A DNA stretch of 64,000 nucleotides from contig NZ_OBDO01000005.1 of the NCBI RefSeq assembly GCF_900215145.1, positions 124,001-188,000 on the forward strand, written 5' to 3'. Every line of letters begins with the position of its first letter. The stretch's first letter is position 1. The translations under genes and the position numbers were made by a program. Shown in pieces: positions 1-64,000 of this stretch. This stretch comes from Geodermatophilus sabuli (GTDB lineage: Bacteria; Actinomycetota; Actinomycetes; Mycobacteriales; Geodermatophilaceae). A model generated the notes under the pieces. That model did not search any database and was not told the DNA's origin. It saw nothing but the letters and a program-made list of their open reading frames with translations.

Positions 1-1169
1 CGCACGGTGTGCTGCGTGGGCGTCGAACCGTCGGCGACCACGGCAACGGGGGTGTCTGCGGGTCGGCCGTGCTCGACGAGGGCCGCGGCGATCGCCGGGG
101 CGGTGTCCACGCCCATGAGCACGACCAGGGTGCCGCGGAGCCGGGCCAGCGCCGTCCAGTCGACCAGCGAGGAGGGGTGCCCCGGGGGCAGGTGACCGGA
201 GACGACGACGAACTCGTGGGTCAGCCCGCGGTGGGTCACCGGGATGCCGGCCAGCGCCGGGACCCCGATCGCCGACGTCACCCCGGGTACCACCTCGACC
301 GGGACGCCGGCGGCCACGCAGGCCGCCAGCTCCTCCATGCCGCGGCCGAAGACGAACGGGTCGCCGCCCTTGAGCCGCACCACCCGCCGCCCGGCCCGCG
401 CGTGCTCCACGAGCAGCGCGTTGATCTGCTCCTGGGCCATGTAGCGACCCCGGGGCAGCTTGGAGGCGTCGATCACCTCGACGTCGGCCGGCAGCGAGGC
501 GAGCAGCGACTGCGGCGCGAGGTGGTCGGCGACGACGACGTCGGCCTGCGACACCGCCTGCTGCCCCCGCACGGTGATCAGGCCCGGGTCCCCGGGGCCG
601 CCGCCGACGAGGACGACCGTGCCCGGGTGGCCCTCCGGCGCGGCGCGGGCGGCGCGGTCGCGGATGCTGCCGTCGGTGAGCCCGGCGACCACCGCGTCTC
701 GGACGCCGACCGCTCGCTGCGGGTCACCGCCGCCGTGGACGCCGACGACGAGGTCCCCCTGCCGGCCGACGGCCGGGGTCCAGACGCTCGACGCGGCGCG
801 GTCGTCGGCCCGGGCGCAGAAGACCCGGGCGGCCTCGGCCTCCGCGGCGACCGCGGCGTTGACCGCGGGGTCGTCGGTGGCGGCCACCGCGTACCAGGCG
901 CCGGCGAGGTCGCCGGGCTCGTAGCGGCGGCGCACCCAGGTGACCGCACCCGGCCCGACCAGCGCCTCGAGCGCCGGGGTGACGTCGGGGCTGACCACGG
1001 TGACCCGGGCCCGCGCCTCCAGCAGTCCGGCCACGCGACGGTGCGCGACCTGGCCGCCGCCGACGACGACGACCCGCCGGTCCATCAGCCGCAGCCCGAC
1101 CGGGTAGACGGCAGCCGCCGGGGCGGCGGGCGGGTCGGGTCGTCGCGGGTCGACCGGGGTGGCGGTCAT
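1..1169 (-). CDS. cobA: Precorrin-2 dehydrogenase/uroporphyrinogen-III C-methyltransferase fusion (CysG/CobA type), 3' end outside window
   Basis: Makes precorrin-2 from uroporphyrinogen III by two SAM methylations. The N-terminal part resembles the NAD-dependent precorrin-2 dehydrogenase of siroheme synthesis. About 389 codons are visible from an ATG at 1169; the stop lies beyond base 1. Residues 20-160 carry the glycine-rich nucleotide motif [19 protein letters not shown] domain follows, with [17 protein letters not shown] and the family signature [12 protein letters not shown]. The start overlaps the cobT stop as ATGA, so it is the downstream-most visible gene of the riboswitch-controlled operon. 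The two-domain layout is as in CysG, so it may feed both siroheme and cobalamin. Whether the dehydrogenase half is active cannot be judged from sequence alone. Confidence 0.93.
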
Positions 1170-2266
1170 TCGTCCTTCCCGGTGACGCCGGCGGAGTCGA
1201 AGGTGGCCACGTCGCGCAGGGCCCGGGCCGCGCTGGCCACCAGCGGCAGCGCCAGCAGCGCCCCGGTGCCCTCGCCCAGGCGCAGGTCCAGGCCGAGGAG
1301 CGGGCGCAGGCCCAGGGCGCGCAGCGCGAGGCCGTGGCCCGGCTCGGCGGAGGTGTGCCCGGCCAGCGCGTGCTCCAGCGCGGTGGGGCACAGCGCCGCC
1401 GCGACCAGCGCGGCCGAGCCGGCGATCACGCCGTCCAGCAACACCGGGACGCGGGCGGCCGCGGCACCGAGCACGAACCCGGCCAGCGCCGCGTGCTCCA
1501 GTCCGCCCAGCTCGGCCACGGCCGCGAGCGCCGCCTCCGGGGTGGTGGGCCGCTCGGGGACGCGCGCCACCGCCCGCGTCACCACCTCGACCTTGCGGGC
1601 CAGCGTCCGGTCGTCGACGCCGGTGCCGCGACCGGTGGCCTCGGCGGGGGAGGCCCCGGTGAACGCGCAGACCAGCGCCGCAGACGCGGTGGTGTTCGTG
1701 ATGCCCATGTCCCCGGTGACGAGGCAGCCGTGGTCGGCGGCGAGCGTCGTCGCCACCTCGATGCCGGCCTCGACGGCCAGCCGCGCCTCGTCGAGGGTCA
1801 TCGCCGGGCCGACGGCCAGGTCGGCGGTGCCGTATCGGACCTTGCGACGCAGCAGTGCGGGCGTGGCCTCGACCGCGTACGAGGTGGCCACGCCGACGTC
1901 CACCACGACCACGTCGGCGCCCAACTGTGCCGCGAACGCGTTGACGACCGCGCCGCCGCGGACGAGGTTGGCCACCATCTGCGCCGTGACCTCCTGCGGC
2001 CACGGCGTGACGCCCTGGGTGTGCACCCCGTGGTCGGCGGCGAACACCGCGACGGCGGTGGGTGCCGGCAGCGGCGGCGGGCAGGTCCCCGCGGTGCCGC
2101 ACAGCTGGGCGGCGACGTCCTCCAGGACGCCGAGTGAGCCCGGCGGCTTGGTCATCCGGTCCAGCCGGTCGCGGGCGGCGCGCTCGGCCTGGGCGTCCCG
2201 GGGGGCGACCGCGGCGATCGTGTCGCCCAGCAGGGTGCCGGCGAACGGGGGCGGGTCGGTGCTCAG
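1166..2266 (-). CDS. cobT: Nicotinate-nucleotide:dimethylbenzimidazole phosphoribosyltransferase
   Basis: Activates the lower ligand by making alpha-ribazole phosphate from DMB and nicotinate mononucleotide (CobU in Pseudomonas naming). The product is 366 aa, the usual family length. Visible motifs are KPPGSLG near residue 35 and the late LRLGEGTGA, whose Glu is the catalytic base in characterised CobT. No ATG or GTG fits the expected N-terminus. The best start is a CTG at 2266 that overlaps the upstream stop as CTGA and has GAGGAG 6 bases before it. The longer frame reading upstream from 3247 runs antisense-like through the aminotransferase gene and is not credible. The gene sits inside the cobalamin operon between cobC and cobA. 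Confidence 0.94.
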   Translation of the reverse strand: MSTDPPPFAGTLLGDTIAAVAPRDAQAERAARDRLDRMTKPPGSLGVLEDVAAQLCGTAGTCPPPLPAPTAVAVFAADHGVHTQGVTPWPQEVTAQMVANLVRGGAVVNAFAAQLGADVVVVDVGVATSYAVEATPALLRRKVRYGTADLAVGPAMTLDEARLAVEAGIEVATTLAADHGCLVTGDMGITNTTASAALVCAFTGASPAEATGRGTGVDDRTLARKVEVVTRAVARVPERPTTPEAALAAVAELGGLEHAALAGFVLGAAAARVPVLLDGVIAGSAALVAAALCPTALEHALAGHTSAEPGHGLALRALGLRPLLGLDLRLGEGTGALLALPLVASAARALRDVATFDSAGVTGKDE

Positions 2267-3342
2267 CGGATCTCCTCGGGCTGGCGGGGCTGGCCCCGCG
2301 GCGTCGGTGGCGCGGGAGGGATCCCCTCCAGGATCGCAGCGAGGTCGGCGGCGAACGCACGCGAGGTCGCCGGTTCGCGGACGGCGACCCGCAGGTGGTC
2401 GCCGTCGAGGCCCGGGAACGTGTCGCCCCGGCGCACCGCCCAGCCGCGCTCCCGCAGCTGCGCCCGCACCCGTTCGCCGTCCGGCACCCGGAGCAGGACG
2501 AAGGACGACCGCGGCTCGCCGAGCACCTGGACCTGCGGCGGCAGGGCGTGCAGCAGCACGCCGCGGTGGTCGATCAGGTGGTGAGCGGCCACGGTGGCCT
2601 CCGCACGGGCGGCGGTCGTGGTGCACGCGGTGAGCGCGGCGAGCGCGAGGGTCGAGACCGGCCAGTGCGGCTGGTGGGCGGCGAGCTCGGCGACCAGGTC
2701 CGGCGGGCCGAGCGCGTAGCCGACGCGCAGCCCGGCGAGCCCCCACGTCTTGGTCAGGCTGCGCACCACGACCAGCCCCGGCAGGTCCCGCCGGCCGGCC
2801 AGCGACTCCGGCTCCCCGGGCGCGGTGTCGGCGAACGCCTCGTCCACCAGGAGCACGCGGCCGGGCCGGGCCAGCGCGGCGACGTCGGCCGCGGGGTGCA
2901 GCACCGAGGTGGGGTTGGTCGGGTTGCCGAGCACGACCAGGTCGGCGTCCGCCGGCACGGCAGCGGGGTCCAGCCGGTACGCCGGTGCGGCCAGCAGCAC
3001 CCGCTCGACCAGGTGGCCGGCGGCCCGCAGCGCCGCCTCCGGCTCGGTGAACGACGGGTGGACGACGACCGCGCGCCGCGGCCGCAGCGCCCGCGCGGCC
3101 AGGGTGAACGCCTCGGCGGCGCCGGCGGTGAGCAGCACCTCCCCCGGTGGACGGCCGTGCGCGGCCGCGACCGCGGCCCGCGCGGGACCGGCGTCGGGGT
3201 AGCCGGCGGCGTCGTCGAGCGCGGCGTGCAGGACGGTGCGCAGCCACGCCGGCGGGGTGCCCGCCCGGACGTTGACGGCGAGGTCGATGAGGCCCGGGGC
3301 CAGCTCGGCGTCCCCGTGGTGCCGGAGGTCGGGCGCTGTCAT
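2263..3342 (-). CDS. cobC: PLP-dependent aminotransferase-fold protein, CobC/threonine-phosphate decarboxylase type
   Basis: A fold-type I PLP enzyme of 359 aa resembling histidinol-phosphate aminotransferase and the Rv2231c-like CobC proteins. Its probable role is to supply the aminopropanol(-phosphate) arm by decarboxylating L-threonine phosphate for CbiB. Visible motifs are the NPTNPT substrate/PLP loop near residue 140, VDEAF near 170, and the PLP-lysine segment SLTKTWGLAGLRVGY around residues 195-210. Start ATG 3342 overlaps the cobE stop by 4 bp. Genomic context, flanked by cobE and cobT, favours the cobalamin role over histidine biosynthesis. Decarboxylase versus transaminase activity is inference. 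Confidence 0.9.
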   Translation of the reverse strand: MTAPDLRHHGDAELAPGLIDLAVNVRAGTPPAWLRTVLHAALDDAAGYPDAGPARAAVAAAHGRPPGEVLLTAGAAEAFTLAARALRPRRAVVVHPSFTEPEAALRAAGHLVERVLLAAPAYRLDPAAVPADADLVVLGNPTNPTSVLHPAADVAALARPGRVLLVDEAFADTAPGEPESLAGRRDLPGLVVVRSLTKTWGLAGLRVGYALGPPDLVAELAAHQPHWPVSTLALAALTACTTTAARAEATVAAHHLIDHRGVLLHALPPQVQVLGEPRSSFVLLRVPDGERVRAQLRERGWAVRRGDTFPGLDGDHLRVAVREPATSRAFAADLAAILEGIPPAPPTPRGQPRQPEEIR

Positions 3343-3692
3343 GAAGCGACCGCCACGGTGACCGGGCCGACCACCGTCCGGGCCACCAGCAGGGTGCCGC
3401 CGCCCAGCAGCGCCGCGGCCTCCGCGACCGATGCCGTCCCGACCGCGTCGGCCACCCGCGCCGACGGGGAGGGGACCGGGACGGCGGCCAGGGTGGCCGC
3501 CGGGTGCCCGGTGAGCGGCCAGCCCCTGGCGGCCGCGGCGGCCTGCAGGCCCGGCTCCGCGGCGCGGACGTCGAGCGTGGCCAGCCGCACGCCGTCCTGG
3601 GGAGCTGCGCAGGCCGGCAGGACGGCGTCCACCGCGGCGAGCACCTCCGCGGCGCTCACCCCCGGCCGCGCACCGACGCCGACGACGGTCAC
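3339..3692 (-). CDS. cobE: CobE / CbiG C-terminal-domain protein
   Basis: A 117-aa protein matching the stand-alone C-terminal domain of CbiG (CobE). It begins [25 protein letters not shown] and contains the characteristic [23 protein letters not shown]. The family is tied to ring contraction and ring-opening steps around precorrin-3B to -5, although its exact chemistry in aerobic producers is not settled. The GTG start at 3692 overlaps the cbiO stop as GTGA, and the stop overlaps cobC by 4 bp, so it is translated as part of the chain. No CbiG N-terminal lactone-opening domain is attached or seen elsewhere in the window. Confidence 0.85.
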
Positions 3693-4528
3693 GGGGTCAC
3701 CGCCTGCGGCAGCGCGGCCAGCAGCGCGTCGGCGTCGCGGGGCAGTGGGCCCTCGGGGAGCAGGCCGAGCGCGCGCAGCCGGGCGCCGACGGACAGCGCC
3801 CAGGGACGGTCCAGCCGGGCGCGGCCGAGCAGGGCGTCGTCGGCGAGCAGCTTCGTGGGTGCCCCCTGCACCACGGCGCGGTCGACGACGACGGCCACCT
3901 CGTCGGCCCAGCGCAGCGCCAGGTCGACGTCGTGGGTGCTCATGACCACCGTCGAGCCCGCGCCCCGCAGCCGTTCCAGCGCGGCCAGGGCCTCCACCAC
4001 CGCCGACGGGTCCAGCCCGGCGGTGGGCTCGTCGAGCAGCAGCACGCAGGGCCGCATCGCGACCGCGCCGGCGATCGCGACCCGCTTGCGCTCGCCGTAG
4101 GACAGCTGGTGGGTGGGCCGCCCGGCCAGGTCCGTGACGCCCAGCAGGTCGAGGGCCTCGGCGACGCGGGCCCGCACGGCCTCCTCGTCCAGCCCGAGGT
4201 TGAGCGGGCCGAAGGAGACGTCCTGGGCGACCGAGGCGCTGAACAGCTGGTCGTCGGGGTCCTGCAGGACCAGTTGCACCTCCTGGCGGTGCACCCGCAG
4301 CCCGCGCCGGGTGTGCCGCAGCCGCTCGCCGTCCAGCGCGACCGTGCCGGCGGCCGGCTCCAGGGCCCCGGACAGGCAGCGCAGCAGCGTGGTCTTGCCC
4401 GACCCGTTGGCGCCCAGCAGCGCCAGCCGCCGTCCGGCCGGGACGGTGAGGCCGGCGCCGTCGAGCACCCACCGGCCGCGCTCGTAGCCGGCGACCAGGC
4501 CCTCGGCGGTCAGTGTCCGGTGGCTCAC
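3689..4528 (-). CDS. cbiO: Cobalt ECF-type transporter ATPase CbiO
   Basis: Energising ATPase of the CbiMNQO cobalt importer, on the cytoplasmic side of the membrane; 279 aa. It shows Walker [14 protein letters not shown] near residue 35, the Q-loop region [13 protein letters not shown], the ABC signature [14 protein letters not shown] near 145, Walker [14 protein letters not shown] and the switch histidine in MSTHDVDLA. The GTG start overlaps the cbiQ stop by 4 bp. Placement within the corrin operon makes Co2+ the likely substrate. A long C-terminal tail of about 50 residues follows the nucleotide-binding domain. Confidence 0.96.
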
Positions 4529-5259
4529 GCGGCGAGCACCCCGAGCGACACCAGCGCCGCCAGCCCGGCGGCGGACGCGGCGAGGAACGCCCGGGACGAC
4601 GGCAGGGCCTCCGGCAGCACCCGCAGGCCGGTCTCCATCCCGCGGCCGGCGAGCCCCTCCTGCAGCCGGCGGGCACGGTCCCAGGAGCGGGTCAGGACGG
4701 CCGCGGCGAGCGCTCCCGAGGAGCGGTAGGAGCGGCGGACCGACGAGTGGCCCATCCGCGCCGCCTGCGCCTCGCGGATGGTGGACAGGCTCTCCAGCAG
4801 CACGAACAGCAGCCGGTAGGTGACCGCGGCGACCTCGACGACGGCCGCCGGCACCCGCAGGCGGCGCAGCACCGGGAGCAGGTCCGACACCGGCGTGGTG
4901 GTGGCCAGCAGGAGGACCGCGGCGGTGCCCGCCACGGCGTGCCCGACCAGCGAGCCGGCCCGCGCCGCGGCGTCGGGCGCCCAGCCCAGGCCGCCGTCGC
5001 CGACGGAGACCACCGCGGTCAGGGCGCCGGTGGCCACGAAGGCCAGCGGCCAGCGGACGGCCCGGCCGAACGTGCGGGCCGGCACGCGGGCGGGGCCGAG
5101 CGCCAGGGCGACGGCGGTGAGGGCGACGAGCACGCTGCCGGGCCAGGCGGGCAACGCCAGGGCGCAGCCGACCAGCCCGGCGCAGAGCAGCAGCTTGTCG
5201 CCCGGCGCACGCCGACGCCAGGCGCTGCGCCAGGCAGCGTCGTCGACGGCCAGGCTCAC
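4525..5259 (-). CDS. cbiQ: Cobalt transporter transmembrane protein CbiQ
   Basis: The T-component that couples CbiO to CbiM; 244 aa with four to five hydrophobic helices. A GTG start at 5259 (N-terminus [20 protein letters not shown]) overlaps the cbiN stop as GTGA. It carries the helix-end coupling motif typical of CbiQ/EcfT, with REAQAARMG near residue 150 as the first Ala-Arg-Gly-type box. Longer upstream frames run through cbiN and are shadows. Confidence 0.93.
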
Positions 5260-5564
5260 GGGTGTCCGCGCTCCGGTGGGGGCGCCGGCTCGGCCCGGCG
5301 GCGCCCGCGCAGGAGGCCGAGGACGTAGCCGAGCACGCCCGCGCCGACGGCGGCCTGGAGGGCGAACAGCCCCGACTCGACCTCGCCGGCCGGGCTGGAG
5401 AGCGACTCGAACCAGGGGGTGTAACCCCCGGCCTCGAGCTCCTCGGCGACCGCGGCGTCGGTGCCGCCGTACTCGGAGGCGCCGCCGTCGAGCAGCAGCG
5501 GGACGGCGAACAGCGCCACCACCGCCAGCACGAGCAGGACGTCGACCACGGAACGGCGGGTCAC
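5256..5564 (-). CDS. cbiN: Cobalt transport protein CbiN
   Basis: Small accessory subunit of the CbiMNQO cobalt importer, 102 aa from a GTG at 5564 that overlaps the cbiM stop. The layout is a first membrane helix ([20 protein letters not shown]), an extracytoplasmic loop rich in acidic and glycine residues with the YGGTD signature and [26 protein letters not shown], and a second helix. Both features are diagnostic of CbiN. It lies between cbiM and cbiQ, the canonical order. Confidence 0.93.
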
Positions 5565-6247
5565 GCGGCACCTCCGGGAGCGACCGTCGGCTGCAGGACG
5601 CCGAGCCGTTCGAGCTCCGGGCGGGCGTTGGCGGTGAGGACCCGGAACAGCAGCACGCCGAGCAGGCCCTCCCCGATGGCCAGCGGGACCTGGGTGACCG
5701 CGAAGACGCCGAGGAACTTGCCCAGCGCCCCGACCAGGCCGGTGCTCGCGTCGGGGAACGCCAGCGCCAGCTGCACCGACGTCGTCACGTAGGTGGCCAG
5801 GTCGGCCAGCGCGACGGCTACGAACACGGCGGGCAGCAGCCCCGCCCCGGCCGCACGGGCCAGCCGGTAGGCCCCGTACCCGGCCCACGGCCCGACCACG
5901 GCGAAGGCGACGGCGTTGGCGCCCAGCGTGGTCAGCCCGCCGTGGGCCAGCAGCAACGCCTGGAACAGCAGGACCACCGTGCCCAGCAGCGCCATCACCG
6001 GCGGCCGGAACAGGACGGCGCCGACGCCGGTGCCGGTCGGGTGGCTGGAGCTGCCGGTGACCGAGGGCAGCTTGATGGCGCTCAGCACGAAGGTGAACGC
6101 GCCGGCCGCGCCGAGCAGGAGCGTGGACTCCGGGTGTTCGCGCACCTCCTTCACGACCGCCCGGGCGCCGTGGACGACGAACGGTGCCGCGACGACGGTC
6201 CAGCCGATGGCGTGGGCCGGCGGCAGGAAGCCCTCAGCGATGTGCAT
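5561..6247 (-). CDS. cbiM: Cobalt transporter substrate-binding membrane protein CbiM
   Basis: Substrate-specificity component of the cobalt importer, 228 aa with about seven hydrophobic segments. It starts [16 protein letters not shown]: the N-terminal Met-His dipeptide provides metal ligands in this family, so the ATG at 6247 is secure. The second metal-site region with SSSHPTGTG lies near residue 68. The start lies inside the 3' end of cobB (14-bp overlap), and the stop overlaps cbiN by 4 bp. Being under a cobalamin riboswitch ties cobalt uptake to corrin demand. Confidence 0.97.
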
Positions 6248-7628
6248 GCTGCTGCTCCGATCGGTCGGTGCGGGCCGTGGTGCAGGCCGCGACGAAGCGG
6301 GTGGCCATGGCCGGCGACCCGGCCCAGTTCAGGTGCAGGTAGCTGGCGTGGACGCGGCCGGTGACGAACCCCTCCGGAGCGGCGCCGGCCCACTGCCAGG
6401 CCGGCGCGGACCCCGCGGGGGGAGTCGCGACGGTGCGGTGGAACTCGTGGCCGCGCACCCGCGTCCCGGCCGGGGCCAGCACCGAGTCGGTGAGCGCGGC
6501 GGCGGCGCGGTAGCCGAGGGTCAGCGCCGGGGACATCGCCGCCTCGGTGTCGAGGACGCCGCACATCGGCAGGCCGTCGAGGCTGCGGGCCAGGTACAGC
6601 AGCCCGGCGCACTCGGCCGCGACCGGACCGCCCCGGGCGGCGAGCGCGGCGACGTCGGCCCGCAGGCCGGTGTTGGCCGACAGGTCCGCGGCGTGCACCT
6701 CGGGGAAGCCGCCGCCGACGACGAGGCCGGCGGTGTCCTCGGGCAGGCGCTCGTCGCGCAGCGGGTCGACGGTCACCACCTCGGCGCCGGCGGCCGCGAG
6801 CAGCTCGGCGTTCTCCGCGTAGCCGAAGGTGAACGCCGCACCACCGGCGACGGCGATCCGCGGCCGCCCGGGTACGGGCGCGACCTCCGCGGCGGGGTCC
6901 CACGGGACGGCGTCCAGCGCAGGGGCCGACCGCGCCAGCCGCAGGACGGCGTCCAGGTCGAGGGCGGCGGCGATCGTCTCCCCGAGCCCACGGACCGTCG
7001 TCAGGGCCTCCGCCGACCGCTCGGCGGCCGGCACCAGCCCGAGGTGCCGGGACGGCGTGGTCAGGGACTCCAGCCGCCGGACCGCCCCGAGCACCGGCAC
7101 CCCGGAGGCGCCCAGGGCGTCACGCAGGATCTCCTCGTGCCGGTCGCTGCCGACCCGGTTGAGCACCACCCCGCCGAGGCGCACCCTCGGGTCGAAGGTG
7201 GCGAAGCCGTGCACCAGCGCCGCGACGGACTGCGCCTGGGCCGAGGCGTCGACGACGAGCACGACCGGCGCCCGCAATAGCCGGGCGACGTGCGCGGTGG
7301 ACGCGAAGCCGGGCTCCACCGACGGGTGCGTGGCGCCGTCGAACAGGCCCATGACCCCCTCGACCACCGCGACGTCGGCACCGCGGGCCCCGTGCAGGAA
7401 CAGCGGTACGACCCGCTCCTCGCCGACCAGCACCGGGTCGAGGTTGCGGCCGGGCCGGCCGGCGGCGAGCGCGTGGTAGCCGGGGTCGATGTAGTCGGGG
7501 CCCACCTTGTGCGGGGAGACGGACAGGCCGCGGGCGGTGAGGGCGGCGGCCAGCCCGGTGGCGACCGACGTCTTGCCGGAGTTGCTCGCCGGCGCGGCGA
7601 CGACGACGCGGGGAACCGCGCTGGTCAC
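6234..7628 (-). CDS. cobB: Cobyrinic (hydrogenobyrinic) acid a,c-diamide synthase
   Basis: ATP- and glutamine-dependent amidation of the a and c side chains of the corrin ring; 464 aa, with the standard two-domain layout. The N-terminal P-loop-like motif [11 protein letters not shown] is at residues 12-22 and [12 protein letters not shown] at about 41-52. The C-terminal class-I glutamine amidotransferase domain has the nucleophile in [11 protein letters not shown] near residue 330 and the histidine in HASYLHLNW near 435. In an O2-dependent route the substrate would be hydrogenobyrinate, before CobN inserts cobalt. It is separated from cobO by 94 bp containing a long hairpin. Confidence 0.96.
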
Positions 7629-7642
7629 GGGAGTCCCCCGTC

Positions 7643-7699
7643 GATCATCGGCAGGTGGCTGTCGACACGCCGTACGCGTGCAGCCACACGCCGATGATC
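7643..7699. repeat. Long interrupted palindrome between cobO and cobB
   Basis: The arm GATCATCGGC (7643-7652) pairs with GCCGATGATC (7690-7699); GTGGCTG (7655-7661) pairs with CAGCCAC (7681-7687); CACGC (7666-7670) pairs with GCGTG (7676-7680) around a 5-nt loop. There is a 2/2 internal loop and a 4-nt bulge, giving 22 base pairs in all. It fills the only real gap inside the cobalamin operon. It could be an intra-operonic attenuator, an mRNA-processing or stability element, or a dispersed palindromic repeat. There is no U-tract, so a simple intrinsic terminator is not favoured. Confidence 0.8.
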
Positions 7700-7722
7700 A
7701 CGGCGGCGGGTCCGGGCGGCGC

Positions 7723-8337
7723 TCACCACTCGATCCCCCGCTGGCCCTTCTGACCGGCGTCCATCGGGTGCTTGACCTTGGTCATCTCCACGACCAGGTC
7801 CGCGGCCTCGACCAGCGCCGGGTGCGCATTGCGCCCGGTGACCACGACGTGCTGGGTGCCCGGGCGGGCGAGCAGCGTCGCCACGACGTCGTCGACGTCC
7901 ACCCAGCCCCAGTGGATCGGGTAGGTGAACTCGTCGAGGACGTAGAACCGGTGCGCCTCGGCGGCGAGGTCCCGCTTGATCTGCGCCCAGCCCTCGGCGG
8001 CGTCGGCGGCGTGGTCCACCTCGGTGCCCTGCCGGCGCGACCAGCTCCACCCCGAGCCCATCTTGTGCCAGACGACCGGGCCGCCCTCACCGGTCTGCTC
8101 GTGCAGCCGGCCCAGCGCGGTGAGCGCGTTCTCCTCGCCCACCTTCCACTTCGCGCTCTTGACGAACTGGTAGACCGCGACCGGCCAGCCCTGGTTCCAC
8201 GCCCGCATCGCCATGCCGAACGCGGCGGTGGACTTGCCCTTCATCTCGCCGGTGTGGACGACGAGCAGCGGTCGGTTGCGCCGCGCCTTCGTGGTCAGCC
8301 CGTCGTCCGGGGTGACGGGAACCTGTCCCCGGGGCAT
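7723..8337 (-). CDS. cobO: Cob(I)yrinic acid a,c-diamide adenosyltransferase
   Basis: Transfers the adenosyl group of ATP to the cob(I)alt corrin; CobO/CobA(Salmonella)/BtuR family. The protein has 204 aa, and VHTGEMKGKSTAAFGMAMRA around residues 28-47 forms the P-loop-like ATP site. FYVLDEFTYPIHWGWVD and the late VVTGRNAHPALVEAADLVVEMTKVKHP are family signatures. The ATG at 8337 overlaps the upstream chelatase stop. The C-terminus ends KGQRGIEW, as typical of the family. Confidence 0.97.
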   Translation of the reverse strand: MPRGQVPVTPDDGLTTKARRNRPLLVVHTGEMKGKSTAAFGMAMRAWNQGWPVAVYQFVKSAKWKVGEENALTALGRLHEQTGEGGPVVWHKMGSGWSWSRRQGTEVDHAADAAEGWAQIKRDLAAEAHRFYVLDEFTYPIHWGWVDVDDVVATLLARPGTQHVVVTGRNAHPALVEAADLVVEMTKVKHPMDAGQKGQRGIEW

Positions 8338-10364
8338 CAGGCGGCCCTCGCCGTCCGCACGGAGGCGGCCAGCGACTCGGCGGCCAGCTCCTCCAGCCGC
8401 AGCGTCGTCGCGCCGAGGTGCGCGCCGAGGGCCCCGGCCAGGCCCAGCCGCACCGGCCCGGACTCGCAGTCGACGACGACAGCGGCCGTCCGCGCGGCGG
8501 CCAGCAGCCCGGCGGCGGCGTGCGCGTCGGCGACGTGCGCGCCGCCGCGCGCCCCGGTGGCCCGGCCGTCGGTGACGACGACCAGCAGCGGACGGCGCCG
8601 AGGATCACGCACCCGCTCCACCCGCAGCGTCTCGTGCGCCCGTAGCAGGCCCGCGGCCAGCGGCGTGCGGCCGCCCGTGGGGAGTTCGCGCAGCCGCGTC
8701 GCGGCCGCCTCGACCGACCACGTGGGCGGCAGCGCCAGCTCGGCGCCGGAGCCGCGGAAGGTGACCAGGCCCACCTTGTCCCGCCGCTGGTAGGCGTCCA
8801 GGAGCAGGGACAGGACCGCACCCTTGACCGCGGCCATCCGCGACCGGGAGCCCATCGAGCCGCTGGCGTCGACGCAGAACAGCACGAGGTTGCCCTCGCG
8901 GCCCTCGACGGTCGCCTGGCGGAGGTCGCCGCGCTGGATGCGCAGCCCGGACCCCGTGCGCCCGCGGGCGACCTGGTGTGGCGCGGCGGCGAGCACGGTG
9001 CCGGTCAGGTGCAGCCGGGTGACGGTGCCGGTGGGGCGGGTGGAGCCGACCACCCGGCCGCGCTCGGCGCGGGCCCGGGACCGCCGCCCGGCCGCGCCCG
9101 CGCCGATGCCGGGCACCTCCAGCCGGCGGGTGCGGAACGGGTCGGCCGGTGCGACGGCGGCCCGCTCGGGTGCCGCGCCCCCCGTCGACGCGGAGTCGCT
9201 GCCGCCGACGTCAGGCGTAGGAGGCTCTCCTCGCGTCTCGGCGTCGGATGCGTGTGTATCGCTTCCTGTGCCTGGTCCGGCCGGACCAGGCACAGGAGGC
9301 GGGGCGCCGTCGTCGGGATCGGGGCTGCCGGGGCCGGGGTCGTCGTCGGGCGGTTCCGGGCGGGCGTCGTCGAGTGCCTGCTCCAGGGTCTCCTCGTCCA
9401 GGCCCGGCGCGTCGAAGGGGTTGCGGCGCCGGCGGTGGGGCAGCGCGAGGCGGGCGGCGACGCGGACGTCGTCCTCGATGACCTCGTCGCGGCCGCACCA
9501 GGCGGCGTGGGCGATGGCGGCGCGGGCGGTGACCAGGTCCGCGCGCAGCCCGTCGACGTCGAACGCGGCGCACACGGCGGTCACCTGGCGCAGCGCGCCG
9601 TCGGAGAGGACGACGTGCGGCAGGCGGGCGCGGGCGTCGGCGATCCGGGCGGCCAGGCCGGACTCCTCCGCGGCCCACCGTGCGGTGAAGCCGGCGGGGT
9701 CGGCGTCGTGGGCGAACCGGCGGCGGACCACCTCGGCGCGCTCGGCGGGGTCGCGTGGCGCGGCGACCTCCACGGTGAGGCCGAAGCGGTCGAGCAGCTG
9801 CGGGCGCAGCTCGCCCTCCTCGGGGTTCATCGTGCCGACCAGCAGGAATCGGGAGGCGTGCCGCACCGAGACGCCCTCACGCTCGACGTAGGCGGTGCCC
9901 AGGGCGGCGGCGTCGAGCAGCAGGTCGACCAGGTGGTCGTGCAGCAGGTTGACCTCGTCCACGTAGAGCACGCCGCGGTGCGCGGCGGCCAGCAGCCCGG
10001 GCTCGAAGGCCTTCACGCCCTCGGTGAGGGCCCGCTCGAGGTCGAGGGAGCCGACGACGCGGTCCTCCGACGCGCCGACCGGCAGCTCCACCAGCCGCGC
10101 CGGCCGGGTGTGCCCGGCGGCGCCCACCTCGTGCGGACCGTCGGGGCAGCCCGGGTCGGGCGCGGCGGGGGCGCAGGCGAACCGGCAGCCGGGGACGACG
10201 TCCACCGGCGGCAGGACGGCGGCCAGCGCGCGCACCGCCGTCGACTTCGCCGTCCCCTTCTCGCCCCGGACCAGCACACCCCCCACGGCCGGGGAGACGG
10301 CGTTGAGCAGCAGGGCCAGCCGCATGTCGGTCATGCCGACGACAGCGCTGAGGGGATAGGTCAT
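8337..10364 (-). CDS. Fused AAA+/VWA chelatase subunit (BchI/BchD-like), putative cobaltochelatase partner of CobN
   Basis: A motor protein combining a BchI-like AAA+ ATPase and a BchD-like VWA domain. It presumably drives Co insertion by CobN in place of the separate CobS/CobT chelatase pair. The 675-aa frame starts at ATG 10364 (MTYPLSAVVGMTDMRLALLL). Walker A RGEKGTAKST is at 33-42, Walker B GVLYVDEVNLL at 131-141, and GTMNPEEGELRPQLLDRF follows. A Pro/Asp/Gly-rich linker spans about 320-440, and the VWA MIDAS DASGSMGS is near 497. A start further upstream (10409) is possible but less like the family. The linker holds a 34-bp perfect palindrome at DNA level. It is the first gene after the cobalamin riboswitch. 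Magnesium chelatase for chlorophyll is excluded by context. Confidence 0.9.
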   Translation of the reverse strand: MTYPLSAVVGMTDMRLALLLNAVSPAVGGVLVRGEKGTAKSTAVRALAAVLPPVDVVPGCRFACAPAAPDPGCPDGPHEVGAAGHTRPARLVELPVGASEDRVVGSLDLERALTEGVKAFEPGLLAAAHRGVLYVDEVNLLHDHLVDLLLDAAALGTAYVEREGVSVRHASRFLLVGTMNPEEGELRPQLLDRFGLTVEVAAPRDPAERAEVVRRRFAHDADPAGFTARWAAEESGLAARIADARARLPHVVLSDGALRQVTAVCAAFDVDGLRADLVTARAAIAHAAWCGRDEVIEDDVRVAARLALPHRRRRNPFDAPGLDEETLEQALDDARPEPPDDDPGPGSPDPDDGAPPPVPGPAGPGTGSDTHASDAETRGEPPTPDVGGSDSASTGGAAPERAAVAPADPFRTRRLEVPGIGAGAAGRRSRARAERGRVVGSTRPTGTVTRLHLTGTVLAAAPHQVARGRTGSGLRIQRGDLRQATVEGREGNLVLFCVDASGSMGSRSRMAAVKGAVLSLLLDAYQRRDKVGLVTFRGSGAELALPPTWSVEAAATRLRELPTGGRTPLAAGLLRAHETLRVERVRDPRRRPLLVVVTDGRATGARGGAHVADAHAAAGLLAAARTAAVVVDCESGPVRLGLAGALGAHLGATTLRLEELAAESLAASVRTARAA
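9264..9297. repeat. 34-bp perfect palindrome inside the chelatase linker
   Basis: The half-site TCCTGTGCCTGGTCCGG (9264-9280) is followed immediately by its exact reverse complement (9281-9297), with no spacer. It lies in frame in the low-complexity linker at about residue 361. The bases just to the left on the plus strand (TGTGTATCG) are unusually AT-rich for this gene. It may be an inserted repetitive palindrome tolerated in a disordered linker; whether other copies exist cannot be seen here. Confidence 0.85.
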
Positions 10365-10427
10365 GCGGGTCGACCGTGCATCGCACGCGTCCTCTCCCCG
10401 GGTGTCCACGCCCGGAGGTGGCAGGGA

Positions 10428-10576
10428 CGACGGCGGGAGTCTCCTGGCTGCCGGATCGTCGTCCGCCCCCGACCTTCCCGTCCCCGGGGGGACAGTGGCC
10501 GAGCGTGGGGGCGGACTCCCCGGTCACAGTGGCGGGACCGCGCCGGAATCTCACCGGGCTTCCTCCACTGCCGTCG
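10428..10576 (-). promoter_or_regulatory. Cobalamin riboswitch upstream of the chelatase-cobO-cobB-cbiMNQO operon
   Basis: Read on the minus strand, the element opens with GGAAGCCCGGTGAGATTCCGG and GCGGTCCCGCCACTGTGACC, the conserved cobalamin core. It ends with the B12-box-like AGCCAGGAGACTCCCGCC. A closing P1 stem is formed by CGACGGC (plus-strand 10570-10576 read in reverse) and GCCGTCG (10428-10434). The aptamer ends about 63 nt before the ATG at 10364, enough room for translational or terminator-type control. The 160 bases from 10577 to 10736 hold only the two divergent promoter regions; I see no other gene there. Confidence 0.93.
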
Positions 10577-10736
10577 CGTGTGGCGGCGTCATCAGACCAC
10601 GACCGGTCGGCGCGCCGACAGCCCCGTGTCTCGTGACGGACCGGGAGGTGACGGCTGTGCAGCGCGGTCGTCCACCCGCCCCCCCGGCTGGGTGCCCCGG
10701 CACCCCCTCCCCGGCCCGGGAGCGCCGCCCGGCAGA

Positions 10737-11822
10737 GTGACGCGCGTGGGTGGGACCGGGCGGGTCGCGTGGCTGGTGGACGCGGCCCTCGTCCTCGCCG
10801 GCGCGCTCGCGGCCACCGTCGTCTTCGACGCCCTGGACCTGCCGTCGGCCTCGCTGTTCGGGGGCCTGCTCGCCGGCCTGGTCCGCGGCCTGACGGTCCC
10901 CCGCCGGCTCGTCGTCCCCCGGCCGGCCACGACGGCCGCGCAGGCCCTGATCGGGGTCTCCGTCGGCGCGCTCGTCGACGTGGACACCCTCGCGGCGATC
11001 GGGGAGGACTGGCTGCCGGTCCTGGTCGTCGTCCTCGGCACCCTGGCGCTCACCGTGCTGGCCGGCCTCCTGATGCGGTTGCAGCCGGGGATAAGCCCCG
11101 TGACCGGCGCCTTCGCGATGATCGCCGGGGGCGCGTCGGGGATCACCGCGATGTCCCGGGAGCTGGGGGCCGACGACCGGATGGTGGCGGTCCTGCAGTA
11201 CCTGCGGGTGCTGATCATCGTCGTGCTCATGCCGGTGGCCGCCACGGTGGTGTTCGGTGCCGCGCCCGGGTCGGGCGGGACCCTCGCCGAGGGCGGCGGC
11301 CCCGGCTGGCCGGCCGGGTTGCTGTTCTCGGTGGTCTGCGTGGTCGTGGGCCTGCCGCTGGCCAGGCTGCTGCGGATCCCGGTGCCGGCGCTGCTCGGCC
11401 CGATGCTGGTCGCCGCCGGGCTGGACCTCAGCGGGCTGTCCGGCGGCGCGCAGGTGCCCGCGGCGCTGGAGCTCGGGGCGTTCCTGGTCATCGGCCTGAT
11501 GGTCGGCCTGAACTTCACCCGCGCCAGCCTGCGCACCATCGGGCGGGCGCTGCCGCTGGCGCTGGTGATCATCCTCGGCCTCATCGCCGCCTGCGCCGGC
11601 CTCGGCGCGGTGCTCACCGTCACGACCGGCGCCAGCGCGCTCGATGCCTACCTCGCCACGACCCCCGGCGGGCTGTACGCGGTGCTGGCCACCGCCCGCG
11701 ACGGCGGCGCGGACGCCACCTTCGTGCTCGCCGTCCAGGTGCTGCGGCTGTTCGTGATGCTGCTGTCGGCGCCGCTGCTGGCCCGGTGGCTGCGCCGGGC
11801 CGGCCCCGGCGAGGCCGCCTGA
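10737..11822 (+). CDS. AbrB-family (ammonia-monooxygenase-like) integral membrane protein
   Basis: A polytopic inner-membrane protein of 361 aa with about ten hydrophobic helices arranged as two similar halves. Each half has a Gly-rich turn (GISPVTGAFAMIAGGASGITAMSREL near 120; TTPGGLYAVLATARDGGADATFVLAVQ near 310). This is the AbrB/COG3180 duplication pattern. The function in the family is poorly known, and transport or regulation has been proposed. GTG at 10737 is chosen; a second in-frame GTG lies at 10746. It is transcribed divergently from the riboswitch operon. No link to cobalamin is visible beyond position. Confidence 0.8.
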   Translation: MTRVGGTGRVAWLVDAALVLAGALAATVVFDALDLPSASLFGGLLAGLVRGLTVPRRLVVPRPATTAAQALIGVSVGALVDVDTLAAIGEDWLPVLVVVLGTLALTVLAGLLMRLQPGISPVTGAFAMIAGGASGITAMSRELGADDRMVAVLQYLRVLIIVVLMPVAATVVFGAAPGSGGTLAEGGGPGWPAGLLFSVVCVVVGLPLARLLRIPVPALLGPMLVAAGLDLSGLSGGAQVPAALELGAFLVIGLMVGLNFTRASLRTIGRALPLALVIILGLIAACAGLGAVLTVTTGASALDAYLATTPGGLYAVLATARDGGADATFVLAVQVLRLFVMLLSAPLLARWLRRAGPGEAA

Positions 11823-11879
11823 GGGAATGCCCGCCCCGCGGCAGCTGGTTGTGCGTTCAACTGACGGCGGTGAACGGGA

Positions 11880-12932
11880 GTGGCAGTGGAGCTCGGGGTC
11901 TACACGTTCGGCGACGTCCTCCGGGACCCGCGCACCGGGACGACGATCAGCCCCGAACAGCGGCTGGCCCACCTGCTGGAGGAGGTCGAGCTCGCCGACC
12001 AGGTCGGGCTCGACGTGTTCGGCATCGGCGAGCACCACCGGCCCGACTACGCGGTCAGCTCCCCGGCGACCGTGCTCGCCGCGGCCGCCGTCCGGACGTC
12101 GCGCATCCGGCTGAGCAGCGCGGTCACCGTCCTGTCCTCGGAGGACCCGGTGCGGGTGTTCCAGCAGTACGCCACGGTCGACCTGCTCTCGCACGGCCGG
12201 GCGGAGGTCATGGCGGGGCGCGGCTCGTTCATCGAGTCCTTCCCGCTGTTCGGGTACGGCCTCGACGACTACGACGAGCTGTTCGCCGAGAAGCTCGACC
12301 TGCTGCTGCGGCTGCGTGACTCCCCGCGGGTGACCTGGTCCGGCCGGCACCGCCCCGCGCTGGCCGACCAGCCGGTCTTCCCCCGACCGGTGCAGGACCC
12401 GCTCCCGGTGTGGGTGGCCGTCGGCGGCAACCCGCAGTCCGTCGTCCGCGCCGGGGCGCTGGGGCTGCCGCTGGCGCTGGCGATCATCGGCGGCGAGCCG
12501 GCCCGCTTCGCGCCGCTGGCCCAGCTGCACCGCCGGGCGGCCGCGCAGTACGGGCACGGCCCGCTGCCGGTCTCGATCAACTCGCACGGGTTCGTCGCCG
12601 ACACCTCGCAGGCCGCGGCGGACAGCTTCTACGGCACCTACGCCGAGGTCATGACCCAGCTGGGCCGCGAGCGCGGCTGGGGTCCGATGACCCGCCCGGA
12701 CTTCGACGCGCTCGCCGGCCTGCACGGCGCGGTCGTCGTCGGCAGTCCGGAGCAGGTGGCCGAGAAGATCCTGTTCCAGCACGAGCTGTTCGGGCACGAC
12801 CGCTTCCTCATGCAGTCCTCGCTCGGCGCCGCGCCGCACCGGGAGGTGCTGCGCTCCATCGAGCTGCTGGGCACCGAGGTCGCCCCGATCGTGCGGGCGG
12901 AGCTCACCTCCCGCGCACGGACGTCGGCCTGA
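11880..12932 (+). CDS. LLM-class flavin-dependent oxidoreductase
   Basis: A luciferase-like TIM-barrel protein of 350 aa that probably uses FMN or F420. [14 protein letters not shown] opens the first strand, [16 protein letters not shown] carries the family HHRPDY motif, and [13 protein letters not shown] and [28 protein letters not shown] follow. The substrate is unknown. GTG 11880 is 57 bases after the membrane-protein stop, so weak co-transcription is possible. Confidence 0.88.
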
Positions 12933-12996
12933 TCACCCGTCCAGGGAGCGGCCTCCCCGCCGCGACGCGCCTACCCTGGCCCGGGGCGTCAGGGAG

Positions 12997-13248
12997 GTGA
13001 GGGAGCTGTCCGAGGAGACGACGAGCGCGGAGGACGCCGTGCTGCTGTTCGTGGGTGGCCCGCTGGACGGGCGGGTCGAGGTCCGTGAGGCGCGGCACGG
13101 TGAGCCGCTGCCGACCATCACCCACGTGCACCTCCACGGCGGTCCCAAGGTGGTGCACCGCTACGACCTGACGACGCTGCGCGGCTCGGCCGGCGTCTAC
13201 ACCGTGCGGCCGCGACAGTCGGTCCGCGACGAGTCCGTCGCCGACTGA
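12997..13248 (+). CDS. Small conserved-looking hypothetical protein (83 aa)
   Basis: A GTG-initiated frame of 83 codons. It has an acidic N-terminus, a VLLFVGGPLDGRVEVREA segment and a His-rich THVHLHGGPKVVHRYDL stretch. GGPLDG followed by a late YDL and a C-terminal tyrosine-bearing strand recalls small actinobacterial proteins of unknown function. A TACCCT box at 12972-12977 could be a -10 element. It converges on the methyltransferase gene that ends at 13250. I do not recognise a function. Confidence 0.65.
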   Translation: MRELSEETTSAEDAVLLFVGGPLDGRVEVREARHGEPLPTITHVHLHGGPKVVHRYDLTTLRGSAGVYTVRPRQSVRDESVAD

Positions 13249-13249
13249 C

Positions 13250-13981
13250 TCACCGGCGCCGCAGCACGAACCCCGCGTAGCCGTACTCGTCGGCGTGCGC
13301 GCGGCGCAGGTCGACCTCGCGGCGGGCTCCGGCCAGCACCGCCGCCGTCTCCGTGTCGGGGTCGGGCCAGGCGTCGATGGCCGCCTCCAGCGGGCCGTGG
13401 TACTCGTCTGCCCAGTCGGAGTCGGGCAGCAGGTGCGTGGCGAGGACGTCGTAGCCGGCGGCCCGGGCCGCGGCGACGGTGGCCGGGACGTCGCGCATCG
13501 CCGGGTACGCCGCCCAGAACTCCGCGACCCCGGGTGACGGCGTGCCCGTCGTCCACACCGCGTCGGTGAGCACCAGGACCCCGCCGGGGCGGAGCAGCCG
13601 CCGCCAGGCGCCCATCGCCGCGTCGACGCCCATCAGGTAGGCGGCGCCCTCGCACCAGAGCAGGTCGAAGACCCCGTCGGGGTGGGGGAGCGCGCTCATC
13701 GACGCCCGCTCGACGGCGACGCGCCCGCTCAGGCCGGCGTCGGCGGCCGCGCGCCGGGCCCGTCGCAGGAACGGCTCGTGCAGGTCGACGGCGGTCACCC
13801 GCGCGCCGGCCGCGGCCAGGACCAGGGACGCCCGCCCCGGACCGCAGCCGACGTCGAGGACCCGCGGCTCCTCGGGCAGCCGGCCGGCGAGGCCGAGCAG
13901 GGTACGGGTGGTCAGGTCGGACCCCACGCCCTCACGCGGCAGGTCACGGTGCAGCGCCCAGAAGACCTCGACGGCGTCCAT
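13250..13981 (-). CDS. Class I SAM-dependent methyltransferase
   Basis: 243 aa, with the Rossmann SAM-binding motif I VLDVGCGPGRASLVLAAAGARVTAVDLHE near residues 40-68. The acidic loop FDLLWCEGAAYLMG lies near 108 and LRPGGVLVLTDAVW near 130. The substrate is unknown; the fold is that of small-molecule methyltransferases (ubiE/phosphoethanolamine-type). It stands alone, converging on the small gene at 12997-13248. Confidence 0.86.
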   Translation of the reverse strand: MDAVEVFWALHRDLPREGVGSDLTTRTLLGLAGRLPEEPRVLDVGCGPGRASLVLAAAGARVTAVDLHEPFLRRARRAAADAGLSGRVAVERASMSALPHPDGVFDLLWCEGAAYLMGVDAAMGAWRRLLRPGGVLVLTDAVWTTGTPSPGVAEFWAAYPAMRDVPATVAAARAAGYDVLATHLLPDSDWADEYHGPLEAAIDAWPDPDTETAAVLAGARREVDLRRAHADEYGYAGFVLRRR

Positions 13982-14030
13982 CCCGGCGAGCGTGCCCGGC
14001 GACCGGGGGCGCGGTCGACCGATTTCCGGC

Positions 14031-14618
14031 TCAGCCGCGGTGCAGTGCGCGGACCGCGGCGACGGCCTCGTCGAACGGGCGCCGGCCGAGCGCGGCGCCG
14101 ATCCGGCGGGCGGCGCCGGAGGGGACCAGTAGCAGCCGGTCCAGCCGCGCCTCGCTGGGGCGGCTCTGGGGGTCCCAGGCCCCGGAGCCGACGTCGATCC
14201 ACCGCCGGCCGAACCGGGCCTCGTCCGCAGCGTCCCGGTCGTGGTCCTGGCTGGAGAGCATCAGGCCGACGAGGTCGGGCCCCCGGCGGCCGATGACCAG
14301 CACCGGGCGGTCCTTGCCGCGGCCGTCGCCCTCGTCGAAGGGCACCCACGCCCACACCACCTCGCCGGGGTCGGGCAGCGCGTCGTCCCGCGGGGCGTAG
14401 CCGAGCTCGACGTCGGCGAGGGTCCCCGGGAGGTCGCGCACGCCGGTCTGCGCTGGTGCGGCGTCGACGGTGCGGTGGGCCTGCCGGACCGTGGACCGGC
14501 CGTCGCCGCCGGCCGGACGGGGTGTCCGCGCAGCCGGCCGCAAGGCCGCCCGGACGGCCGGTCCCAGCACCGACCGCAGCCCCGCGGACAGCCGCCGGCC
14601 GAACCCCGATCCCGTCAT
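14031..14618 (-). CDS. PemK/MazF-like protein with N-terminal extension, no partner antitoxin
   Basis: A 195-aa protein. The C-terminal ~115 residues look like the MazF/PemK fold: PDPGEVVWAWVPFDEGDGRGKDRPVLVIGRRG, then LMLSSQDHD and the late RLDRLLLVPSGAARRIGAAL. The first ~80 residues are basic, Arg/Ala-rich and probably disordered. ATG 14618 is preferred to the GTG at 14627, because a TACCGT box at 14629-14634 would give a leaderless transcript at that ATG. No small antitoxin gene is adjacent, so a toxin role is doubtful. Such solo MazF-like proteins occur widely in actinobacteria. Confidence 0.72.
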   Translation of the reverse strand: MTGSGFGRRLSAGLRSVLGPAVRAALRPAARTPRPAGGDGRSTVRQAHRTVDAAPAQTGVRDLPGTLADVELGYAPRDDALPDPGEVVWAWVPFDEGDGRGKDRPVLVIGRRGPDLVGLMLSSQDHDRDAADEARFGRRWIDVGSGAWDPQSRPSEARLDRLLLVPSGAARRIGAALGRRPFDEAVAAVRALHRG

Positions 14619-14689
14619 GCCCGGCACGGTACGGAACCCCGCACCGGGGCCGGCGGGTGACCGCAGGAGCGGCGTTCGTGCACCTCACC

Positions 14690-14703
14690 TGTCACGTGTG
14701 ACA
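14690..14703. promoter_or_regulatory. 14-bp perfect inverted repeat
   Basis: TGTCAC, two bases, then GTGACA: a perfect operator-like palindrome in the 188-bp gap between the MazF-like gene and the 65-aa gene. It lies about 105 bp upstream of the latter's ATG. The protein that might bind is unknown. The rest of this gap holds only the Shine-Dalgarno sequence of the next gene. Confidence 0.4.
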
Positions 14704-14806
14704 CATCGACACCAATCGGTCACGAGGAGGGTTCGGCCTGCCGACACGGGGGCACCATGGCGTCACGGGGCGGGTCAGGGGGCTCCTCCGATGAGAGGAG
14801 GCCGCG

Positions 14807-15004
14807 ATGACCTCGGCCGAACCTGTTCCGCCGGCCGCGCCACGGGCACGGGAGGTGAAGGCGAGCGTGCTGGCCGCCTTCCAGCTGGTGGAGGACGCCC
14901 GCTACCTCGGCACCGACCGGCGCTCCCGGCGCGGTCACCGGCGCTACCTCGTCGAGCGCACCGTGGCCTACCGCAAGCTCGCCCGGGACCTGCGCGCCAG
15001 TTAG
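14807..15004 (+). CDS. Small basic hypothetical protein (65 aa)
   Basis: ATG 14807 is preceded by a strong AGGAGG at 14796-14801, which makes this short gene credible. The product is helical and basic: a Pro/Ala-rich N-terminus is followed by KASVLAAFQLVEDARYLGTD and RSRRGHRRYLVERTVAYRKLARDLR. No domain is recognised. Its stop overlaps the 3' end of the convergent VOC gene by 4 bp. Confidence 0.7.
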   Translation: MTSAEPVPPAAPRAREVKASVLAAFQLVEDARYLGTDRRSRRGHRRYLVERTVAYRKLARDLRAS

Positions 15005-15426
15005 GCGACGCAGAACTCGTTGCCCTCCGGGTCAGCGAGCGTCGCCCACGTGAACGGCCCCTGGGACTCCCGGTAGAGCTCGGTGGCGCCCATGCCCACC
15101 AGCCGCGCCACCTCGGCCTCCCGCCGCTCGTCGCCCACGTGCAGGTCCAGGTGCACCCGGTTCTTGACCGTCTTGCCCTCCGGTACCCGCTGGAACAGCA
15201 CTCGTGGCCGCCCGGGGTCCGGCGAGTTCAGCGCGGCCCCGACGCGCCAGACCAGCGCGCCCCGGTGGGTGGTGGTGTCCGCCTCGCTCGCCGCCCCGGA
15301 CTCCACCAGGCCGCGGATGAACGCCTCGTCCTGCGCCTCCACCTGCCAGCCGAGGGCCTCTGCCCACCAGTCGGCCAGCCCGTGCGGGTCGGCGCTGTCG
15401 ATCACGATCTGGACGTCGGTCGCCAT
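15001..15426 (-). CDS. VOC (glyoxalase/bleomycin-resistance) family protein
   Basis: 141 aa in the beta-alpha-beta-beta-beta arrangement of a single VOC repeat pair. It starts VQIVIDSADPHGLADWWAEALGW and has LFQRVPEGKTVKNRVHLDLHV in the middle. It ends ATLADPEGNEFCVA, the classic glyoxalase-like C-terminal signature. Its substrate is unknown. Confidence 0.87.
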   Translation of the reverse strand: MATDVQIVIDSADPHGLADWWAEALGWQVEAQDEAFIRGLVESGAASEADTTTHRGALVWRVGAALNSPDPGRPRVLFQRVPEGKTVKNRVHLDLHVGDERREAEVARLVGMGATELYRESQGPFTWATLADPEGNEFCVA

Positions 15427-15456
15427 GGGCGCACCGTAGGGCCCCCACCGACGGAC

Positions 15457-16047
15457 TCAGAGCTCCTGGGCCAGCCCCTCCCGCATGACCGCGTCGTCCG
15501 GCAACGGCGTGGTGAGCCGGCAGTGGTCACCGAAGACCACGCGCATGGGGGCGAACGCCGAGCGCTCCACCTGGCGGGCCGGGTCCCAGAGGCCCGAGCG
15601 CATGATCGACTTGGCGCACTGGAAGTAGGCCCGCGTCACCGAGACCACGAGCACCGAGCGCGGGGCGCGGCCGAACTCCGTGAGGTCCACCTCGAGCTCC
15701 TCCGACGCGGCGATCTCCGCGGTGCCGTAGACGCGCAGCACCTCCTCGATGCCCGGCACCAGGAACATCAGCGCCGCCCGCGGGTTGGCCGCCACGTTGT
15801 GCAGGCTGTCCACCCGGTTGTTGCCCGGCCGGTCGGGCAGCGCCAGCCGGTGCTCGTCGAGCACCTTCACGAAGCCCGCGTCACCGCCGCGCGGCGACAC
15901 GTCCGGCCAGCCGTCGGCGGAGGCGGTGGACAGCGTCGCGAACGGGGAGAGCTCGATGAAGGCCCGGCAGTGGCGGTCGAGGTGGTCGATCACCTTGTCC
16001 TGCACCAACTGGGAGGGATCGCGGTAGCGGTCCAGCACGCCGTCCAT
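15457..16047 (-). CDS. Pyridoxamine 5'-phosphate oxidase-fold flavoprotein (MSMEG_1061-like)
   Basis: A split-barrel FMN-binding protein of 196 aa. FATLSTASADGWPDVSPRGGDAGFVKVLDEHRLALPDRPGNNRVDSLHNVAANPRAALMFLVPG is the typical PPOX core with its SPRG and DRPGNNR motifs. A second half has VLVVSVTRAYFQCAKSIMRSGLWDPARQ. The best match is the MSMEG_1061-type FMN-dependent PPOX group; the substrate is unknown. It is transcribed divergently from the thioesterase gene 33 bp away. Confidence 0.85.
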   Translation of the reverse strand: MDGVLDRYRDPSQLVQDKVIDHLDRHCRAFIELSPFATLSTASADGWPDVSPRGGDAGFVKVLDEHRLALPDRPGNNRVDSLHNVAANPRAALMFLVPGIEEVLRVYGTAEIAASEELEVDLTEFGRAPRSVLVVSVTRAYFQCAKSIMRSGLWDPARQVERSAFAPMRVVFGDHCRLTTPLPDDAVMREGLAQEL

Positions 16048-16080
16048 GGCCGAACGGTAACCCGGCTACCGTTCCGGCCC

Positions 16081-16482
16081 GTGACGGCACGGTGGAGCGC
16101 CCCGGTCCGGTACGTCGAGTGCGACCAGCAGGGCGTGGTCTTCAACGCCCACTACCTGACCTGGGCCGACGAGGCGTCCAACGCCTGGTGGGCGGCGGCC
16201 GGCCTGTCGTGGGAGGAGCTGACCGAGCGCTCCGTCGACCCGCTGGTCAAGGCCAGCACGCTGGAGTGGTCGTCGTCGGCCCGCTGGGGCGACACCGTCA
16301 CCGTGGACGCCGAGACCGAGACGGTCGGCCGCACCAGCGCGACCGCGCGGTTCACCGTGCGGGTGGGCGAGCGGGTCTGCTGCGTCGTCCGCACCACGTA
16401 CGTGTGCGTGACCGACGGCGCGCCGGCGCCCTGGCCGGACGACGTCCGGGAGCGGCTCGTCGGGCAGCAGCCGCCCGGCTGA
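16081..16482 (+). CDS. Hot-dog-fold acyl-CoA thioesterase (4HBT/YbgC type)
   Basis: 133 aa from GTG 16081. RYVECDQQGVVFNAHYLTWADEASNAWW contains the catalytic-region signature of the 4-hydroxybenzoyl-CoA thioesterase/YbgC family, with Asp in the YVECDQQGVV segment. It is a cytosolic hydrolase of acyl-CoA thioesters, with the chain specificity unknown. It ends 8 bp before the convergent cobQ stop. Confidence 0.88.
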   Translation: MTARWSAPVRYVECDQQGVVFNAHYLTWADEASNAWWAAAGLSWEELTERSVDPLVKASTLEWSSSARWGDTVTVDAETETVGRTSATARFTVRVGERVCCVVRTTYVCVTDGAPAPWPDDVRERLVGQQPPG

Positions 16483-16490
16483 CCGCCCGC

Positions 16491-17987
16491 TCAGACCCCC
16501 GCGCCGGGCGGCAGCACCGGCAGGCCCTCGGACGGGCCGTCCTCGACCAGCCGCCACAGCGCCGCGGTGTCGGCGTGCTCGGCGACCAGGTCGCCCAGGG
16601 CGTCCAGGCGCCGCTCGCGGACGGCGGCGAAGTCGGTGTCCGGGGCCGCGACGAACCGGCGGCCGGCGACCCGGGCGACCTCGGTCAGGAACGCCCGGCG
16701 GAACCCGTCGTTCTCCAGGGCGCCGTGCCAGGTGGTGCCCCACACCGATCCGCGCCGGGCGCCGTCCAGGAACGGCTCGGCGTCGTCGTCGACGGTGACC
16801 ACGCCGTGGTGGATCTCGTAGGCGTGCACCGGCTGCCCGAACGCCGTCCCGGCCGGGCGGGCGAGGGTCTTCTCGCGGGCGAACCGGACGTCGGCCGGCA
16901 GCAGCCCCAGCCCGGGCACGGTGCCGGCCCGCGACTCGACGTCGTCGGTGATCGTGCGGGCCAGCATCTGGTGCCCGCCGCAGATGCCCAGGACGGGCCG
17001 GCCGCCGGCGGCCCGGCGGGAGACCTCGTCGGCCAGCCCCGTCTCCCGCAGCCACCGCAGGTCGGCCACGGTGGACCGGGTGCCCGGCAGCACGACCAGG
17101 TCGGCGTCGGCCAGCTCGCCCGGGGTGGTGGCGTACCGGACCAGCACGCCGGGCTCGGCGGCCAGGGCGTCGAGGTCGGTGGAGTTGGACAGCCGCGGCA
17201 GCCGGACGGCGGCCACGCGCAGCACCTCCTCGCCGTGCGGCGGGCCCGCGGACGGGCGTGCCGTCCCCAGCCCCAGGGAGTCCTCCACGTCCAGGTCCAG
17301 CCCCGGCAGCCAGGGCAGCACGCCCAGCGTCGGGCGTCCGGTCAGCGTGGTGAGGGCCTCCAGGCCGGGGCGCAGCAGTCGGACGTCGCCCCGGAACTTG
17401 TTCACCAGGAACCCGGCGACCAGCCGCTGGTCGGCCGGCGGCATGAGCGCCACCGTCCCGTAGAGGGCGGGGAAGACCCCGCCGCGGTCGATGTCGCCGA
17501 CGACCACCACCGGCAGCCGCGCGGCGGTGGCCAGCCCCATGTTGGCGATGTCGTCGGCCCGGAGGTTGATCTCGGTGGGGGAGCCGGCGCCCTCGCAGAC
17601 GACGACGTCGAAGCGGGCGCGCAGGTCGGCCAGGCTGCTGAGCACCTGCTCCAGCAGCGCCGCCTTCATCGGCCGGTAGGACAGCGCGCTGACCTCTGCC
17701 ACCGGCCGGCCGAGGACGACGACCTGGCTGGAGTCCTCCCCGCCGGGCTTGAGCAGCACCGGGTTCATCGCCGCCTCCGGTGGCACGCGGGCGGCGGCGG
17801 CCTGCACCACCTGGGCCCGGCCGATCTCCGCGCCGTCGGGGGTGACCACGGAGTTGTTGCTCATGTTCTGCGCCTTGAACGGGGCCACCGAGACCCCCTG
17901 GCGCACCAGCCAGCGGCAGATCCCCGCGGTGACGACCGACTTGCCGGCGTCCGACGTCGTCCCGGCGACCAGCAGCGCGCCGTTCAC
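16491..17987 (-). CDS. cobQ: Cobyric acid synthase (glutamine-hydrolysing)
   Basis: Amidates the b, d, e and g carboxylates of adenosylcobyrinic a,c-diamide; 498 aa, normal length. The dethiobiotin-synthase-like N-terminal domain has [19 protein letters not shown] at 9-27 and [13 protein letters not shown] at 37-49. The C-terminal glutamine amidotransferase has its nucleophile in [12 protein letters not shown] near residue 335 and a conserved histidine in YEIHHGVV near 400. Its ATG overlaps the upstream acyltransferase stop by 4 bp, so the two are probably co-translated. Confidence 0.97.
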
Positions 17988-18706
17988 ACCGTCTCGCGGG
18001 GGGCGCCCCAGCCGGCCTTCTCCTGGCCCGACAGCTCGGCGATCGCCTCCATGATCTGGTCGGTGACGGTCCGCCGCGCCCGGCCGTTGCCGGCCATCCC
18101 CCGGTACTCGGGGAAGCTGAGCGGCTTCCCGAAGGTGACCGACACCTTGTGCGGCCGGGGCCAGCGGGAGCCGACCGGCTGCACCCGGTCCGTGCCGGCC
18201 ACCGCGACCGGGACGACGGGGCAGTCGGCGGTCAGCGCCAGCCAGGCCACCCCGGTCTTGCCCCGCGCCAGCCGGCCGTCGCGGGAGCGGGTGCCCTCGG
18301 GGTAGATGCCGAAGCCGCCGCCCTGACGGAGGACGCCGAGGGCGGTGTCCAGCGCCTCCTGCGCGGCCCGGTGCGTCTGCCGCTGCACGGGCAGGGCCCC
18401 GAGCGCGGTGAACAGCGTCTTCGTCAGCCAGCCGCCCACGCCGGACCCGGTGAAGTACTCGGCCTTCGCCAGGTAGCCGACGCGGCGCGGGGCGGAGAGG
18501 GGGATGACCATGCTGTCGATGAACGACAGGTGGTTGCTGGCCAGGATGAAGGCGCCGGTGGGCGGGACGTTTCCACGGCCGGTCACGTGCGTGCGCAGCA
18601 CGATCCGGAACAGCGGGCGCAGCAGGAACCGGACGACGAGGTAGAGCACGCCGCGCTTCCCCTCTCGGCTCGGGGGGCCGCCGGCGGCCGCCGGCGACAG
18701 CGGCAT
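17984..18706 (-). CDS. 1-acylglycerol-3-phosphate O-acyltransferase (PlsC family)
   Basis: 240 aa from ATG 18706, a membrane-associated phospholipid acyltransferase. The catalytic block is [14 protein letters not shown] (the NHxxxxD motif appears as NHLSFID) near residue 50. [15 protein letters not shown] (EGTRS) is near 130 and [15 protein letters not shown] near 165. It overlaps cobQ by 4 bp, an odd metabolic pairing. The true start could be a little downstream ([15 protein letters not shown]). Confidence 0.88.
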
Positions 18707-18747
18707 TCTCCCGCGCGCCCCGGGGCCGACTGCCCCAGGGCCCGGGG

Positions 18748-19512
18748 TCAGTGCATGCGGGGGTTCGGGGGGCAGACGTCGCGGATCAGACTGCGGATGT
18801 CGTCGGGCAGCGAGGACCGGCCGGCCGCCGACTCGGTGATGGCCACGGCGACCTCGCGCACCTTCCGGTGGGAGTTGCTCGAGATGTGCGCCAGCACGTC
18901 GAAGGCCACCTGGTCGCCGCAGCCGGTGAGCAGCATGACGATCCCCTTGGCCTGCTCGATCGCCGCCCGGCTGGCCATCGCGGTGCGCAGCTGGGCCACC
19001 TCGGTCGCCAGCTCGTGCACGCGGTCGCCGTCCCCCGCCGCGCCGGACGGCGGCTGCGCGGGGTCGGCGGGCAGTTCCACGAGCAGGCCCTCCAGGGCCT
19101 GCACGGTGCCGCAGGGGTCGAGCACCGGCTCGCCGACGAGGACGCCGGGACGTTCGGTGCCGCCCCGGCCGCGCAGCCGGACCGGGACGGAGAACGGTGC
19201 GCCGCCGGTGCAGGCGGCGGCGATCGCCGCGAGCACGCGCGGGCGGTCGCCGGGGTGCATCGAACGCGCCAGCAGCTCGGTGCAGGGGTGCGCGCCGCCG
19301 GGCGGGCAGCCGAGCAGGTGGGTCATCTCCGCGGACCAGGTCCAGGTCCCGCTGCACCGGTCGTAGCGGAACCGCCCGGCCAGCCGCCGGGCGGTCGCGA
19401 CCGGCCGCGACGCCGGGGGGTGGGGGCGAGGCGCCATCGACGGTCCGGACCGGGCGGGTGCCGGGCGGACGGGGGAGACCGGGGAGACGGTGGGGGACGG
19501 CGTCACTGTCAT
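18748..19512 (-). CDS. PAS-like plus ANTAR domain RNA-binding regulator
   Basis: 254 aa from ATG 19512, with GGAG four bases upstream of it. After a Pro-rich N-terminus, residues about 45-150 form a PAS_3-like sensor ([35 protein letters not shown]). The C-terminus is an ANTAR domain, [48 protein letters not shown] proteins act on nascent RNA as antiterminators; no target is evident here. An upstream in-frame start at 19653 is less likely. Confidence 0.85.
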
Positions 19513-19724
19513 GTCGACTCCGCAGGGGTGTCGCCGGAGGAGAGTCCGGGTGTGCGCCGACGGCCGTTGCTTCGACCACCGCGGTGAACCGGCGACTCCG
19601 GTCACCGGGCGCTCCGATGGGGGGACGGTACGGCCCCGTGGCGGGACATGCACGCCGGGCGACGGTCCGTCCGCGTGCCACAGCGCGTCGCCACCGGCTG
19701 TCGGTCGTCGGCGCCCCGGAGCGG

Positions 19725-21173
19725 TCAGACGACGGTCAGCGGGCGCGCCGGGAACCCCCCGGCGGGGGCGGGAGGCAGGTCGGCGTGCACCCGGGCCAGG
19801 AGCTGGACGGCCGTCCGCAACCGGTCAGGGGGCAGCGTGAACGGCAGCCGGAGACGGTCGTCGAACGCGTGGCCGGTGCCGAAGGCGCGGCCCTCGGCGA
19901 GCACCAGGCCGTGCGGAGCGGCCGCCGCGGTCAGGGCGGCGGAGCTCGTGCCGGGTGGCAGCCGGCACCACGCCGACAGCCCGCCGGCCGGCCGGGGCAC
20001 CGTCCAGTCGGGGAGGGCGCGGGCGAGCTCGGCGAGCAGCACCTCGCGGCGTCCGCGCAGCACCTCGCGGCGCTGCTCGAGGATGCCGTCCAGGTCCCGG
20101 ACCAGGACGGCGGCGGCGAGCTGGTCGACCACCCCGACGGACAGCTGACGGCGGCCCAGCGTCGCGCCGAGCTGGGCGGCGAGCGCGGCGTCGGTGCGCA
20201 GCCAGCCGATCCGCAGGCCGCCCCAGACGGCCTTCGACAGCCCGCCGACGGTGACCGTGGCGGCGTCCGGCAGCCCGGCGGCGTACGGCGGCAGCGGGCC
20301 GTCGTCCAGGTGCAGGTCGGCGGTGACCTCGTCGACGACGGTCAGGACGCCGTGCTGCCAGAGGGTCGCGGCCAGCCGGCGCCGCCCGGCGGCCGACAGC
20401 CGCGCCCCCGTGGGGTTGGAGAAGTCGGGCATGAGGAACGCCATCCGCGGGCTGCTCTGCCGGGCCACCAGCGCGGCCGACCCGACCAGGGCGTCGGCGT
20501 CGGCCGCGTCGACCGGGGCGGGGACGCAGCGCCCACCGGCGGCGGCCACCATGCCCAGGGCGCCCGGGTAGGTGGGGTGCTCCACGAGCACGCGGTCGCC
20601 CGGCTGGAGCAGCGCCTCGAACACGATCGAGGTCGCGTCGCCGGTGCCGGCGGTGACCACCACCTGGTCGGGCTCGGTGGGCAGGCCGCGGGCGGTGAAC
20701 CGGTCCGCGATCGCCGACCGCAGCTCCGGCAGGCCGCTGGGCACGTACCCGTGCCCGGTCGCGTACGCGGGCAGGGCGGCCAGCGCCTGCTCGTAGGCGG
20801 GCAGTACCTGGGGCACCGCCTCGGGTGCGGCGTGCGCGAGGTCGAGGAGCCCGGGATCGGTGCTCGGCGCCTGCCAGGCGCTGCTCGCGGTGGGCAGCTC
20901 GGTCACGGTGCCGGAGCCGTGGCGGGTGGCCGCGAACCCCTCCGCCCGCAGCTGCCGGTAGGCCGACGCGACGGTGACCCGGCTGGCCCCGAGCTCGGCG
21001 GCCAGCTCGCGTTCGGCGGGCAGCCGGCTGCCGCTGGGCAGCGCCCCGGTGGTGACGAGCTCCCGGACGCGGCGGGCGAGGGCGGCGTAGCGGGGCCCGG
21101 GGAGCGCCTCGACCGGTCCGACCAGGGTGGCCAGCTCGCGGGCCGAAGTGGACTGGTCTGAGCGCGGTGGCAT
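19725..21173 (-). CDS. MocR-type GntR regulator with aminotransferase domain (YczR-like)
   Basis: 482 aa. The winged-helix GntR domain spans residues about 25-95 (PGPRYAALARRVRELVTTGALPSGSRLPAERELAAELGASRVTVASAYRQLRAEGFAATRHGSGT). A fold-type I aminotransferase-like domain follows, with DFSNPTGARLS and GGLSKAVWGGLRIGW holding the PLP lysine. Such proteins are PLP-sensing transcription factors. Direct repeats of AGTGGAC at the start (21147-21208) are a likely autoregulatory site. ATG 21173 is chosen; longer starts at 21188 or 21236 are possible. Confidence 0.9.
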   Translation of the reverse strand: MPPRSDQSTSARELATLVGPVEALPGPRYAALARRVRELVTTGALPSGSRLPAERELAAELGASRVTVASAYRQLRAEGFAATRHGSGTVTELPTASSAWQAPSTDPGLLDLAHAAPEAVPQVLPAYEQALAALPAYATGHGYVPSGLPELRSAIADRFTARGLPTEPDQVVVTAGTGDATSIVFEALLQPGDRVLVEHPTYPGALGMVAAAGGRCVPAPVDAADADALVGSAALVARQSSPRMAFLMPDFSNPTGARLSAAGRRRLAATLWQHGVLTVVDEVTADLHLDDGPLPPYAAGLPDAATVTVGGLSKAVWGGLRIGWLRTDAALAAQLGATLGRRQLSVGVVDQLAAAVLVRDLDGILEQRREVLRGRREVLLAELARALPDWTVPRPAGGLSAWCRLPPGTSSAALTAAAAPHGLVLAEGRAFGTGHAFDDRLRLPFTLPPDRLRTAVQLLARVHADLPPAPAGGFPARPLTVV

Positions 21174-21208
21174 GCAGGCCACCATGCCGCAGTGGACCGC
21201 TTTGAGCG
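21147..21208. promoter_or_regulatory. Direct-repeat operator candidate at the MocR gene
   Basis: AGTGGACTGGTCTGAGCG (21147-21164) and AGTGGACCGCTTTGAGCG (21191-21208) agree at 15 of 18 positions and start 44 bp apart, about four helical turns. MocR-class regulators commonly bind direct repeats on one DNA face. The site spans the MocR start codon and faces the possible divergent ORF at 21235. Binding is inference. Confidence 0.55.
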
Positions 21209-21234
21209 AGACCTCTTGCTGCCACTCTTCGGAC

Positions 21235-21588
21235 ATGACCTCAGGTGGTGTCGTCGTCCTGTTCGTCCTGCTGGGGATCACCGCGCTGTCGGTGACCACC
21301 CTCGGCATCGCCGTCCGCGGGGGCCGCGGCCCGGCCGACCCGCCGGCCAGCCACGCCCGGGTGGACCCGGGCGGGTTCCCCGTCCTGTCCGAGCCGCGCG
21401 GCCTGTTGCCGCGGCACCCGCCTCAGCCGCGGCATCCGCGCGGCCCGCGGCGCAGCCGGCCGCTCGCGGCGAGGGCCGCGGCCGCGATCCAGACGGCGCG
21501 GGAGAGGCGCACCGCGCGGCCGACGTCGCCGGGTGCCGGCGCCCGGCCGCTGCCGAGCACCGACCGGTCCTCGACCCGGCTGCCGTAG
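21235..21588 (+). CDS. Possible small membrane protein overlapping the 3' end of cbiB (doubtful)
   Basis: An ATG frame of 117 codons divergent from the MocR gene. Residues 3-26 (SGGVVVLFVLLGITALSVTTLGIA) are a convincing membrane helix. They are followed by a Gly/Pro-rich stretch, and from about residue 63 by Arg/Pro-rich sequence that is antisense to cbiB. No Shine-Dalgarno is visible. The first ~60 codons occupy otherwise empty DNA, which supports the N-terminus. The convergent overlap of 166 bp argues against the annotated end. Confidence 0.35.
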   Translation: MTSGGVVVLFVLLGITALSVTTLGIAVRGGRGPADPPASHARVDPGGFPVLSEPRGLLPRHPPQPRHPRGPRRSRPLAARAAAAIQTARERRTARPTSPGAGARPLPSTDRSSTRLP

Positions 21589-22403
21589 ACGTTCCGGCCG
21601 CCCAGCCGCAGCCCCAGCGCCCCGGCCAGTGCCGCCTCGCACCGGCCGGCGTTGGGGCTCGGGTGGGCGGCCCCGTCACGGCGCCAGGCCGCCCGGGCGC
21701 CGCGGGCGGAGCCGCCCACCAGCGGGGCCGCCAGCACGGTGAGCGCGGCGGTGGCCCGGGCCGGCAGCCAGTTGGCGACGTCGTCGGCGCGGGCGGCGGC
21801 CCAGCCGAAGTGCAGGTACCGCGGGGAGCGGTGGCCGACCATCGCGTCGAGGGTGTTGACGGCGCGGTACCCGAGCAGCCCGGGCAGGCCGGCGATCGCG
21901 CCCCAGACCAGCGGGGCGACGGCGGCGTCGGAGGTGTTCTCCGCGACCGACTCCACGGTGGCCCGGGTCAGGTCGGCGCCGTCCAGGCCGGCGGGGTCGC
22001 GGCCGGCCAGCGTGGGCAGCAGTGCGCGGGCCGCCGGCAGGTCCCCGGCGTCGAGGGTCGTGGCCATCGCCGTCGCGGCCCGGCCGAGCGAGGTGCCGCC
22101 CAGGACCGTCCACGTGACGACGGCGGTGGTGAGCGCGCGGGCCACCGGGCGGCCGCGGGTGGCCCGGTCCAGGCCCACGCCGAGGAGGGTGGCCGCACCG
22201 GTCAGGGCCGCCGCGTACCCGGCGCCGGCCGGGCGGGAGTCCCGCCAGACCCACTGCTCCAGGGCGGTCGCGGTGCCACCGAAGCCGGCGACCGGATGCC
22301 ACCGCCGCGGATCGGCCAGCAGCAGGTCGGCCGCGGCGCCCAGCACCAGCCCCACGGCGGTGGGCACGTCGGGCGTGGGCGGCCGGGGCCGGGGTGGGGG
22401 CAC
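21423..22403 (-). CDS. cbiB: Adenosylcobinamide-phosphate synthase CbiB (CobD)
   Basis: An integral membrane enzyme that attaches aminopropanol (phosphate) to cobyric acid; 326 aa from GTG 22403, with several hydrophobic helices. Family landmarks are LADPRRWHPVAGFG near residue 35, ATVESVAENTSDAAVAPLVWGAIAGLPGLLGYRAVNTLDAMVGHRSPRY at about 150-198 and HPSPNAGRCEAALAGALGLRLGG near 255. The gene is single, separated from MocR by 250 bp and divergent from def. Confidence 0.96.
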   Translation of the reverse strand: MPPPRPRPPTPDVPTAVGLVLGAAADLLLADPRRWHPVAGFGGTATALEQWVWRDSRPAGAGYAAALTGAATLLGVGLDRATRGRPVARALTTAVVTWTVLGGTSLGRAATAMATTLDAGDLPAARALLPTLAGRDPAGLDGADLTRATVESVAENTSDAAVAPLVWGAIAGLPGLLGYRAVNTLDAMVGHRSPRYLHFGWAAARADDVANWLPARATAALTVLAAPLVGGSARGARAAWRRDGAAHPSPNAGRCEAALAGALGLRLGGRNVYGSRVEDRSVLGSGRAPAPGDVGRAVRLSRAVWIAAAALAASGRLRRGPRGCRG

Positions 22404-22448
22404 GGAGGCATCGTGCCAACCGGGACGGCGTCCCTAGGATCGGCGGTC

Positions 22449-23006
22449 ATGCGCCTGCCCGGCCGGTACTCCGGCACAGCCCGGCCGATCGTCACCTACG
22501 GCACCGACCCGGTGCTGCACCGCTCGTGCGCGCCGGTGACCGAGTTCGGCAAGGGGCTGCGCCACCTCGTCCTCGACATGTTCGCCTCGATGGAGGCCGC
22601 CGACGGGGTGGGCCTGGCGGCCAACCAGATCGGGGTCGACGCGCGGGTGTTCGTCATCGACTGCCCCGACGCCGACGGGGAGGACGTCGTCGGCTATGTG
22701 GTCAACCCGGAGCTGACCGTCCTCGAGCCGCGGGAGGGCGAGCCGGCCCAGGAGGTCACTGACGAGGGCTGCCTGTCGGTGCCGGGGCCCTACGCCGAGC
22801 TGCCGCGCGCCTTCCGGGCCCGGGTGGACGGCGTGGACGCGGCCGGGCAGCCGGTGTCGATCGAGGCCACCGGCATGGCCGCCCGCTGCCTGCAGCACGA
22901 GGTGGACCACCTCGACGGGACCGTCTACGTCGACCTGCTCCCGGAGGAGCACCGCGAGCGGCTGCTGGCGGAGGCGGCGGGCCCCGGCGGCGAGCTGCCG
23001 GCGTGA
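22449..23006 (+). CDS. def: Peptide deformylase
   Basis: Removes the N-formyl group from nascent proteins; 185 aa. All three metal-site motifs are present: GVGLAANQIG (GΦGΦAAxQ) near residue 55, EGCLSVPG near 102 and LQHEVDHLDGT (HExDH) near 143. The stop overlaps the cobL start as GTGA, so this housekeeping enzyme is translationally coupled to a corrin-ring methyltransferase. That is an unusual partner. ATG 22449 is chosen. Confidence 0.96.
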   Translation: MRLPGRYSGTARPIVTYGTDPVLHRSCAPVTEFGKGLRHLVLDMFASMEAADGVGLAANQIGVDARVFVIDCPDADGEDVVGYVVNPELTVLEPREGEPAQEVTDEGCLSVPGPYAELPRAFRARVDGVDAAGQPVSIEATGMAARCLQHEVDHLDGTVYVDLLPEEHRERLLAEAAGPGGELPA

Positions 23007-24229
23007 GTGGTCGCGCCCCCGAGGGGTGGAGCGTCACCGTCGTCGGGGTCGGCGCCGACGGCTGGGACGGCCTCCCGCCCCGGTCGCGGCGGGCGGTCGA
23101 GGACGCCGACGTGCTCCGGGGCAGTGCCCGGCAGCTGGCGATCGTCCCCGACGACGTCCGGGCCGAGCGGCTCCCGTGGCCCTCGCCGATGGCGCCGGCA
23201 CTGGCCACCCTGCCGGAGGCGCACCCGGGACGACGGGTGGTGGTCCTGGCCAGCGGGGACCCGATGCTCTCCGGCGTCGGGACCTCCCTGGTCCGGTTGT
23301 TCGGCCCGGACGCCGTCGCGGTGCTGCCGCACCCGTCATCGGTGACGCTCGCCTGTGCCCGGCTGGGCTGGGCGGTCGAGGAGACCGCGGTGGTCTCCGT
23401 CGTCGGCCGGCCGGTGGAGCTGCTGGCGCCGCACGTCACCCCCGGCCGCCGGCTGCTGGTGCTCGGCTCGGACGCCCGGGCGCCGGCGGCGGTGGCGCAG
23501 CGGCTGGCCGGCTGGGGCTACGGCGCCAGCCGGCTGACCGCGCTGGCGTGCCTGGGCGGACCGGACGAGCGACGGTTCACCGGCACCGCGGCCGGCTGGC
23601 CGCACGCCGAGACCGACCCGCTGGTGCTCACCGCCGTCGAGGTGGTCGCCGACGCCGGCACCGAGCCGTGGCCGACCACCCCGGGGTTGCCCGACGCGGC
23701 GTACGCGCACGACGGCCAGCTGACCAAGCGCGACGTCCGGGCGGTCACCCTCGCGCGGCTGGTCCCGCTGCCCGGCCAGCTCCTGTGGGACGTCGGGGCC
23801 GGCGCCGGCTCCATCGGCATCGAGTGGATGCGGGTGCACCCCACGTGCCGCGCCGTGGCGGTCGAGTCGCACCCCGGGCGGGCCGGGCGGATCGGGCACA
23901 ACGCCGCCCGGCTCGGCGTCCCGGACCTGCGGGTGGTCCCGGGGCGGGCACCCGAGGCCCTGGCCGGGCTGCCGCGGCCGGACGCCGTCTTCGTGGGGGG
24001 CGGGGCCACCGGAGCCGGGGTGCTGGACGCGTGCTGGGCGGCCCTCGGCCCCGGTGGGCGGCTGGTAGTCACCGCCGTCACGGTGGAGAGCGAGGCGCTG
24101 CTGGCGCAGTGGCGGGCCCGGGTGGGCGGCTCGCTGACGCGGCTGTCGGTCGCGCACGCCGAGCCGGTGGGGTCGTTCACCGGCTGGCGGCCGGCGATGC
24201 CGGTGACGATCTGGTCGGTGACGCGATGA
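23003..24229 (+). CDS. cobL: Precorrin-6Y C5,15-methyltransferase (decarboxylating)
   Basis: A bifunctional enzyme: C5/C15 methylation and decarboxylation of the acetate side chain. The 408 aa comprise an N-terminal CbiE-type tetrapyrrole methylase ([46 protein letters not shown]) and a C-terminal CbiT-type Rossmann methylase. The second domain begins near residue 225 (HDGQLTKRDVRAVTLARLVPLPGQLLWDVGAGAGSIGIEWM). It sits between def and cobM with 4-bp overlaps at both ends. Confidence 0.96.
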   Translation: MSGRAPEGWSVTVVGVGADGWDGLPPRSRRAVEDADVLRGSARQLAIVPDDVRAERLPWPSPMAPALATLPEAHPGRRVVVLASGDPMLSGVGTSLVRLFGPDAVAVLPHPSSVTLACARLGWAVEETAVVSVVGRPVELLAPHVTPGRRLLVLGSDARAPAAVAQRLAGWGYGASRLTALACLGGPDERRFTGTAAGWPHAETDPLVLTAVEVVADAGTEPWPTTPGLPDAAYAHDGQLTKRDVRAVTLARLVPLPGQLLWDVGAGAGSIGIEWMRVHPTCRAVAVESHPGRAGRIGHNAARLGVPDLRVVPGRAPEALAGLPRPDAVFVGGGATGAGVLDACWAALGPGGRLVVTAVTVESEALLAQWRARVGGSLTRLSVAHAEPVGSFTGWRPAMPVTIWSVTR

Positions 24230-24966
24230 CCGTGTTCTTCATCGGGGCCGGCCCGGGCGCGGCCGACCTGGTCACCCTCCGCGCCGCGCGGGTCATCGCC
24301 GCCGCGCCGGTCTGCCTCTACGCCGGGGCGCTGGTGCCCCGCGAGCTGCTGGCCACCGCCCCGCCCGGCGCCCGGCTGGTCGACACCGCCGACCTCGACC
24401 TCGACCGGATCACCGCCGAGCTGGTCGGCGCGCACGAGGCCGGCCTCGACGTCGCGCGGCTGCACTCCGGCGACCCGTCGGTCTACAGCGCGATGGCCGA
24501 GCAGATGCGCCGGCTCGACGCCGCGGGCGTGCCCTACGAGGTGGTCCCGGGGGTGCCGGCGTTCGCGGCGGCGGCCGCGGCGCTCAAGCGGGAACTCACG
24601 GTGCCGGGCGTGGGGCAGACCGTGGTGCTCACACGCACCAGCGCGCGGTCGACGCCGATGCCGCCGGGGGAGGAGCTGGCCGCCTATGCCGCGACCGGGG
24701 CGACGCTGGTCCTGCACCTGGCCGTGCAGCGGATCGCCGAGCTCGCGCCGCAGCTGGCCGGGCACTACGGCGCGGACGGCCCGGTCGCCGTCGTCGCGCG
24801 GGCCAGCCGGGACGACGAGCTGGTGCTGCGCGGCACCCTGGCCGACATCGCCGGCCAGGTCGCGGCGGCCGGGGTGACGCGGACGGCGGTCGTGATCGTG
24901 GGCCCGGTGCTGACCGCCGCCCAGTTCCCCGACAGCCACCTCTACTCGACGACGCGCCCCCGATGA
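24226..24966 (+). CDS. cobM: Precorrin-4 C11-methyltransferase
   Basis: A tetrapyrrole methylase of 246 aa. It starts MTVFFIGAGPGAADLVTLRAARVI, then VCLYAGALVPRELL, LHSGDPSVYSAMAEQMRRLD (SAM-binding loop) and VVPGVPAFAAAAAAL. This is the CobM/CbiF pattern. The ATG overlaps the cobL stop as ATGA. It is the last gene of the def-cobL-cobM unit and is followed by a hairpin. Confidence 0.97.
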   Translation: MTVFFIGAGPGAADLVTLRAARVIAAAPVCLYAGALVPRELLATAPPGARLVDTADLDLDRITAELVGAHEAGLDVARLHSGDPSVYSAMAEQMRRLDAAGVPYEVVPGVPAFAAAAAALKRELTVPGVGQTVVLTRTSARSTPMPPGEELAAYAATGATLVLHLAVQRIAELAPQLAGHYGADGPVAVVARASRDDELVLRGTLADIAGQVAAAGVTRTAVVIVGPVLTAAQFPDSHLYSTTRPR

Positions 24967-24967
24967 G

Positions 24968-25008
24968 CGGAGTGGGCCCGTGCGGGTGACGCCGACGGAT
25001 CCACTCCG
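24968..25008. terminator. Hairpin between convergent cobM and cbiD
   Basis: CGGAGTGG (24968-24975) and CCACTCCG (25001-25008) form a perfect 8-bp stem around a 25-nt loop. It occupies the 43-bp gap between the cobM and cbiD stops. The position is that of a bidirectional terminator. There is no strong U-run, as is common in this GC class. Confidence 0.55.
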
Positions 25009-25009
25009 T

Positions 25010-26101
25010 TCAGGAACGGCCGACGATCGTCCCCGCCCGGTCGATGACCACCACGTCGACCTCCACCGGGGCGCCGCGCAGCACGCCGAGCGCGGTCTGC
25101 CGGGCCCCGGCCGCGACGAGGTCGCCCAGCGGGAGCCCGACGGCGGTGCACTGCTGCAGGGCGTCGAGGGCGGTGTTCGCCGTCCGCACGCCCTCGACCA
25201 GCTCGGGGGGACCGCCGGCGTCCCGCACCCGCGCGGCGAGCGACTCCGTCGACACCTGGGACCGGCCGGAGTGCAGGTCCAGGTGGCCGTCGGCGAGCTT
25301 GGCGAGCTTGCCGATGCCGCCGGCGACGGTCAGCCGTGGCACCGGGTGGCGGCGCAGGTACTTGAGGACGGCGCCGGCGAAGTCGCCCATGTCGAGCAGC
25401 GCGTCCTCGGGCAGCCCGTACAGCTCGGTGACCACCCGCTCGCTGGTGGAGCCGGTGCACCCCGCGACGTGCCGGTGCCCGGCGGCCCGGGCGACGTCGA
25501 TGCCGCGGCGGATCGAGTCGATCCACGACGAGCACGAGTACGGGACGACGACGCCGGTGGTGCCGAGGACGGACAGCCCGCCGAGGATGCCCAGCCGCGG
25601 GTTCCAGGTCCTCCGGGCCAGCTCCTCGCCGTGCTCGACGGCCACCTCCACCACGACGTCCCCCGTGCCCCCGTGCCGGGCGGCGACCGCGGCCACGTGC
25701 TCCCGGATGAACAGCCGCGGCATCGGGTTGATCGCGGGTTCGCCGACCGGCAGCGGCAGGCCCGGCTTGGTCACCGTGCCGACGCCGGGGCCCGCCCGGA
25801 ACACCACCCCGCTGCCCGGCTCGCCGGCCGTGACCCGCGCGGAGACCAGCGCGCCGTGGGTGACGTCGGGGTCGTCGCCGGCGTCCTTGACGATGCCGAC
25901 GGTCGCGGCGCCGTCCTCCAGCAGCTCGCGGGCCAGCGCGAACGAGGGGTGCCGGTCGTTCGGGAGGTCGATCGCCACCGGGTCGGGGAACTCGCCGGTG
26001 AGCAGCGCGGTGTACGCGGCCGTGGCGGCGGCGGTGGCGCAGGCGCCGGTGGTCCAGCCGTAGCGCAGCCCCGAGCTGGGCTCCCGTCCGGCCTGCGTCA
26101 C
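25010..26101 (-). CDS. cbiD: Cobalt-precorrin-5B C1-methyltransferase CbiD
   Basis: 363 aa from GTG 26101 (N-terminus VTQAGREPSSGLRYGWTTGACATAAATAAY). The RYGWTTGACATAAA motif is the family hallmark. LEDGAATVGIVKDAGDDPDVTHG, GVGTVTKPGLPLPVGEPAINPMPR and DMGDFAGAVLKYLRRHPVPRLTVAGGIGKLAKLA follow. It performs the C1 methylation that CobF does in the classical aerobic route. Here it keeps company with CobG and CobN, so the pathway is hybrid. Diverges from cobK across 103 bp. Confidence 0.95.
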   Translation of the reverse strand: MTQAGREPSSGLRYGWTTGACATAAATAAYTALLTGEFPDPVAIDLPNDRHPSFALARELLEDGAATVGIVKDAGDDPDVTHGALVSARVTAGEPGSGVVFRAGPGVGTVTKPGLPLPVGEPAINPMPRLFIREHVAAVAARHGGTGDVVVEVAVEHGEELARRTWNPRLGILGGLSVLGTTGVVVPYSCSSWIDSIRRGIDVARAAGHRHVAGCTGSTSERVVTELYGLPEDALLDMGDFAGAVLKYLRRHPVPRLTVAGGIGKLAKLADGHLDLHSGRSQVSTESLAARVRDAGGPPELVEGVRTANTALDALQQCTAVGLPLGDLVAAGARQTALGVLRGAPVEVDVVVIDRAGTIVGRS

Positions 26102-26126
26102 CGGATCAGCATGCACGGGGCGGCAC

Positions 26127-26150
26127 CGTGACCGAGCAGGCGAGGTCACG
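26127..26150. promoter_or_regulatory. Inverted repeat in the cbiD/cobK divergent region
   Basis: CGTGACC (26127-26133) and GGTCACG (26144-26150) form a perfect 7-bp inverted repeat with a 10-bp spacer. It lies between the two divergent starts and is operator-like. No cobalamin riboswitch motif is visible in this gap, so this unit may be controlled differently. Confidence 0.4.
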
Positions 26151-26204
26151 CAGAGGCAGAGCACCCACGGGCACGTGTCCGACGAGCGTCAGCGAGGAGG
26201 GCAC

Positions 26205-26930
26205 GTGAACGGCCGGGTGCTGGTGCTGGGTGGGACGGGCGAGGCCCGGCGGCTGGCCGAGCGGCTGGTCGCCGAGGGCGTCGACGTGCTCAGCTCGCTG
26301 GCCGGGCGGCTGGCCGACCCGCGGCTGCCGGCGGGGGAGGTGCGGATCGGCGGCTTCGGCGGTCCGGAGGGGCTGGCCGCGGCCCTGGACGGCGTCGCCG
26401 CGCTGGTCGACGCGACCCACCCGTTCGCCGCCACGATGACCGCGCACGCCGTGGCGGCCGCCGCCGCGACCGGCACCCCGCTCCTGCGCCTGCAGCGCCC
26501 CGGCTGGACCGCGCAGCCCGGTGACGACTGGCGGTGGGTGGACTCCCTGGAGGCGGCCGCGGCGGCCGGAGCCGGTTACCGGTCGGTCTTCCTCACCACG
26601 GGCCGGCAGGGGCTGGCCGCCTTCGCGGAGCTCACCGGCCGCTGCCTGGTCCGCGCGGTCGAGCCGCCGTCCCCGCCCCTGCCGCAGCGGGTGACCGTGG
26701 TGCTCGCGCGTGGCCCCTTTCCCGTGGAGGCGGAACTCGCCCTGATGCGCGAGCACGAGGTGGAGGTCGTCGTCACCAAGGACAGCGGCGGCGGGATGAC
26801 CGCGGCCAAGCTGACCGCGGCCCGCGAGCTGGGCCTGCCGGTGGTCGTCGTCCGCCGGCCGCCGGTGCCGCCGGGCGTGCCCGTGGTGGCGACGGTGGAG
26901 GCGGCGCTGGCCTGGCTGCGCGCGCGGTGA
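26205..26930 (+). CDS. cobK: Precorrin-6A reductase
   Basis: NADPH-dependent reduction of the macrocycle; 241 aa. VLVLGGTGEARRLAERLVAEGVDVLSSLAGRLADPRLPAGEVRIGGFGG is the family N-terminus. VDATHPFAATMTAHAVAAAAATGTPLLRLQRPGW and VVVTKDSGGGMTAAKLTAARELGLPVVVVRRP confirm it. An AGGAGG at 26195-26200 sits 4 bases before the GTG at 26205. That decides the start over an upstream in-frame GTG at 26175. Confidence 0.96.
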   Translation: MNGRVLVLGGTGEARRLAERLVAEGVDVLSSLAGRLADPRLPAGEVRIGGFGGPEGLAAALDGVAALVDATHPFAATMTAHAVAAAAATGTPLLRLQRPGWTAQPGDDWRWVDSLEAAAAAGAGYRSVFLTTGRQGLAAFAELTGRCLVRAVEPPSPPLPQRVTVVLARGPFPVEAELALMREHEVEVVVTKDSGGGMTAAKLTAARELGLPVVVVRRPPVPPGVPVVATVEAALAWLRAR

Positions 26931-26933
26931 CGC

Positions 26934-27326
26934 TCAGACGTCGGCGGGCCAGAACGACCAGGCGGTGACCCAGATGATGCCGATGGTCACGACCAGGGCG
27001 ACCGGGACGTGCGCGGCGATCTCGCCGTGGCTGCCCAGCCACGCCTGCAGGAAGGCGAGCAGGAAGGTGACGCCGCTCAGCGCTGCCGGCCACCGCACGC
27101 GGGTGCGGCGACCGTGCAGCACGGTCGCCAGGAGGAGGAGGCCGGTGGCCACGTGCAGGGCGATCGCCCCCGCCCCGTGCCCGCCCGTGCCGGCTCCGCC
27201 GGTCATCACCTGGCCGGCGGAGAAGAACTGCCAGAGCAGCACGAGCACCGACAGCGCGGCCGCGGCCTGCACCGGCCGGAGCGTCGACGTGGGCGTGGCG
27301 ACGGCGGGCTCACGGGTCCGGGTCAT
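26934..27326 (-). CDS. Small four-helix membrane protein of unknown function
   Basis: 130 aa from ATG 27326 with GGAGG upstream (minus strand). Four hydrophobic segments alternate with short loops (VQAAAALSVLVLLWQFFSAGQVM, ALHVATGLLLLATVLHG, WPAALSGVTFLLAFLQAWLG, VALVVTIGIIWVTAWSFW). Histidines in helices 2 and 3 could bind heme or metal, but I do not recognise a family. It ends 3 bp from the convergent cobK stop. Confidence 0.7.
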   Translation of the reverse strand: MTRTREPAVATPTSTLRPVQAAAALSVLVLLWQFFSAGQVMTGGAGTGGHGAGAIALHVATGLLLLATVLHGRRTRVRWPAALSGVTFLLAFLQAWLGSHGEIAAHVPVALVVTIGIIWVTAWSFWPADV

Positions 27327-27386
27327 CAGGTCCTCCGGTGGTCGGGCACGGACGGGGCGGGTGCTTGAAGATTGCAGCACTCGCTC

Positions 27387-27407
27387 CCGGGGGGCACCAC
27401 CCCCCGG
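27387..27407. promoter_or_regulatory. GC hairpin in the leader of the HAD gene
   Basis: CCGGGGGG (27387-27394), loop CACCA, then CCCCCCGG (27400-27407), ending 15 bases before the GTG of the HAD gene. An 8-bp all-GC stem there would interfere with ribosome access, so it may act as a translational control element. It could equally be an operator. Confidence 0.4.
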
Positions 27408-27422
27408 ACCTGGGGGTTCTCT

Positions 27423-28073
27423 GTGAGTCGCCTGGTCCTGTTCGACCTCGACGGCACGCTGGTCGGCTCCTCGCCGGGCATCCACGCCTCGGTGCGGGCC
27501 GCGGCGGCCGCGCTCGGGCTGCCCGAGCCGACGCCCGCTCAGCTGCGGGGGATGGTCGGGCCGCCGCTCCAGGACGGCTTCGCCCTCGTGCTGGGCGTGC
27601 CGCCGGCCGACGTCCCCCGGGCGGTGGCCGCCTACCGGGCGCACTACGCCGCCGGTGCGCTGCTGGACGTGACCGTCCACGCCGGCATCCCGGAACTGCT
27701 GGCGGAGCTGACCGCCCGCGGCGCGACGCTGGCCGTGGCGACCAGCAAACCGGAACCGTTCGCCGTCCGGGTGCTGGAGCACACCGGGTTGCTGCCGGCG
27801 TTCGCGGGCGTGCACGGAGCCACCCTCGACGGCGCCGTCCGGCACAAGGACCAGGTGGTCGCCGCCGCGCTGGCCGCCCACCCCGGTGGCCGGGACCCGG
27901 TGCTGGTCGGCGACCGGGCGCACGACGTGCTCGGCGCCGCGGCGCACGGGCTGCCCTGCATCGGGGCCGGCTGGGGGGCGGCCGAGGCCGGTGAGCTCGA
28001 GGACGCCGGCGCGGCCGTCGTGGTGGCCACCCCGGCGGAGGTGCTCCCGGTGCTGGACCGGAAGATGGGCTGA
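27423..28073 (+). CDS. HAD-superfamily phosphatase (phosphoglycolate-phosphatase-like)
   Basis: 216 aa from GTG 27423. Motif I LVLFDLDGTLVGSSPGI is at residues 4-20 (nucleophile DLDGT), motif II VATSKPEPF near 103 and motif III with KDQVV and VLVGDRAHDVLGAAAHGLPCIGAGWG. The alpha-helical cap lies between motifs I and II. This is the subclass IA/Gph-like layout. The substrate is unknown. The frame also reads upstream from ATG 27372, but that would run through a GC hairpin. Confidence 0.88.
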   Translation: MSRLVLFDLDGTLVGSSPGIHASVRAAAAALGLPEPTPAQLRGMVGPPLQDGFALVLGVPPADVPRAVAAYRAHYAAGALLDVTVHAGIPELLAELTARGATLAVATSKPEPFAVRVLEHTGLLPAFAGVHGATLDGAVRHKDQVVAAALAAHPGGRDPVLVGDRAHDVLGAAAHGLPCIGAGWGAAEAGELEDAGAAVVVATPAEVLPVLDRKMG

Positions 28074-28134
28074 CCGGCCGGCGGACTCCACACACGGTGT
28101 CCGCCGGCAGTGCGACGGGGGAGGAGCAACAGAG

Positions 28135-28626
28135 GTGCAGGCGCTGACGGAGCGGCAGGTACGGCGCTCTCTCGTCAACTGTTCCCGCGGGGAGGCCGAT
28201 GGCCTGGCCCTGCCGGTGGGTTTCGCCGACCTGGACTGGGCGGAGCTGGACCTGCTGGGCTGGCGGGACCCGAAGGCGCCGCTGCGCGGGTACCTGGTCC
28301 TCGAGGTCGACGGCGAGCCGCTGGGCATCGCGGTCCGTGCCGCCGACACCCGCATGTCCAGCCGGACGACGGCCATGTGCCTGCTGTGCCAGACGGCGCA
28401 GAGCGGGGACGCCGTCTCGCTGTTCACCGCGAGGCGGGTCGGCGAGGCCGGGCGCAACGGCAACACCGTCGGCACCTACATCTGCGCGGACCTCGCCTGC
28501 TCGCAGCGGGTCCGGACGGAGATCCCGCCGTGGCTGCAGGACCGGGACCCGGCCGAGGTGGTCGCGGAACGGGCGGAGGAGCTGCGCGAGCGCGTGCTCG
28601 GCTTCGTCGCCGCCGTCCGCCGCTGA
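28135..28626 (+). CDS. FBP (FusB/EF-G-binding-like) zinc-finger protein
   Basis: 163 aa from GTG 28135 with GAGGAG 8 bases upstream. The C-terminal half has a treble-clef-type four-cysteine finger: MCLLCQTAQSGD (CxxC) and YICADLACSQRVR (CxxxxC). The flanking SSRTTAMC and FTARRVGEAGRNGNTVGTYIC are typical of the FBP_C domain found in EF-G-binding proteins. A role in ribosome/EF-G rescue is known for FusB-type members; here it is inferred only. Confidence 0.82.
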   Translation: MQALTERQVRRSLVNCSRGEADGLALPVGFADLDWAELDLLGWRDPKAPLRGYLVLEVDGEPLGIAVRAADTRMSSRTTAMCLLCQTAQSGDAVSLFTARRVGEAGRNGNTVGTYICADLACSQRVRTEIPPWLQDRDPAEVVAERAEELRERVLGFVAAVRR

Positions 28627-28653
28627 CCCGGGCGCGGGCCGATGGCCGGCGTC

Positions 28654-29913
28654 CTACGCAGCGACGGGCTCCGGCTGCTCGACGGCGGGGACCCGGCGCT
28701 CGGCGCGGCGCCGGCGCAGCAGGCCGGCCACCGCCGTGAGAGCCAGGACGATCAGCACCGCGCCGTAGGCCTCGGCGGTCGGGCGCAGCCCCACCTCGCC
28801 GGCCGCCAGCCCGGCGACGATCGCCGGCACGCTGAACGCGAGGTACCCGACGACGTAGACGCTGGAGAGCAGCCCCGCCCGGTCGCCGGGCGCGACGCCG
28901 GCGGTGATCGTGCCCATCGCGCCGAGGAAGGCCGAGCCGAAGCCGAAGCCGGAGAGCACCGAGGCGACGAAGAACAGCGCCAGGGAGCCGGTGACCAGCG
29001 CGGCGATCGCCGTGCTCACCCCGACGACGAACAGCAGGGTGCCGATGAGCATCGACCGCTGGGGGCGGACCTGCCACATCGTGATCGACCCGATCGCGCC
29101 GGTGCCCTGCATGGCGAGGATGAGCAGGCTGCCGACGAGGTGGTCGTCGACCCCGAACACCCCGACCGCCAGCGACGGGCCGAGGGAGAGGTAGAGCCCG
29201 CCGAGCGCCCACATCGCGACCAGACAGGGCAGGGCCACGAGGAAGGGTGACCGGTGCGCGCGCGGCACCCGCACCTGCGGGCGCAGCGAGGCCAGTGCCC
29301 CCGCCGTCCGCGGCGAGGTCTCCGGCAGCAGCGCGACCACCGCGGTGGCGACGAGGAAGGCGACGGCGAGCGGGGCGAACACCCAGCGGGTCGGCTCGGG
29401 GGCGAACTCGACGAGCACACCGGCGCTGACCGCGCCCAGGGACAGGCCGATCGTCGGCGACGCGGCGTTGAGCATCGCGGCCAGGGGCCGGTCGCTGCGC
29501 TGGAGGTCCAGCAGCACCGCGCCGAGCGTGCCGGTCAGCGCGCCGACGGACAGCCCCTGCACCACGCGGGCGGCCAGCAGCCACCCCACGCCGTCCGCGG
29601 CGAGGAACAGCACGCTGGCCAGCACCTGGAGCAGCAGCCCGACGACGATCACCGGACGGCGGCCGACGTGGTCCGACAGCCGGCCCACGACGAGGAGGGT
29701 GGCCAGCAGGGCGATCGCGTAGATGCCGAAGACCGTCGTCAGCACGCCGGCGGAGAACCCGAACCGCTCCTGGTAGACCCGGTAGAGCGGCGAGGGCACC
29801 CCCGAGGCCGCGAGGACCAGGACCAGCAGGGTCGCGGCGGTCCAGAAGGCGGCGGGCCGGGGCAGTCGGCGGGAGGGCACGCAACTGCGCAAGCCCTCCC
29901 GCCGGAGCCGCAT
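28654..29913 (-). CDS. Major facilitator superfamily transporter
   Basis: 419 aa with about twelve membrane helices from ATG 29913. The loop 2-3 signature appears as VGRLSDHVGRRPVIVVG near residue 80, and an ARVVQGLSVGALTGTLGAVLLDL helix follows. It resembles drug/sugar efflux permeases; the substrate is unknown. It ends 28 bp from the convergent FBP stop and begins 27 bp downstream of mftD, possibly in one transcript. Confidence 0.88.
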   Translation of the reverse strand: MRLRREGLRSCVPSRRLPRPAAFWTAATLLVLVLAASGVPSPLYRVYQERFGFSAGVLTTVFGIYAIALLATLLVVGRLSDHVGRRPVIVVGLLLQVLASVLFLAADGVGWLLAARVVQGLSVGALTGTLGAVLLDLQRSDRPLAAMLNAASPTIGLSLGAVSAGVLVEFAPEPTRWVFAPLAVAFLVATAVVALLPETSPRTAGALASLRPQVRVPRAHRSPFLVALPCLVAMWALGGLYLSLGPSLAVGVFGVDDHLVGSLLILAMQGTGAIGSITMWQVRPQRSMLIGTLLFVVGVSTAIAALVTGSLALFFVASVLSGFGFGSAFLGAMGTITAGVAPGDRAGLLSSVYVVGYLAFSVPAIVAGLAAGEVGLRPTAEAYGAVLIVLALTAVAGLLRRRRAERRVPAVEQPEPVAA

Positions 29914-29939
29914 TCCCGGCGCCCGGTGGGTCGTGGGTC

Positions 29940-31109
29940 TCAGCTGCGGGTGAAGCCGGCCGGCAGGACGACGTCGTCGCGGGTCAGGTCGTGCACCGAC
30001 GACCTGCCCAGGCCGAGCAGCGCCTCGTCGATGCCCTGCCGGATGATCGACAGCACGTTCTGCACGCCGCGCTCGCCGTTCGCGGCCATCCCCCACAGGT
30101 AGGCCCGGCCGATCATGACGGCCTTGGCGCCGAGGGCCATCGCCTTGACCACGTCGCCGCCGCGACGGATCCCGCCGTCCATGACGACCTCGACCTGGTC
30201 GCCGACGGCGTCCACGATCGCGGGCAGCGACCGGATCGCGCCCGGCGTGCTGTCGAGGTTGTTGCCGCCGTGGGTGGAGACGGAGAGGGCGCTGACACCG
30301 GCGTCGACCGCGCGGCGGGCGTCGTCGACGCGGGTGACGCCCTTGAGCATGAACGGCCCGCCCCACTGCTCGCGCAGCCAGGCGACGTCCTCCCAGGACG
30401 GCAGCGTGGTGCCCATCCACTCGCCGTAGGCGCCGAAGAAGTTCGGCGGCTCCTGGCCGTCGAGGGCCAGGTTGGGCACGCTGAGCTCGGGGATCGAACC
30501 GGTGCGCAGGTATGTGGCCAGCCAGCGCGGCCTGCGCAGCACCTCGGGGGCGAACTTCAGGGCGTTCTTGACGTCGATCTTCTCGGGGATGGGCGGGCTG
30601 CCCCAGTCGCGGCGCGAGGCGAACGACCAGTCCAGGGTCATGATCAGGCCCGTGGCGCCGGCGGCGCGGGCCCGCTCGGCCCGGGCGAGGATCGTCTCGC
30701 GGGAGCCGACCCAGTACATCTGGAAGAACAGCTTGGAGTGCGCGGCACCGACCTCCTCGACCGACTTGCTGGCGAAGGAGGACAGCCCCATCGCGACGTC
30801 CTCCGACGCGGCGGCCCGGGCCACGGCGACCTCGCCGTCGGGGTGCACCGCCTGCACGCCGGTGGGGGAGATGAGCACGGGCATGGACACCTGCTGGCCC
30901 ATGACCGTCGTCGCCAGGTCCCGCTTGGGCGAGAGGCCGGCGACGTGCGGGCGCCAGGTGATCTCGTCGAAGGCGGCGACGTTGTCGCCCGCCGTCAGCC
31001 CCTTCTCCGTGCCGGCGACCAACGCCATGTAGACCGACCGCGGCAGCCGCTTCCGCGCGCGGTGCTGGGCCTCCTCGACGGTCTCGAACCAGTCCTTCGT
31101 GCTCGCCAT
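29940..31109 (-). CDS. mftD: Pre-mycofactocin synthase MftD (FMN-dependent alpha-hydroxy-acid-oxidase fold), solitary
   Basis: 389 aa. The N-terminus DWFETVEEAQHRARKRLPRSVYMALVAGTEKGLTAGDNVAAFDEI and the segment WGGPFMLKGVTRVDDARRAVDAGVSALSVSTHGGNNLDSTPGAIRSLPA closely match M. tuberculosis Rv0694 as I recall it. Rv0694 was once called LldD1 and is now MftD. The FMN-site lysine (MLKGV), catalytic histidine (STHGGNN) and DGGIRRGGDVVKAMALGAKAVMIGRAYLWG are intact. MftD oxidatively deaminates AHDP to pre-mycofactocin. No mftA, B, C, E or F lies in this window, so its partners are elsewhere or absent. A 17-bp near-palindrome lies 88 bp upstream. Confidence 0.88.
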   Translation of the reverse strand: MASTKDWFETVEEAQHRARKRLPRSVYMALVAGTEKGLTAGDNVAAFDEITWRPHVAGLSPKRDLATTVMGQQVSMPVLISPTGVQAVHPDGEVAVARAAASEDVAMGLSSFASKSVEEVGAAHSKLFFQMYWVGSRETILARAERARAAGATGLIMTLDWSFASRRDWGSPPIPEKIDVKNALKFAPEVLRRPRWLATYLRTGSIPELSVPNLALDGQEPPNFFGAYGEWMGTTLPSWEDVAWLREQWGGPFMLKGVTRVDDARRAVDAGVSALSVSTHGGNNLDSTPGAIRSLPAIVDAVGDQVEVVMDGGIRRGGDVVKAMALGAKAVMIGRAYLWGMAANGERGVQNVLSIIRQGIDEALLGLGRSSVHDLTRDDVVLPAGFTRS

Positions 31110-31196
31110 GGGGTTCCTCCCGCGCTCGGTCTCCCGTGGCCGGCGCGTCCCGGGATCCGGTGACGCGCGCCACGTCCGGCGACATGCTGCCAGCGC

Positions 31197-31213
31197 GTGG
31201 CACTGAGTGTCAC
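31197..31213. promoter_or_regulatory. TetR-like operator palindrome upstream of mftD
   Basis: GTGGCACT G AGTGTCAC reads as an inverted repeat with one mismatch per arm (7 of 8). It is in the 129-bp gap between the cobIJ stop and the mftD start. Arms of this kind are typical of TetR-family operators. Mycofactocin loci are controlled by a TetR-type regulator (MftR) in mycobacteria, but no regulator gene is visible here. Confidence 0.5.
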
Positions 31214-31238
31214 GCGCGCCTTCTCGCTCGCGGAAGGG

Positions 31239-32759
31239 TCAGCTCCCGGACGCCGGGTGGGTGCGCGGGCTGTAGACGACGCCGCCGGGCCCGACCCGGG
31301 TCTGCGACGAGCCGACGAGCACCAGGCAGCGCATGTCGACGGTCTCCGGATCCAGCTCGTCGAGGGTGGTGACCGTGACGCGCTCCTCCGGCCCGCCGAC
31401 GTCGCGGCCCACGACGACGACGGTCTCCGGTGCGCGGCTCTCCAGCAGCACCGCGCGGGCCTCGCCCAGCTGGTGCGGGCGGGCCGTCGAGCGCGGGTTG
31501 TAGAGCGCGATCACCAGGTCGGCGGCCGCGGCGTGGCGCAGCCGGTCGACGACGACGTCCCACGGCTTGCGGACGTCGGAGAGGCTCAGCACGCAGAAGT
31601 CCGCCCCCAGCGGCGCGCCAACCCGGGCGGCCACGGCCTGGGCGGCGGTCAGGCCGGGGAGCACCCGGACCGGCACGCCCGCGAACTCCGGGCGGCCGGC
31701 GACCTCCAGCACCGCGGCGGCCATCGCGAACACGCCCGGGTCGCCGCTGGACACGACGGCCACCCGCCGTCCCTGCTGGGCGAGCGTGAGGGCGTGCGCG
31801 GCCCGCTCGGCCTCTACCCGGTTGTCGCTGGGGTACCGGGTCTGGCGCGGGTTGACCGGCACCCGGTCGAGGTAGGGGCCGTAGCCCACGAGGTCGTCGG
31901 CGGCGGCCAGCGCCTCGGCGGCCTCCGGCGTGGTCCACGAGCGCCGGCCGGGGCCGAGCCCCACCACGACCACCTCGCCGGTGCTGTGGCACTTCTCCAG
32001 CGCATCCGTCTCGTCGCGCTGCTCCGCTCCCGGCAGGGGGCCGGTCGGCGGGCTGGGGAGCAGGGCGAGGGAGAAGTAGGGGACGGTCGCGGGGTCGACG
32101 TCGGCCAGGGGCAGGGTGCGCTCGCGGGCGGTGCTGGCCCGCTCGACGTAGAGGGCCCGGTCGAGCACGCCGGCCCGGTCGAAGGCCTCCCGCACCTGCG
32201 GGAACGTGCGGCCCAGCTTGAGCACCGCGGCCGAGTCGGTGGTGGCCAGCCACTCGGCGAGCTCGTCGGCGGGCAGCGTGCCGGGCAGCACGGTGAGCAC
32301 CTCGTCGCGCTCCACCAGCGGCCGTCCGACCGCGGCGGCGGCCCCGCTCACGCTGGTCACGCCCGGCACGACCTCGGTCGGGTACCGGTGCGCCAGCCGC
32401 TTGTGCATGTGCATGTAGGAGCCGTAGAAGAACGGGTCCCCCTCGGCCAGGACGACGACGTCACGCCCGGCGTCCAGGTGCGCGGCCAGCCGCGCCGCGG
32501 CCGCCTCGTAGAACTCGTCGATGGCGCCCTGGTAACCGCCGGGGTGGTCGGTGGTCTCGGTGGTCACCGGGTAGACCAGCAGCTCCTCCACCTGGCCCGC
32601 GCGCAGGTAGGGCGCGGCCAGCGCGCGGGCCACCGAGCGGCCGTGCTGCGCGGCGTGGAAGGCGACGACGTCGGCGGCACCGATCAGCCGGGCGGCCTTG
32701 ACGGTGACCAGCTCCGGGTCGCCGGGCCCCAGCCCGACCCCGTACAGCGTCCCCGTCAC
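31239..32759 (-). CDS. cobIJ: CobI-CobJ fusion: precorrin-2 C20-methyltransferase / precorrin-3B C17-methyltransferase
   Basis: 506 aa joining two tetrapyrrole methylases. CobI spans residues 1-245 ([56 protein letters not shown]). After a short acidic linker, CobJ spans about 263-506 ([71 protein letters not shown]). The fusion is known in actinobacteria. The GTG at 32759 overlaps the cobH stop by 4 bp. It is the last gene of the cobG-cobH-cobIJ unit. Confidence 0.96.
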
Positions 32760-33376
32760 TCGGCCGCACTCGCGATCGCGTTCACGGCCGCCGCGGTGAT
32801 CGCGCTGCCCCCGCGCCGGCCACGGACGACGAGGAAGGGGAGGTCCGTCGCCGCCAGGGCCTCCTTGGACTCCGCCGCGCCGATGAAGCCGACCGGGATC
32901 CCGACCACCGCCGCCGGGCGGGGCGCCCCGGCAGCCACCATCTCCAGCAGGTGGAACAGCGCGGTCGGGGCGTTGCCGATCGCCACGACGGCGCCGTCGA
33001 GCCGGTCGCGCCACAGCTCCAGGGCGGCGGCGGTGCGGGTCGTGCCGAGCTCGGCCGCGAGCTCCGGCGTGCGCGGGTCGCCGAGCGTGCAGACGACGTC
33101 GTTGTCGGCCGGCAACCGGCGGCGGGTGATGCCGGAGGCCACCATCCGCGCGTCGCAGAGCACCGGGGCCCCGGCGTCCAGCGCCGCCCGCGCCCGGGCC
33201 ACGACGCCGGGGGACCAGGCCAGGTCGGCGACGAGGTCCACCTGGCCGCAGGCGTGGATCATCCGCACCGCCACGCGTGCGACGTCCTCGGGCAGCCCGG
33301 AGAGGTCGGCCTCGGCGCGGATCGTGGCGAACGAGCGTCGGTAGATCGTCGCGCCGTCCTTCTCGTACTCGTACAT
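32756..33376 (-). CDS. cobH: Precorrin-8X methylmutase
   Basis: Moves the methyl group from C11 to C12, giving hydrogenobyrinate; 206 aa. It starts [25 protein letters not shown]. The catalytic-histidine region [13 protein letters not shown] is near residue 40. [22 protein letters not shown] and [23 protein letters not shown] are further family motifs. TGATG-type overlap with cobG upstream and a 4-bp overlap with cobIJ downstream show tight coupling. Confidence 0.97.
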
Positions 33377-34557
33377 CAGGCCTTCCCGATCCGGTACCCG
33401 GTCCCTGTCGCCACCACGTCGACCACCTCGCCCCGGGGCCGGCCGCAGCGGCGCGCGCAGCCGGCCCAGTGCTGCCGCTCGCCGCCGGCGGGCAGCGTCC
33501 CGCCGGCCACCGCGGCCGCGGCGTCGGCCCGGACGTCGGCGAGGCTCTTCGCGCACCCCGGCCGCCCGGCGCACGCGGTGACCCGGGTCCAGGGGCTGTC
33601 CGCGTCGAAGACCATGCCACTGCGGTACAGGTCGACCGCCGCGTCGTCGACGCGGTCCTCGGCCAGGTCCGGCACGACGACGCTGCGCCACGGGGTGAGC
33701 TGCACCTCGCCCGCGAGCCCGGCCAGGAGGTCGGCCTGCTCGGCGCGCAACCGCCCCAGCGGCACGACGGCGACCAGGGCGGTGCAGCCGTCGGCCTGTG
33801 CCTCCGCACCCACCGGCCCGGTCGCGCGCGCCGGGGGGACCGGGACGCGCCCGTCGGCGGGGACGACGTCCTCGCGGGCCGCCCGCAGGCGCGCGACCAC
33901 GCGCTCCGGGCCGTCGTCGAGCTCGGCCAGCCGCCAGGCGGTGCCGCCCTGCGCGGCGCGCTCGTCGAGGAAGGCGAGGGTGGCGGCGAGCGCGAGCACC
34001 ACGGCGTCGGCGGTCCGGGCGCGCAGACCGCTGTCGGCGCCGGCGAGGGTGAGGGCGACGTCGTCGGGGCCGAGGGCCAGCAGCCCGACGTCCCCACCGA
34101 GGCCGGCGACGTCGCCGCGGCCGTCGTCCAGGGTGGCGAGGTACCGGCCGGGCAGCGCGGCGGCCGCCGGGTCGGCGCACAACCCGGCGTCCAGCGCCGC
34201 GACCCACGGGCGGATGTCGACGTGCCCGCCGGCGCGCCCGGTCAGCGTGCTGGCCAGCACGTTGCGTACCCGCTCGTGCGTCGGGCTGGGGAGCAGCCCG
34301 GCCGCGGCCAGCCGGGTGCCGAGGTCGCGCTCGGCGCCTCCGGCCAGCCCGCGCAGCTGCACGTTCCCGCGGCTGGTCAGCTCGAGGGCGCTGTCGCCGA
34401 GGTCGCGGGCGGCGTCGGCCAGGACCCGCAGCTGGGCGGCGGTGAGCAGGCCGCCGGGGACCCGGACCCGGGCCAGCGCGCCGTCGGCGGCGGCGTGGGT
34501 CTGGAGCGCACCCGGGCAGGCGTCCTCGCGGAGGCGGACGGCGGGGCTGACGGTCAT
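33376..34557 (-). CDS. cobG: Precorrin-3B synthase CobG (Fe-S/siroheme monooxygenase)
   Basis: The O2-dependent ring-contraction-priming monooxygenase; 393 aa from ATG 34557. Nitrite/sulfite-reductase-like repeats are seen ([36 protein letters not shown]). A [4Fe-4S] cysteine set lies near the C-terminus, [14 protein letters not shown] and CARRCGRP. CobG marks the aerobic branch. An upstream frame to 34635 would overlap the DUF4383 gene and lacks homology, so it is rejected. Confidence 0.93.
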
Positions 34558-34595
34558 GGCGCTGGCGAGGGTACGGCGCGCCGTGCCAGAGCTCC

Positions 34596-35306
34596 TCAGC
34601 GCAGTTGGCGCCCGCCCACGTCGAAGGACATCCACACCCGGCGACGCTCGGACCGGGTGTGCGCCCCGCTCATCGCCTCGACCCGGCGTCGCTGCTCGGG
34701 GGTGGCGGTGTGCTGGACGACGGCGACCTCGGCGTCGCGCATCGCCCGTTCGGCGGCGAACTCCTCCGGGGTGGAGGGGTTCTCGTCGACGATCTCCTCG
34801 GTCGGCCGCGGGTGGGCGTAGGGGCTGTCGTCCGGCAGGTGGCCACCGATCCGACCGTAGGCCCCGAGGACCAGCAGGAGCAGGCCGACGCCGACGGAGA
34901 AGGCGACGTTCCTGAACTCGAACGCCAGGACGTTGAACGACGTCCGCAGGACCGCCAGGTTCAGCAGGCCGGAGAGCAGGAACAGGACACCGATGACGAT
35001 CATCACCGTGGAGGCGGTGCGCGGGCTGCGCGCGGCGGCGATGAGGAGGACGACCGCGACGACCACCGAGATGGTCGACAGCAGGCCGTTGGACGACAGG
35101 CCGAGGATGCGCTCGCCGTCGGTGGCGAAGAACGCCAGGTTGTCGGCGAAGCCGAGCAGGCCGAAGACCAGGAGGAACAGCGCCACGAGGACGGCGCCGG
35201 TGCGCTGGACGGCGAACACGCGGGCGCCGGGGCCCGGGTGGTCCTCAGCGGGATGGTCTCCGGCGGGGTGGGCCGTGCGGTGCGGGAGGTGCAGTCGCAG
35301 TGCCAT
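34596..35306 (-). CDS. DUF4383-type membrane protein
   Basis: 236 aa from ATG 35306. Four hydrophobic helices span residues about 33-150 ([82 protein letters not shown]), then a soluble acidic/basic tail. The conserved FEFRN before helix 4 and overall order fit DUF4383. Function unknown. It lies 38 bp upstream of cobG and could be read through into it. Confidence 0.8.
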
Positions 35307-35426
35307 GAGGGGCTCCTGGGAGAAGTGGAAGCGTGTCCATTGTTCGCCCCGGGAGCGCCGCTGGATGCGGTCGGCGCACGGCTTTCCGGGGCGAGCACCT
35401 GCGCCGCGAGGGGGCTGGTCCCGCCC

Positions 35427-35454
35427 GGGAAGCGCGGCGGGGTCCGCGCCGTTG
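35427..35454 (+). promoter_or_regulatory. Possible stress-sigma (SigR/SigH-like) promoter before the TPR gene
   Basis: GGGAA at 35427-35431, 19 bases, then GTTG at 35451-35454. This resembles the GGAAT-N18-GTT pattern of actinobacterial redox-stress sigma factors. Transcription would begin within a few bases of the ATG at 35463. The match is short and could be chance. Confidence 0.3.
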
Positions 35455-35462
35455 TCCTCTGC

Positions 35463-35792
35463 ATGAGCCACCCGTTCGAGATCGACCTGCACTCCGAGTT
35501 CCTCCGCGCCGACCTGTTCCTCGCCATGGGGCAGCCGATCGAGGCCGCGAAGGTGCTGGTGCCCGTCGTCGAGGCGGAGCCGGGCAACCAGGCGGCGCTG
35601 GAGCTGCTGGCGCGGGCCTACTTCGGCTCGGCGCAGCTCGGCCGCGCCGAGGAGGCGCTCACCCGGCTGGTCGACGTGGCGCCCGCCAACGGCTGGGCCA
35701 GGCGGGCGCTGGCCCGCACGCTGGAGCGGCAGAGCCGGGGCGACGAGGCGGTGCCACACCACCGGCTGGCCGACGCCCTCGGCGCGGAGTGA
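35463..35792 (+). CDS. Small tetratricopeptide-repeat protein
   Basis: 109 aa made of about two and a half TPR helical hairpins: SEFLRADLFLAMGQPIEAAKVLVPVVEAEPGNQAALELLARAYFGSAQLGRAEEALTRLVDVAPANGWARRALARTLERQ. It is probably a cytosolic scaffold for protein contacts; the partner is unknown. The last codons form unit 1 of a 20-bp tandem array that continues past the stop, so its C-terminus may have been shaped by repeat expansion. Confidence 0.85.
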   Translation: MSHPFEIDLHSEFLRADLFLAMGQPIEAAKVLVPVVEAEPGNQAALELLARAYFGSAQLGRAEEALTRLVDVAPANGWARRALARTLERQSRGDEAVPHHRLADALGAE

Positions 35793-35910
35793 TCGCCCTC
35801 GGCGCGGAGAGACCGCGCTCGGCGCCGGGTGACCGCGCTCGGCGCCGGGTGACCGCGCTCGGCGCCGGGTGACCGCGCTCGGCGCCGGGTGACCGCCCTC
35901 GGTCTCGCCC
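35771..35910. repeat. Seven-unit 20-bp tandem array at the TPR gene 3' end / cobN leader
   Basis: Four identical units of GACCGCGCTCGGCGCCGGGT (35811-35890) are preceded by two diverged units (35771-35790, 35791-35810) and followed by one diverged unit (35891-35910). Unit 1 is the coding 3' end of the TPR gene, which suggests the array arose by duplicating that end. It stops about 42 bp before the cobN riboswitch, so copy number could influence the cobN promoter region. There are no unique spacers, so it is not a CRISPR. Confidence 0.92.
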
Positions 35911-35951
35911 CGGAGGGGCTGCCACCCACCCGGTAGCGTCACCGCCACCAC

Positions 35952-36037
35952 GGCAGCGCAGTGAGGAAGCCGGTGCGATCCCGGCGCGGTCCCGCCACTG
36001 TGATCCCCTCGGGGAGAGCCAGACACTCGGCGCTGCC
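35952..36037 (+). promoter_or_regulatory. Cobalamin riboswitch upstream of cobN
   Basis: The core reads GGAAGCCGGTGCGATCCCGG, then GCGGTCCCGCCACTGTGATCC and GAGAGCCAGACACTCGG (B12-box region). P1 is closed by GGCAGCGC (35952-35959) and GCGCTGCC (36030-36037). A TAGCGT box at 35934-35939 could be the -10 element, placing the 5' end just before P1. The cobN GTG lies 47 bases downstream, with GAGGAA as ribosome site, so translational control is plausible. Confidence 0.92.
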
Positions 36038-36084
36038 CGTGCCCGACGACCCGGGGCGCGGACCCCGAGTGAGGAACGCGCCCC

Positions 36085-39000
36085 GTGTTCACCCTGCTCT
36101 CGACCAGCGACACCGATCTGCTCTCGGCCCGCGCGAGCGACGCCGGCTGGCGGCTGGGCAACCCCGCCCGCCTCGACGCCGAGGCGGTCGCGGCCCTGGT
36201 CGAGGGCGCGCAGCTCGTCGTCGTCCGGCTGCTCGGCGTGCGCCGCCAGTTCGAGGACCTGCTCGCACCGCTGCTGGCCGGTCCGGCGCCGGTCGTCGTC
36301 CTCGGCGGGGAGCAGCTGCCCGACGCCGAGCTGATGGAGCTGTCGACGGTCCCGATGGGCGTGGCCACCGAGGCACACGGCTACCTGGCGCACGGAGGGC
36401 CGGACAACCTCACCCAGCTGCACCGGTTCCTCTCCGACACCGTCCTGCTCACCGGCGAGGGGTTCGAGCCGCCGTCGGTGGCGCCGGACTGGGGGGTGCT
36501 GGAGCGGCAGAGCCGGGGGAGCGGTCCCACGGTCGCTGTCCTCTACTACCGGGCCCACCACCTGGCCGGGAACACCGCGTTCGTCGAGGCGCTGTGCGCC
36601 GCGATCGAGGACGCGGGTGGCCGCGCGCTGCCGGTGTTCACCTCCACGCTCCGCTCGGTGGACCCCGAGCTGCTGGACACCCTGCGCGGCGCGGACGCGC
36701 TCGTGGTCACCGTGCTCGCCGCCGGGGGCTCGCGGCCGGCCACCGCCCAGGCCGGCGGGGACGACGGCGCCTGGGACGTCGGCGCGCTCGCCGCCCTCGA
36801 CGTGCCCGTGCTCCAGGGGCTGTGCCTGACCTCCAGCCGCGCCGACTGGCTGGCCAACGACGACGGCCTGTCCCCGCTCGACGTCGGCAACCAGGTCGCC
36901 ATCCCGGAGTTCGACGGCCGGCTGGTCAGCGTGCCGTTCTCCTTCAAGGAGACCGACGACGACGGGCTGACCACCTACGTCGCCGACCCCGAGCGGGCGG
37001 CCCGGGTGGCCGGGACGGCGGTCTCGCACGCGCGGCTGCGGCACACGCCCCCGGCGCAGCGGCGGCTGGTCGTGATGCTGTCGGCCTACCCGACCAAGCA
37101 CGCGCGGATCGGCAACGCCGTCGGGCTGGACACCCCGGCCTCCGTCGTCCGGCTGCTGGCCGCGCTGTCCGGCGCCGGCTACGACATCGGGCCGTTCGAC
37201 GGACCCGGCGCACTGCCCGGGGTGGCCGACCTCGACGGCGACGCGCTGGTGCACGCCCTGATCGCCGCCGGCGGCCAGGACGCCGACTGGCTGACTGCCG
37301 AGCAGCTGTCGGGGAACCCGGTGCGCATCCCGGCCGCGGACTACCGGACCTACTTCGAGACGCTGCCGGCCGACCTGCGCGAGGCCATGGTGCGGCACTG
37401 GGGCGAGCCACCTGGTTCCCTCTTCGTGGACGGTGGCGACATCGTCTTCGCCGCGCTGCGGGCGGGCAACGTCGTGGTGATGGTCCAGCCGCCGCGCGGC
37501 TTCGGGGAGAACCCGATCGCGATCTACCACGACCCCGACCTGCCGCCGTCCCACCACTACCTGGCCGCCTACTGGTGGCTGCGCTCGGTCTTCGGGGCGC
37601 ACGCGCTGGTGCACGTCGGCAAGCACGGCAACCTGGAGTGGCTGCCCGGCAAGACGGTCGGCCTGTCGGCCTCGTGCGCGCCGGACGCCGCGATCGGCGA
37701 CCTGCCGCTGGTCTACCCGTTCCTCGTCAACGACCCCGGCGAGGGCTCGCAGGCCAAGCGGCGCGCCCACGCCACGCTGGTGGACCACCTCGTGCCCCCG
37801 ATGGCCCGCGCCGAGACCTACGGCGACATCGCGCGGCTGGAGCAGTTGCTCGACGAGCACGCCAACGTCGCCGCGATGGACCCGGCCAAGCTGCCCGCCG
37901 TCCGCGCGCAGATCTGGACGCTGATCCAGGCCGCCCGGCTCGACCACGACCTGGGGCTGGCCGACCGCCCGCACGACGCCGAGTTCGACGAGCTGGTCCT
38001 GCACGTCGACGGCTGGCTCTGTGAGATCAAGGACTCGCAGATCCGCGACGGCCTGCACGTCCTGGGCAGCCCGCCCGCCGGTCAGGACCGGGTCGACCTC
38101 GTGCTGGCGGTGCTGCGGGCCCGGCAGATCTGGGGTGGTGCGGTGGCGCTGCCCGGGCTGCGGGAGGCGCTGGGTCTGGCCGAGGGCGCCTCGCGCACCG
38201 ACACCGACGCGGTCGAGGCGCAGGCCGCCGCGCTGGTGTCGGGCATGGAGGCGGCCGGCTGGGCGCCGTCTGCCGTGCCGGCGGTGATCGCCGCGGTGCT
38301 CGGCGCGCCGTCCCCCGGTGTCGAGGCCGTGCTCCGGTTCGCCGTCGAGGAGGTGGTGCCCCGGCTGGCGCGCACCACCGACGAGCTCGACGCCGTCCTG
38401 CACGCCCTGGACGGTGGCTACGTCCCCGCCGGCCCGTCGGGGTCGCCGCTGCGCGGGCTGGTCAACGTGCTGCCGACCGGCCGGAACTTCTACTCCGTCG
38501 ACCCGCGGGCGATCCCCTCTCGGCTGGCCTGGGAGACCGGGCAGGCGATGGCCGAGTCGCTGGCCGAGCGGTACCGCGCCGACACCGGCTCGTGGCCGCG
38601 ATCGGTGGGGCTGTCGGTCTGGGGCACCTCGGCGATGCGCACCTCGGGGGACGACGTCGGGGAGGTGCTCGCCCTGCTCGGCGTCCGCCCGGTGTGGGAC
38701 GACGCGTCCCGGCGGGTGACCGGTCTGGAGCCGGTGCCCCTGGCCGAGCTCGGCCGGCCGCGGATCGACGTCACGGTGCGGATCTCGGGATTCTTCCGGG
38801 ACGCCTTCCCGCACGTGGTGACCATGCTGGACGACGCCGTGACGCTCGTGGCCGGCCTGGACGAGTCGCCGGACGACAACTTCGTGCGTGCCCACGTGGA
38901 CGCCGATGTCGCCGCCCACGGCGACCGGCGGCGGGCCACCACCCGGGTGTTCGGCTCCAAGCCCGGCGCCTACGGGGCGGGGCTGCTGCCGCTGATCGAC

Positions 39001-39690
39001 TCGCGCAACTGGCGCGGGGACGCGGACCTGGCCGAGGTCTACGCGGTGTGGGGCGGCTACGCCTACGGGCGCGGGCTGGACGGCGTCGCCGCCCGGCCGG
39101 ACATGGAGTCGGCCTACCGGCGGATCGCGGTCGCGGCGAAGAACGTGGACACCCGCGAGCACGACATCGCCGACTCCGACGACTACTTCCAGTACCACGG
39201 CGGGATGGTGGCGACCGTCCGCGCGCTGACCGGGCGGGCCCCGGCGGCCTACATCGGCGACTCCACGCGGCCGGAGTCGGTGCGCACCCGGTCGCTGACC
39301 GAGGAGACCGCGCGGGTCTTCCGGGCCCGGGTGGTGAACCCCCGCTGGCTGGCCGCGATGCGCCGCCACGGCTACAAGGGCGCGTTCGAGCTGGCCGCGA
39401 CCGTGGACTACCTGTTCGGCTACGACGCCACGACCGGGGTGGTCGCGGACTGGATGTACGAGCAGCTGACGCAGGCCTACGTGCTCGACCCGGAGAACCG
39501 CCAGTTCCTCGAGCAGGCCAACCCGTGGGCGCTGCACGGCATCGCCGAGCGGCTGCTGGAGGCCGCCGACCGGCGGATGTGGGCCGAACCGGACCCCGCG
39601 CTGCTGGCCGCGCTGCAGCAGGCCTACCTGGACACCGAGGGCGACCTGGAGGGCGGCGAGACGCCGGCCCAGCAGGGCGCCGCGGGCTGA
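36085..39690 (+). CDS. cobN: Cobaltochelatase large subunit CobN
   Basis: Catalytic subunit inserting Co2+ into hydrogenobyrinic a,c-diamide; 1201 aa, at the shorter end of the family. Recognisable blocks are VVMLSAYPTKHARIGNAVGLDTPAS near 330, HHYLAAYWWLRSVFGAHALVHVGKHGNLEWLPGK near 490-524, LVNVLPTGRNFYSVDPRAIPSRLAWETG near 792 and YRIAVAAKNVDTREHDIADSDDYFQYHGG around 1012-1040. GTG 36085 follows GAGGAA. The chelatase motor partner is the AAA/VWA gene at 8337-10364 under its own riboswitch, so both halves share the same ligand control. A 1439-codon frame on the other strand is an antisense shadow. Confidence 0.97.
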   Translation: MFTLLSTSDTDLLSARASDAGWRLGNPARLDAEAVAALVEGAQLVVVRLLGVRRQFEDLLAPLLAGPAPVVVLGGEQLPDAELMELSTVPMGVATEAHGYLAHGGPDNLTQLHRFLSDTVLLTGEGFEPPSVAPDWGVLERQSRGSGPTVAVLYYRAHHLAGNTAFVEALCAAIEDAGGRALPVFTSTLRSVDPELLDTLRGADALVVTVLAAGGSRPATAQAGGDDGAWDVGALAALDVPVLQGLCLTSSRADWLANDDGLSPLDVGNQVAIPEFDGRLVSVPFSFKETDDDGLTTYVADPERAARVAGTAVSHARLRHTPPAQRRLVVMLSAYPTKHARIGNAVGLDTPASVVRLLAALSGAGYDIGPFDGPGALPGVADLDGDALVHALIAAGGQDADWLTAEQLSGNPVRIPAADYRTYFETLPADLREAMVRHWGEPPGSLFVDGGDIVFAALRAGNVVVMVQPPRGFGENPIAIYHDPDLPPSHHYLAAYWWLRSVFGAHALVHVGKHGNLEWLPGKTVGLSASCAPDAAIGDLPLVYPFLVNDPGEGSQAKRRAHATLVDHLVPPMARAETYGDIARLEQLLDEHANVAAMDPAKLPAVRAQIWTLIQAARLDHDLGLADRPHDAEFDELVLHVDGWLCEIKDSQIRDGLHVLGSPPAGQDRVDLVLAVLRARQIWGGAVALPGLREALGLAEGASRTDTDAVEAQAAALVSGMEAAGWAPSAVPAVIAAVLGAPSPGVEAVLRFAVEEVVPRLARTTDELDAVLHALDGGYVPAGPSGSPLRGLVNVLPTGRNFYSVDPRAIPSRLAWETGQAMAESLAERYRADTGSWPRSVGLSVWGTSAMRTSGDDVGEVLALLGVRPVWDDASRRVTGLEPVPLAELGRPRIDVTVRISGFFRDAFPHVVTMLDDAVTLVAGLDESPDDNFVRAHVDADVAAHGDRRRATTRVFGSKPGAYGAGLLPLIDSRNWRGDADLAEVYAVWGGYAYGRGLDGVAARPDMESAYRRIAVAAKNVDTREHDIADSDDYFQYHGGMVATVRALTGRAPAAYIGDSTRPESVRTRSLTEETARVFRARVVNPRWLAAMRRHGYKGAFELAATVDYLFGYDATTGVVADWMYEQLTQAYVLDPENRQFLEQANPWALHGIAERLLEAADRRMWAEPDPALLAALQQAYLDTEGDLEGGETPAQQGAAG

Positions 39691-39729
39691 GCCGTGCATC
39701 ACCTCCGCTGCGCGGGGTACCCCCTGTCC

Positions 39730-39981
39730 ATGAGCATCCTCGGACGACTGATGGGCACGGCAGAGAACACTGCCCGCACCGCGACCCGCGGGGGTCGGGC
39801 CACCGGCCGCGGTGCGGTCGCACGCGGCACGGGCCGGGGCACGGGACGGGCGACGACCGGCCGCGCGACGACCGGCCGCGGCATGGGGCGGACCACCCGG
39901 GCGACCGGCCGGGGCCGGCCGACAACCGCCGCCTCGGGTGGGCTCAGGGGGCTGGTGGGCGGTCTGCTGGGCCGTCACTGA
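39730..39981 (+). CDS. Low-complexity Gly/Arg/Thr-rich small protein
   Basis: 83 aa from ATG 39730 (another ATG at 39694). After MSILGRLMGTAENTAR comes a run of TGRG/ATTGR-type repeats with almost no acidic residues. It ends in an amphipathic GLRGLVGGLLGRH. It is strongly basic and probably disordered, and could bind nucleic acid or membrane. It lies in the 294-bp gap between cobN and the convergent cobS stop. The DNA has short internal repeats (GCGACGACCGGCC). I do not recognise it, and it may not be a real gene. Confidence 0.45.
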   Translation: MSILGRLMGTAENTARTATRGGRATGRGAVARGTGRGTGRATTGRATTGRGMGRTTRATGRGRPTTAASGGLRGLVGGLLGRH

Positions 39982-39984
39982 CGG

Positions 39985-40782
39985 TCAGGGGACGACGGCC
40001 GCGGCCACCAGCAGGGTGACCGCGGCCGTCACCTCCGCCATCGCGCCCATGACGTCGCCGGTGACGCCGCCCAGTCGGGCCCGCGCCCGGCGCAGGAGCA
40101 GTTCGGCCGCGCCCAGGCCGGCCAGCGCACTGCCGGCCAGGGCGCCGGCGAGCACCCGGTCTCCGGCGGCCAGCGCGCCGACCGCCGCCGCCGACGCCAG
40201 CAGGAGCGCGATCCACCACCGCGACGACACGGTGCCGGTGACCGACCGCCCCAGCGCGGAGCCCTCCGCTGCCGGTAGGCCTGGCAGACCGGTGCGCGTC
40301 ATCGCCAGCCTCGCGGCCAGCACCGCCGTCCACAGCGCCGCCCACCCGGAGTCGGTGGCCAGCAGCGCGGCCGCCGCGGCGACCTGCAGCAGCACGGTCA
40401 GCACCAGCGTGACGACGCCGAACGGCCCGACGTCCCCCTGGTGCATGACGGCCAGCGCCCGCTCCCGCCCCCGCAGGGGACCCAGGCCGTCGGCGGTGTC
40501 GGCCAGCCCGTCCAGGTGCAGGCCGCGGGTCAGTGCGGCCAGGACCGCGACGGCCAGCACCGCCCCGGTCAGCGGCGAGACCAGCCGGGTGCCGGCGACG
40601 GCGATCCCGGTGGCCACCCCGCCCAGCAGCAGGCCGACCAGCGGTGCCCAGGGCAGCACGCCACGGGTGCCCGCCGCCGCACGCGCCGGGACCGGCATGA
40701 CGGTGAGCAGCGCGAGGGACTCCAACGGCCCCGCCCACCGGGGCCGGGCCGACCCCCGGGCGTCGCCGGGAGGCCGGCTCAC
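39985..40782 (-). CDS. cobS: Adenosylcobinamide-GDP ribazoletransferase (cobalamin synthase)
   Basis: Last assembly step: joins adenosylcobinamide-GDP with alpha-ribazole(-phosphate) (CobV in Pseudomonas). An integral membrane protein of 265 aa. LTVMPVPA near 25, then RGLHLDGLADTADGL near 92 (the conserved HLDGLADTxDG metal motif), MHQGDVGPFGVVTLVL and GVTGDVMGAMAEVTAAVTLL. GTG 40782 overlaps the cobU stop as GTGA. Confidence 0.96.
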   Translation of the reverse strand: MSRPPGDARGSARPRWAGPLESLALLTVMPVPARAAAGTRGVLPWAPLVGLLLGGVATGIAVAGTRLVSPLTGAVLAVAVLAALTRGLHLDGLADTADGLGPLRGRERALAVMHQGDVGPFGVVTLVLTVLLQVAAAAALLATDSGWAALWTAVLAARLAMTRTGLPGLPAAEGSALGRSVTGTVSSRWWIALLLASAAAVGALAAGDRVLAGALAGSALAGLGAAELLLRRARARLGGVTGDVMGAMAEVTAAVTLLVAAAVVP

Positions 40783-41300
40783 CGCAGCCGCTGGGGCAGG
40801 CCCGCCACGACGAACCAGACCTCGTCGGCGGTGCCGGCCAGCCGCTGGTTGACCGAGCCGAGGGTGTCGCGGAACAGCCGGCCCGACGGGGTCTCCGGCA
40901 CCACCCCGAGGCCCACCTCGTCGGAGACGGCGACCACGTGCGCCGGCGTCATCGTCCAAGCGTTGACCAGCGCGTCGCAGCGGCCGGCGAGCCGCTCGGC
41001 GGCACCGGGCCTGTCGGCCCACACCCCGGTCTCGTCCATCAGCGCGGCCACCCACGTGGTGACGCTGTCCACGAGGACCGTCCCCCGCCGCAGGAGGTCA
41101 CTCGGGGCGGTGGTCTCCACCGTCGTCCACGCGGCCGGGCGCCGGGCCCGGTGCGCGGCCACCCGCCGCGCCCACTCGGCGTCGTCGGCCGCCGGGGGAG
41201 AGGTGGCCAGGTAGGTCACGGTGTCCGCGCCGGCCACGAGCGTCTCCGCGTGGGCGGACTTCCCCGACCGGGCTCCGCCGAGCACCAGCACCCTGCTCAC
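40779..41300 (-). CDS. cobU: Adenosylcobinamide kinase / guanylyltransferase
   Basis: Phosphorylates and then GMP-activates adenosylcobinamide (CobP in Pseudomonas); 173 aa. The P-loop VLVLGGARSGKSAHAETL is at 4-21, TYLATSPPAADDAEWARRVAAHRARRPAAWTTVE carries the histidine region, and VSDEVGLGVVPETPSGRLFRDTLGSVNQRLA is diagnostic. GTG 41300 (VSRVLVLGG) with GGGAG upstream is preferred to the GTG at 41324. Forms a pair with cobS. Confidence 0.95.
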   Translation of the reverse strand: MSRVLVLGGARSGKSAHAETLVAGADTVTYLATSPPAADDAEWARRVAAHRARRPAAWTTVETTAPSDLLRRGTVLVDSVTTWVAALMDETGVWADRPGAAERLAGRCDALVNAWTMTPAHVVAVSDEVGLGVVPETPSGRLFRDTLGSVNQRLAGTADEVWFVVAGLPQRLR

Positions 41301-41331
41301 GTCCGCCGCTCCCGGGGCGCGCACCGCGCGC

Positions 41332-41883
41332 TCACAGCAGGAGTTCGAGCCGGGTCACCGTGCCGTTGTGGGGCGTCGTCGACGGCAGGGCGTCGGCACC
41401 CAGCCCGGCGGCGACGGCCTGCGCGGCCCGGATGGTGTCGCCGTGGGTGACCAGCGCGATCACCTCCGCGGGCGGCTCCGCCGCGAGGTGCTTGAGGAAC
41501 GCGCCCACCCGCGCGTGCAGCTCGTCGAGGCTCTCCCCGCCCTCGGCGGCCCAGTGCGGATCGGTCCAGTCGACGACGTCCCACAGCTCGCGGGACGGCC
41601 GGCCCTCCAGCACTCCGTAGCCCTGCTCGCGCAGAGCCGGGGTGGTGGTGAACGGCAGGCCGGTGGCGGCGGCGCAGTGCTCGGCGGTCTGGACCGCGCG
41701 GAGCAGGTCGCTGGAGACCAGGGCACCGGGCCGCAGGCCGGTCAGCTCACGAGCCGCCGCCGCGGCCTGGGCGTGCCCGAGTTCGGTGAGCGGCACGTGC
41801 GCCGTCTGCCCCTGCATCAGTCCGGCGGCGTTCCACTCGCTCTGCCCGTGGCGGACGAGGAGGACGGTCAACGGCTGGGCCAT
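41332..41883 (-). CDS. Histidine phosphatase family protein, possible alpha-ribazole-5'-phosphate phosphatase
   Basis: 183 aa in the phosphoglycerate-mutase fold. The catalytic-histidine motif LLVRHGQSEWNAAGLMQG is at 8-25, and ALVSSDLLRAVQTAEHCA and LREQGYGVLEGRPS follow. The second histidine is in LVTHGDTIRAAQAV near 148. Its position directly upstream of cobU-cobS suggests the CobC-type phosphatase of nucleotide-loop assembly, but the family is promiscuous and the role is inferred. Confidence 0.82.
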   Translation of the reverse strand: MAQPLTVLLVRHGQSEWNAAGLMQGQTAHVPLTELGHAQAAAAARELTGLRPGALVSSDLLRAVQTAEHCAAATGLPFTTTPALREQGYGVLEGRPSRELWDVVDWTDPHWAAEGGESLDELHARVGAFLKHLAAEPPAEVIALVTHGDTIRAAQAVAAGLGADALPSTTPHNGTVTRLELLL

Positions 41884-42024
41884 GGTGGGAGGGAGCGTAG
41901 CCAGACCGGCGTCGGTGCCCGGACCCTCCCTCGTACCGTCGTCGTGGTGGGCGGGCCGGTGAGCCCGCCTGCGCACCCAGCACCGTTGGTCGCGGGACCG
42001 ACGAGCGTCACCCAGGAGGATCTC

Positions 42025-42813
42025 GTGACCATCCCCGTCCGCCCCGGCAGCCCCCGACCCGCCGGCCACCCGGCCGGCCCGGACCCGCTGGCCCCGCTCC
42101 TGGAGCTGCCCGGCGTGCGCGAGGCGGCGGACGGCGCCCGCGCCGCCGTCGACCGGCTGCTGCGGCACCGGCTCATGCGCAACCGGTCGGCGGAGGTGAG
42201 CACGGAGTCGGCGCTGCGCGGTGCCCGCGCGTCGGCCGTCCTCGAGGGTGTCGACATCCCGCTGGCCGACCTGCGGGCCGGCCAGGTGGACGACCCGGTG
42301 GTGCAGGGCGCGCTGCGTGCGTCGGCCGCTCTCGGCTCGATGCAGGACACCTGGGAGCGCGCGCCCGGGCAGGTGCTGGCGCGGCTGCACGTGCTGGCCG
42401 CCGCCGACCTCGTCGACCGGGCGGAGCTCGGCCGGCCGGGGGTGCACGCCGGCCCGCGCCTGAGCGGGCTGTTCGGCCTGGTCACGAGCACCTCCACGGT
42501 GCCGGCCGTCCTGGTCGCCGCCGTGGTCCACGGCGAGCTGGCCGCACTGGCCCCCTTCGGGACCGCCGACGGCGTCGTGGCGCGCGCCGCCGCCCGGCTG
42601 ACCGGCATCACCCGTGGCCTGGACCCCAAGGCGGTGTCGGTGCCCGAGGTGGGCTTCGTCGAGCTGGGGCGGGACGCGTACGTCGGCGCGGTGGCCGGGT
42701 ACGCCTCGGGACGTCCCGAGGGGGTGGCGGCGTGGCTGGCGCACTGCTGCCGCGCCACCGAGCACGGGGCGCTGGAGGGGCTGGCGATCGCCGAGAGCCT
42801 GCTGCGCGGCTGA
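42025..42813 (+). CDS. Degenerate Fic-like protein of the helicase/secretion neighbourhood
   Basis: 262 aa from GTG 42025 with AGGAGG 5 bases upstream. The helical body and N-terminal SAEVSTESALRGARASAVLEG recall Fic proteins, in which this segment precedes the core. The core appears as HGELAALAPFGTADGVVARAAARL, where an active enzyme would have HPFxxGNGR. The catalytic His-Pro-Phe and Gly-Asn-Gly-Arg are lost, so AMP-transfer is unlikely. Homologues of this type next to HAD/Ssd/Tad genes are often labelled oxidoreductase without support. Confidence 0.65.
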   Translation: MTIPVRPGSPRPAGHPAGPDPLAPLLELPGVREAADGARAAVDRLLRHRLMRNRSAEVSTESALRGARASAVLEGVDIPLADLRAGQVDDPVVQGALRASAALGSMQDTWERAPGQVLARLHVLAAADLVDRAELGRPGVHAGPRLSGLFGLVTSTSTVPAVLVAAVVHGELAALAPFGTADGVVARAAARLTGITRGLDPKAVSVPEVGFVELGRDAYVGAVAGYASGRPEGVAAWLAHCCRATEHGALEGLAIAESLLRG

Positions 42814-42903
42814 CCCCGTCCCGCCGTCGCGGCCGGCCGCCGTCGTGCGCCGGCCGTGCTCGCCGTCCTGCACCGGCCGCGGGCGGCGACGAGACTGGAC
42901 GCC

Positions 42904-43872
42904 GTGCGCACCCTCGACGTGGACGGGCTCGGCGCGGTCAGCCGCGTCGGCCTCGGGACCTGGCAGTTCGGCTCGCGGGAGTGGGGGTACGGCGACGCGT
43001 ACGCCTCCGGTGAGGCCAAGGCCATCGTCCGGCGGGCCCGCGAGCTGGGCATCACGCTGTTCGACACCGCGGAGGTCTACGGGTTCGGCCGTAGCGAGCG
43101 GATCCTCGGGGACGCCCTCGGCGCGGAGCGGGCCGGCGTCGTCGTCGCGACGAAGGTCTTCCCCGTCGCCCCGTTCCCCCCGGTGATCCGCAACCGGCTG
43201 GCCGGCAGCGCCCGTCGGCTGGGGCTGCACCGGGTGCCGCTGTACCAGGTGCACCAGCCCAACCCGCTGGTCCCGGACTCGGTGACCATGCCGGGCATGC
43301 GCGAGCTGCTCGACGCCGGCCGCATCGGCGCCGTCGGTGTCTCCAACTACTCGCTGCAGCGGTGGCAGGCGGCCGATGCCGCGCTGGGCCGGCCGGTGGT
43401 CAGCAACCAGGTGCACTTCTCCCTGGCCGCTCCCGGCGCGCTCGAGGACCTCGTCCCGTTCGCCGAGCGGGAGAACCGCATGGTGATGGCCTACAGCCCG
43501 CTGGCGCAGGGGCTGCTCGGTGGGCGCTACGGCGTGGACAACCGGCCCGGGGGCGTGCGGGCGGCCAACCCGCTGTTCGGCACGGAGAACCTGCGCCGGG
43601 CCGAGCCGCTGCTCGGCGTCCTCCGGGAGGTCGCCGCGGCCCACGACGTCGCGCCGGCGCAGATCGCGCTGGCATGGCTGATCGCCCTGCCCCGGGTGGT
43701 GGTGATCCCCGGCGCGTCGAGCGTCGCGCAGGTCGAGGCCAACGCCGCCGCCACGGAGATCGGCCTGCAGCCGGACGAGCAGGCGGCGCTCACCGCGGCC
43801 GCGCGGGCGTTCTCCCCCGTGTCGGCCGCGCACACGCTGCTCGAGCGGGTCCGGGAGCGGCTGCCGTTCTGA
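42904..43872 (+). CDS. Aldo/keto reductase
   Basis: 322-aa TIM-barrel NADPH oxidoreductase from GTG 42904. SRVGLGTWQFGSREWGYG comes first, then LFDTAEVYGFGRSERILGDAL (catalytic Asp and Tyr), VVATKVFP (Lys), YQVHQPN (His) and GAVGVSNYSLQRW. The C-terminal cofactor loop is VVVIPGASSVAQVEANAAA. All four tetrad positions are present. The substrate is unknown; no operon partner is evident. Confidence 0.93.
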   Translation: MRTLDVDGLGAVSRVGLGTWQFGSREWGYGDAYASGEAKAIVRRARELGITLFDTAEVYGFGRSERILGDALGAERAGVVVATKVFPVAPFPPVIRNRLAGSARRLGLHRVPLYQVHQPNPLVPDSVTMPGMRELLDAGRIGAVGVSNYSLQRWQAADAALGRPVVSNQVHFSLAAPGALEDLVPFAERENRMVMAYSPLAQGLLGGRYGVDNRPGGVRAANPLFGTENLRRAEPLLGVLREVAAAHDVAPAQIALAWLIALPRVVVIPGASSVAQVEANAAATEIGLQPDEQAALTAAARAFSPVSAAHTLLERVRERLPF

Positions 43873-43887
43873 GCCGGCGGCCCTTCC

Positions 43888-44736
43888 TCAGGCGCCGCGG
43901 CGACGCCGGCGACCCGGCAGGGGAGCGGGCGCCGACGGGCCGACGGTGACGTCGCGCAGGGCCCGCCGCCGGGCGTACCAGGCCAGCCCCACCACCGCGG
44001 CGCCGACGCCCATGGCGGCACCGGTCACCACCGGGGTGGTGGGCACGGGGAACCGGGACCGCATGGACACCGGACGGGTGAACTCCAGCACCGGCCACCC
44101 GCGCTCGGCCGCCGCCCTGCGCAGCGCCCGGTCGGGGTTGACCGCGGTGGGGTGCCCGACCTCCGACAGCATCGGCAGGTCGGTGATCGAGTCGCTGTAG
44201 GCGTAGCAGTCGGCGACGTCGTAGCCGTTCTCCGCGGCCACCTGCCGGACCGCGACGGCCTTGTTCTCGCCGTAGGCGTAGAAGCCGATCTCGCCGGTGT
44301 AGTGGCCGTCGACGGTCACCATCCGGGTGGCGACCACGCGGTCGGCCCCCAGCATCTGCCCGATCGGCTCGACCATCTCCGCACCGCTGCTCGACACGAT
44401 GACGATCTCCCGGCCGGCCGCCCGGTGCTCCTCGATCAGGTCCGCCGCCTCGGCGTAGACCAGCGGGTCGACGATCTCGTGCAGCGTCTCCCGCACGATC
44501 TCGTGCACCGTGGCGACGTCCCAGCCGGTGCACATCTGCGTGATCTGGGCCCGCATGCGCTCCATCTGCTGCGCGTCGGCGCCGGAGAGGGAGAAGACGA
44601 ACTGGGCGTAGGCGCCCTTGAGCACGGCCCGGCGGTTGATCAACCCGCCCTGGAAGAAGGGGCGGCCGAAGGCCAGGGTGCTGGACTTGGCGATGACCGT
44701 CTTGTCCAGGTCGAAGAACGCCGCTGCGCGGGTCAC
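43888..44736 (-). CDS. HAD-IB family hydrolase (Rv3661-like, SerB-type fold) with C-terminal membrane anchor
   Basis: 282 aa from GTG 44736. Motif I AAFFDLDKTVIAKSS is at 5-19, motif II IVIVSSSGAEMVEPIG near 110 and motif III DVADCYAYSDSITDLPML near 172. A hydrophobic helix TTPVVTGAAMGVGAAVVGLAWYARRRAL near 235-262 would anchor it. Orthologues sit divergently next to ssd in many actinobacteria, as here. The phosphorylated substrate is unknown. Confidence 0.9.
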   Translation of the reverse strand: MTRAAAFFDLDKTVIAKSSTLAFGRPFFQGGLINRRAVLKGAYAQFVFSLSGADAQQMERMRAQITQMCTGWDVATVHEIVRETLHEIVDPLVYAEAADLIEEHRAAGREIVIVSSSGAEMVEPIGQMLGADRVVATRMVTVDGHYTGEIGFYAYGENKAVAVRQVAAENGYDVADCYAYSDSITDLPMLSEVGHPTAVNPDRALRRAAAERGWPVLEFTRPVSMRSRFPVPTTPVVTGAAMGVGAAVVGLAWYARRRALRDVTVGPSAPAPLPGRRRRRGA

Positions 44737-44785
44737 GGTTCACGACTGTAGGTGGACCAGCTGACGGTGACAGGGATCGCACGCC

Positions 44786-44812
44786 GTCCACACCCTTCCG
44801 GGTCATCCACAG
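44786..44812. promoter_or_regulatory. Paired TCCACA motif (19-bp period) between HAD-IB and ssd
   Basis: GTCCACAC (44786-44793) and ATCCACAG (44805-44812) have 11 bases between them. The pair sits almost exactly midway between the divergent HAD-IB and ssd starts, about 50 bp from each. The same spacing recurs at 48627-48653 and, inverted, at 55061-55087. Confidence 0.6.
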
Positions 44813-44862
44813 ATCCCACCCGCACCTCCCGGACCCCGCGTCCCTCCGCTGGGCTCGGCGGC

Positions 44863-45960
44863 GTGCCTGCCCTCCGGTCCCTCCCCGCCCGCCCCCTCCT
44901 CGTCAGTGCCGACGAGGACCTCCTCGACGACCTGCTGCGGCTGCTGGCCGCCGCGGGCACCGAACCCGAGGTCGCCACCGGTGGCCCCGCACTGCGGCGG
45001 GCCCACCGCGAGGCCCCGCTGGTCGTCCTCGGCGCGGACGTCCTCGCGGCCGGCCCGGTGCGGGCCCTGCCCCGCCGGCCCGGGGTCGTGGTCGTGGCAC
45101 CGGGCGAGCCGCCGGCCGCCGTCTGGGCCGCGGCGGTGGAGCTCGGCGCCGAGCGGGTGGCGGTGCTGCCGACCGACGAGAGCTGGCTGCTGTCCCGCGT
45201 GGCGGCGGCGCTGAGCCGGCCCGTCGACCGCGGGTACCTGGTGGCGGTCGGGGGCAGCTGCGGGGGAGCGGGCGCGAGCACGGTCGCCGCCGCGCTGGCG
45301 CTCACGGCGGCGCCGGACGCCGACGGCGCGCTGCTCGTGGACGCCGACGGGTGGGGCGGCGGGCTCGACCTCCTGCTGGGGGCCGAGCGGGGCGAGGGTC
45401 TGCGCTGGCCGGAGCTCGCCGGGCTCCGCGGCCGGGTGGCCGGCGACGCCCTCATGGCCGCCCTCCCCGAGGTCGACGGCGTCTCGGTGCTGGCCGCCTC
45501 GCGGGAGGCGCCGGGAGAGGTGCCGGCCGAGGCGCTCGGCGCGGTCGTGGAGGCCGCCCGTGCCGGTGGCTGGCCGGTGGTGGTCGACGTCGCGCGCAGC
45601 GCCGGTCCCGAGACGGCCGAGCTGCTGCTGGCCGAGGCCGATCTCACCGTGCTCGTCGTGCCCGCCCGGTTGCGGGCCGCCTCGGCAGCGCGGCTGCTGG
45701 TCGAGCACGGTCCCGGCGGCCGCCCGCCCGTCTGGTCGGCGGCCCGGCCGGTGGTGCGGCAGGTCGCGGGCGGGCTGTCGGCACGGGAGGTCGCCGACGT
45801 CGTGGGCCGGCCCGTCCTGGCCGAGCTGGGCTCCGACCGGAGCGCCGTGCCGCGCGGTGAGCGCGGGGAGCCACCCCTGGTGACGCCGCGCTCACCGCTC
45901 GGCGCACTCGCCCGCCGGGTGCTGGCCGAGCTCCCGCGGCCGGTGGGGGTGGCGGCGTGA
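44863..45960 (+). CDS. ssd: Septum-site-determining-like/CpaE-family MinD-type ATPase (Ssd)
   Basis: 365 aa from GTG 44863. Residues 1-115 resemble a receiver-like pseudo-domain (RPLLVSADEDLLDDLLRLLAAAG). From about 125 there is a MinD/ParA-type P-loop with deviant Walker A, VAVGGSCGGAGASTVAAALAL, then LLVDADGWGGGLDLLLGAERGEGLRW. In M. tuberculosis the orthologue (Rv3660c, Ssd) affects septation; in Tad loci CpaE proteins position pili. First gene of the tad operon, with its stop overlapping tadA by 4 bp. Confidence 0.88.
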   Translation: MPALRSLPARPLLVSADEDLLDDLLRLLAAAGTEPEVATGGPALRRAHREAPLVVLGADVLAAGPVRALPRRPGVVVVAPGEPPAAVWAAAVELGAERVAVLPTDESWLLSRVAAALSRPVDRGYLVAVGGSCGGAGASTVAAALALTAAPDADGALLVDADGWGGGLDLLLGAERGEGLRWPELAGLRGRVAGDALMAALPEVDGVSVLAASREAPGEVPAEALGAVVEAARAGGWPVVVDVARSAGPETAELLLAEADLTVLVVPARLRAASAARLLVEHGPGGRPPVWSAARPVVRQVAGGLSAREVADVVGRPVLAELGSDRSAVPRGERGEPPLVTPRSPLGALARRVLAELPRPVGVAA

Positions 45961-47108
45961 GCGGGGGTGCACTCGTCGACCGGGTACGGGCACGACTGGC
46001 GCTCGAGCCGGAGGCCCCGACGCGGGCCGCGGTCGCCGCGCTCGTCCGGGAGGAGTCCGGCGGCCTGCTCGGCGACGACGACGTGCTGCGGGCGGTCCGC
46101 GAGGCGGTGGACGAGCTGTCGGGGGCGGGGCCGCTCGAGCCGCTGCTCCGGGCGCCCGGGGTCACCGACGTGCTGGTCAACGGCCCGGACGAGGTGTGGG
46201 TGGACCGCGGCGGCGGGTTGGAGCGTTCCCCGGTGCGGTTCCCCGACGAGGACGCCGTCCGGCGGCTGGCCGTCCGGCTCGCGGCCGCGGCGGGCCGCCG
46301 GCTGGACGACGCCGCCCCCTGGGTCGACGTCGGCCTGCCCGACGGCACGCGGCTGCACGCGGTGCTGCCGCCGGTGTCCGGCGGTGGCACCTGCCTGTCC
46401 CTGCGGGTGCTGCGGCGGGCCGCGCTCTCCTTCGCCGACCTGGCCGGCCGCGGCACGTTCCCCGGGGCGTCCGGCGGTCTGCTGCGCGCACTCGTCGCCC
46501 GGCGGCTGGCGTTCCTGGTCACCGGAGGCACCGGGTCGGGGAAGACCACCCTGCTCTCCGGGCTGCTCGGTCTCGTCCCGCCCGGCGAACGCCTGGTCCT
46601 CTGCGAGGACGCGCCCGAGCTGCGGCCGGCCCACCCGCACGTCGTCCGGCTGGCCACGCGGCCGCCGAACGTGGAGGCGGTCGGCGAGGTGACCCTGCGC
46701 GACCTCGTCCGGCAGGCGCTGCGGATGCGACCGGACCGGCTCGTCGTCGGAGAGGTGCGCGGCGCCGAGGTGACCGACCTGCTCGCCGCGCTCAACACCG
46801 GCCACGAGGGCGGGTGCGGCACCCTGCACGCGAACCGGCCCGCCGAGGTGCCGGCCCGGCTGGAGGCGCTCGGCGTCGCCGCGGGCCTCGACCGGCTCGC
46901 GGTGCACAGCCAGGCCGCCGCCGCCCTCGCCGCCGTGGTGCACCTGCGCCGGACGCCGTCCGGACGGCGGGTGGAGGAGGTCGGCGTGGTCCGCCGTGCC
47001 GGCGACCTCGTCGTCGTCGAGGCGGGCTGGCGTGCCGACGGCGGGTCGTGTCCCGGCGCCGCACGGCTGGCGGAGCTCCTCGGGGAGTCCGACGGGCGCC
47101 CGGCATGA
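45957..47108 (+). CDS. tadA: TadA/CpaF secretion ATPase
   Basis: A cytosolic hexameric ATPase that powers assembly of Flp/Tad-type pili; 383 aa. An N-terminal VTDVLVNGPDEVWVDRGGG domain begins near residue 68. Walker A is [18 protein letters not shown] near 190, the Asp box LCEDAPELRP near 215, Walker B RPDRLVVGEVRGAEVTDLLAALNTGHEGGCGTLHAN at about 260-295. It is coupled to ssd and tadB by 4-bp overlaps. Confidence 0.94.
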   Translation: MSGGALVDRVRARLALEPEAPTRAAVAALVREESGGLLGDDDVLRAVREAVDELSGAGPLEPLLRAPGVTDVLVNGPDEVWVDRGGGLERSPVRFPDEDAVRRLAVRLAAAAGRRLDDAAPWVDVGLPDGTRLHAVLPPVSGGGTCLSLRVLRRAALSFADLAGRGTFPGASGGLLRALVARRLAFLVTGGTGSGKTTLLSGLLGLVPPGERLVLCEDAPELRPAHPHVVRLATRPPNVEAVGEVTLRDLVRQALRMRPDRLVVGEVRGAEVTDLLAALNTGHEGGCGTLHANRPAEVPARLEALGVAAGLDRLAVHSQAAAALAAVVHLRRTPSGRRVEEVGVVRRAGDLVVVEAGWRADGGSCPGAARLAELLGESDGRPA

Positions 47109-47902
47109 CCGCCGCCCTCGTGCTGCTCGGCGCCGCGCTGCTGTCGTGGCCGGGCAGCCCCGCGCTGCGCCGGACGAGGCGCCTGGCCGCGACCGGTGGC
47201 CGTGGGCGGATCCCGGTACCGGTGCCGCGGCTGCCCCGGCCGGTGCTGTGGGGCGCCGGGGCCGCGGCCGTCGCGGCGCTGCTGAGCACCCCGCTGGTCG
47301 CCGTCCTGGCGGGGGCCGCCGCCGTCCTCGCCGCACGCACCGGGGACCGCCGACGCGCCGGCGTCCGGGAGGAGGCGCGGCTGACCGCACTGGCCGAGGC
47401 GCTGGCCGCCCTGGCGGCCGAGCTGCGCAGCGGTCGTTCCCTGACGGAGGCCACGGCGGCGGCCGTGGCGGCCTGCGCGGACGAGGAGAGCGGACGGGCG
47501 CTGGCCGGGTCGGTGGTGGGCCCGCGGGCCGGCCCCGACCCGGGCGGCCGCACCGGTACGGAGGTCGAGCAGGCGTTGCAGCGGGTCTCCGCGGCCGCGG
47601 CACTGAGCCGGCGGACCGGGTGCTCGCTGGCGTCGGTCCTCGGCGCGGTCGAGGACGACCTGCGGGCCCGCTCCCGCCAGCGGCAGGACCTGCGATCGCT
47701 CACGGCGGGCCCCCGGGCCAGCGCGGCCCTGCTCGCCGGCCTGCCCCTGCTCGCCCTCGGCATGGGCAGCGGGATCGGTGCTGACCCGTGGCGCGTCCTC
47801 ACGACCACCGCGACCGGTCAGGTGCTGCTCGTCCTGGGCGTGGCGCTGGAGGGGGCCGGGCTGGCGTGGTCGGCCCGGCTGGTGCGTCGGGCGGTGCGGT
47901 GA
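47105..47902 (+). CDS. tadB: TadB-like inner-membrane platform protein (type II secretion F family)
   Basis: 265 aa. An N-terminal membrane segment and a pair of helices near residues 50-75 are followed by the cytosolic F-domain helices (LTALAEALAALAAELRSGRSLTEATAAAVAA; LQRVSAAAALSRRTGCSLASVLGAVEDDLRARSRQRQDLRSLTAGPRASAALL) and terminal membrane helices. It forms the platform with TadC. Overlaps tadA and tadC by 4 bp each. Confidence 0.88.
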   Translation: MTAALVLLGAALLSWPGSPALRRTRRLAATGGRGRIPVPVPRLPRPVLWGAGAAAVAALLSTPLVAVLAGAAAVLAARTGDRRRAGVREEARLTALAEALAALAAELRSGRSLTEATAAAVAACADEESGRALAGSVVGPRAGPDPGGRTGTEVEQALQRVSAAAALSRRTGCSLASVLGAVEDDLRARSRQRQDLRSLTAGPRASAALLAGLPLLALGMGSGIGADPWRVLTTTATGQVLLVLGVALEGAGLAWSARLVRRAVR

Positions 47903-48614
47903 CCGCGACCGTCGTGGCGCTCCTGGCGACCGCGCTGGTGCTCTGGTCGCCCGAGCGCACGGACGTGGCCGTCCGCGTGCGCGCGCTGGCCGCCCCGGGG
48001 GCCACGCCGTCGCCCCGCCCCGGCGGCGGTCCCCGCCGGAGCTGGGCGCTGGCCGGCGCTGCCGGTGTGGCCGCCGGCGTGCTCGTCGGCGGTCTGCTGG
48101 GTGTCGCCGCGTCGGTGGTGGTCGCCGTCCTGGCCGAGCGCGTGCTGCGTCGCGGGTCGGACCACGCCGAGAAGGAGGGGGCGGCGCTCACCGGGGACCT
48201 CCCCGTGGCCTGCGACCTCCTCGCCGTCTGCCTGGCGGCGGGGCTGCCCGTGGGCGCCGCGCTCGCCGCGGTGGCCGCCACGGTGCCCGCACCGCTGGGT
48301 CCCACACTGGCCGAGGTGGCGGCGCTCCACGGGCTCGGCGCGTCGCCGCGCAGGTCCTGGGCGGGCGTCCCCGGCGAGCTGGCCGGGCTCGGCCGGGTGC
48401 TGGTCCGGGCGGGGGAGTCGGGCTCGGCGGTGGTCCCCGCTCTGCGGTCCCTGGGGCCGACACCCGCGCCGAGGCGCGCAGCCACGCTGATGCCGCCGTA
48501 CGCCGGGCGGGGGTGTGGGTCCTCGCGCCGCTGGGTGCCTGCTTCCTGCCGGCGTTCGTCTGTCTGGGCGTGGCGCCTCTCGTTCTCGGCATCGCCGCGG
48601 ACGTCTTCGGGTGA
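47899..48614 (+). pseudogene. tadC: tadC (type II secretion F family), frameshifted near 48453-48456
   Basis: From GTG 47899 the frame encodes a normal TadC N-terminal region (residues 1-185, ending AGESGSAVVPALRSLG). At the G-run 48453-48456 it must change frame to continue into DTRAEARSHADAAVRRAGVWVLAPLGACFLPAFVCLGVAPLVLGIAADVFG and stop at 48614. That tail is a typical TadC C-terminus. One extra G would restore a 238-aa protein. As it stands, the original frame reads nonsense and then continues, without a stop, in phase into the DUF4244 gene to 49017. True mutation, sequencing error in a G-run, or programmed slippage cannot be separated here. Confidence 0.85.
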
Positions 48615-48626
48615 GCAGCGGCCGTC

Positions 48627-48653
48627 GTCCACAGGCCGGACCCCGGTCCACAG
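48627..48653. promoter_or_regulatory. Paired TCCACA motif (19-bp period) upstream of the pilin-like gene
   Basis: Two copies of GTCCACAG (48627-48634 and 48646-48653) are separated by 11 bases in the 127-bp gap after tadC. They are about 88 bp before the DUF4244 start. Same architecture as at 44786 and 55061. Confidence 0.6.
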
Positions 48654-48741
48654 ATCGGCGTCGGCTGTGGGACCGATGCGCCGGCGCTGCGAGCGTCGGG
48701 GCAGCGGCCCGGTCGGCGGACCGCACGACGGAGGAGGTCCC

Positions 48742-49017
48742 GTGACCGACAGTCCTGCAGCACACCTCGACCCGGCGGAGCCGGAGGAGGCCGAACTCCC
48801 GGTCGGGGAGGGCGCTGCCGCCCCCACCGGCCGGTTGAGGGCCCGCTGGAGCCGGGTCCGCGCCACCGGCGAGGCCGGGATGAGCACCGCCGAGTACGCC
48901 GTCGGCACGGTCGCGGCCTGCGCCTTCGCCGCGGTCCTCTACCGGGTGGTCACCGGTGGCTCGGTGGTCGACGCGCTGGGTGAGCTGGTCTCCTCGGCGC
49001 TGGCCACGCTGTCCTGA
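48742..49017 (+). CDS. DUF4244 Flp-pilin-like protein (Rv3656c-like)
   Basis: 91 aa from GTG 48742 with GAGGAGG 4 bases upstream. An acidic leader of about 30 residues and a basic stretch are followed by GMSTAEYAVGTVAACAFAAVLYRVVTGG. That is a prepilin-like cleavage/helix segment with the Glu five residues after the Gly, as in class IV pilins. It is probably the major pilin of the Tad system. It shares a reading frame with the shifted tadC. Confidence 0.87.
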   Translation: MTDSPAAHLDPAEPEEAELPVGEGAAAPTGRLRARWSRVRATGEAGMSTAEYAVGTVAACAFAAVLYRVVTGGSVVDALGELVSSALATLS

Positions 49018-49019
49018 CC

Positions 49020-49448
49020 GTGTCGGCCGGGGGCGGGATCCGGCGCCGGGGCGCCCGGGTGCGTACGCCCGACCGCCGCGAGGCGGGCATGGTGACCGCC
49101 GAGACCGCCGTCGTCCTGCCCGTGTTGCTGCTGGTCCTCGCCGGCGCGGTGGCGGCGGTGACCGTCGTCGGCGCCCAGCTGCGCTGTGTCGACGCCGCCC
49201 GCGAGGGGGCGCGTGCGGCGGCCCGGGGCGAGGACGCCGCCGTCGTGGTCGCCCTCGCCGGCCGCGCCGCCCCCGCCGGAGCGCTCACCACGGTGGCCGC
49301 CGAGGGGCCGTCGGTCTCGGTGACCGTGGCGGCGGAGGTCGCCCCGCTGGGGCCCGTGCCGTTCCGCGTCCGGGTCTCGGCGACCGCCGTGGCCGAGCGC
49401 GAGCCGGACGGCCAGGCGCCGCCGGCGGCCTCGGGCGGCAGCGCGTGA
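49020..49448 (+). CDS. TadE-like pseudopilin (Rv3655c-like)
   Basis: 142 aa from GTG 49020, 2 bp after the pilin stop. After an Arg-rich leader comes EAGMVTAETAVVLPVLLLVLAGAVAAVTVVGAQLRCVDAAREGARAAARGE, the TadE-type N-terminal helix with Gly-Met cleavage context, Glu and the AREGAR motif. It is a minor pseudopilin or assembly factor with an extracytoplasmic C-terminal part. Confidence 0.86.
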   Translation: MSAGGGIRRRGARVRTPDRREAGMVTAETAVVLPVLLLVLAGAVAAVTVVGAQLRCVDAAREGARAAARGEDAAVVVALAGRAAPAGALTTVAAEGPSVSVTVAAEVAPLGPVPFRVRVSATAVAEREPDGQAPPAASGGSA

Positions 49449-49488
49449 GCGGCGGCAGCGGGTGGCCGGCGGCCCCGGGCGCGAGCGG

Positions 49489-49875
49489 ATGAGCGGCGGA
49501 CCGCCGTTGACCGGCGAGCGCGGATCGGCGACGGTCTGGGTGGTCGCGCTGGCGGGGGCGCTCGCGGCGATCGGCGTGGCGGCCGTGCTCGTCGGGTCGG
49601 CGGTGGTCGGCCGTCACCGGGCGACGGGAGCGGCGGACCTGGCCGCGCTGGCGGCGGCCGAGCACGCTGTCCGGGGTCGGGCGGACCCCTGCGCGGCGGC
49701 CGCCCGGGTGGCGGACGCCAACGGAGCCCGCCTCACCGGCTGCGGTGTGGACGGCGCGGCGGTGGTCGAGGTCGCCGTCGTGGTGCCGGTGCGCCTCGGG
49801 CCGCTCGGCGTCCGGGAGGCGGCCGCCCGGGCCCGGGCCGGGCCGGTGGCGCAGGTCCCGGTGGCGCCGCCGTGA
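49489..49875 (+). CDS. Helicase/secretion-neighbourhood TadE-like protein (Rv3654c-like)
   Basis: 128 aa from ATG 49489 (49462 also possible). GERGSATVWVVALAGALAAIGVAAVLVGSAVVGRHRATGAADLAALAAAEHAVRGRADPCAAAARVADANGARLTGC is the conserved core: a pilin-like helix followed by a TadG/DUF4190-like DLAALAAA segment and two cysteines. Last gene of the tad operon; converges on the helicase gene. Confidence 0.85.
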   Translation: MSGGPPLTGERGSATVWVVALAGALAAIGVAAVLVGSAVVGRHRATGAADLAALAAAEHAVRGRADPCAAAARVADANGARLTGCGVDGAAVVEVAVVVPVRLGPLGVREAAARARAGPVAQVPVAPP

Positions 49876-49904
49876 CGGTCACTACCCGTCCTCGGCCCGG
49901 AGGT

Positions 49905-52547
49905 TCAGAAGACCAGGTCGTTCCCGCCGGCGGCCCTGCTGGCGGGCGGTGTGTCCGCGTCGGTGGTCGCCGCCGGCGCCGGCTCCTCCGCGTCGACGGT
50001 CGGCTCCTGGTCCTGTGCTCTGCCGGCGGCCCGTGCCTGTGCCGCCTCGGCCGGCCCCGCCGGGGGTGCGCCGTCCGCGCGCCGCTCCTCCGGAGCGGAC
50101 GACGACGGCACCCCGCTCGTCGGCGTCACCGCCTCGGCACCGCCGGGCGCGGGGTCGGCGGCGGGCTGCTGGCCCCGCTCCTCGGCGGCGGCCAGCTCGT
50201 CGAGGACGACGTCGAGCACGCGCACCGCGCCGCCCTTGTCCAGCGGGTCGTTGCCGTTGCCGCACTTGGGTGACTGGACGCAGGACGGGCAGCCGCTCTC
50301 GCACTCACAACTGGCGACCGTCGCCCGCGTGGCCTGCAGCCAGCGGCGCAGCACGGCGAAGCCGCGCTCGGCGAAACCCGCGCCACCGGGGTGGCCGTCG
50401 TAGACGACGATCGTGGCCGCCCCGGTGTCGGGGTGCAGCGCGGTGGAGACGCCGCCGAGGTCCCACCGGTCACAGGTGGCCAGCAGCGGCAGGATCCCGA
50501 TCGCGGCGTGCTCGGCGGCGTGCAGGGACCCGGGCAGGGCGATCTCGTCGACCTCCGCGCGGGCCACCGCCTGCTCGTCGAGGGTCAGCCAGACCGCGCG
50601 GGTGCGCAGCTGACGGGGGGGCAGGTCGAGCGGGAACTCCGCGAGCACCTCGCCGGTCCCCAGCCGGCGACGCTGGTAGGCGACCACCTGGTTGGTCACG
50701 TCCACGACGCCGGTGTGCGCGGTCACCGTCCCCAGGCGCCACGAGCGGTCGGTGGAGACCACCGCGAGGTCGGTGACGTCGCGGGCCACCGTCGTCCACT
50801 CCGGGCTCTCGGGGTGCACCACCGCGGTGGCGTCCTCGACGCAGAACTCGTCCACGACGTAGGTCTCGCCCCGGTGCACGTACAGGGCGCCGGTGTGCAC
50901 CGTGGCGTGCGCGGCGTCGCCGTCGACGGTGCCCAGGAGCCGGCCGGTCGCACCTTCGATGATCGTCACGGGCTCGAGGCCGCTGCCCCGGATGTCGACG
51001 TCGGGCCGCCCGCGGCCGGCCCAGTACCAGCCGGTGGGACGCCGCCGGAGCAGCCCCGTGGCGACCAGTTCCGCGACCTGCGCCTCGGCGGGCGGCCCGC
51101 CGAAGTCCGGGAGGTCGGCGGGCACCAGGGGGAGTTCCGCGGCGGCGCAGCACAGCTGGGGCCCGAGCACGTAGGGGTTGGTCGGGTCGGTGACGGTGGC
51201 CTCGACAGGACGTCCGAACACCGCCCGCGGGTGGTGGGCGAGGTAGTGGTCCAGCGGGTCGTCGCGGGCGACGAAGACCACGAGCGACTCCCGCTGGGCG
51301 CGTCCGGCCCGGCCGGCCTGTTGCCACAGCGAGGCCAGCGTCCCCGGGTACCCCGCCAGGACGACGGCGTCGAGCCCGGCGATGTCGATGCCCAGCTCGA
51401 GGGCGTTGGTCGTGGCGACGCCGAGCAGCTCTCCGCTGGACAGGGCCCGCTCCAGTTCGCGCCGCTCCTCGGGCAGGTAGCCGCCGCGGTACGAGTCCAC
51501 GCGGCGGGCCAGTTCGGCGCGGCCGCGGTCGCGCAGGATGTGGCGGGCCTGGTCGGCCACGGACTCGGCGCTGCGGCGCGACCGCACGAACGCCAGCGTG
51601 CGTGCGTTGCGCTCGACCAGGTCGGCGAGGAGGGTCGCGGCGTCGGCGGCGGCCGACCGGCGCAGCGGGGCGCCGTGCTCACCGGTGCGCTCGGTGAGGG
51701 GTGGCTCCCAGAGGGCGAAGGTGGCGCCCGGCCGTGGCGAGCCGTCCTCGGTCACCGCGACGACAGGGGCGCCGACCAGCCGGGTGGCCGCCTCGGCGGG
51801 CTCGGCGACGGTGGCCGACGCGAGCAGGAACACCGGCTCGGCGCCGTAGCGCCGGCAGATCCGCCGGAGCCGCCGCAGGACGTGCCCGACGTGCGACCCG
51901 AAGACGCCGCGGTAGGCGTGGCACTCGTCCACGACGACGTAGGCCAGCCGACGCAGGGTGCTCGACCACTTCTGGTGGGCCGGCAGGACACCGCGGTGCA
52001 GCATGTCCGGGTTGGTGACGATCCAGCGCGAGTGCCGCCGGACCCACTCCCGCTCCTCCATGGGGGTGTCGCCGTCGTAGGCCGCGGGCCGCACCGACGG
52101 GTCGGCGAGGTCGGCGAGGGCGGCGAGCTGGTCGCGGGCCAGCGCCTTGGTGGGGGCCAGGTACAGGACGCAGGCGCGCGGGTCCTCCGCCAGCCGGGTC
52201 AGCGCCGGGACCTGGTAGGCCAGCGACTTCCCCGACGCGGTGCCGGTCGCGACGACGACGTGCCGGCCGTCGTGCGCCAGCTCCGCGGCCTCGACCTGGT
52301 GCCGGTAGGGCGCCTGGACGCCCTGCGTCTCCAGCCGCTCGCGCAGCTGCGCCCCCACCCATTCGGGCCACGGCTGCGTGCGGCTCTCGCGCACCGGCAT
52401 CCGGTGGACGTGGGTGACCGGCTGCTCCTCCTCCGGCGTCCCGGCGAGGAGCGCCGCCAGCAGGTCCGCACCGGGCAGGACCGCACCCCCTGGACCGGGA
52501 TCCGTGCCGGGAGGGGGAGCCGACCGGACCTGGTGGAGCGTGGCCAC
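49905..52547 (-). CDS. DEAD/DEAH-box helicase with C-terminal DUF1998 cysteine cluster (Rv3649-like)
   Basis: 880 aa from GTG 52547. Helicase motifs in order: VVATGTASGKSLAYQVP (Walker A) near residue 100, YLAPTKALARDQ, VVDECHAYRGVFGSHVG (DEAH-like DECH) near 205, LASATVAEP, and the second RecA domain with ATNALELGIDIAGLDAVVLAGYPGT and QQAGRAGR. A metal-binding CECESGCPSCVQSPKCGNGN lies near 785, then an acidic, Pro-rich tail. In this family the helicase is linked to DNA repair (MrfA-like members), and it neighbours the Tad operon across actinobacteria. Confidence 0.93.
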   Translation of the reverse strand: MATLHQVRSAPPPGTDPGPGGAVLPGADLLAALLAGTPEEEQPVTHVHRMPVRESRTQPWPEWVGAQLRERLETQGVQAPYRHQVEAAELAHDGRHVVVATGTASGKSLAYQVPALTRLAEDPRACVLYLAPTKALARDQLAALADLADPSVRPAAYDGDTPMEEREWVRRHSRWIVTNPDMLHRGVLPAHQKWSSTLRRLAYVVVDECHAYRGVFGSHVGHVLRRLRRICRRYGAEPVFLLASATVAEPAEAATRLVGAPVVAVTEDGSPRPGATFALWEPPLTERTGEHGAPLRRSAAADAATLLADLVERNARTLAFVRSRRSAESVADQARHILRDRGRAELARRVDSYRGGYLPEERRELERALSSGELLGVATTNALELGIDIAGLDAVVLAGYPGTLASLWQQAGRAGRAQRESLVVFVARDDPLDHYLAHHPRAVFGRPVEATVTDPTNPYVLGPQLCCAAAELPLVPADLPDFGGPPAEAQVAELVATGLLRRRPTGWYWAGRGRPDVDIRGSGLEPVTIIEGATGRLLGTVDGDAAHATVHTGALYVHRGETYVVDEFCVEDATAVVHPESPEWTTVARDVTDLAVVSTDRSWRLGTVTAHTGVVDVTNQVVAYQRRRLGTGEVLAEFPLDLPPRQLRTRAVWLTLDEQAVARAEVDEIALPGSLHAAEHAAIGILPLLATCDRWDLGGVSTALHPDTGAATIVVYDGHPGGAGFAERGFAVLRRWLQATRATVASCECESGCPSCVQSPKCGNGNDPLDKGGAVRVLDVVLDELAAAEERGQQPAADPAPGGAEAVTPTSGVPSSSAPEERRADGAPPAGPAEAAQARAAGRAQDQEPTVDAEEPAPAATTDADTPPASRAAGGNDLVF

Positions 52548-52609
52548 CTCCCCACTGTCACACCTGCGGGCAACCTGCGCCCCGCTCCGGACAGCGGATC
52601 GTCGAGCCC

Positions 52610-52638
52610 CCGACACGGCGTGTGATCTCCCTTACACT
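52610..52638 (+). promoter_or_regulatory. Predicted promoter of hppA
   Basis: A -35 box CCGACA (52610-52615), a 17-bp spacer and a -10 box TACACT (52633-52638) lie in the 195-bp divergent region between the helicase and hppA. This matches the housekeeping sigma pattern. Transcription would start near 52645, leaving a leader of about 98 nt. Confidence 0.55.
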
Positions 52639-52742
52639 CGCGCGACGTCCAGGGCGTGCGGATCCCCGTACACCCCGGACCGCCCTCCGCCGACCGGAGC
52701 GCAGGTGAGCCCCGGGGGCAGCCGACCGCTTGGAGGAAACAC

Positions 52743-55004
52743 ATGCCGGACAGTGCACTCTCCGGCGGGGACGTCGTTCTCGTGACGATCGTCCTCGCCA
52801 TCTCGATCGCCGCCCTCGCCTTCGCCGCCTACCTGGTGCGGGCCGTCATGGCCGCCGATCAGGGCACGACGACGATGCGCGAGATCGCGAAGGCGGTGCA
52901 GGAGGGTGCGGCCGCGTACCTGCGCAGACAGTTCCGCACCCTCGCCGTATTCGCCGTCATCGTCTTCTTGGTCCTGCTCGTACTCCCCGTCCACGAGGGT
53001 GGCTGGGGCACCCGCGTGGGCCGCGCGTTGTTCTTCCTCGTCGGCGCCCTGTTCTCCGCGATGGTCGGGTTCATCGGGATGACCCTGGCCACCCGCGGCA
53101 ACGTCCGGGTGGCCGCCGCCGCCCGCACCGGCGGCTACCGGCCGGCCTTCCGCATCGCGTACCGCACCGGTGGCGTCTGCGGGATGATCACCGTCGGCCT
53201 CGGCCTCTTCGGGGCGGCACTGGCTCTGCTGCTGTTCGACGAGACCGCCCCCGTCGTCCTGGAGGGCTTCGGCTTCGGCGGCGCCCTGCTGGCGATGTTC
53301 ATGCGCGTCGGCGGCGGGATCTTCACCAAGGCCGCCGACGTCGGCGCCGACCTGGTCGGCAAGGTGGAGGCCGGCATCCCCGAGGACGACCCCCGCAACG
53401 CGGCCACCATCGCCGACAACGTGGGCGACAACGTCGGTGACTGCGCGGGCATGGCCGCCGACCTCTTCGAGTCCTACGCGGTCACCCTGGTCGCCGCGCT
53501 CATCCTGGGTCAGGTCTTCTTCGGCTCCGTCGGCATGGTCTTCCCCCTGGTCGTCGCCGCCATCGGGGTCATCGCCTCGGTCGTCGGCATCCTCGCCAGC
53601 AACCCCGGCAAGGGCGACGCCAACGGCCTGGCGCCGATCAACCGGGGCTTCTTCACCTCCGCCGTCGTCTCGCTCGTGCTCGTCGCTGCGGCGTCGTTCA
53701 CCGTGCTGCCCAGCGTGGCCGACGTGCCGGACAGCGCCATCAGCCCCCAGGTCATGGGCTTCGTGGCCGTGCTCATCGGCATCGTGCTCGCCGCAGCCAT
53801 CCAGCTGCTGACCGGCTACTTCACCGAGACCAGCCGCAAGCCCGTGCAGGACGTCGGCCGCAGCTCGCTGACCGGCCCGGCCACGGTCATCCTCTCCGGC
53901 ATCTCCCTGGGCCTGGAGTCGGCCGTCTACGCCGCGCTGCTCATCGGCGGCGCGGTCTACGGCGCCTTCCTCATCGGTGGCGGCGCCGCCCTCTACGCCG
54001 TCGCGCTGGCCGGCTGCGGCCTGCTGACCACCGCCGGCGTGATCGTCTCGATGGACACCTTCGGGCCGGTCAGTGACAACGCGCAGGGCATCGCCGAGAT
54101 GTCCGGGGACATCGACGAGGAGGGCGGCCGCGTGCTCACCGACCTCGACGCGGTCGGCAACACCACCAAGGCCATCACCAAGGGCATCGCGATCGCCACA
54201 GCCGTCCTCGCCGCGACCGCGCTGTTCGGCTCCTACAACGCCCAGATCGGCGTCGCGCTGGAGGAGGCCGGCGACACCCTCGGGAACGCCTTCAGCCTGG
54301 TGAACCCGAACAACATCGTGGGCGCGCTGCTCGGTGCCGCCGTCGTGTTCTTCTTCTCCGGCCTGGCGATCAGCGCCGTGTCGCGGGCGGCGGGGCGCGT
54401 CGTGTTCGAGGTGCGGGAACAGTTCCGCACCAAGCCCGGGATCATGGACTTCACCGAGCGGCCGGACTACAGCCGCGTCGTCGACATCTGCACCAAGGAC
54501 TCCCTGCGCGAGCTGGCCACCCCCGGGCTGCTCGCGGTCCTGGCGCCGGTGGCGGTCGGCTTCGGGCTCGGCTTCGGGCCGTTGGCGGCCTACCTGGTGG
54601 GCGCCATCGCGGCGGGCACGCTGATGGCGGTCTTCCTCGCCAACTCCGGCGGCGCCTGGGACAACGCCAAGAAGATGGTGGAGGACGGCGCCTACGGCGG
54701 GAAGGGCAGCGAGGCCCACGCGGCGACGGTCATCGGCGACACCGTCGGCGACCCGTTCAAGGACACCGCCGGGCCGGCGATCAACCCGCTGATCAAGGTC
54801 ATGAACCTGGTGGCGCTGCTCATCGCGCCGGCCGTCGTCGGCATGTCGGTGGGGGTCGACCAGAACACGACGCTCCGGCTGACCATCGCCCTCGTCGCGA
54901 CCGCGATCATCGTCGGTGCCGTCATCGTGTCCAAGCGTCGCTCGGTGGTCGTCGGCGGGGCGGCCAACGCCCCCGCCGACTCGCTCACCACCACCGCACC
55001 CTGA
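52743..55004 (+). CDS. hppA: Membrane-bound proton-pumping inorganic pyrophosphatase, K+-independent type
   Basis: Couples PPi hydrolysis to proton export across the cytoplasmic membrane; 753 aa with about 16 helices. ATG 52743 follows GGAGG. The PPi/Mg site is DVGADLVGKVEAGIPEDDPRNAATIADNVGDNVGDCAGMAADLFESY at about 198-244. A second acidic set is DNAQGIAEM near 445, and a third GGAWDNAKKMVEDGAYGGKGSEAHAATVIGDTVGDPFKDTAGP near 637-680. The GNTTKAITKG segment near 472 has Lys where K+-dependent enzymes have Ala, so this is the K+-independent H+ pump class. Confidence 0.97.
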   Translation: MPDSALSGGDVVLVTIVLAISIAALAFAAYLVRAVMAADQGTTTMREIAKAVQEGAAAYLRRQFRTLAVFAVIVFLVLLVLPVHEGGWGTRVGRALFFLVGALFSAMVGFIGMTLATRGNVRVAAAARTGGYRPAFRIAYRTGGVCGMITVGLGLFGAALALLLFDETAPVVLEGFGFGGALLAMFMRVGGGIFTKAADVGADLVGKVEAGIPEDDPRNAATIADNVGDNVGDCAGMAADLFESYAVTLVAALILGQVFFGSVGMVFPLVVAAIGVIASVVGILASNPGKGDANGLAPINRGFFTSAVVSLVLVAAASFTVLPSVADVPDSAISPQVMGFVAVLIGIVLAAAIQLLTGYFTETSRKPVQDVGRSSLTGPATVILSGISLGLESAVYAALLIGGAVYGAFLIGGGAALYAVALAGCGLLTTAGVIVSMDTFGPVSDNAQGIAEMSGDIDEEGGRVLTDLDAVGNTTKAITKGIAIATAVLAATALFGSYNAQIGVALEEAGDTLGNAFSLVNPNNIVGALLGAAVVFFFSGLAISAVSRAAGRVVFEVREQFRTKPGIMDFTERPDYSRVVDICTKDSLRELATPGLLAVLAPVAVGFGLGFGPLAAYLVGAIAAGTLMAVFLANSGGAWDNAKKMVEDGAYGGKGSEAHAATVIGDTVGDPFKDTAGPAINPLIKVMNLVALLIAPAVVGMSVGVDQNTTLRLTIALVATAIIVGAVIVSKRRSVVVGGAANAPADSLTTTAP

Positions 55005-55010
55005 TCGCAC

Positions 55011-55054
55011 GCCGGGATCCTCCGGCCGGCGGATGCCGGTCGGAGGATCCCGGC
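55011..55054 (+). terminator. Strong hairpin terminator after hppA
   Basis: GCCGGGATCCTCCG (55011-55024) and CGGAGGATCCCGGC (55041-55054) form a perfect 14-bp stem with a further short GC pairing inside the loop. It starts 7 bases after the hppA stop. There is no U-run, typical of GC-rich actinobacteria. Confidence 0.8.
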
Positions 55055-55060
55055 GGCGTC

Positions 55061-55087
55061 CTGTGGACGACGGGACCGGCTGTGGAC
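55061..55087. promoter_or_regulatory. Paired CTGTGGAC motif (19-bp period) upstream of the coiled-coil/DUF1023 pair
   Basis: CTGTGGAC (55061-55068) and CTGTGGAC (55080-55087) are separated by 11 bases. This is the exact inverse-strand version of the tad-locus pair at 48627. It lies about 85 bp before the gene at 55173, immediately after the hppA terminator. Confidence 0.6.
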
Positions 55088-55172
55088 GGGACGCCCGGGT
55101 CCGCGGGAGGTCCGGCCTAGCGTCCGGCCGCGCCGATCCCACCGGGGACCGGCCCGACCGCCGGGAGGCCCC

Positions 55173-55490
55173 GTGTCCCTGACCATCGCCGCCGAGTTCG
55201 ACGCCATCGAGGCGCTGGCCGCCGAGTTGGACGCGCTCGCCGCCGAGCTGGACGACGACGCCCGGTTGTGCCGGTCCACCGCGGTCTCCCTCGGGACCGC
55301 GGCCGGGCCCGACGTCGGCGAGCGCGCCGGCGCCGCCGGAGCGGGCTGGGGCGGGCTGCTCGACCTGGTCGCCCAGCACACCGGCGCCCTCGCCGGGACG
55401 CTGCGCTCGGCGGTCGCCTCCTATCGCCTGACCGACGCGGTGCTGGCCGACCGGGTGCTGGCTCGCCGCCAGGGCACGGCACCCCGGTGA
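55173..55490 (+). CDS. Small helical protein, possible ESX/WXG100-like partner
   Basis: 105 aa from GTG 55173. The first ~35 residues are a heptad-like acidic helix (EFDAIEALAAELDALAAELDDDARL). A Gly-rich turn near residues 50-60 (AGAAGAGWGGLLDL) and a second long helix follow. Length, helix-turn-helix plan and a WG pair at the turn recall WXG100-type secreted dimers, but the canonical WxG is not exact. The stop overlaps the DUF1023 gene as GTGA, so the two act together. Confidence 0.65.
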   Translation: MSLTIAAEFDAIEALAAELDALAAELDDDARLCRSTAVSLGTAAGPDVGERAGAAGAGWGGLLDLVAQHTGALAGTLRSAVASYRLTDAVLADRVLARRQGTAPR

Positions 55491-56998
55491 GCGCTCCCGC
55501 CCTGACCGAGGTCGCCGGCTGGGACGTCCCGCTGCTGCGAGGCGCCGTGTTCACCCTCACCGCGGTGGCCGAACGGCTGCCGTCGTGGCGGGCCCGGACG
55601 GAGGCCGTCGGCCGGTCCCTGACCGACGCCGAGTGCTGGTACGGGCCGGCCGCGCAGTCCGCCGGTGCGGCGCTCATCGAGGTGTCCACCGTCGCGACGT
55701 CGGTGGCCATGGCCCTCGGCGAGTCGCTCGAGCACGCCGAGCGCCTGCTCGCCGAGGCGGCCACCGCGCAGGAGTGGGCCGAGCAGGCCCTGGCGGCCGC
55801 CGTCGCCGTCCCGGTCGTCCTGGACGCGGCCGGCCGGCTGGCGGGTCCGCTGCCGGTCGACCCCGTCACCGGCTCCGACTCCGGCCACGTCGCCGCCGCG
55901 CGGCGAGCGGAGGCCCTGGGGATCGACGCGGCGGAGGCCGCGCGACGGGCGGCCCTGGCAGCCGCCGACGCGGCGGATGCCCTCGCGGGGCTCGGGATCG
56001 GCGGCGTCCTCTCCCCGGCGACCTTCGAGGACCTGTCCTGGCTGGTGGCCGTCGAGACGTCGGCCGCGCCGGCTCCGCCGCCCCCGATGGACGGCGGTGC
56101 GACCGCGGTCGCCGCCTGGTGGGGGAGCCTGTCCACGGCGGCGCGGATCAGCGCGATCTCCGGCCACCCGGACCGGCTGGGCGACCTGGAGGGTCTCCCG
56201 GCTTGGGCCCGGGACCGCGCCAACCGGATCGTCCTCGGCCGGGTGCTCGCCGACCCGTCGGCGTCGGGCCACGCGGTGGCGGCCTCGGTCGGAGCGGAGA
56301 TCGCCGACCGGGAGGAGACGGGAGAGACCGTGCAACTCCTCCGGTTCCGCCCGGCCGAGGAGCTGGTGGCGCTCGGCCTGGGCGACCTGGACACCGCCGA
56401 CTCCGTCGCCCTCCTGGTGCCCGGCATGCTCAACACGCCGCGGGACGACCTCGACGAGCTGGCCGACGACGCCGACGCGGTCGCCGACGCCGCCCGGGCC
56501 GCCGCACCGGCGCTGGCGGTGGCCACGGTCGCCTGGTTCGGCTACCGACCACCGATGGGCCCGGGCGCCCTGGGGACGTCGACCAGCCGAGAGGGCGGCC
56601 GGGCGCTCGACGCGACGTTGGACGGTCTCGCCGCGGCCCGTGCCGCTGATCCGGCGCGCGTCGTCGTCAGCGCGCACAGCTACGGGACGCGGGTGGTCGA
56701 CGCCGCCGCCGGCGCGCCGGGGGAGTTGGCGGCCGACGCGGTGGTCCTCAACGGCAGCCCGGGCATGGACCACGACGTCGAGGGACTGGAGGTCGCCGAG
56801 GTGTACGAGGCGTCGCCGGCCTTCGACCCGATCAGCTGGTGGGACTGGCACGGGGAGCACCCGACGTGGACCGATGCGTTCGGGGCCGTGGAACTGCCCG
56901 TCGAGGAGGGCATGCTGCACACGGAGTACTACGACGAGCAGTTCCCGACCCTCGCGGCGATCGGCGAGGTCGTCGCGGCCTCCCGGCCGGCGGACTGA
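55487..56998 (+). CDS. DUF1023 alpha/beta-hydrolase protein with N-terminal helical domain
   Basis: 503 aa from GTG 55487. Residues 1-190 are helical and Ala-rich, including a WYGPAAQSAG segment reminiscent of WXG-type N-termini. From about 215 a DUF1023 hydrolase domain follows: VALLVPGMLNTPRDDLDELADDADAVADAA, VATVAWFGYRPP and the nucleophile elbow VVVSAHSYGTRVVD (Ser in HSYGT) near 395. HTEYYDEQFPTL near the end could supply the catalytic His. Proteins of this class are often paired with ESX-like small proteins and may be secreted. Substrate unknown. Confidence 0.82.
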   Translation: MSAPALTEVAGWDVPLLRGAVFTLTAVAERLPSWRARTEAVGRSLTDAECWYGPAAQSAGAALIEVSTVATSVAMALGESLEHAERLLAEAATAQEWAEQALAAAVAVPVVLDAAGRLAGPLPVDPVTGSDSGHVAAARRAEALGIDAAEAARRAALAAADAADALAGLGIGGVLSPATFEDLSWLVAVETSAAPAPPPPMDGGATAVAAWWGSLSTAARISAISGHPDRLGDLEGLPAWARDRANRIVLGRVLADPSASGHAVAASVGAEIADREETGETVQLLRFRPAEELVALGLGDLDTADSVALLVPGMLNTPRDDLDELADDADAVADAARAAAPALAVATVAWFGYRPPMGPGALGTSTSREGGRALDATLDGLAAARAADPARVVVSAHSYGTRVVDAAAGAPGELAADAVVLNGSPGMDHDVEGLEVAEVYEASPAFDPISWWDWHGEHPTWTDAFGAVELPVEEGMLHTEYYDEQFPTLAAIGEVVAASRPAD

Positions 56999-57185
56999 CG
57001 ACGTGGGAACACGCGGCCGTCCCCGACCCTTGGAGCGGGTGACGGCACGCCCACGCTGGGTCGCCGCGCACCCGCTCGTCGGGGTCGTGGCCTACCGTGG
57101 CGTCGCCGAGGGCGTACGCGCAGCGATCGCGTCGTCCGGCGCCGGATGCACGGCGCCTGCACCGAGCAGCACCGACAGGAGCACC

Positions 57186-60062
57186 GTGGCCCCCACGAAG
57201 ACCGCGAACAACGGCACCGAGACCGCCGGCCGGACGGCCGGCGGCACCAGCACCCCTGCCCGCCGCCGCACCACGGCGGCCGGTGGTGGGCGGCCGTTGG
57301 TCATCGTGGAGTCCCCGACCAAGGCCGGGAAGATCGCCGGCTACCTGGGCAACGGCTACGTCGTCGAGGCCAGCGTCGGGCACATCCGGGACCTCCCGCG
57401 CAACGCCGCCGACGTGCCCGCCGAGCACAAGGGCGCCTCGTGGGCCCGGCTCGGGGTGGACGTCGACAACGGGTTCGAGCCGCTCTACGTGGTCAGCCCC
57501 GACCGCAAGCAGCAGGTCGGCCGGCTCAAGCAGCTGGTCAAGGACGCCAGCGAGGTCTACCTCGCGACAGACGAGGACCGCGAGGGCGAGGCCATCGCCT
57601 GGCACCTGGTCGACACGCTCAAGCCGCGGGTGCCGGTGCGCCGCATGGTGTTCCACGAGATCACCCCCGAGGCGATCGCCCGCGCCGTGGCCAACCCGCG
57701 CGAGCTGGACACCGCGCTGGTCGACGCGCAGGAGACCCGCCGCATCCTCGACCGGCTCTACGGCTACGAGGTCAGCCCCGTGCTGTGGAAGAAGGTGCTG
57801 CCGAAGCTCTCGGCCGGCCGCGTGCAGTCGGTGGCCACCCGCATCGTGGTCGAGCGGGAGCGGGAGCGGATGGCGTTCCGGTCGGCCGACTACTGGTCAC
57901 TGGAGGGCACCTTCGCCGTCGCCGAGCGCGCCGGCACCGACGAGGGGGAGCCGACGACCCTGCGGGCCCGCCTGGTCAGCGTCGACGACAGCCGCGTGGC
58001 CACCGGCCGCGACTTCGACCCCGCCACCGGTCGGGTGACCGGCGACGTCGTCCACCTCGACGAGGCCGGCGCCCGCGGGCTGGCGGCCCGGCTCGAGGGT
58101 CGGCAGGTCACCGTCAGCCGGGTGGACGAGAAGCCGTACCGGCGGCGCCCGTACGCGCCGTTCACCACCTCGACCCTGCAGATGGAGGCCGGCCGCAAGC
58201 TCGGCTGGTCCTCCGCGCAGGTCATGCGGGTCGCCCAGCGGCTGTACGAGAACGGCCACATCACCTACATGCGGACCGACTCGACCAACCTGTCCAACGA
58301 GGCGATCAACGCCGCCCGCACGCAGGCGCGGCAGCTCTACGGCGACGCGTTCGTCCCGGCCGAGGCGCGCCGCTACGCGAAGAAGGCCAAGGGCGCCCAG
58401 GAGGCGCACGAGGCGATCCGCCCCGCCGGCGACAGCTTCCGCACCCCCGGGCAGCTCGCGAGCCAGCTGGCCCGTGACGAGTTCCGGCTCTACGAGCTGA
58501 TCTGGCAGCGCACCGTGGCCTCCCAGATGGCCGACGCCGTCGGTCAGACGGTGAGCATCCGGCTGGCCGGCCGCAGCAGCACCGACGAGGCGGTCGAGTT
58601 CACCGCGAGCGGCCGCACCATCACCTTCCCGGGCTTCCTGCGCGCCTACGTCGAGTCCCGCGACGAGGGCTCGGCCGGCGGCGAGGACGACCACGGCAGC
58701 GACGACGCCGAGCGGCGGCTGCCGCGGGTGGAGCGCGGCCAGCAGCTCGACACCCGCGAACTGGAGGCCAAGGGTCACTCGACCACGCCGCCGTCCCGGT
58801 ACACCGAGCCCAGCCTGGTCGCCCGGCTCGAGGAACTCGGCATCGGCCGGCCGTCGACGTACGCGTCGATCATGCAGACCATCCAGGACCGCGGGTACGT
58901 GTGGAAGAAGGGCGCCGCGCTGGTGCCCTCCTTCGTCGCCTTCGCGGTGGTCAACCTGCTCGAGCAGCACTTCGCCCAGCTGGTCGACTACGACTTCACG
59001 GCCAGCCTGGAGGAGGAGCTCGACGAGATCGCCTCGGGCGACCTGCGCCGCGTCGACTGGCTCACCGAGTTCTACTTCGGCGGCGAGGGCCGGCACGCCG
59101 GTGCCATCGCGCAGGCCGGCGGCCTGAAGCAGGTCATCGGCCAGCGGCTGGAGGAGATCGACGCCCGCGGGATCAACTCCATCCCGCTGCGGGCCACCGG
59201 CCCCGGCGGCGAGCCGGTCCTCGTCCGCGTCGGCCGCTACGGCCCCTACCTGCAGGCCGGTGGCGAGGACGGTCCGCGGGTGAGCCTGCCCGAGGACCTC
59301 GCCCCCGACGAGCTCACCCAGGACAAGGTCGAGGAGCTGCTCGCCGCGCCGTCCAGCGACCGCGAGCTCGGCACCGATCCGGAGTCCGGGCTGCCGGTCG
59401 TGGTCAAGGCCGGCCGGTACGGCCCCTACGTCACAACGGTCGTCCCCGAGGGCAGCAAGGAGGCCCCCCGGACGGCGAGCCTCTTCTCGTCGATGTCGCC
59501 GGAGACGGTCACCCTCGACGACGCGCTGAAGCTGCTCACCCTGCCGCGCACGGTGGGGGCGGCGCCGGACGGCGAGGAGATCCAGGCGCTCAACGGTCGT
59601 TACGGGCCCTACCTCAAGAAGGGCACCGACTCCCGGTCGCTGGAGAGCGAGGACCGGCTGTTCACCGTCACCCTCGACGAGGCGCTGGCGATCTTCGCCC
59701 AGCCCAAGCAGCGGGGACGGCGAGCCGCCGCGGCGCCGCTCAAGGAGCTCGGCCCCGACCCGGTCACCGAGGGCGCGATCACCGTCCGCGAGGGCCGGTT
59801 CGGTCCGTACGTGACCGACGGCGAGACCAACGCCAGCCTGCGCAAGGGCGACGACGTCGAGACGATCACCCTGGAGCGCGCCGCCGAGCTGTTGGCCGAC
59901 CGGCGGGCCCGGCCGACGACGAAGAAGGCGACCAAGAAGAAGGCCGCCGCGAAGAAGACCCCCGCCAAGACCGCCGCGAAGAACACCGCCACCAGGACGG
60001 CGGCCAAGAAGACCACGGCGAAGAAGACGGCGGCCGGCACCGACGCCGTTCCCGCCGGCTGA
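57186..60062 (+). CDS. topA: DNA topoisomerase I
   Basis: Relaxes negative supercoils; 958 aa from GTG 57186 with AGGAG 4 bases upstream. The Toprim domain starts PLVIVESPTKAGKIAGYLGNG near residue 37 and has ATDEDREGEAIAWHL near 130. The active-site tyrosine is Tyr361 in TYMRTDSTNLS. GIGRPSTYASIMQTIQDRGYV follows at about 555. There are four C-terminal GRYGPY-type repeats instead of zinc fingers, as in actinobacteria. A Lys/Ala-rich tail (TKKATKKKAAAKKTPAKTAAK) forms the last 50 residues. The 187-bp gap before it holds no gene I can support. Confidence 0.97.
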   Translation: MAPTKTANNGTETAGRTAGGTSTPARRRTTAAGGGRPLVIVESPTKAGKIAGYLGNGYVVEASVGHIRDLPRNAADVPAEHKGASWARLGVDVDNGFEPLYVVSPDRKQQVGRLKQLVKDASEVYLATDEDREGEAIAWHLVDTLKPRVPVRRMVFHEITPEAIARAVANPRELDTALVDAQETRRILDRLYGYEVSPVLWKKVLPKLSAGRVQSVATRIVVERERERMAFRSADYWSLEGTFAVAERAGTDEGEPTTLRARLVSVDDSRVATGRDFDPATGRVTGDVVHLDEAGARGLAARLEGRQVTVSRVDEKPYRRRPYAPFTTSTLQMEAGRKLGWSSAQVMRVAQRLYENGHITYMRTDSTNLSNEAINAARTQARQLYGDAFVPAEARRYAKKAKGAQEAHEAIRPAGDSFRTPGQLASQLARDEFRLYELIWQRTVASQMADAVGQTVSIRLAGRSSTDEAVEFTASGRTITFPGFLRAYVESRDEGSAGGEDDHGSDDAERRLPRVERGQQLDTRELEAKGHSTTPPSRYTEPSLVARLEELGIGRPSTYASIMQTIQDRGYVWKKGAALVPSFVAFAVVNLLEQHFAQLVDYDFTASLEEELDEIASGDLRRVDWLTEFYFGGEGRHAGAIAQAGGLKQVIGQRLEEIDARGINSIPLRATGPGGEPVLVRVGRYGPYLQAGGEDGPRVSLPEDLAPDELTQDKVEELLAAPSSDRELGTDPESGLPVVVKAGRYGPYVTTVVPEGSKEAPRTASLFSSMSPETVTLDDALKLLTLPRTVGAAPDGEEIQALNGRYGPYLKKGTDSRSLESEDRLFTVTLDEALAIFAQPKQRGRRAAAAPLKELGPDPVTEGAITVREGRFGPYVTDGETNASLRKGDDVETITLERAAELLADRRARPTTKKATKKKAAAKKTPAKTAAKNTATRTAAKKTTAKKTAAGTDAVPAG

Positions 60063-60069
60063 GGCCGCG

Positions 60070-60834
60070 GTGGCGACGGGGGACCTCGACCCGGCGGTCT
60101 GGCAGGAGCGGCGCCGTTCGTTCGGCTCCGTCGCCGCTGGGTACGCCGCGCTGCGGCCGAGCTACCCGGCCGACGCCGTGGCGTTCCTCGTGGGGGAGCG
60201 GCCCCGGCGCGTGCTCGACCTCGGCGCCGGCACCGGGCTGCTCACCGGCGTCCTGCTCGCGGCCGGCCACGAGGTGGTCGCCGTCGAGCCGGCCGAGGGC
60301 ATGCTGGCCGAGCTGCGCGCCCGCCACCCCGGCATGACCGCCCTGGTCGGCGGGGCGGAGGCCGTCCCGCTTCCGGACGACGCCGTCGACGCCGTCGTCG
60401 CCGGCCAGGCCGCGCACTGGTTCCAGCCGGCGCCCGCGGCCGCGGAGATGCGGCGGCTGCTGCGTCCCCGTGGCGTCGTCGGGCTGGTCTGGAACACCCG
60501 CGACGAGGAGGTGCCCTGGGTCGGCGCGCTGGGCCGGGTGCTGGCCGCCGAGGCGCGCGATCACGAGGCCGACCAGCGCGTCGTCGACGACTTCGCCCGC
60601 GAGCTGGACGCGCGGGTCGAGCGGTTCCGCTCCGGTGTGGTCCAGCGGGTCACCCCGGAACAGGTGGTCGGCGGCATCGCCACCCGCAGCTACGTCGCGA
60701 CGATGGACGAGGCGCGCCGGGAGGCGTTCCTCGCCGAGGTCCGGGAGCTGCTCGCCACCCACCCCGACACCCGGGGCCGGGAGCTGGTCGAGCTGCCGTA
60801 CCGGACCGACGCCTACCGGCTCGTCCCCGGCTGA
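60070..60834 (+). CDS. Class I SAM-dependent methyltransferase
   Basis: 254 aa from GTG 60070, 7 bp after topA. RRRSFGSVAAGYAALRPSYPADAVAFL precedes motif I VLDLGAGTGLLTGVLLAAGHEVVAVEPAEGMLAELRARHP near 48-85. VVAGQAAHWFQPAPAAAEMRRLLRPRGVVGLVWN contains the HWF typical of the UbiE/Tam-like group. The substrate is unknown. Its 3' end overlaps the convergent winged-helix gene by 22 bp. Confidence 0.88.
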   Translation: MATGDLDPAVWQERRRSFGSVAAGYAALRPSYPADAVAFLVGERPRRVLDLGAGTGLLTGVLLAAGHEVVAVEPAEGMLAELRARHPGMTALVGGAEAVPLPDDAVDAVVAGQAAHWFQPAPAAAEMRRLLRPRGVVGLVWNTRDEEVPWVGALGRVLAAEARDHEADQRVVDDFARELDARVERFRSGVVQRVTPEQVVGGIATRSYVATMDEARREAFLAEVRELLATHPDTRGRELVELPYRTDAYRLVPG

Positions 60835-61154
60835 GCCGGGGGCACCGCCCCGTCGGCGATCGCCCGCAGCGCGGCCACGTGGGCGCCAAACGCCTCCCGG
60901 CCGCGCCGGCTCAGCCGCAGCCAGGTGCGCGGCCGCTTGCCCACGTAGCCCTTGCGCACCTCGACGTAGCCGGCCTTCTCCAGCGCGCTCACCGTCTTCG
61001 ACAGCATCGAGTCGCTGACCTGGACCCCGTCGCGGACGAAACCGAACTCCGCCTCGTCGGCCGACGCGAGCGTCGCCATCACCGAGAAGCGCACCGGCGC
61101 GTGGATGAGCTCGTCCAGCTCGTGCCGCGGGTGCACTCCCCGCGGACCGCTCAC
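60813..61154 (-). CDS. Winged-helix DNA-binding regulator (HTH_34/MarR-like)
   Basis: 113 aa from GTG 61154. HELDELIHAPVRFSVMATLASADEAEFGFVRDGVQVSDSMLSKTVSALEKAGYVEVRKGYVGKRPRTWLRLSRRGREAF is a one-domain winged helix, with VSDSMLSKTVSALEKAGYV as recognition helix and wing. The GTG overlaps the upstream membrane-protein stop by 4 bp. The perfect 11-bp inverted repeat at 61615-61647, upstream of that operon, is the probable operator, giving autoregulation. Confidence 0.88.
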   Translation of the reverse strand: MSGPRGVHPRHELDELIHAPVRFSVMATLASADEAEFGFVRDGVQVSDSMLSKTVSALEKAGYVEVRKGYVGKRPRTWLRLSRRGREAFGAHVAALRAIADGAVPPAQPGTSR

Positions 61155-61579
61155 CGGGGCAGCTCGCGCCACGCGCCGACCAGGCAGGGCGCGGCGACGA
61201 GGACCGCCAGCGGAGCCCAGAAGGCCCAGCCGCGGGCCGCGTCCGACGCCAGGCCCACGGCGAGCCCGACGGCGAACACCGCCGCCCACGCGCCCATCGC
61301 GAGCCCGAAGCGGCGGGCGAACCCGTGCCGGGTGGAGCGCCGGCCGGCCAGCAGGGCCAGCACCGCGCCCAGCACGGCGAAGACGAAGACCATCGCGGCG
61401 GCGAGGACGCCGCGGTCCCCGTCGGCGACCGGCTGGGCGAGGGAGAAGCCCGCGCTGGCGCAGCCCAGGGTGGCGAGGAACCCCGACGCGGCGGGGCCGG
61501 CCTCGCGGCGGACCCGGGCGTCGGCGGCGGCCGCCTCGGCCAGCAGTGCGGCGGCGGACTGGGGCGTGGGAGCGGTCAT
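61151..61579 (-). CDS. Four-helix membrane protein paired with the winged-helix regulator
   Basis: 142 aa. After an N-terminal helical soluble part, about four membrane helices are seen (GFLATLGCASAGFSLAQPV; LAAAMVFVFAVLGAVLALLAG; GAWAAVFAVGLAVGLAS; WAFWAPLAVLVAAPCLVGAW). No enzyme motifs are seen. It is first in a two-gene operon with the regulator and may be its output or a sensed component. Function unknown. Confidence 0.78.
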   Translation of the reverse strand: MTAPTPQSAAALLAEAAAADARVRREAGPAASGFLATLGCASAGFSLAQPVADGDRGVLAAAMVFVFAVLGAVLALLAGRRSTRHGFARRFGLAMGAWAAVFAVGLAVGLASDAARGWAFWAPLAVLVAAPCLVGAWRELPR

Positions 61580-61614
61580 CGGCTTCCCTTTCTACGGGCG
61601 GGGAGCCGCACTCT

Positions 61615-61647
61615 GGCAACTACTTTCCTGTAGGACAAGTAGTTGCC
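61615..61647. promoter_or_regulatory. Perfect 11-bp inverted-repeat operator upstream of the membrane/winged-helix operon
   Basis: GGCAACTACTT (61615-61625) and AAGTAGTTGCC (61637-61647) flank an 11-bp centre (TCCTGTAGGAC) that is itself nearly palindromic (TCCT..AGGA). It is AT-rich against a very GC-rich background and lies 36 bp before the membrane-protein start at 61579. It also lies 25 bp beyond the end of tam. Confidence 0.8.
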
Positions 61648-61671
61648 GAGCGGCTGACCGATGCCCCGCGC

Positions 61672-62463
61672 TCAGCCCGACCGCACACCGACGGCGAACA
61701 CCCGACGGAACGGCAGCAGCGTCGTGCCGTCCTCCCGGCGCGGGTAGGCGACCCGCAGCGCGGCGGCGTACTCCGCCTCCAGCTCGGCGGCGTCGTCCTC
61801 CTCCAGCAGCGCGAGCACCGGACGCAGCACCGTGCTGCGCACCCAGCCGAGCACCGCGTCCTGCCCGGTGAGGACGTGCAGGTACGTCGTCTCCCACGCG
61901 TCCACCGCGAGCCCGGCGCCGGACAGGACCTCGAGGTACCCGGCGGGGTCCAGCACCGCATCCGGTGCCGGGGCCGCCGGGGCCAGCGCCGCCGCCCACC
62001 GGGGCGAGCGGCACAGGTCGGCCAGCAGTGTGTGCGTCGGCGCCCGCCAGTTGCCGGGCACCTGCAGCGCCAGCCACCCGCCGGGTGCGAGGTGGCCGGC
62101 CCACCGGCGGAGCAGGCCGGCGTGCCCGGGCACCCAGTGCAGGGCGGCGTTGGTGACCAGGACGTCGACCGGACCGCCGGGCGCCCAGTCGCGCAGGTCC
62201 CCGAGCGCGAACCGCAGACGGTCGGGCACGGCGTGGGCGGCCGCCGCGGCCAGCATCTCCGGGGAGGAGTCGATCCCCGTCACCAGGGCGCCGGGCCACC
62301 GCGCGGCCAGCGAGGCGGTCAGGGCGCCGGTCCCGCAGCCCAGGTCGACGACGACCCGCGGCTCCCGCGCGCCGATCCGGCCCACCAGGTCGGCGAACGG
62401 CCGCGCGCGCTCGCCGGCGAAGCGCAGGTAGCCGCCCGGGTCCCACGCGCCGGTGCTCGTCAC
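61672..62463 (-). CDS. tam: Trans-aconitate 2-methyltransferase-like enzyme
   Basis: 263 aa from GTG 62463. WDPGGYLRFAGERARPFADLVGRIG and VVDLGCGTGALTASLAARWPGALVTGIDSSPEML match the Tam N-terminus and SAM site. ALHWVPGHAGLLRRWAGHLAPGGWLALQVPGNWRAPTH is diagnostic (LQVPxN). It detoxifies trans-aconitate by methylation in characterised members. Single gene, divergent from tmk. Confidence 0.9.
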   Translation of the reverse strand: MTSTGAWDPGGYLRFAGERARPFADLVGRIGAREPRVVVDLGCGTGALTASLAARWPGALVTGIDSSPEMLAAAAAHAVPDRLRFALGDLRDWAPGGPVDVLVTNAALHWVPGHAGLLRRWAGHLAPGGWLALQVPGNWRAPTHTLLADLCRSPRWAAALAPAAPAPDAVLDPAGYLEVLSGAGLAVDAWETTYLHVLTGQDAVLGWVRSTVLRPVLALLEEDDAAELEAEYAAALRVAYPRREDGTTLLPFRRVFAVGVRSG

Positions 62464-62565
62464 GGCCCGACCCTAGGGCCGCGCCGGCGCGGAGCGGTCG
62501 GTCGCGGCCGGTACCGTGGCGCCCGGTCCACCCGCCCCACCCACCTCCGGGAGCCCGCGATCCCC

Positions 62566-63246
62566 GTGTCCGACGCCGGCCCGCTCTCCCTGCCCGACGC
62601 GGCCGGCGGCGCGGCGACGCCCGGCCTGTTCGTCGCCTTCGAGGGCGGCGAGGGCGTCGGCAAGTCCACCCAGGTCCGGCTGCTGTGCGCGTGGCTGGCC
62701 GACGCGGGACGCCCGGCGCGGGCCACGTTCGAACCGGGCGGGACGCCGGCCGGTGCCGCCATCCGCGCGATCGTGCTCGACCGCGCGCACACCGGCCTGT
62801 CGCCGCGCGCGGAGGCACTGCTGTACGCCGCCGACCGCGCCCAGCACGCGCACGCCGTCCTGCACCCGGCGCTCGACGCCGGCGGGGTCGTGGTCACCGA
62901 CCGGTACATCGACAGCTCGCTGGCCTACCAGGGCGCCGGGCGCACCATCCCGCTGGACGACGTCGCGGCCATCTCCCGCTGGGCCACCGGCGGCCTGCGC
63001 CCGCACCTCACCGTGCTGCTGGACCTGCCGCCGGAGGTGGGCCTGGCCCGGGCCCGCGGCCGGGCGGCCGCCGACCGGCTGGAGTCGGAGTCGCTGGACT
63101 TCCACGAGCGGGTCCGGGCGACCTTCCGGGCCCTCGCCGCGGCCGACCCCGCCCGCTACCTGGTCCTCGACGCGACCCGGGGCGTCGAGGCGCTCGCCGC
63201 CGACGTCCGGACGCGGGTCGGCGCGCTGCTGGGGGTGCCCGCGTGA
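62566..63246 (+). CDS. tmk: Thymidylate kinase
   Basis: Phosphorylates dTMP; 226 aa from GTG 62566. The P-loop FVAFEGGEGVGKSTQVRLL is at 22-40, the LID/DRY region VVVTDRYIDSSLAYQGAGR (DRY) near 106 and LLDLPPEVGLARARGR near 150. The N-terminus has about 20 extra residues before the P-loop strand, so the start is slightly uncertain. Overlaps holB by 4 bp. Confidence 0.95.
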   Translation: MSDAGPLSLPDAAGGAATPGLFVAFEGGEGVGKSTQVRLLCAWLADAGRPARATFEPGGTPAGAAIRAIVLDRAHTGLSPRAEALLYAADRAQHAHAVLHPALDAGGVVVTDRYIDSSLAYQGAGRTIPLDDVAAISRWATGGLRPHLTVLLDLPPEVGLARARGRAAADRLESESLDFHERVRATFRALAAADPARYLVLDATRGVEALAADVRTRVGALLGVPA

Positions 63247-64000
63247 CCGGCGGCGTCTGGGAGGCCGTGATCGGCCAGCCCACGGTGGTCGCCGAGCTGC
63301 GCGCCGCGGTCACCGACCCGGCGGCCATGACCCACGCCTGGCTGTTCACCGGTCCGCCCGGCTCGGGCCGGTCGGTCGCCGCCCGCGCCTTCGCCGCCGC
63401 GCTGCAGTGCCCCCAGGGCGGGGACGGCACCTGCCACGACTGCCGGACCGTGCTCGCCGGCACCCACGCCGACGTCAACGTGATCGTCCCGGACGGCCTG
63501 TCGATCGGCGTCGCCGAGGCCCGTGAACTGGTCCGCGTGGCCGGGCGGGCGCCGTCCCAGGGGCGCTGGCAGGTGATCATCGTCGAGGACGCCGACCGCA
63601 TGAGCGAGGCGGCGGCCAACGCGGTGCTCAAGATGATCGAGGAGCCGCCGCCGCGGACGGTGATCATGCTCTGCGCGCCGAGCCTGCACCCGGAGGACGT
63701 GTCGGTGACCATCCGCTCCCGGTGCCGGGTGATGGGTCTCCGGACGCCGTCGGTGGAGGCCATCTCCGACGTGCTGATCCGCCGGGACGGCGTGGACCCG
63801 GCGCTGGCCGCCTGGGCCGCCGGCGCCTCCGGGGGGCACATCGGCCGCGCCCGGCGTCTGGCCCGGGACGAGGACGCGCGGCTGACCCGCAAGGCGGTGC
63901 TGGACATCCCGCTGTCGCTCGTCTCGCTCGCCGCCTGCCTGAACGCCGCGGACGACCTCGTCGGCGCGGCCCAGGAGGAGACCGACGCGGCCACCGGCGC
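63243..64000 (+). CDS. holB: DNA polymerase III delta-prime subunit, 3' end outside window
   Basis: Clamp-loader subunit. About 252 codons from GTG 63243 are visible and run off the right edge. [26 protein letters not shown] (P-loop) is near residues 31-56, then zinc-site cysteines CPQGGDGTCHDC. VIIVEDADRMSEAAANAVLKMIEEPPPRTVIMLCAPS is near 118, and TIRSRCRVMGLRTPS carries the SRC motif. The tmk-holB pair next to topA is the usual actinobacterial order. Confidence 0.95.
   Translation, partial: MTGGVWEAVIGQPTVVAELRAAVTDPAAMTHAWLFTGPPGSGRSVAARAFAAALQCPQGGDGTCHDCRTVLAGTHADVNVIVPDGLSIGVAEARELVRVAGRAPSQGRWQVIIVEDADRMSEAAANAVLKMIEEPPPRTVIMLCAPSLHPEDVSVTIRSRCRVMGLRTPSVEAISDVLIRRDGVDPALAAWAAGASGGHIGRARRLARDEDARLTRKAVLDIPLSLVSLAACLNAADDLVGAAQEETDAATG

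Follow-up and report, generated by a model that had tools for sequence, protein, structure and literature searches.

A paired TCCACA motif as a probable conserved promoter switch of DNA-uptake genes in many soil actinobacteria

Three gene groups in the stretch of DNA analysed here (the window; 64,000 nt) are each preceded by two copies of TCCACA at a fixed distance: the start of a tad operon, a DUF4244 pilin-like gene and a small-protein/Abhydrolase_8 pair. A sequence-only reading had proposed that the paired motif is the site of a dimeric activator or of an alternative sigma factor which a Tad pilus has in common with an ESX-like pair, possibly in connection with DNA uptake, with a resemblance to DnaA boxes as an alternative.

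The paired box in the window and in its own genome

A scan of the whole window for TCCACA-N13-TCCACA returned the three pairs that had been claimed, at their claimed places, and no further exact pair (Table 1). Six of the 14 TCCACA hexamers in the window lie inside these pairs. Exact matches were found in 0/100 dinucleotide shuffles of the window; when two mismatches were allowed, a count of three was reached in 28/100 shuffles and was not unusual, so that the signal is carried only by the exact form. Box 3 is inverted relative to its own gene, an arrangement also found in another genome (G023, site L068).

Table 1. Paired boxes, -10-like elements and neighbouring genes in the window
Feature	Position	Strand	Basis or remark
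Paired box 1, GTCCACAC-N11-ATCCACAG	44786..44812	+	Hexamers 44787-44811; upstream of ssd/tad
-10-like element TGGGCT, weak match	44850..44855	+	Regulon-typical distance from box 1
ssd (CpaE homologue), first tad operon gene	44863..45960	+	NCBIfam TIGR03815, E=9.2e-81, above cut-off; no Pfam match
tadA-type ATPase	45957..47108	+	NCBIfam TIGR03819, E=3.8e-152; Pfam T2SSE
tadB-like ORF	46996..47784	+	By position alone; no Pfam or NCBIfam match
tadC-like ORF	47788..48614	+	Inside longer ORF 47778-48614; Pfam T2SSF, E=4.1e-9; no NCBIfam match
Paired box 2, GTCCACAG-N11-GTCCACAG	48627..48653	+	Hexamers 48628-48652; upstream of DUF4244
-10-like element GAGCGT	48691..48696	+	Regulon-typical distance from box 2
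DUF4244 pilin-like protein	48742..49017	+	Pfam PF14029, E=3.9e-23
TadE-like pseudopilin	49020..49448	+	Pfam PF07811, E=1.2e-8
Paired box 3	55061..55087	-	Hexamers 55062-55086; inverted relative to own gene
-10-like element TAGCGT	55118..55123	+	Sequence letters
Small 105-aa protein	55173..55490	+	WXG/ESX-like by context alone; no family match
Abhydrolase_8 (DUF1023) protein	55487..56998	+	GTG at 55487; Pfam PF06259, E=1.4e-18; no NCBIfam match

With gaps of 8 to 26 allowed across the whole genome, 15 of 17 TCCACA pairs had a gap of 13 (P about 1e-16); a reversed control pattern gave 12 matches. Thirteen of these 15 sites face recognisable genes, and in 12 of these cases gene and site have the same orientation. 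The targets comprise genes for DNA handling and uptake (recA, two ssb, yraN-comM-dprA and comEA), pilus genes (ssd-tad, DUF4244 and SAF/RcpC), and a third set made up of an EssC-like ATPase, the small protein with Abhydrolase_8, DUF4192 and two AbiEi-like nucleases. No clear target was found at the other two sites (L022 and L026), and L026 has no tRNA as its target. If one or two mismatches are tolerated, an M23 peptidase, one more AbiEi-like gene and a TadG-like gene are reached in this genome; at 7 of the 10 near-sites fetched from this genome a regulon gene was not seen.

Conservation in relatives and promoter geometry

In the genome-wide test, the sites other than those of the window stood before comEA, comM-dprA, recA, ssb, SAF/RcpC and an EssC-like ATPase; a random distribution without conservation, which would have spoken against the proposal, was not what we observed. 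The period is 19 bp in the own genome, but both 18 and 19 occur elsewhere in its genus and order, and one further family has 17 or 18. The kinds of target seen in the own genome recur in G023, in G026 and in other families, and comF is among the targets in some genomes. Of 95 further distinct sites, 58 matched the regulon reference set on the same strand (7 of the 58 being self-matches), 2 matched on the opposite strand only, and 35 had no match on either strand. Same-strand matches were found at just 7 of 21 sites in G032 and G033, where some of the others face metabolic-looking genes; G032 also carries a divergent double site between ssd and DUF4244 (L307). Genes were called with a simple GC-position scorer, which placed some of them on the wrong strand, and the mscL, comEC and CpaE-like neighbours were identified by eye. 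Three sites in one family (f8, L099-L101) looked like chance and were set aside.

We also considered the stretches upstream of 78 comEA genes in named genomes, which were picked by protein and not by motif. With half-site weights set by hand after the half-site profile was known, an 18- or 19-bp pair was present in 38 of the 78, always on the comEA strand, and in 0/78 of the coding controls. Geodermatophilus, Blastococcus or Modestobacter contributed 16 of the 38 positives; outside these genera the proportion was 22/62. The pair was absent from the other 40 stretches, including those of Actinomadura, Kribbella, Aeromicrobium and Agromyces.

A start was found for 141 of 183 distinct sites, and in 88 of the 141 the start codon follows the second hexamer at a distance of 50-53 nt. 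Between pair and start codon, at +39 to +44 nt after the pair, there is a -10-like element. The place of the box is fixed relative to promoter and gene orientation, the exceptions being the inverted box 3 and L068. Within the half-sites, a G is conserved after TCCACA, and C is preferred over T two bases before TCCACA's G. A site of the activator type, as had been proposed, fits these data because the pair lies at a fixed distance upstream of the -10-like element. Judged from the letters and the distance profile, ssd probably starts at a leaderless GTG 51 nt after box 1.

A predicted competence regulon

A single cis element stands upstream of the genes for a DNA-uptake pilus, for ComE-type transport and for ssb, recA and comM-dprA. 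We consider it highly probable that the pair is the activator box of a competence regulon common to many, not all, actinobacterial families; in many soil actinobacteria it would thus act as a conserved promoter switch of natural competence, the uptake of DNA. According to this prediction, a transcription activator would bind the two YYGTCCACAG copies, which lie head to tail, 18-19 bp apart and ~52-77 bp upstream of the presumed transcription start, and would thereby switch on natural competence here and in many relatives. Bound head to tail, this activator would draw RNA polymerase from the upstream side, a placement known as the 'class I' position, onto promoters that have a -10-like TANNGT but lack an evident -35. 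In many target genes, transcription would start at the start codon itself, giving leaderless mRNAs. The predicted regulon would include the uptake pilus (tad, DUF4244, TadE/G, SAF/RcpC), DNA transport (comEA and, in some genomes, comF), single-strand handling and recombination (ssb, comM-dprA, recA), and an M23 peptidase, AbiEi-like nucleases and DUF4192. It would also join an EssC-like type VII secretion ATPase with the small-protein/Abhydrolase_8 pair. The genome-wide target set supports the earlier idea of a regulatory site common to the Tad pilus and the ESX-like pair and tied to DNA uptake. The 105-aa protein of that pair matches no family and is linked to ESX by context alone.

Dedicated competence boxes are known from Firmicutes, namely the ComK box, the ComE direct repeats and the cin-box. 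The element described here resembles them in preceding late competence, pilus, ssb, recA and dprA-type genes, and its pair of direct repeats is reminiscent of ComE, which binds two such repeats. It differs from them in sequence, phylum and regulator: although the pair looks ComE-like, LytTR (ComE/AgrA-type) regulators were found in 14/41 genomes and not in the own genome, and were rejected as binders. Another related system is that of M. luteus competence, with its Tad pilus, ComEA machinery and a similar RcpC/HTH_17 locus. A similar arrangement has been reported in Geodermatophilus (PMC8467076). The accessible parts of PMC8467076 and PMC12849477 name no cis element or regulon for M. luteus competence; the latter, in 2026, called that regulon currently unknown and treated competence control and gene membership in high-GC Gram-positives as an open question. 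Being readable from sequence, the box allows the regulon of a genome to be predicted and brings out candidate members that have been little studied (DUF4192, DUF4244, AbiEi-like nucleases and type VII secretion parts). It also suggests that competence is under control of this kind in Geodermatophilus, Blastococcus, Micromonospora, Salinispora and Lentzea, among other genera. It may also serve as bait for finding the regulator.

Candidate binders and other readings

DnaA itself might bind the pair and couple competence genes to replication state, which is compatible with an activator box and which we regard as possible, if on the unlikely side. The resemblance pointed out earlier is real: with its TCCACA core and flanking pyrimidines, the half-site fits the high-affinity actinobacterial DnaA box TTGTCCACA of S. 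coelicolor and M. tuberculosis (Table 1 of PMC4285127), and half-sites in other genomes read TTGTCCACA, TTATCCACA or TTTTCCACA. A single Bac_DnaA_C match in 40/41 genomes (two in G003) also suits DnaA, and a second protein of this type was rejected as the binder on the same counts. Against DnaA stand the half-site preferences given above (C over T, and the added 3' G); strict tandem spacing and promoter position also set the pair apart from the DnaA box. Arrangement and variants are not those of the genus's own oriC: of nine dnaA-dnaN regions examined (one without a usable stretch), those from the own genus carried CTGTCCACA, TTGTCCCCA and GTGTGCACA-like boxes, whereas a pair with 19-bp spacing was absent. 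At 30 dnaA loci, same-strand TCCACA distances ranged from 9 to 35; a distance of 18 occurred three times and one of 19 never. Moreover, the sites are missing from many lineages although DnaA is universal. We retain DnaA as a candidate. A wider version, in which one switch across many Actinomycetia families would read replication state via tandem DnaA-type boxes and co-activate Tad pilus, ComEA, type VII secretion, cell-wall peptidase and nucleases, seems improbable to us; if true, the cells may breach or kill those around them and acquire their DNA, which would be a Gram-positive counterpart of kill-and-uptake competence.

The HTH_17 protein whose gene order corresponds to that of M. luteus Mlut_14660 is distinctly unlikely to be the binder. 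As described in the accessible part of PMC8467076, nearly all M. luteus comEA/EC promoter-up mutants were changed in the Mlut_14650/14660 region (the exception being M33) and the R64W change in Mlut_14660 brought the phenotype back in full, but some single changes in this cluster left comEA/EC expression unaltered. In many of 30 loci, an HTH_17 gene and SAF/CpaE-like genes point away from each other, with a direct pair between them in G081 (L087), and in 18/18 own-genus loci its promoter carries an inverted GTCCACA-N8 to N10-TGTGGAC. Against this, HTH_17 occurred in 12/28 class genomes with at least four pairs (43%) versus 138/296 overall (47%), as counted by eye from tables with control counts not subtracted; co-occurrence gives no support, and we rejected HTH_17 as the sole binder. 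The protein was not present wherever the box is used, where gaps in draft genomes could hide the gene: G030 and G035 carry the regulon with weak HTH_17 matches (E 5.9e-5 and 1.5e-4), and G111 has 20 pairs, yet is not among the HTH_17-positive genomes. Conversely, HTH_17 is present in G036, where a 19-bp competence-type set is lacking.

An AbiEi-like autoregulator was rejected as well: such genes occur in 38/41 genomes and are missing from G030, G032 and G038, of which G030 and G032 carry regulon sites.

That the two octamers are the -35 and -10 of an alternative sigma factor promoter, the other half of the earlier proposal, is very improbable. Two fixed hexamers with fixed spacing upstream of genes would suit such a promoter, but a sigma site does not fit, because there is a -10-like element of its own close to the start codon, 39-44 nt downstream of the pair; that both octamers are identical, that their spacing varies by lineage and that site 3 is inverted also argue against it. 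Least credible of all are general intergenic repeats or scattered DnaA boxes of no regulatory role: single TCCACA octamers are common and 35 of the 95 sites lack a recognised target, but gap distribution, strand bias, target set and start-codon distance all oppose this and, barring some hidden bias common to these counts, refute it.

In the target contexts examined, no transcription factor gene was seen as a recurrent target, though there are single cases such as an HTH-like gene in L322.

The paired half-site in the window and the whole genome

The three TCCACA pairs of the sequence-only reading proved to be exact and were the sole exact pairs in the window, and 100 shuffles of the window yielded none. 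A scan of the genome (5.5 Mb in 25 contigs as scanned) for TCCACA-N8..26-TCCACA gave 17 matches, 15 of which had a gap of 13 bases, that is, a period of 19 bp (P ~1.5e-16 for the best gap holding 15 of 17, assuming equal likelihood for all 19 gaps). The reversed control pattern gave 12 matches. The half-site consensus was YYGTCCACAG (55 sites, picked for exact TCCACA).

We read the 15 pairs as a candidate competence promoter box. They lie before tad, comEA, comM-dprA and EssC-like genes, among others (see table); two sites, L022 and L026, had no clear target. The box is oriented towards its gene at 12 of the 13 sites with a target, the exception being window site 3, whose inversion recurs in a genome of the same genus (G023, L068). 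At L026 a perfect pair (5003-5027) is followed at about the right distance by an ATG, and the sole ORF, which is short and has a poor coding score, is possibly a small protein or a decayed gene. Ten of the 33 further near-sites (at most two mismatches) were fetched; they preceded an M23 peptidase (L324), an AbiEi-like gene (L329; called by BLAST, with no Pfam match) and a TadG-like gene (L331), and no regulon gene was found at the remaining seven.

Genes faced by the box in G. sabuli, with promoter elements of the window sites
Site	Position	Genes faced	-10-like element and start
Window site 1	44786	ssd-tadA	TGGGCT; GTG at 44863
Window site 2	48627	DUF4244	GAGCGT at 48691
Window site 3	55061 (inverted)	105-aa protein + Abhydrolase_8	TAGCGT at 55118
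L018		recA	
L019		EssC/EccC-like FtsK ATPase with FHA domain (NCBIfam TIGR03928, under cut-off)	
L020		yraN-comM-dprA	
L021		ssb	
L023		AbiEi-like protein (MTES_1575 nuclease match under cut-off)	
L024		DUF4192	
L025		SAF gene (RcpC match under cut-off), then mscL-like gene (named by eye)	
L027		second ssb	
L028		comEA	
L029		DUF559 protein with AbiEi-like part	

The AbiEi-like part fused to a DUF559/MTES_1575-type nuclease (L023, L029, L329 and others) forms a large paralogous family with 8 matches in this genome. Because the box precedes only some copies, our data suggest that a competence-linked branch exists within this family.

Recurrence in relatives and at comEA loci

Among the matches listed, pairs with gaps of 8-26 outnumbered the reversed control in 39 of 41 genomes, G. 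sabuli included, and did not exceed it in G031 and G036. The relatives' sites described here were picked by motif, partly by hand. In G023, 12 of 14 sites had a clear target, including recA, two ssb genes, comM, comEA, ssd, SAF/RcpC, DUF559, DUF4192, an EssC-like gene adjoining a WXG100 gene, the small protein with Abhydrolase_8, and a SWIM-domain protein. In G026, from a different family, nine of 11 did: comEA, ssd, SAF with an mscL-like gene, two DUF559/AbiEi-like genes, an M23 peptidase, two HNH endonuclease genes (L073, with DUF222, and L074) and a weak DUF2695 match; recA, ssb and comM were absent from the targets of these 11 sites. By look, genes behind the box in G033 (L190, without a Pfam match, L192 and L323) resemble these HNH genes.

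Across the class, TCCACAG-N10..12-TCCACAG occurred in 126 of 296 genomes. Twenty sites fetched from eight families preceded ssd, DUF4192, DUF559, SAF with HTH_17, a ComF-like gene, comM, DUF4244/TadE, ssb and recA, among others; three sites of one family (f8), along with several more of the 20, resemble chance matches. A further 95 distinct sites were compared with the regulon reference set: 58 matched it on the same strand (7 being self-matches), 2 matched on the opposite strand only, and 35 had no match. When gaps 11-13 were compared, G025 and G040 used 13 in 25 of 25 pairs listed and G111 used 11 or 12 in 20 of 20. Three half-sites stand in a row before comEA, 17 bp apart in G111 (L282) and 19 bp in G040 (L274), as expected from the predicted head-to-tail binding.

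To avoid choosing sites by their motif, we also gathered comEA loci by protein (the best 80 of at least 440), of which 78 had enough upstream sequence. Strong pairs had periods of 17 (2), 18 (15), 19 (23), 20 (1), 21 (1), 26 (1), 27 (1), 28 (1) and 30 (2). A period of 18 or 19 was found at 38 of the 78 loci, always on the comEA strand, and at 0 of 78 in the coding control. Geodermatophilus, Blastococcus and Modestobacter contributed 16 of the 38 (16 of 16 loci); elsewhere 22 of 62 loci were positive, including Micromonospora, Salinispora, Catellatospora, Plantactinospora, Lentzea and Actinacidiphila. Within the 78, no 18/19 pair was found in Actinomadura, Kribbella, Aeromicrobium or Agromyces.

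Promoter layout and candidate binding proteins

Many of the aligned sequences are related, and the following counts are not independent events. In 183 distinct stretches downstream of the second hexamer, the most prominent bases were A at +40 (0.44) and T at +44 (0.48). Our own rule found a start at 141 of 183 distinct sites, and at 88 of these the start codon lies 50-53 nt past the hexamer (89 of 145 with duplicates). Alignment on 103 such starts brought out T-13 (0.38), A-12 (0.45), G-9 (0.66) and T-8 (0.50), the pattern of a -10-like element that ends 7 nt short of the start codon.

The box is most likely read by DnaA or by an as yet unnamed protein. The DnaA-box resemblance raised by the sequence-only reading holds for the half-site sequence, and the single Bac_DnaA_C match in the genome is DnaA itself, but the pair arrangement is not that of oriC in the genus. 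An HTH_17 protein would be a less likely candidate. A screen in M. luteus, in the passages available, points to Mlut_14660 (PMC8467076), and many relatives have such a gene facing away from SAF/CpaE-like genes. At 18 of 18 loci in the genus (L115-L133 except L122; L123 in G. sabuli), the promoter of this gene carries a conserved inverted pair, GTCCACA-N8 to N10-TGTGGAC, whose half-sites flank CGTTCGGG and are those of the box in a different geometry. The presence of the HTH_17 gene across the class, however, does not track the box. A LytTR regulator and an AbiEi-like protein do not fit.

No description of the box was found in the open-access titles, abstract openings and passages covered, and a passage of PMC12849477 describes the M. 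luteus competence regulon as unknown. In the actinobacterium R. lacicola, according to the passages available, darkness raises comEC, dprA and tad genes, one passage naming comEA as an exception (PMC8591293); this response would be in line with a shared switch, and we make no tie to the box. A further passage reports a ComEA-family gene to be up following UV (PMC12029717).
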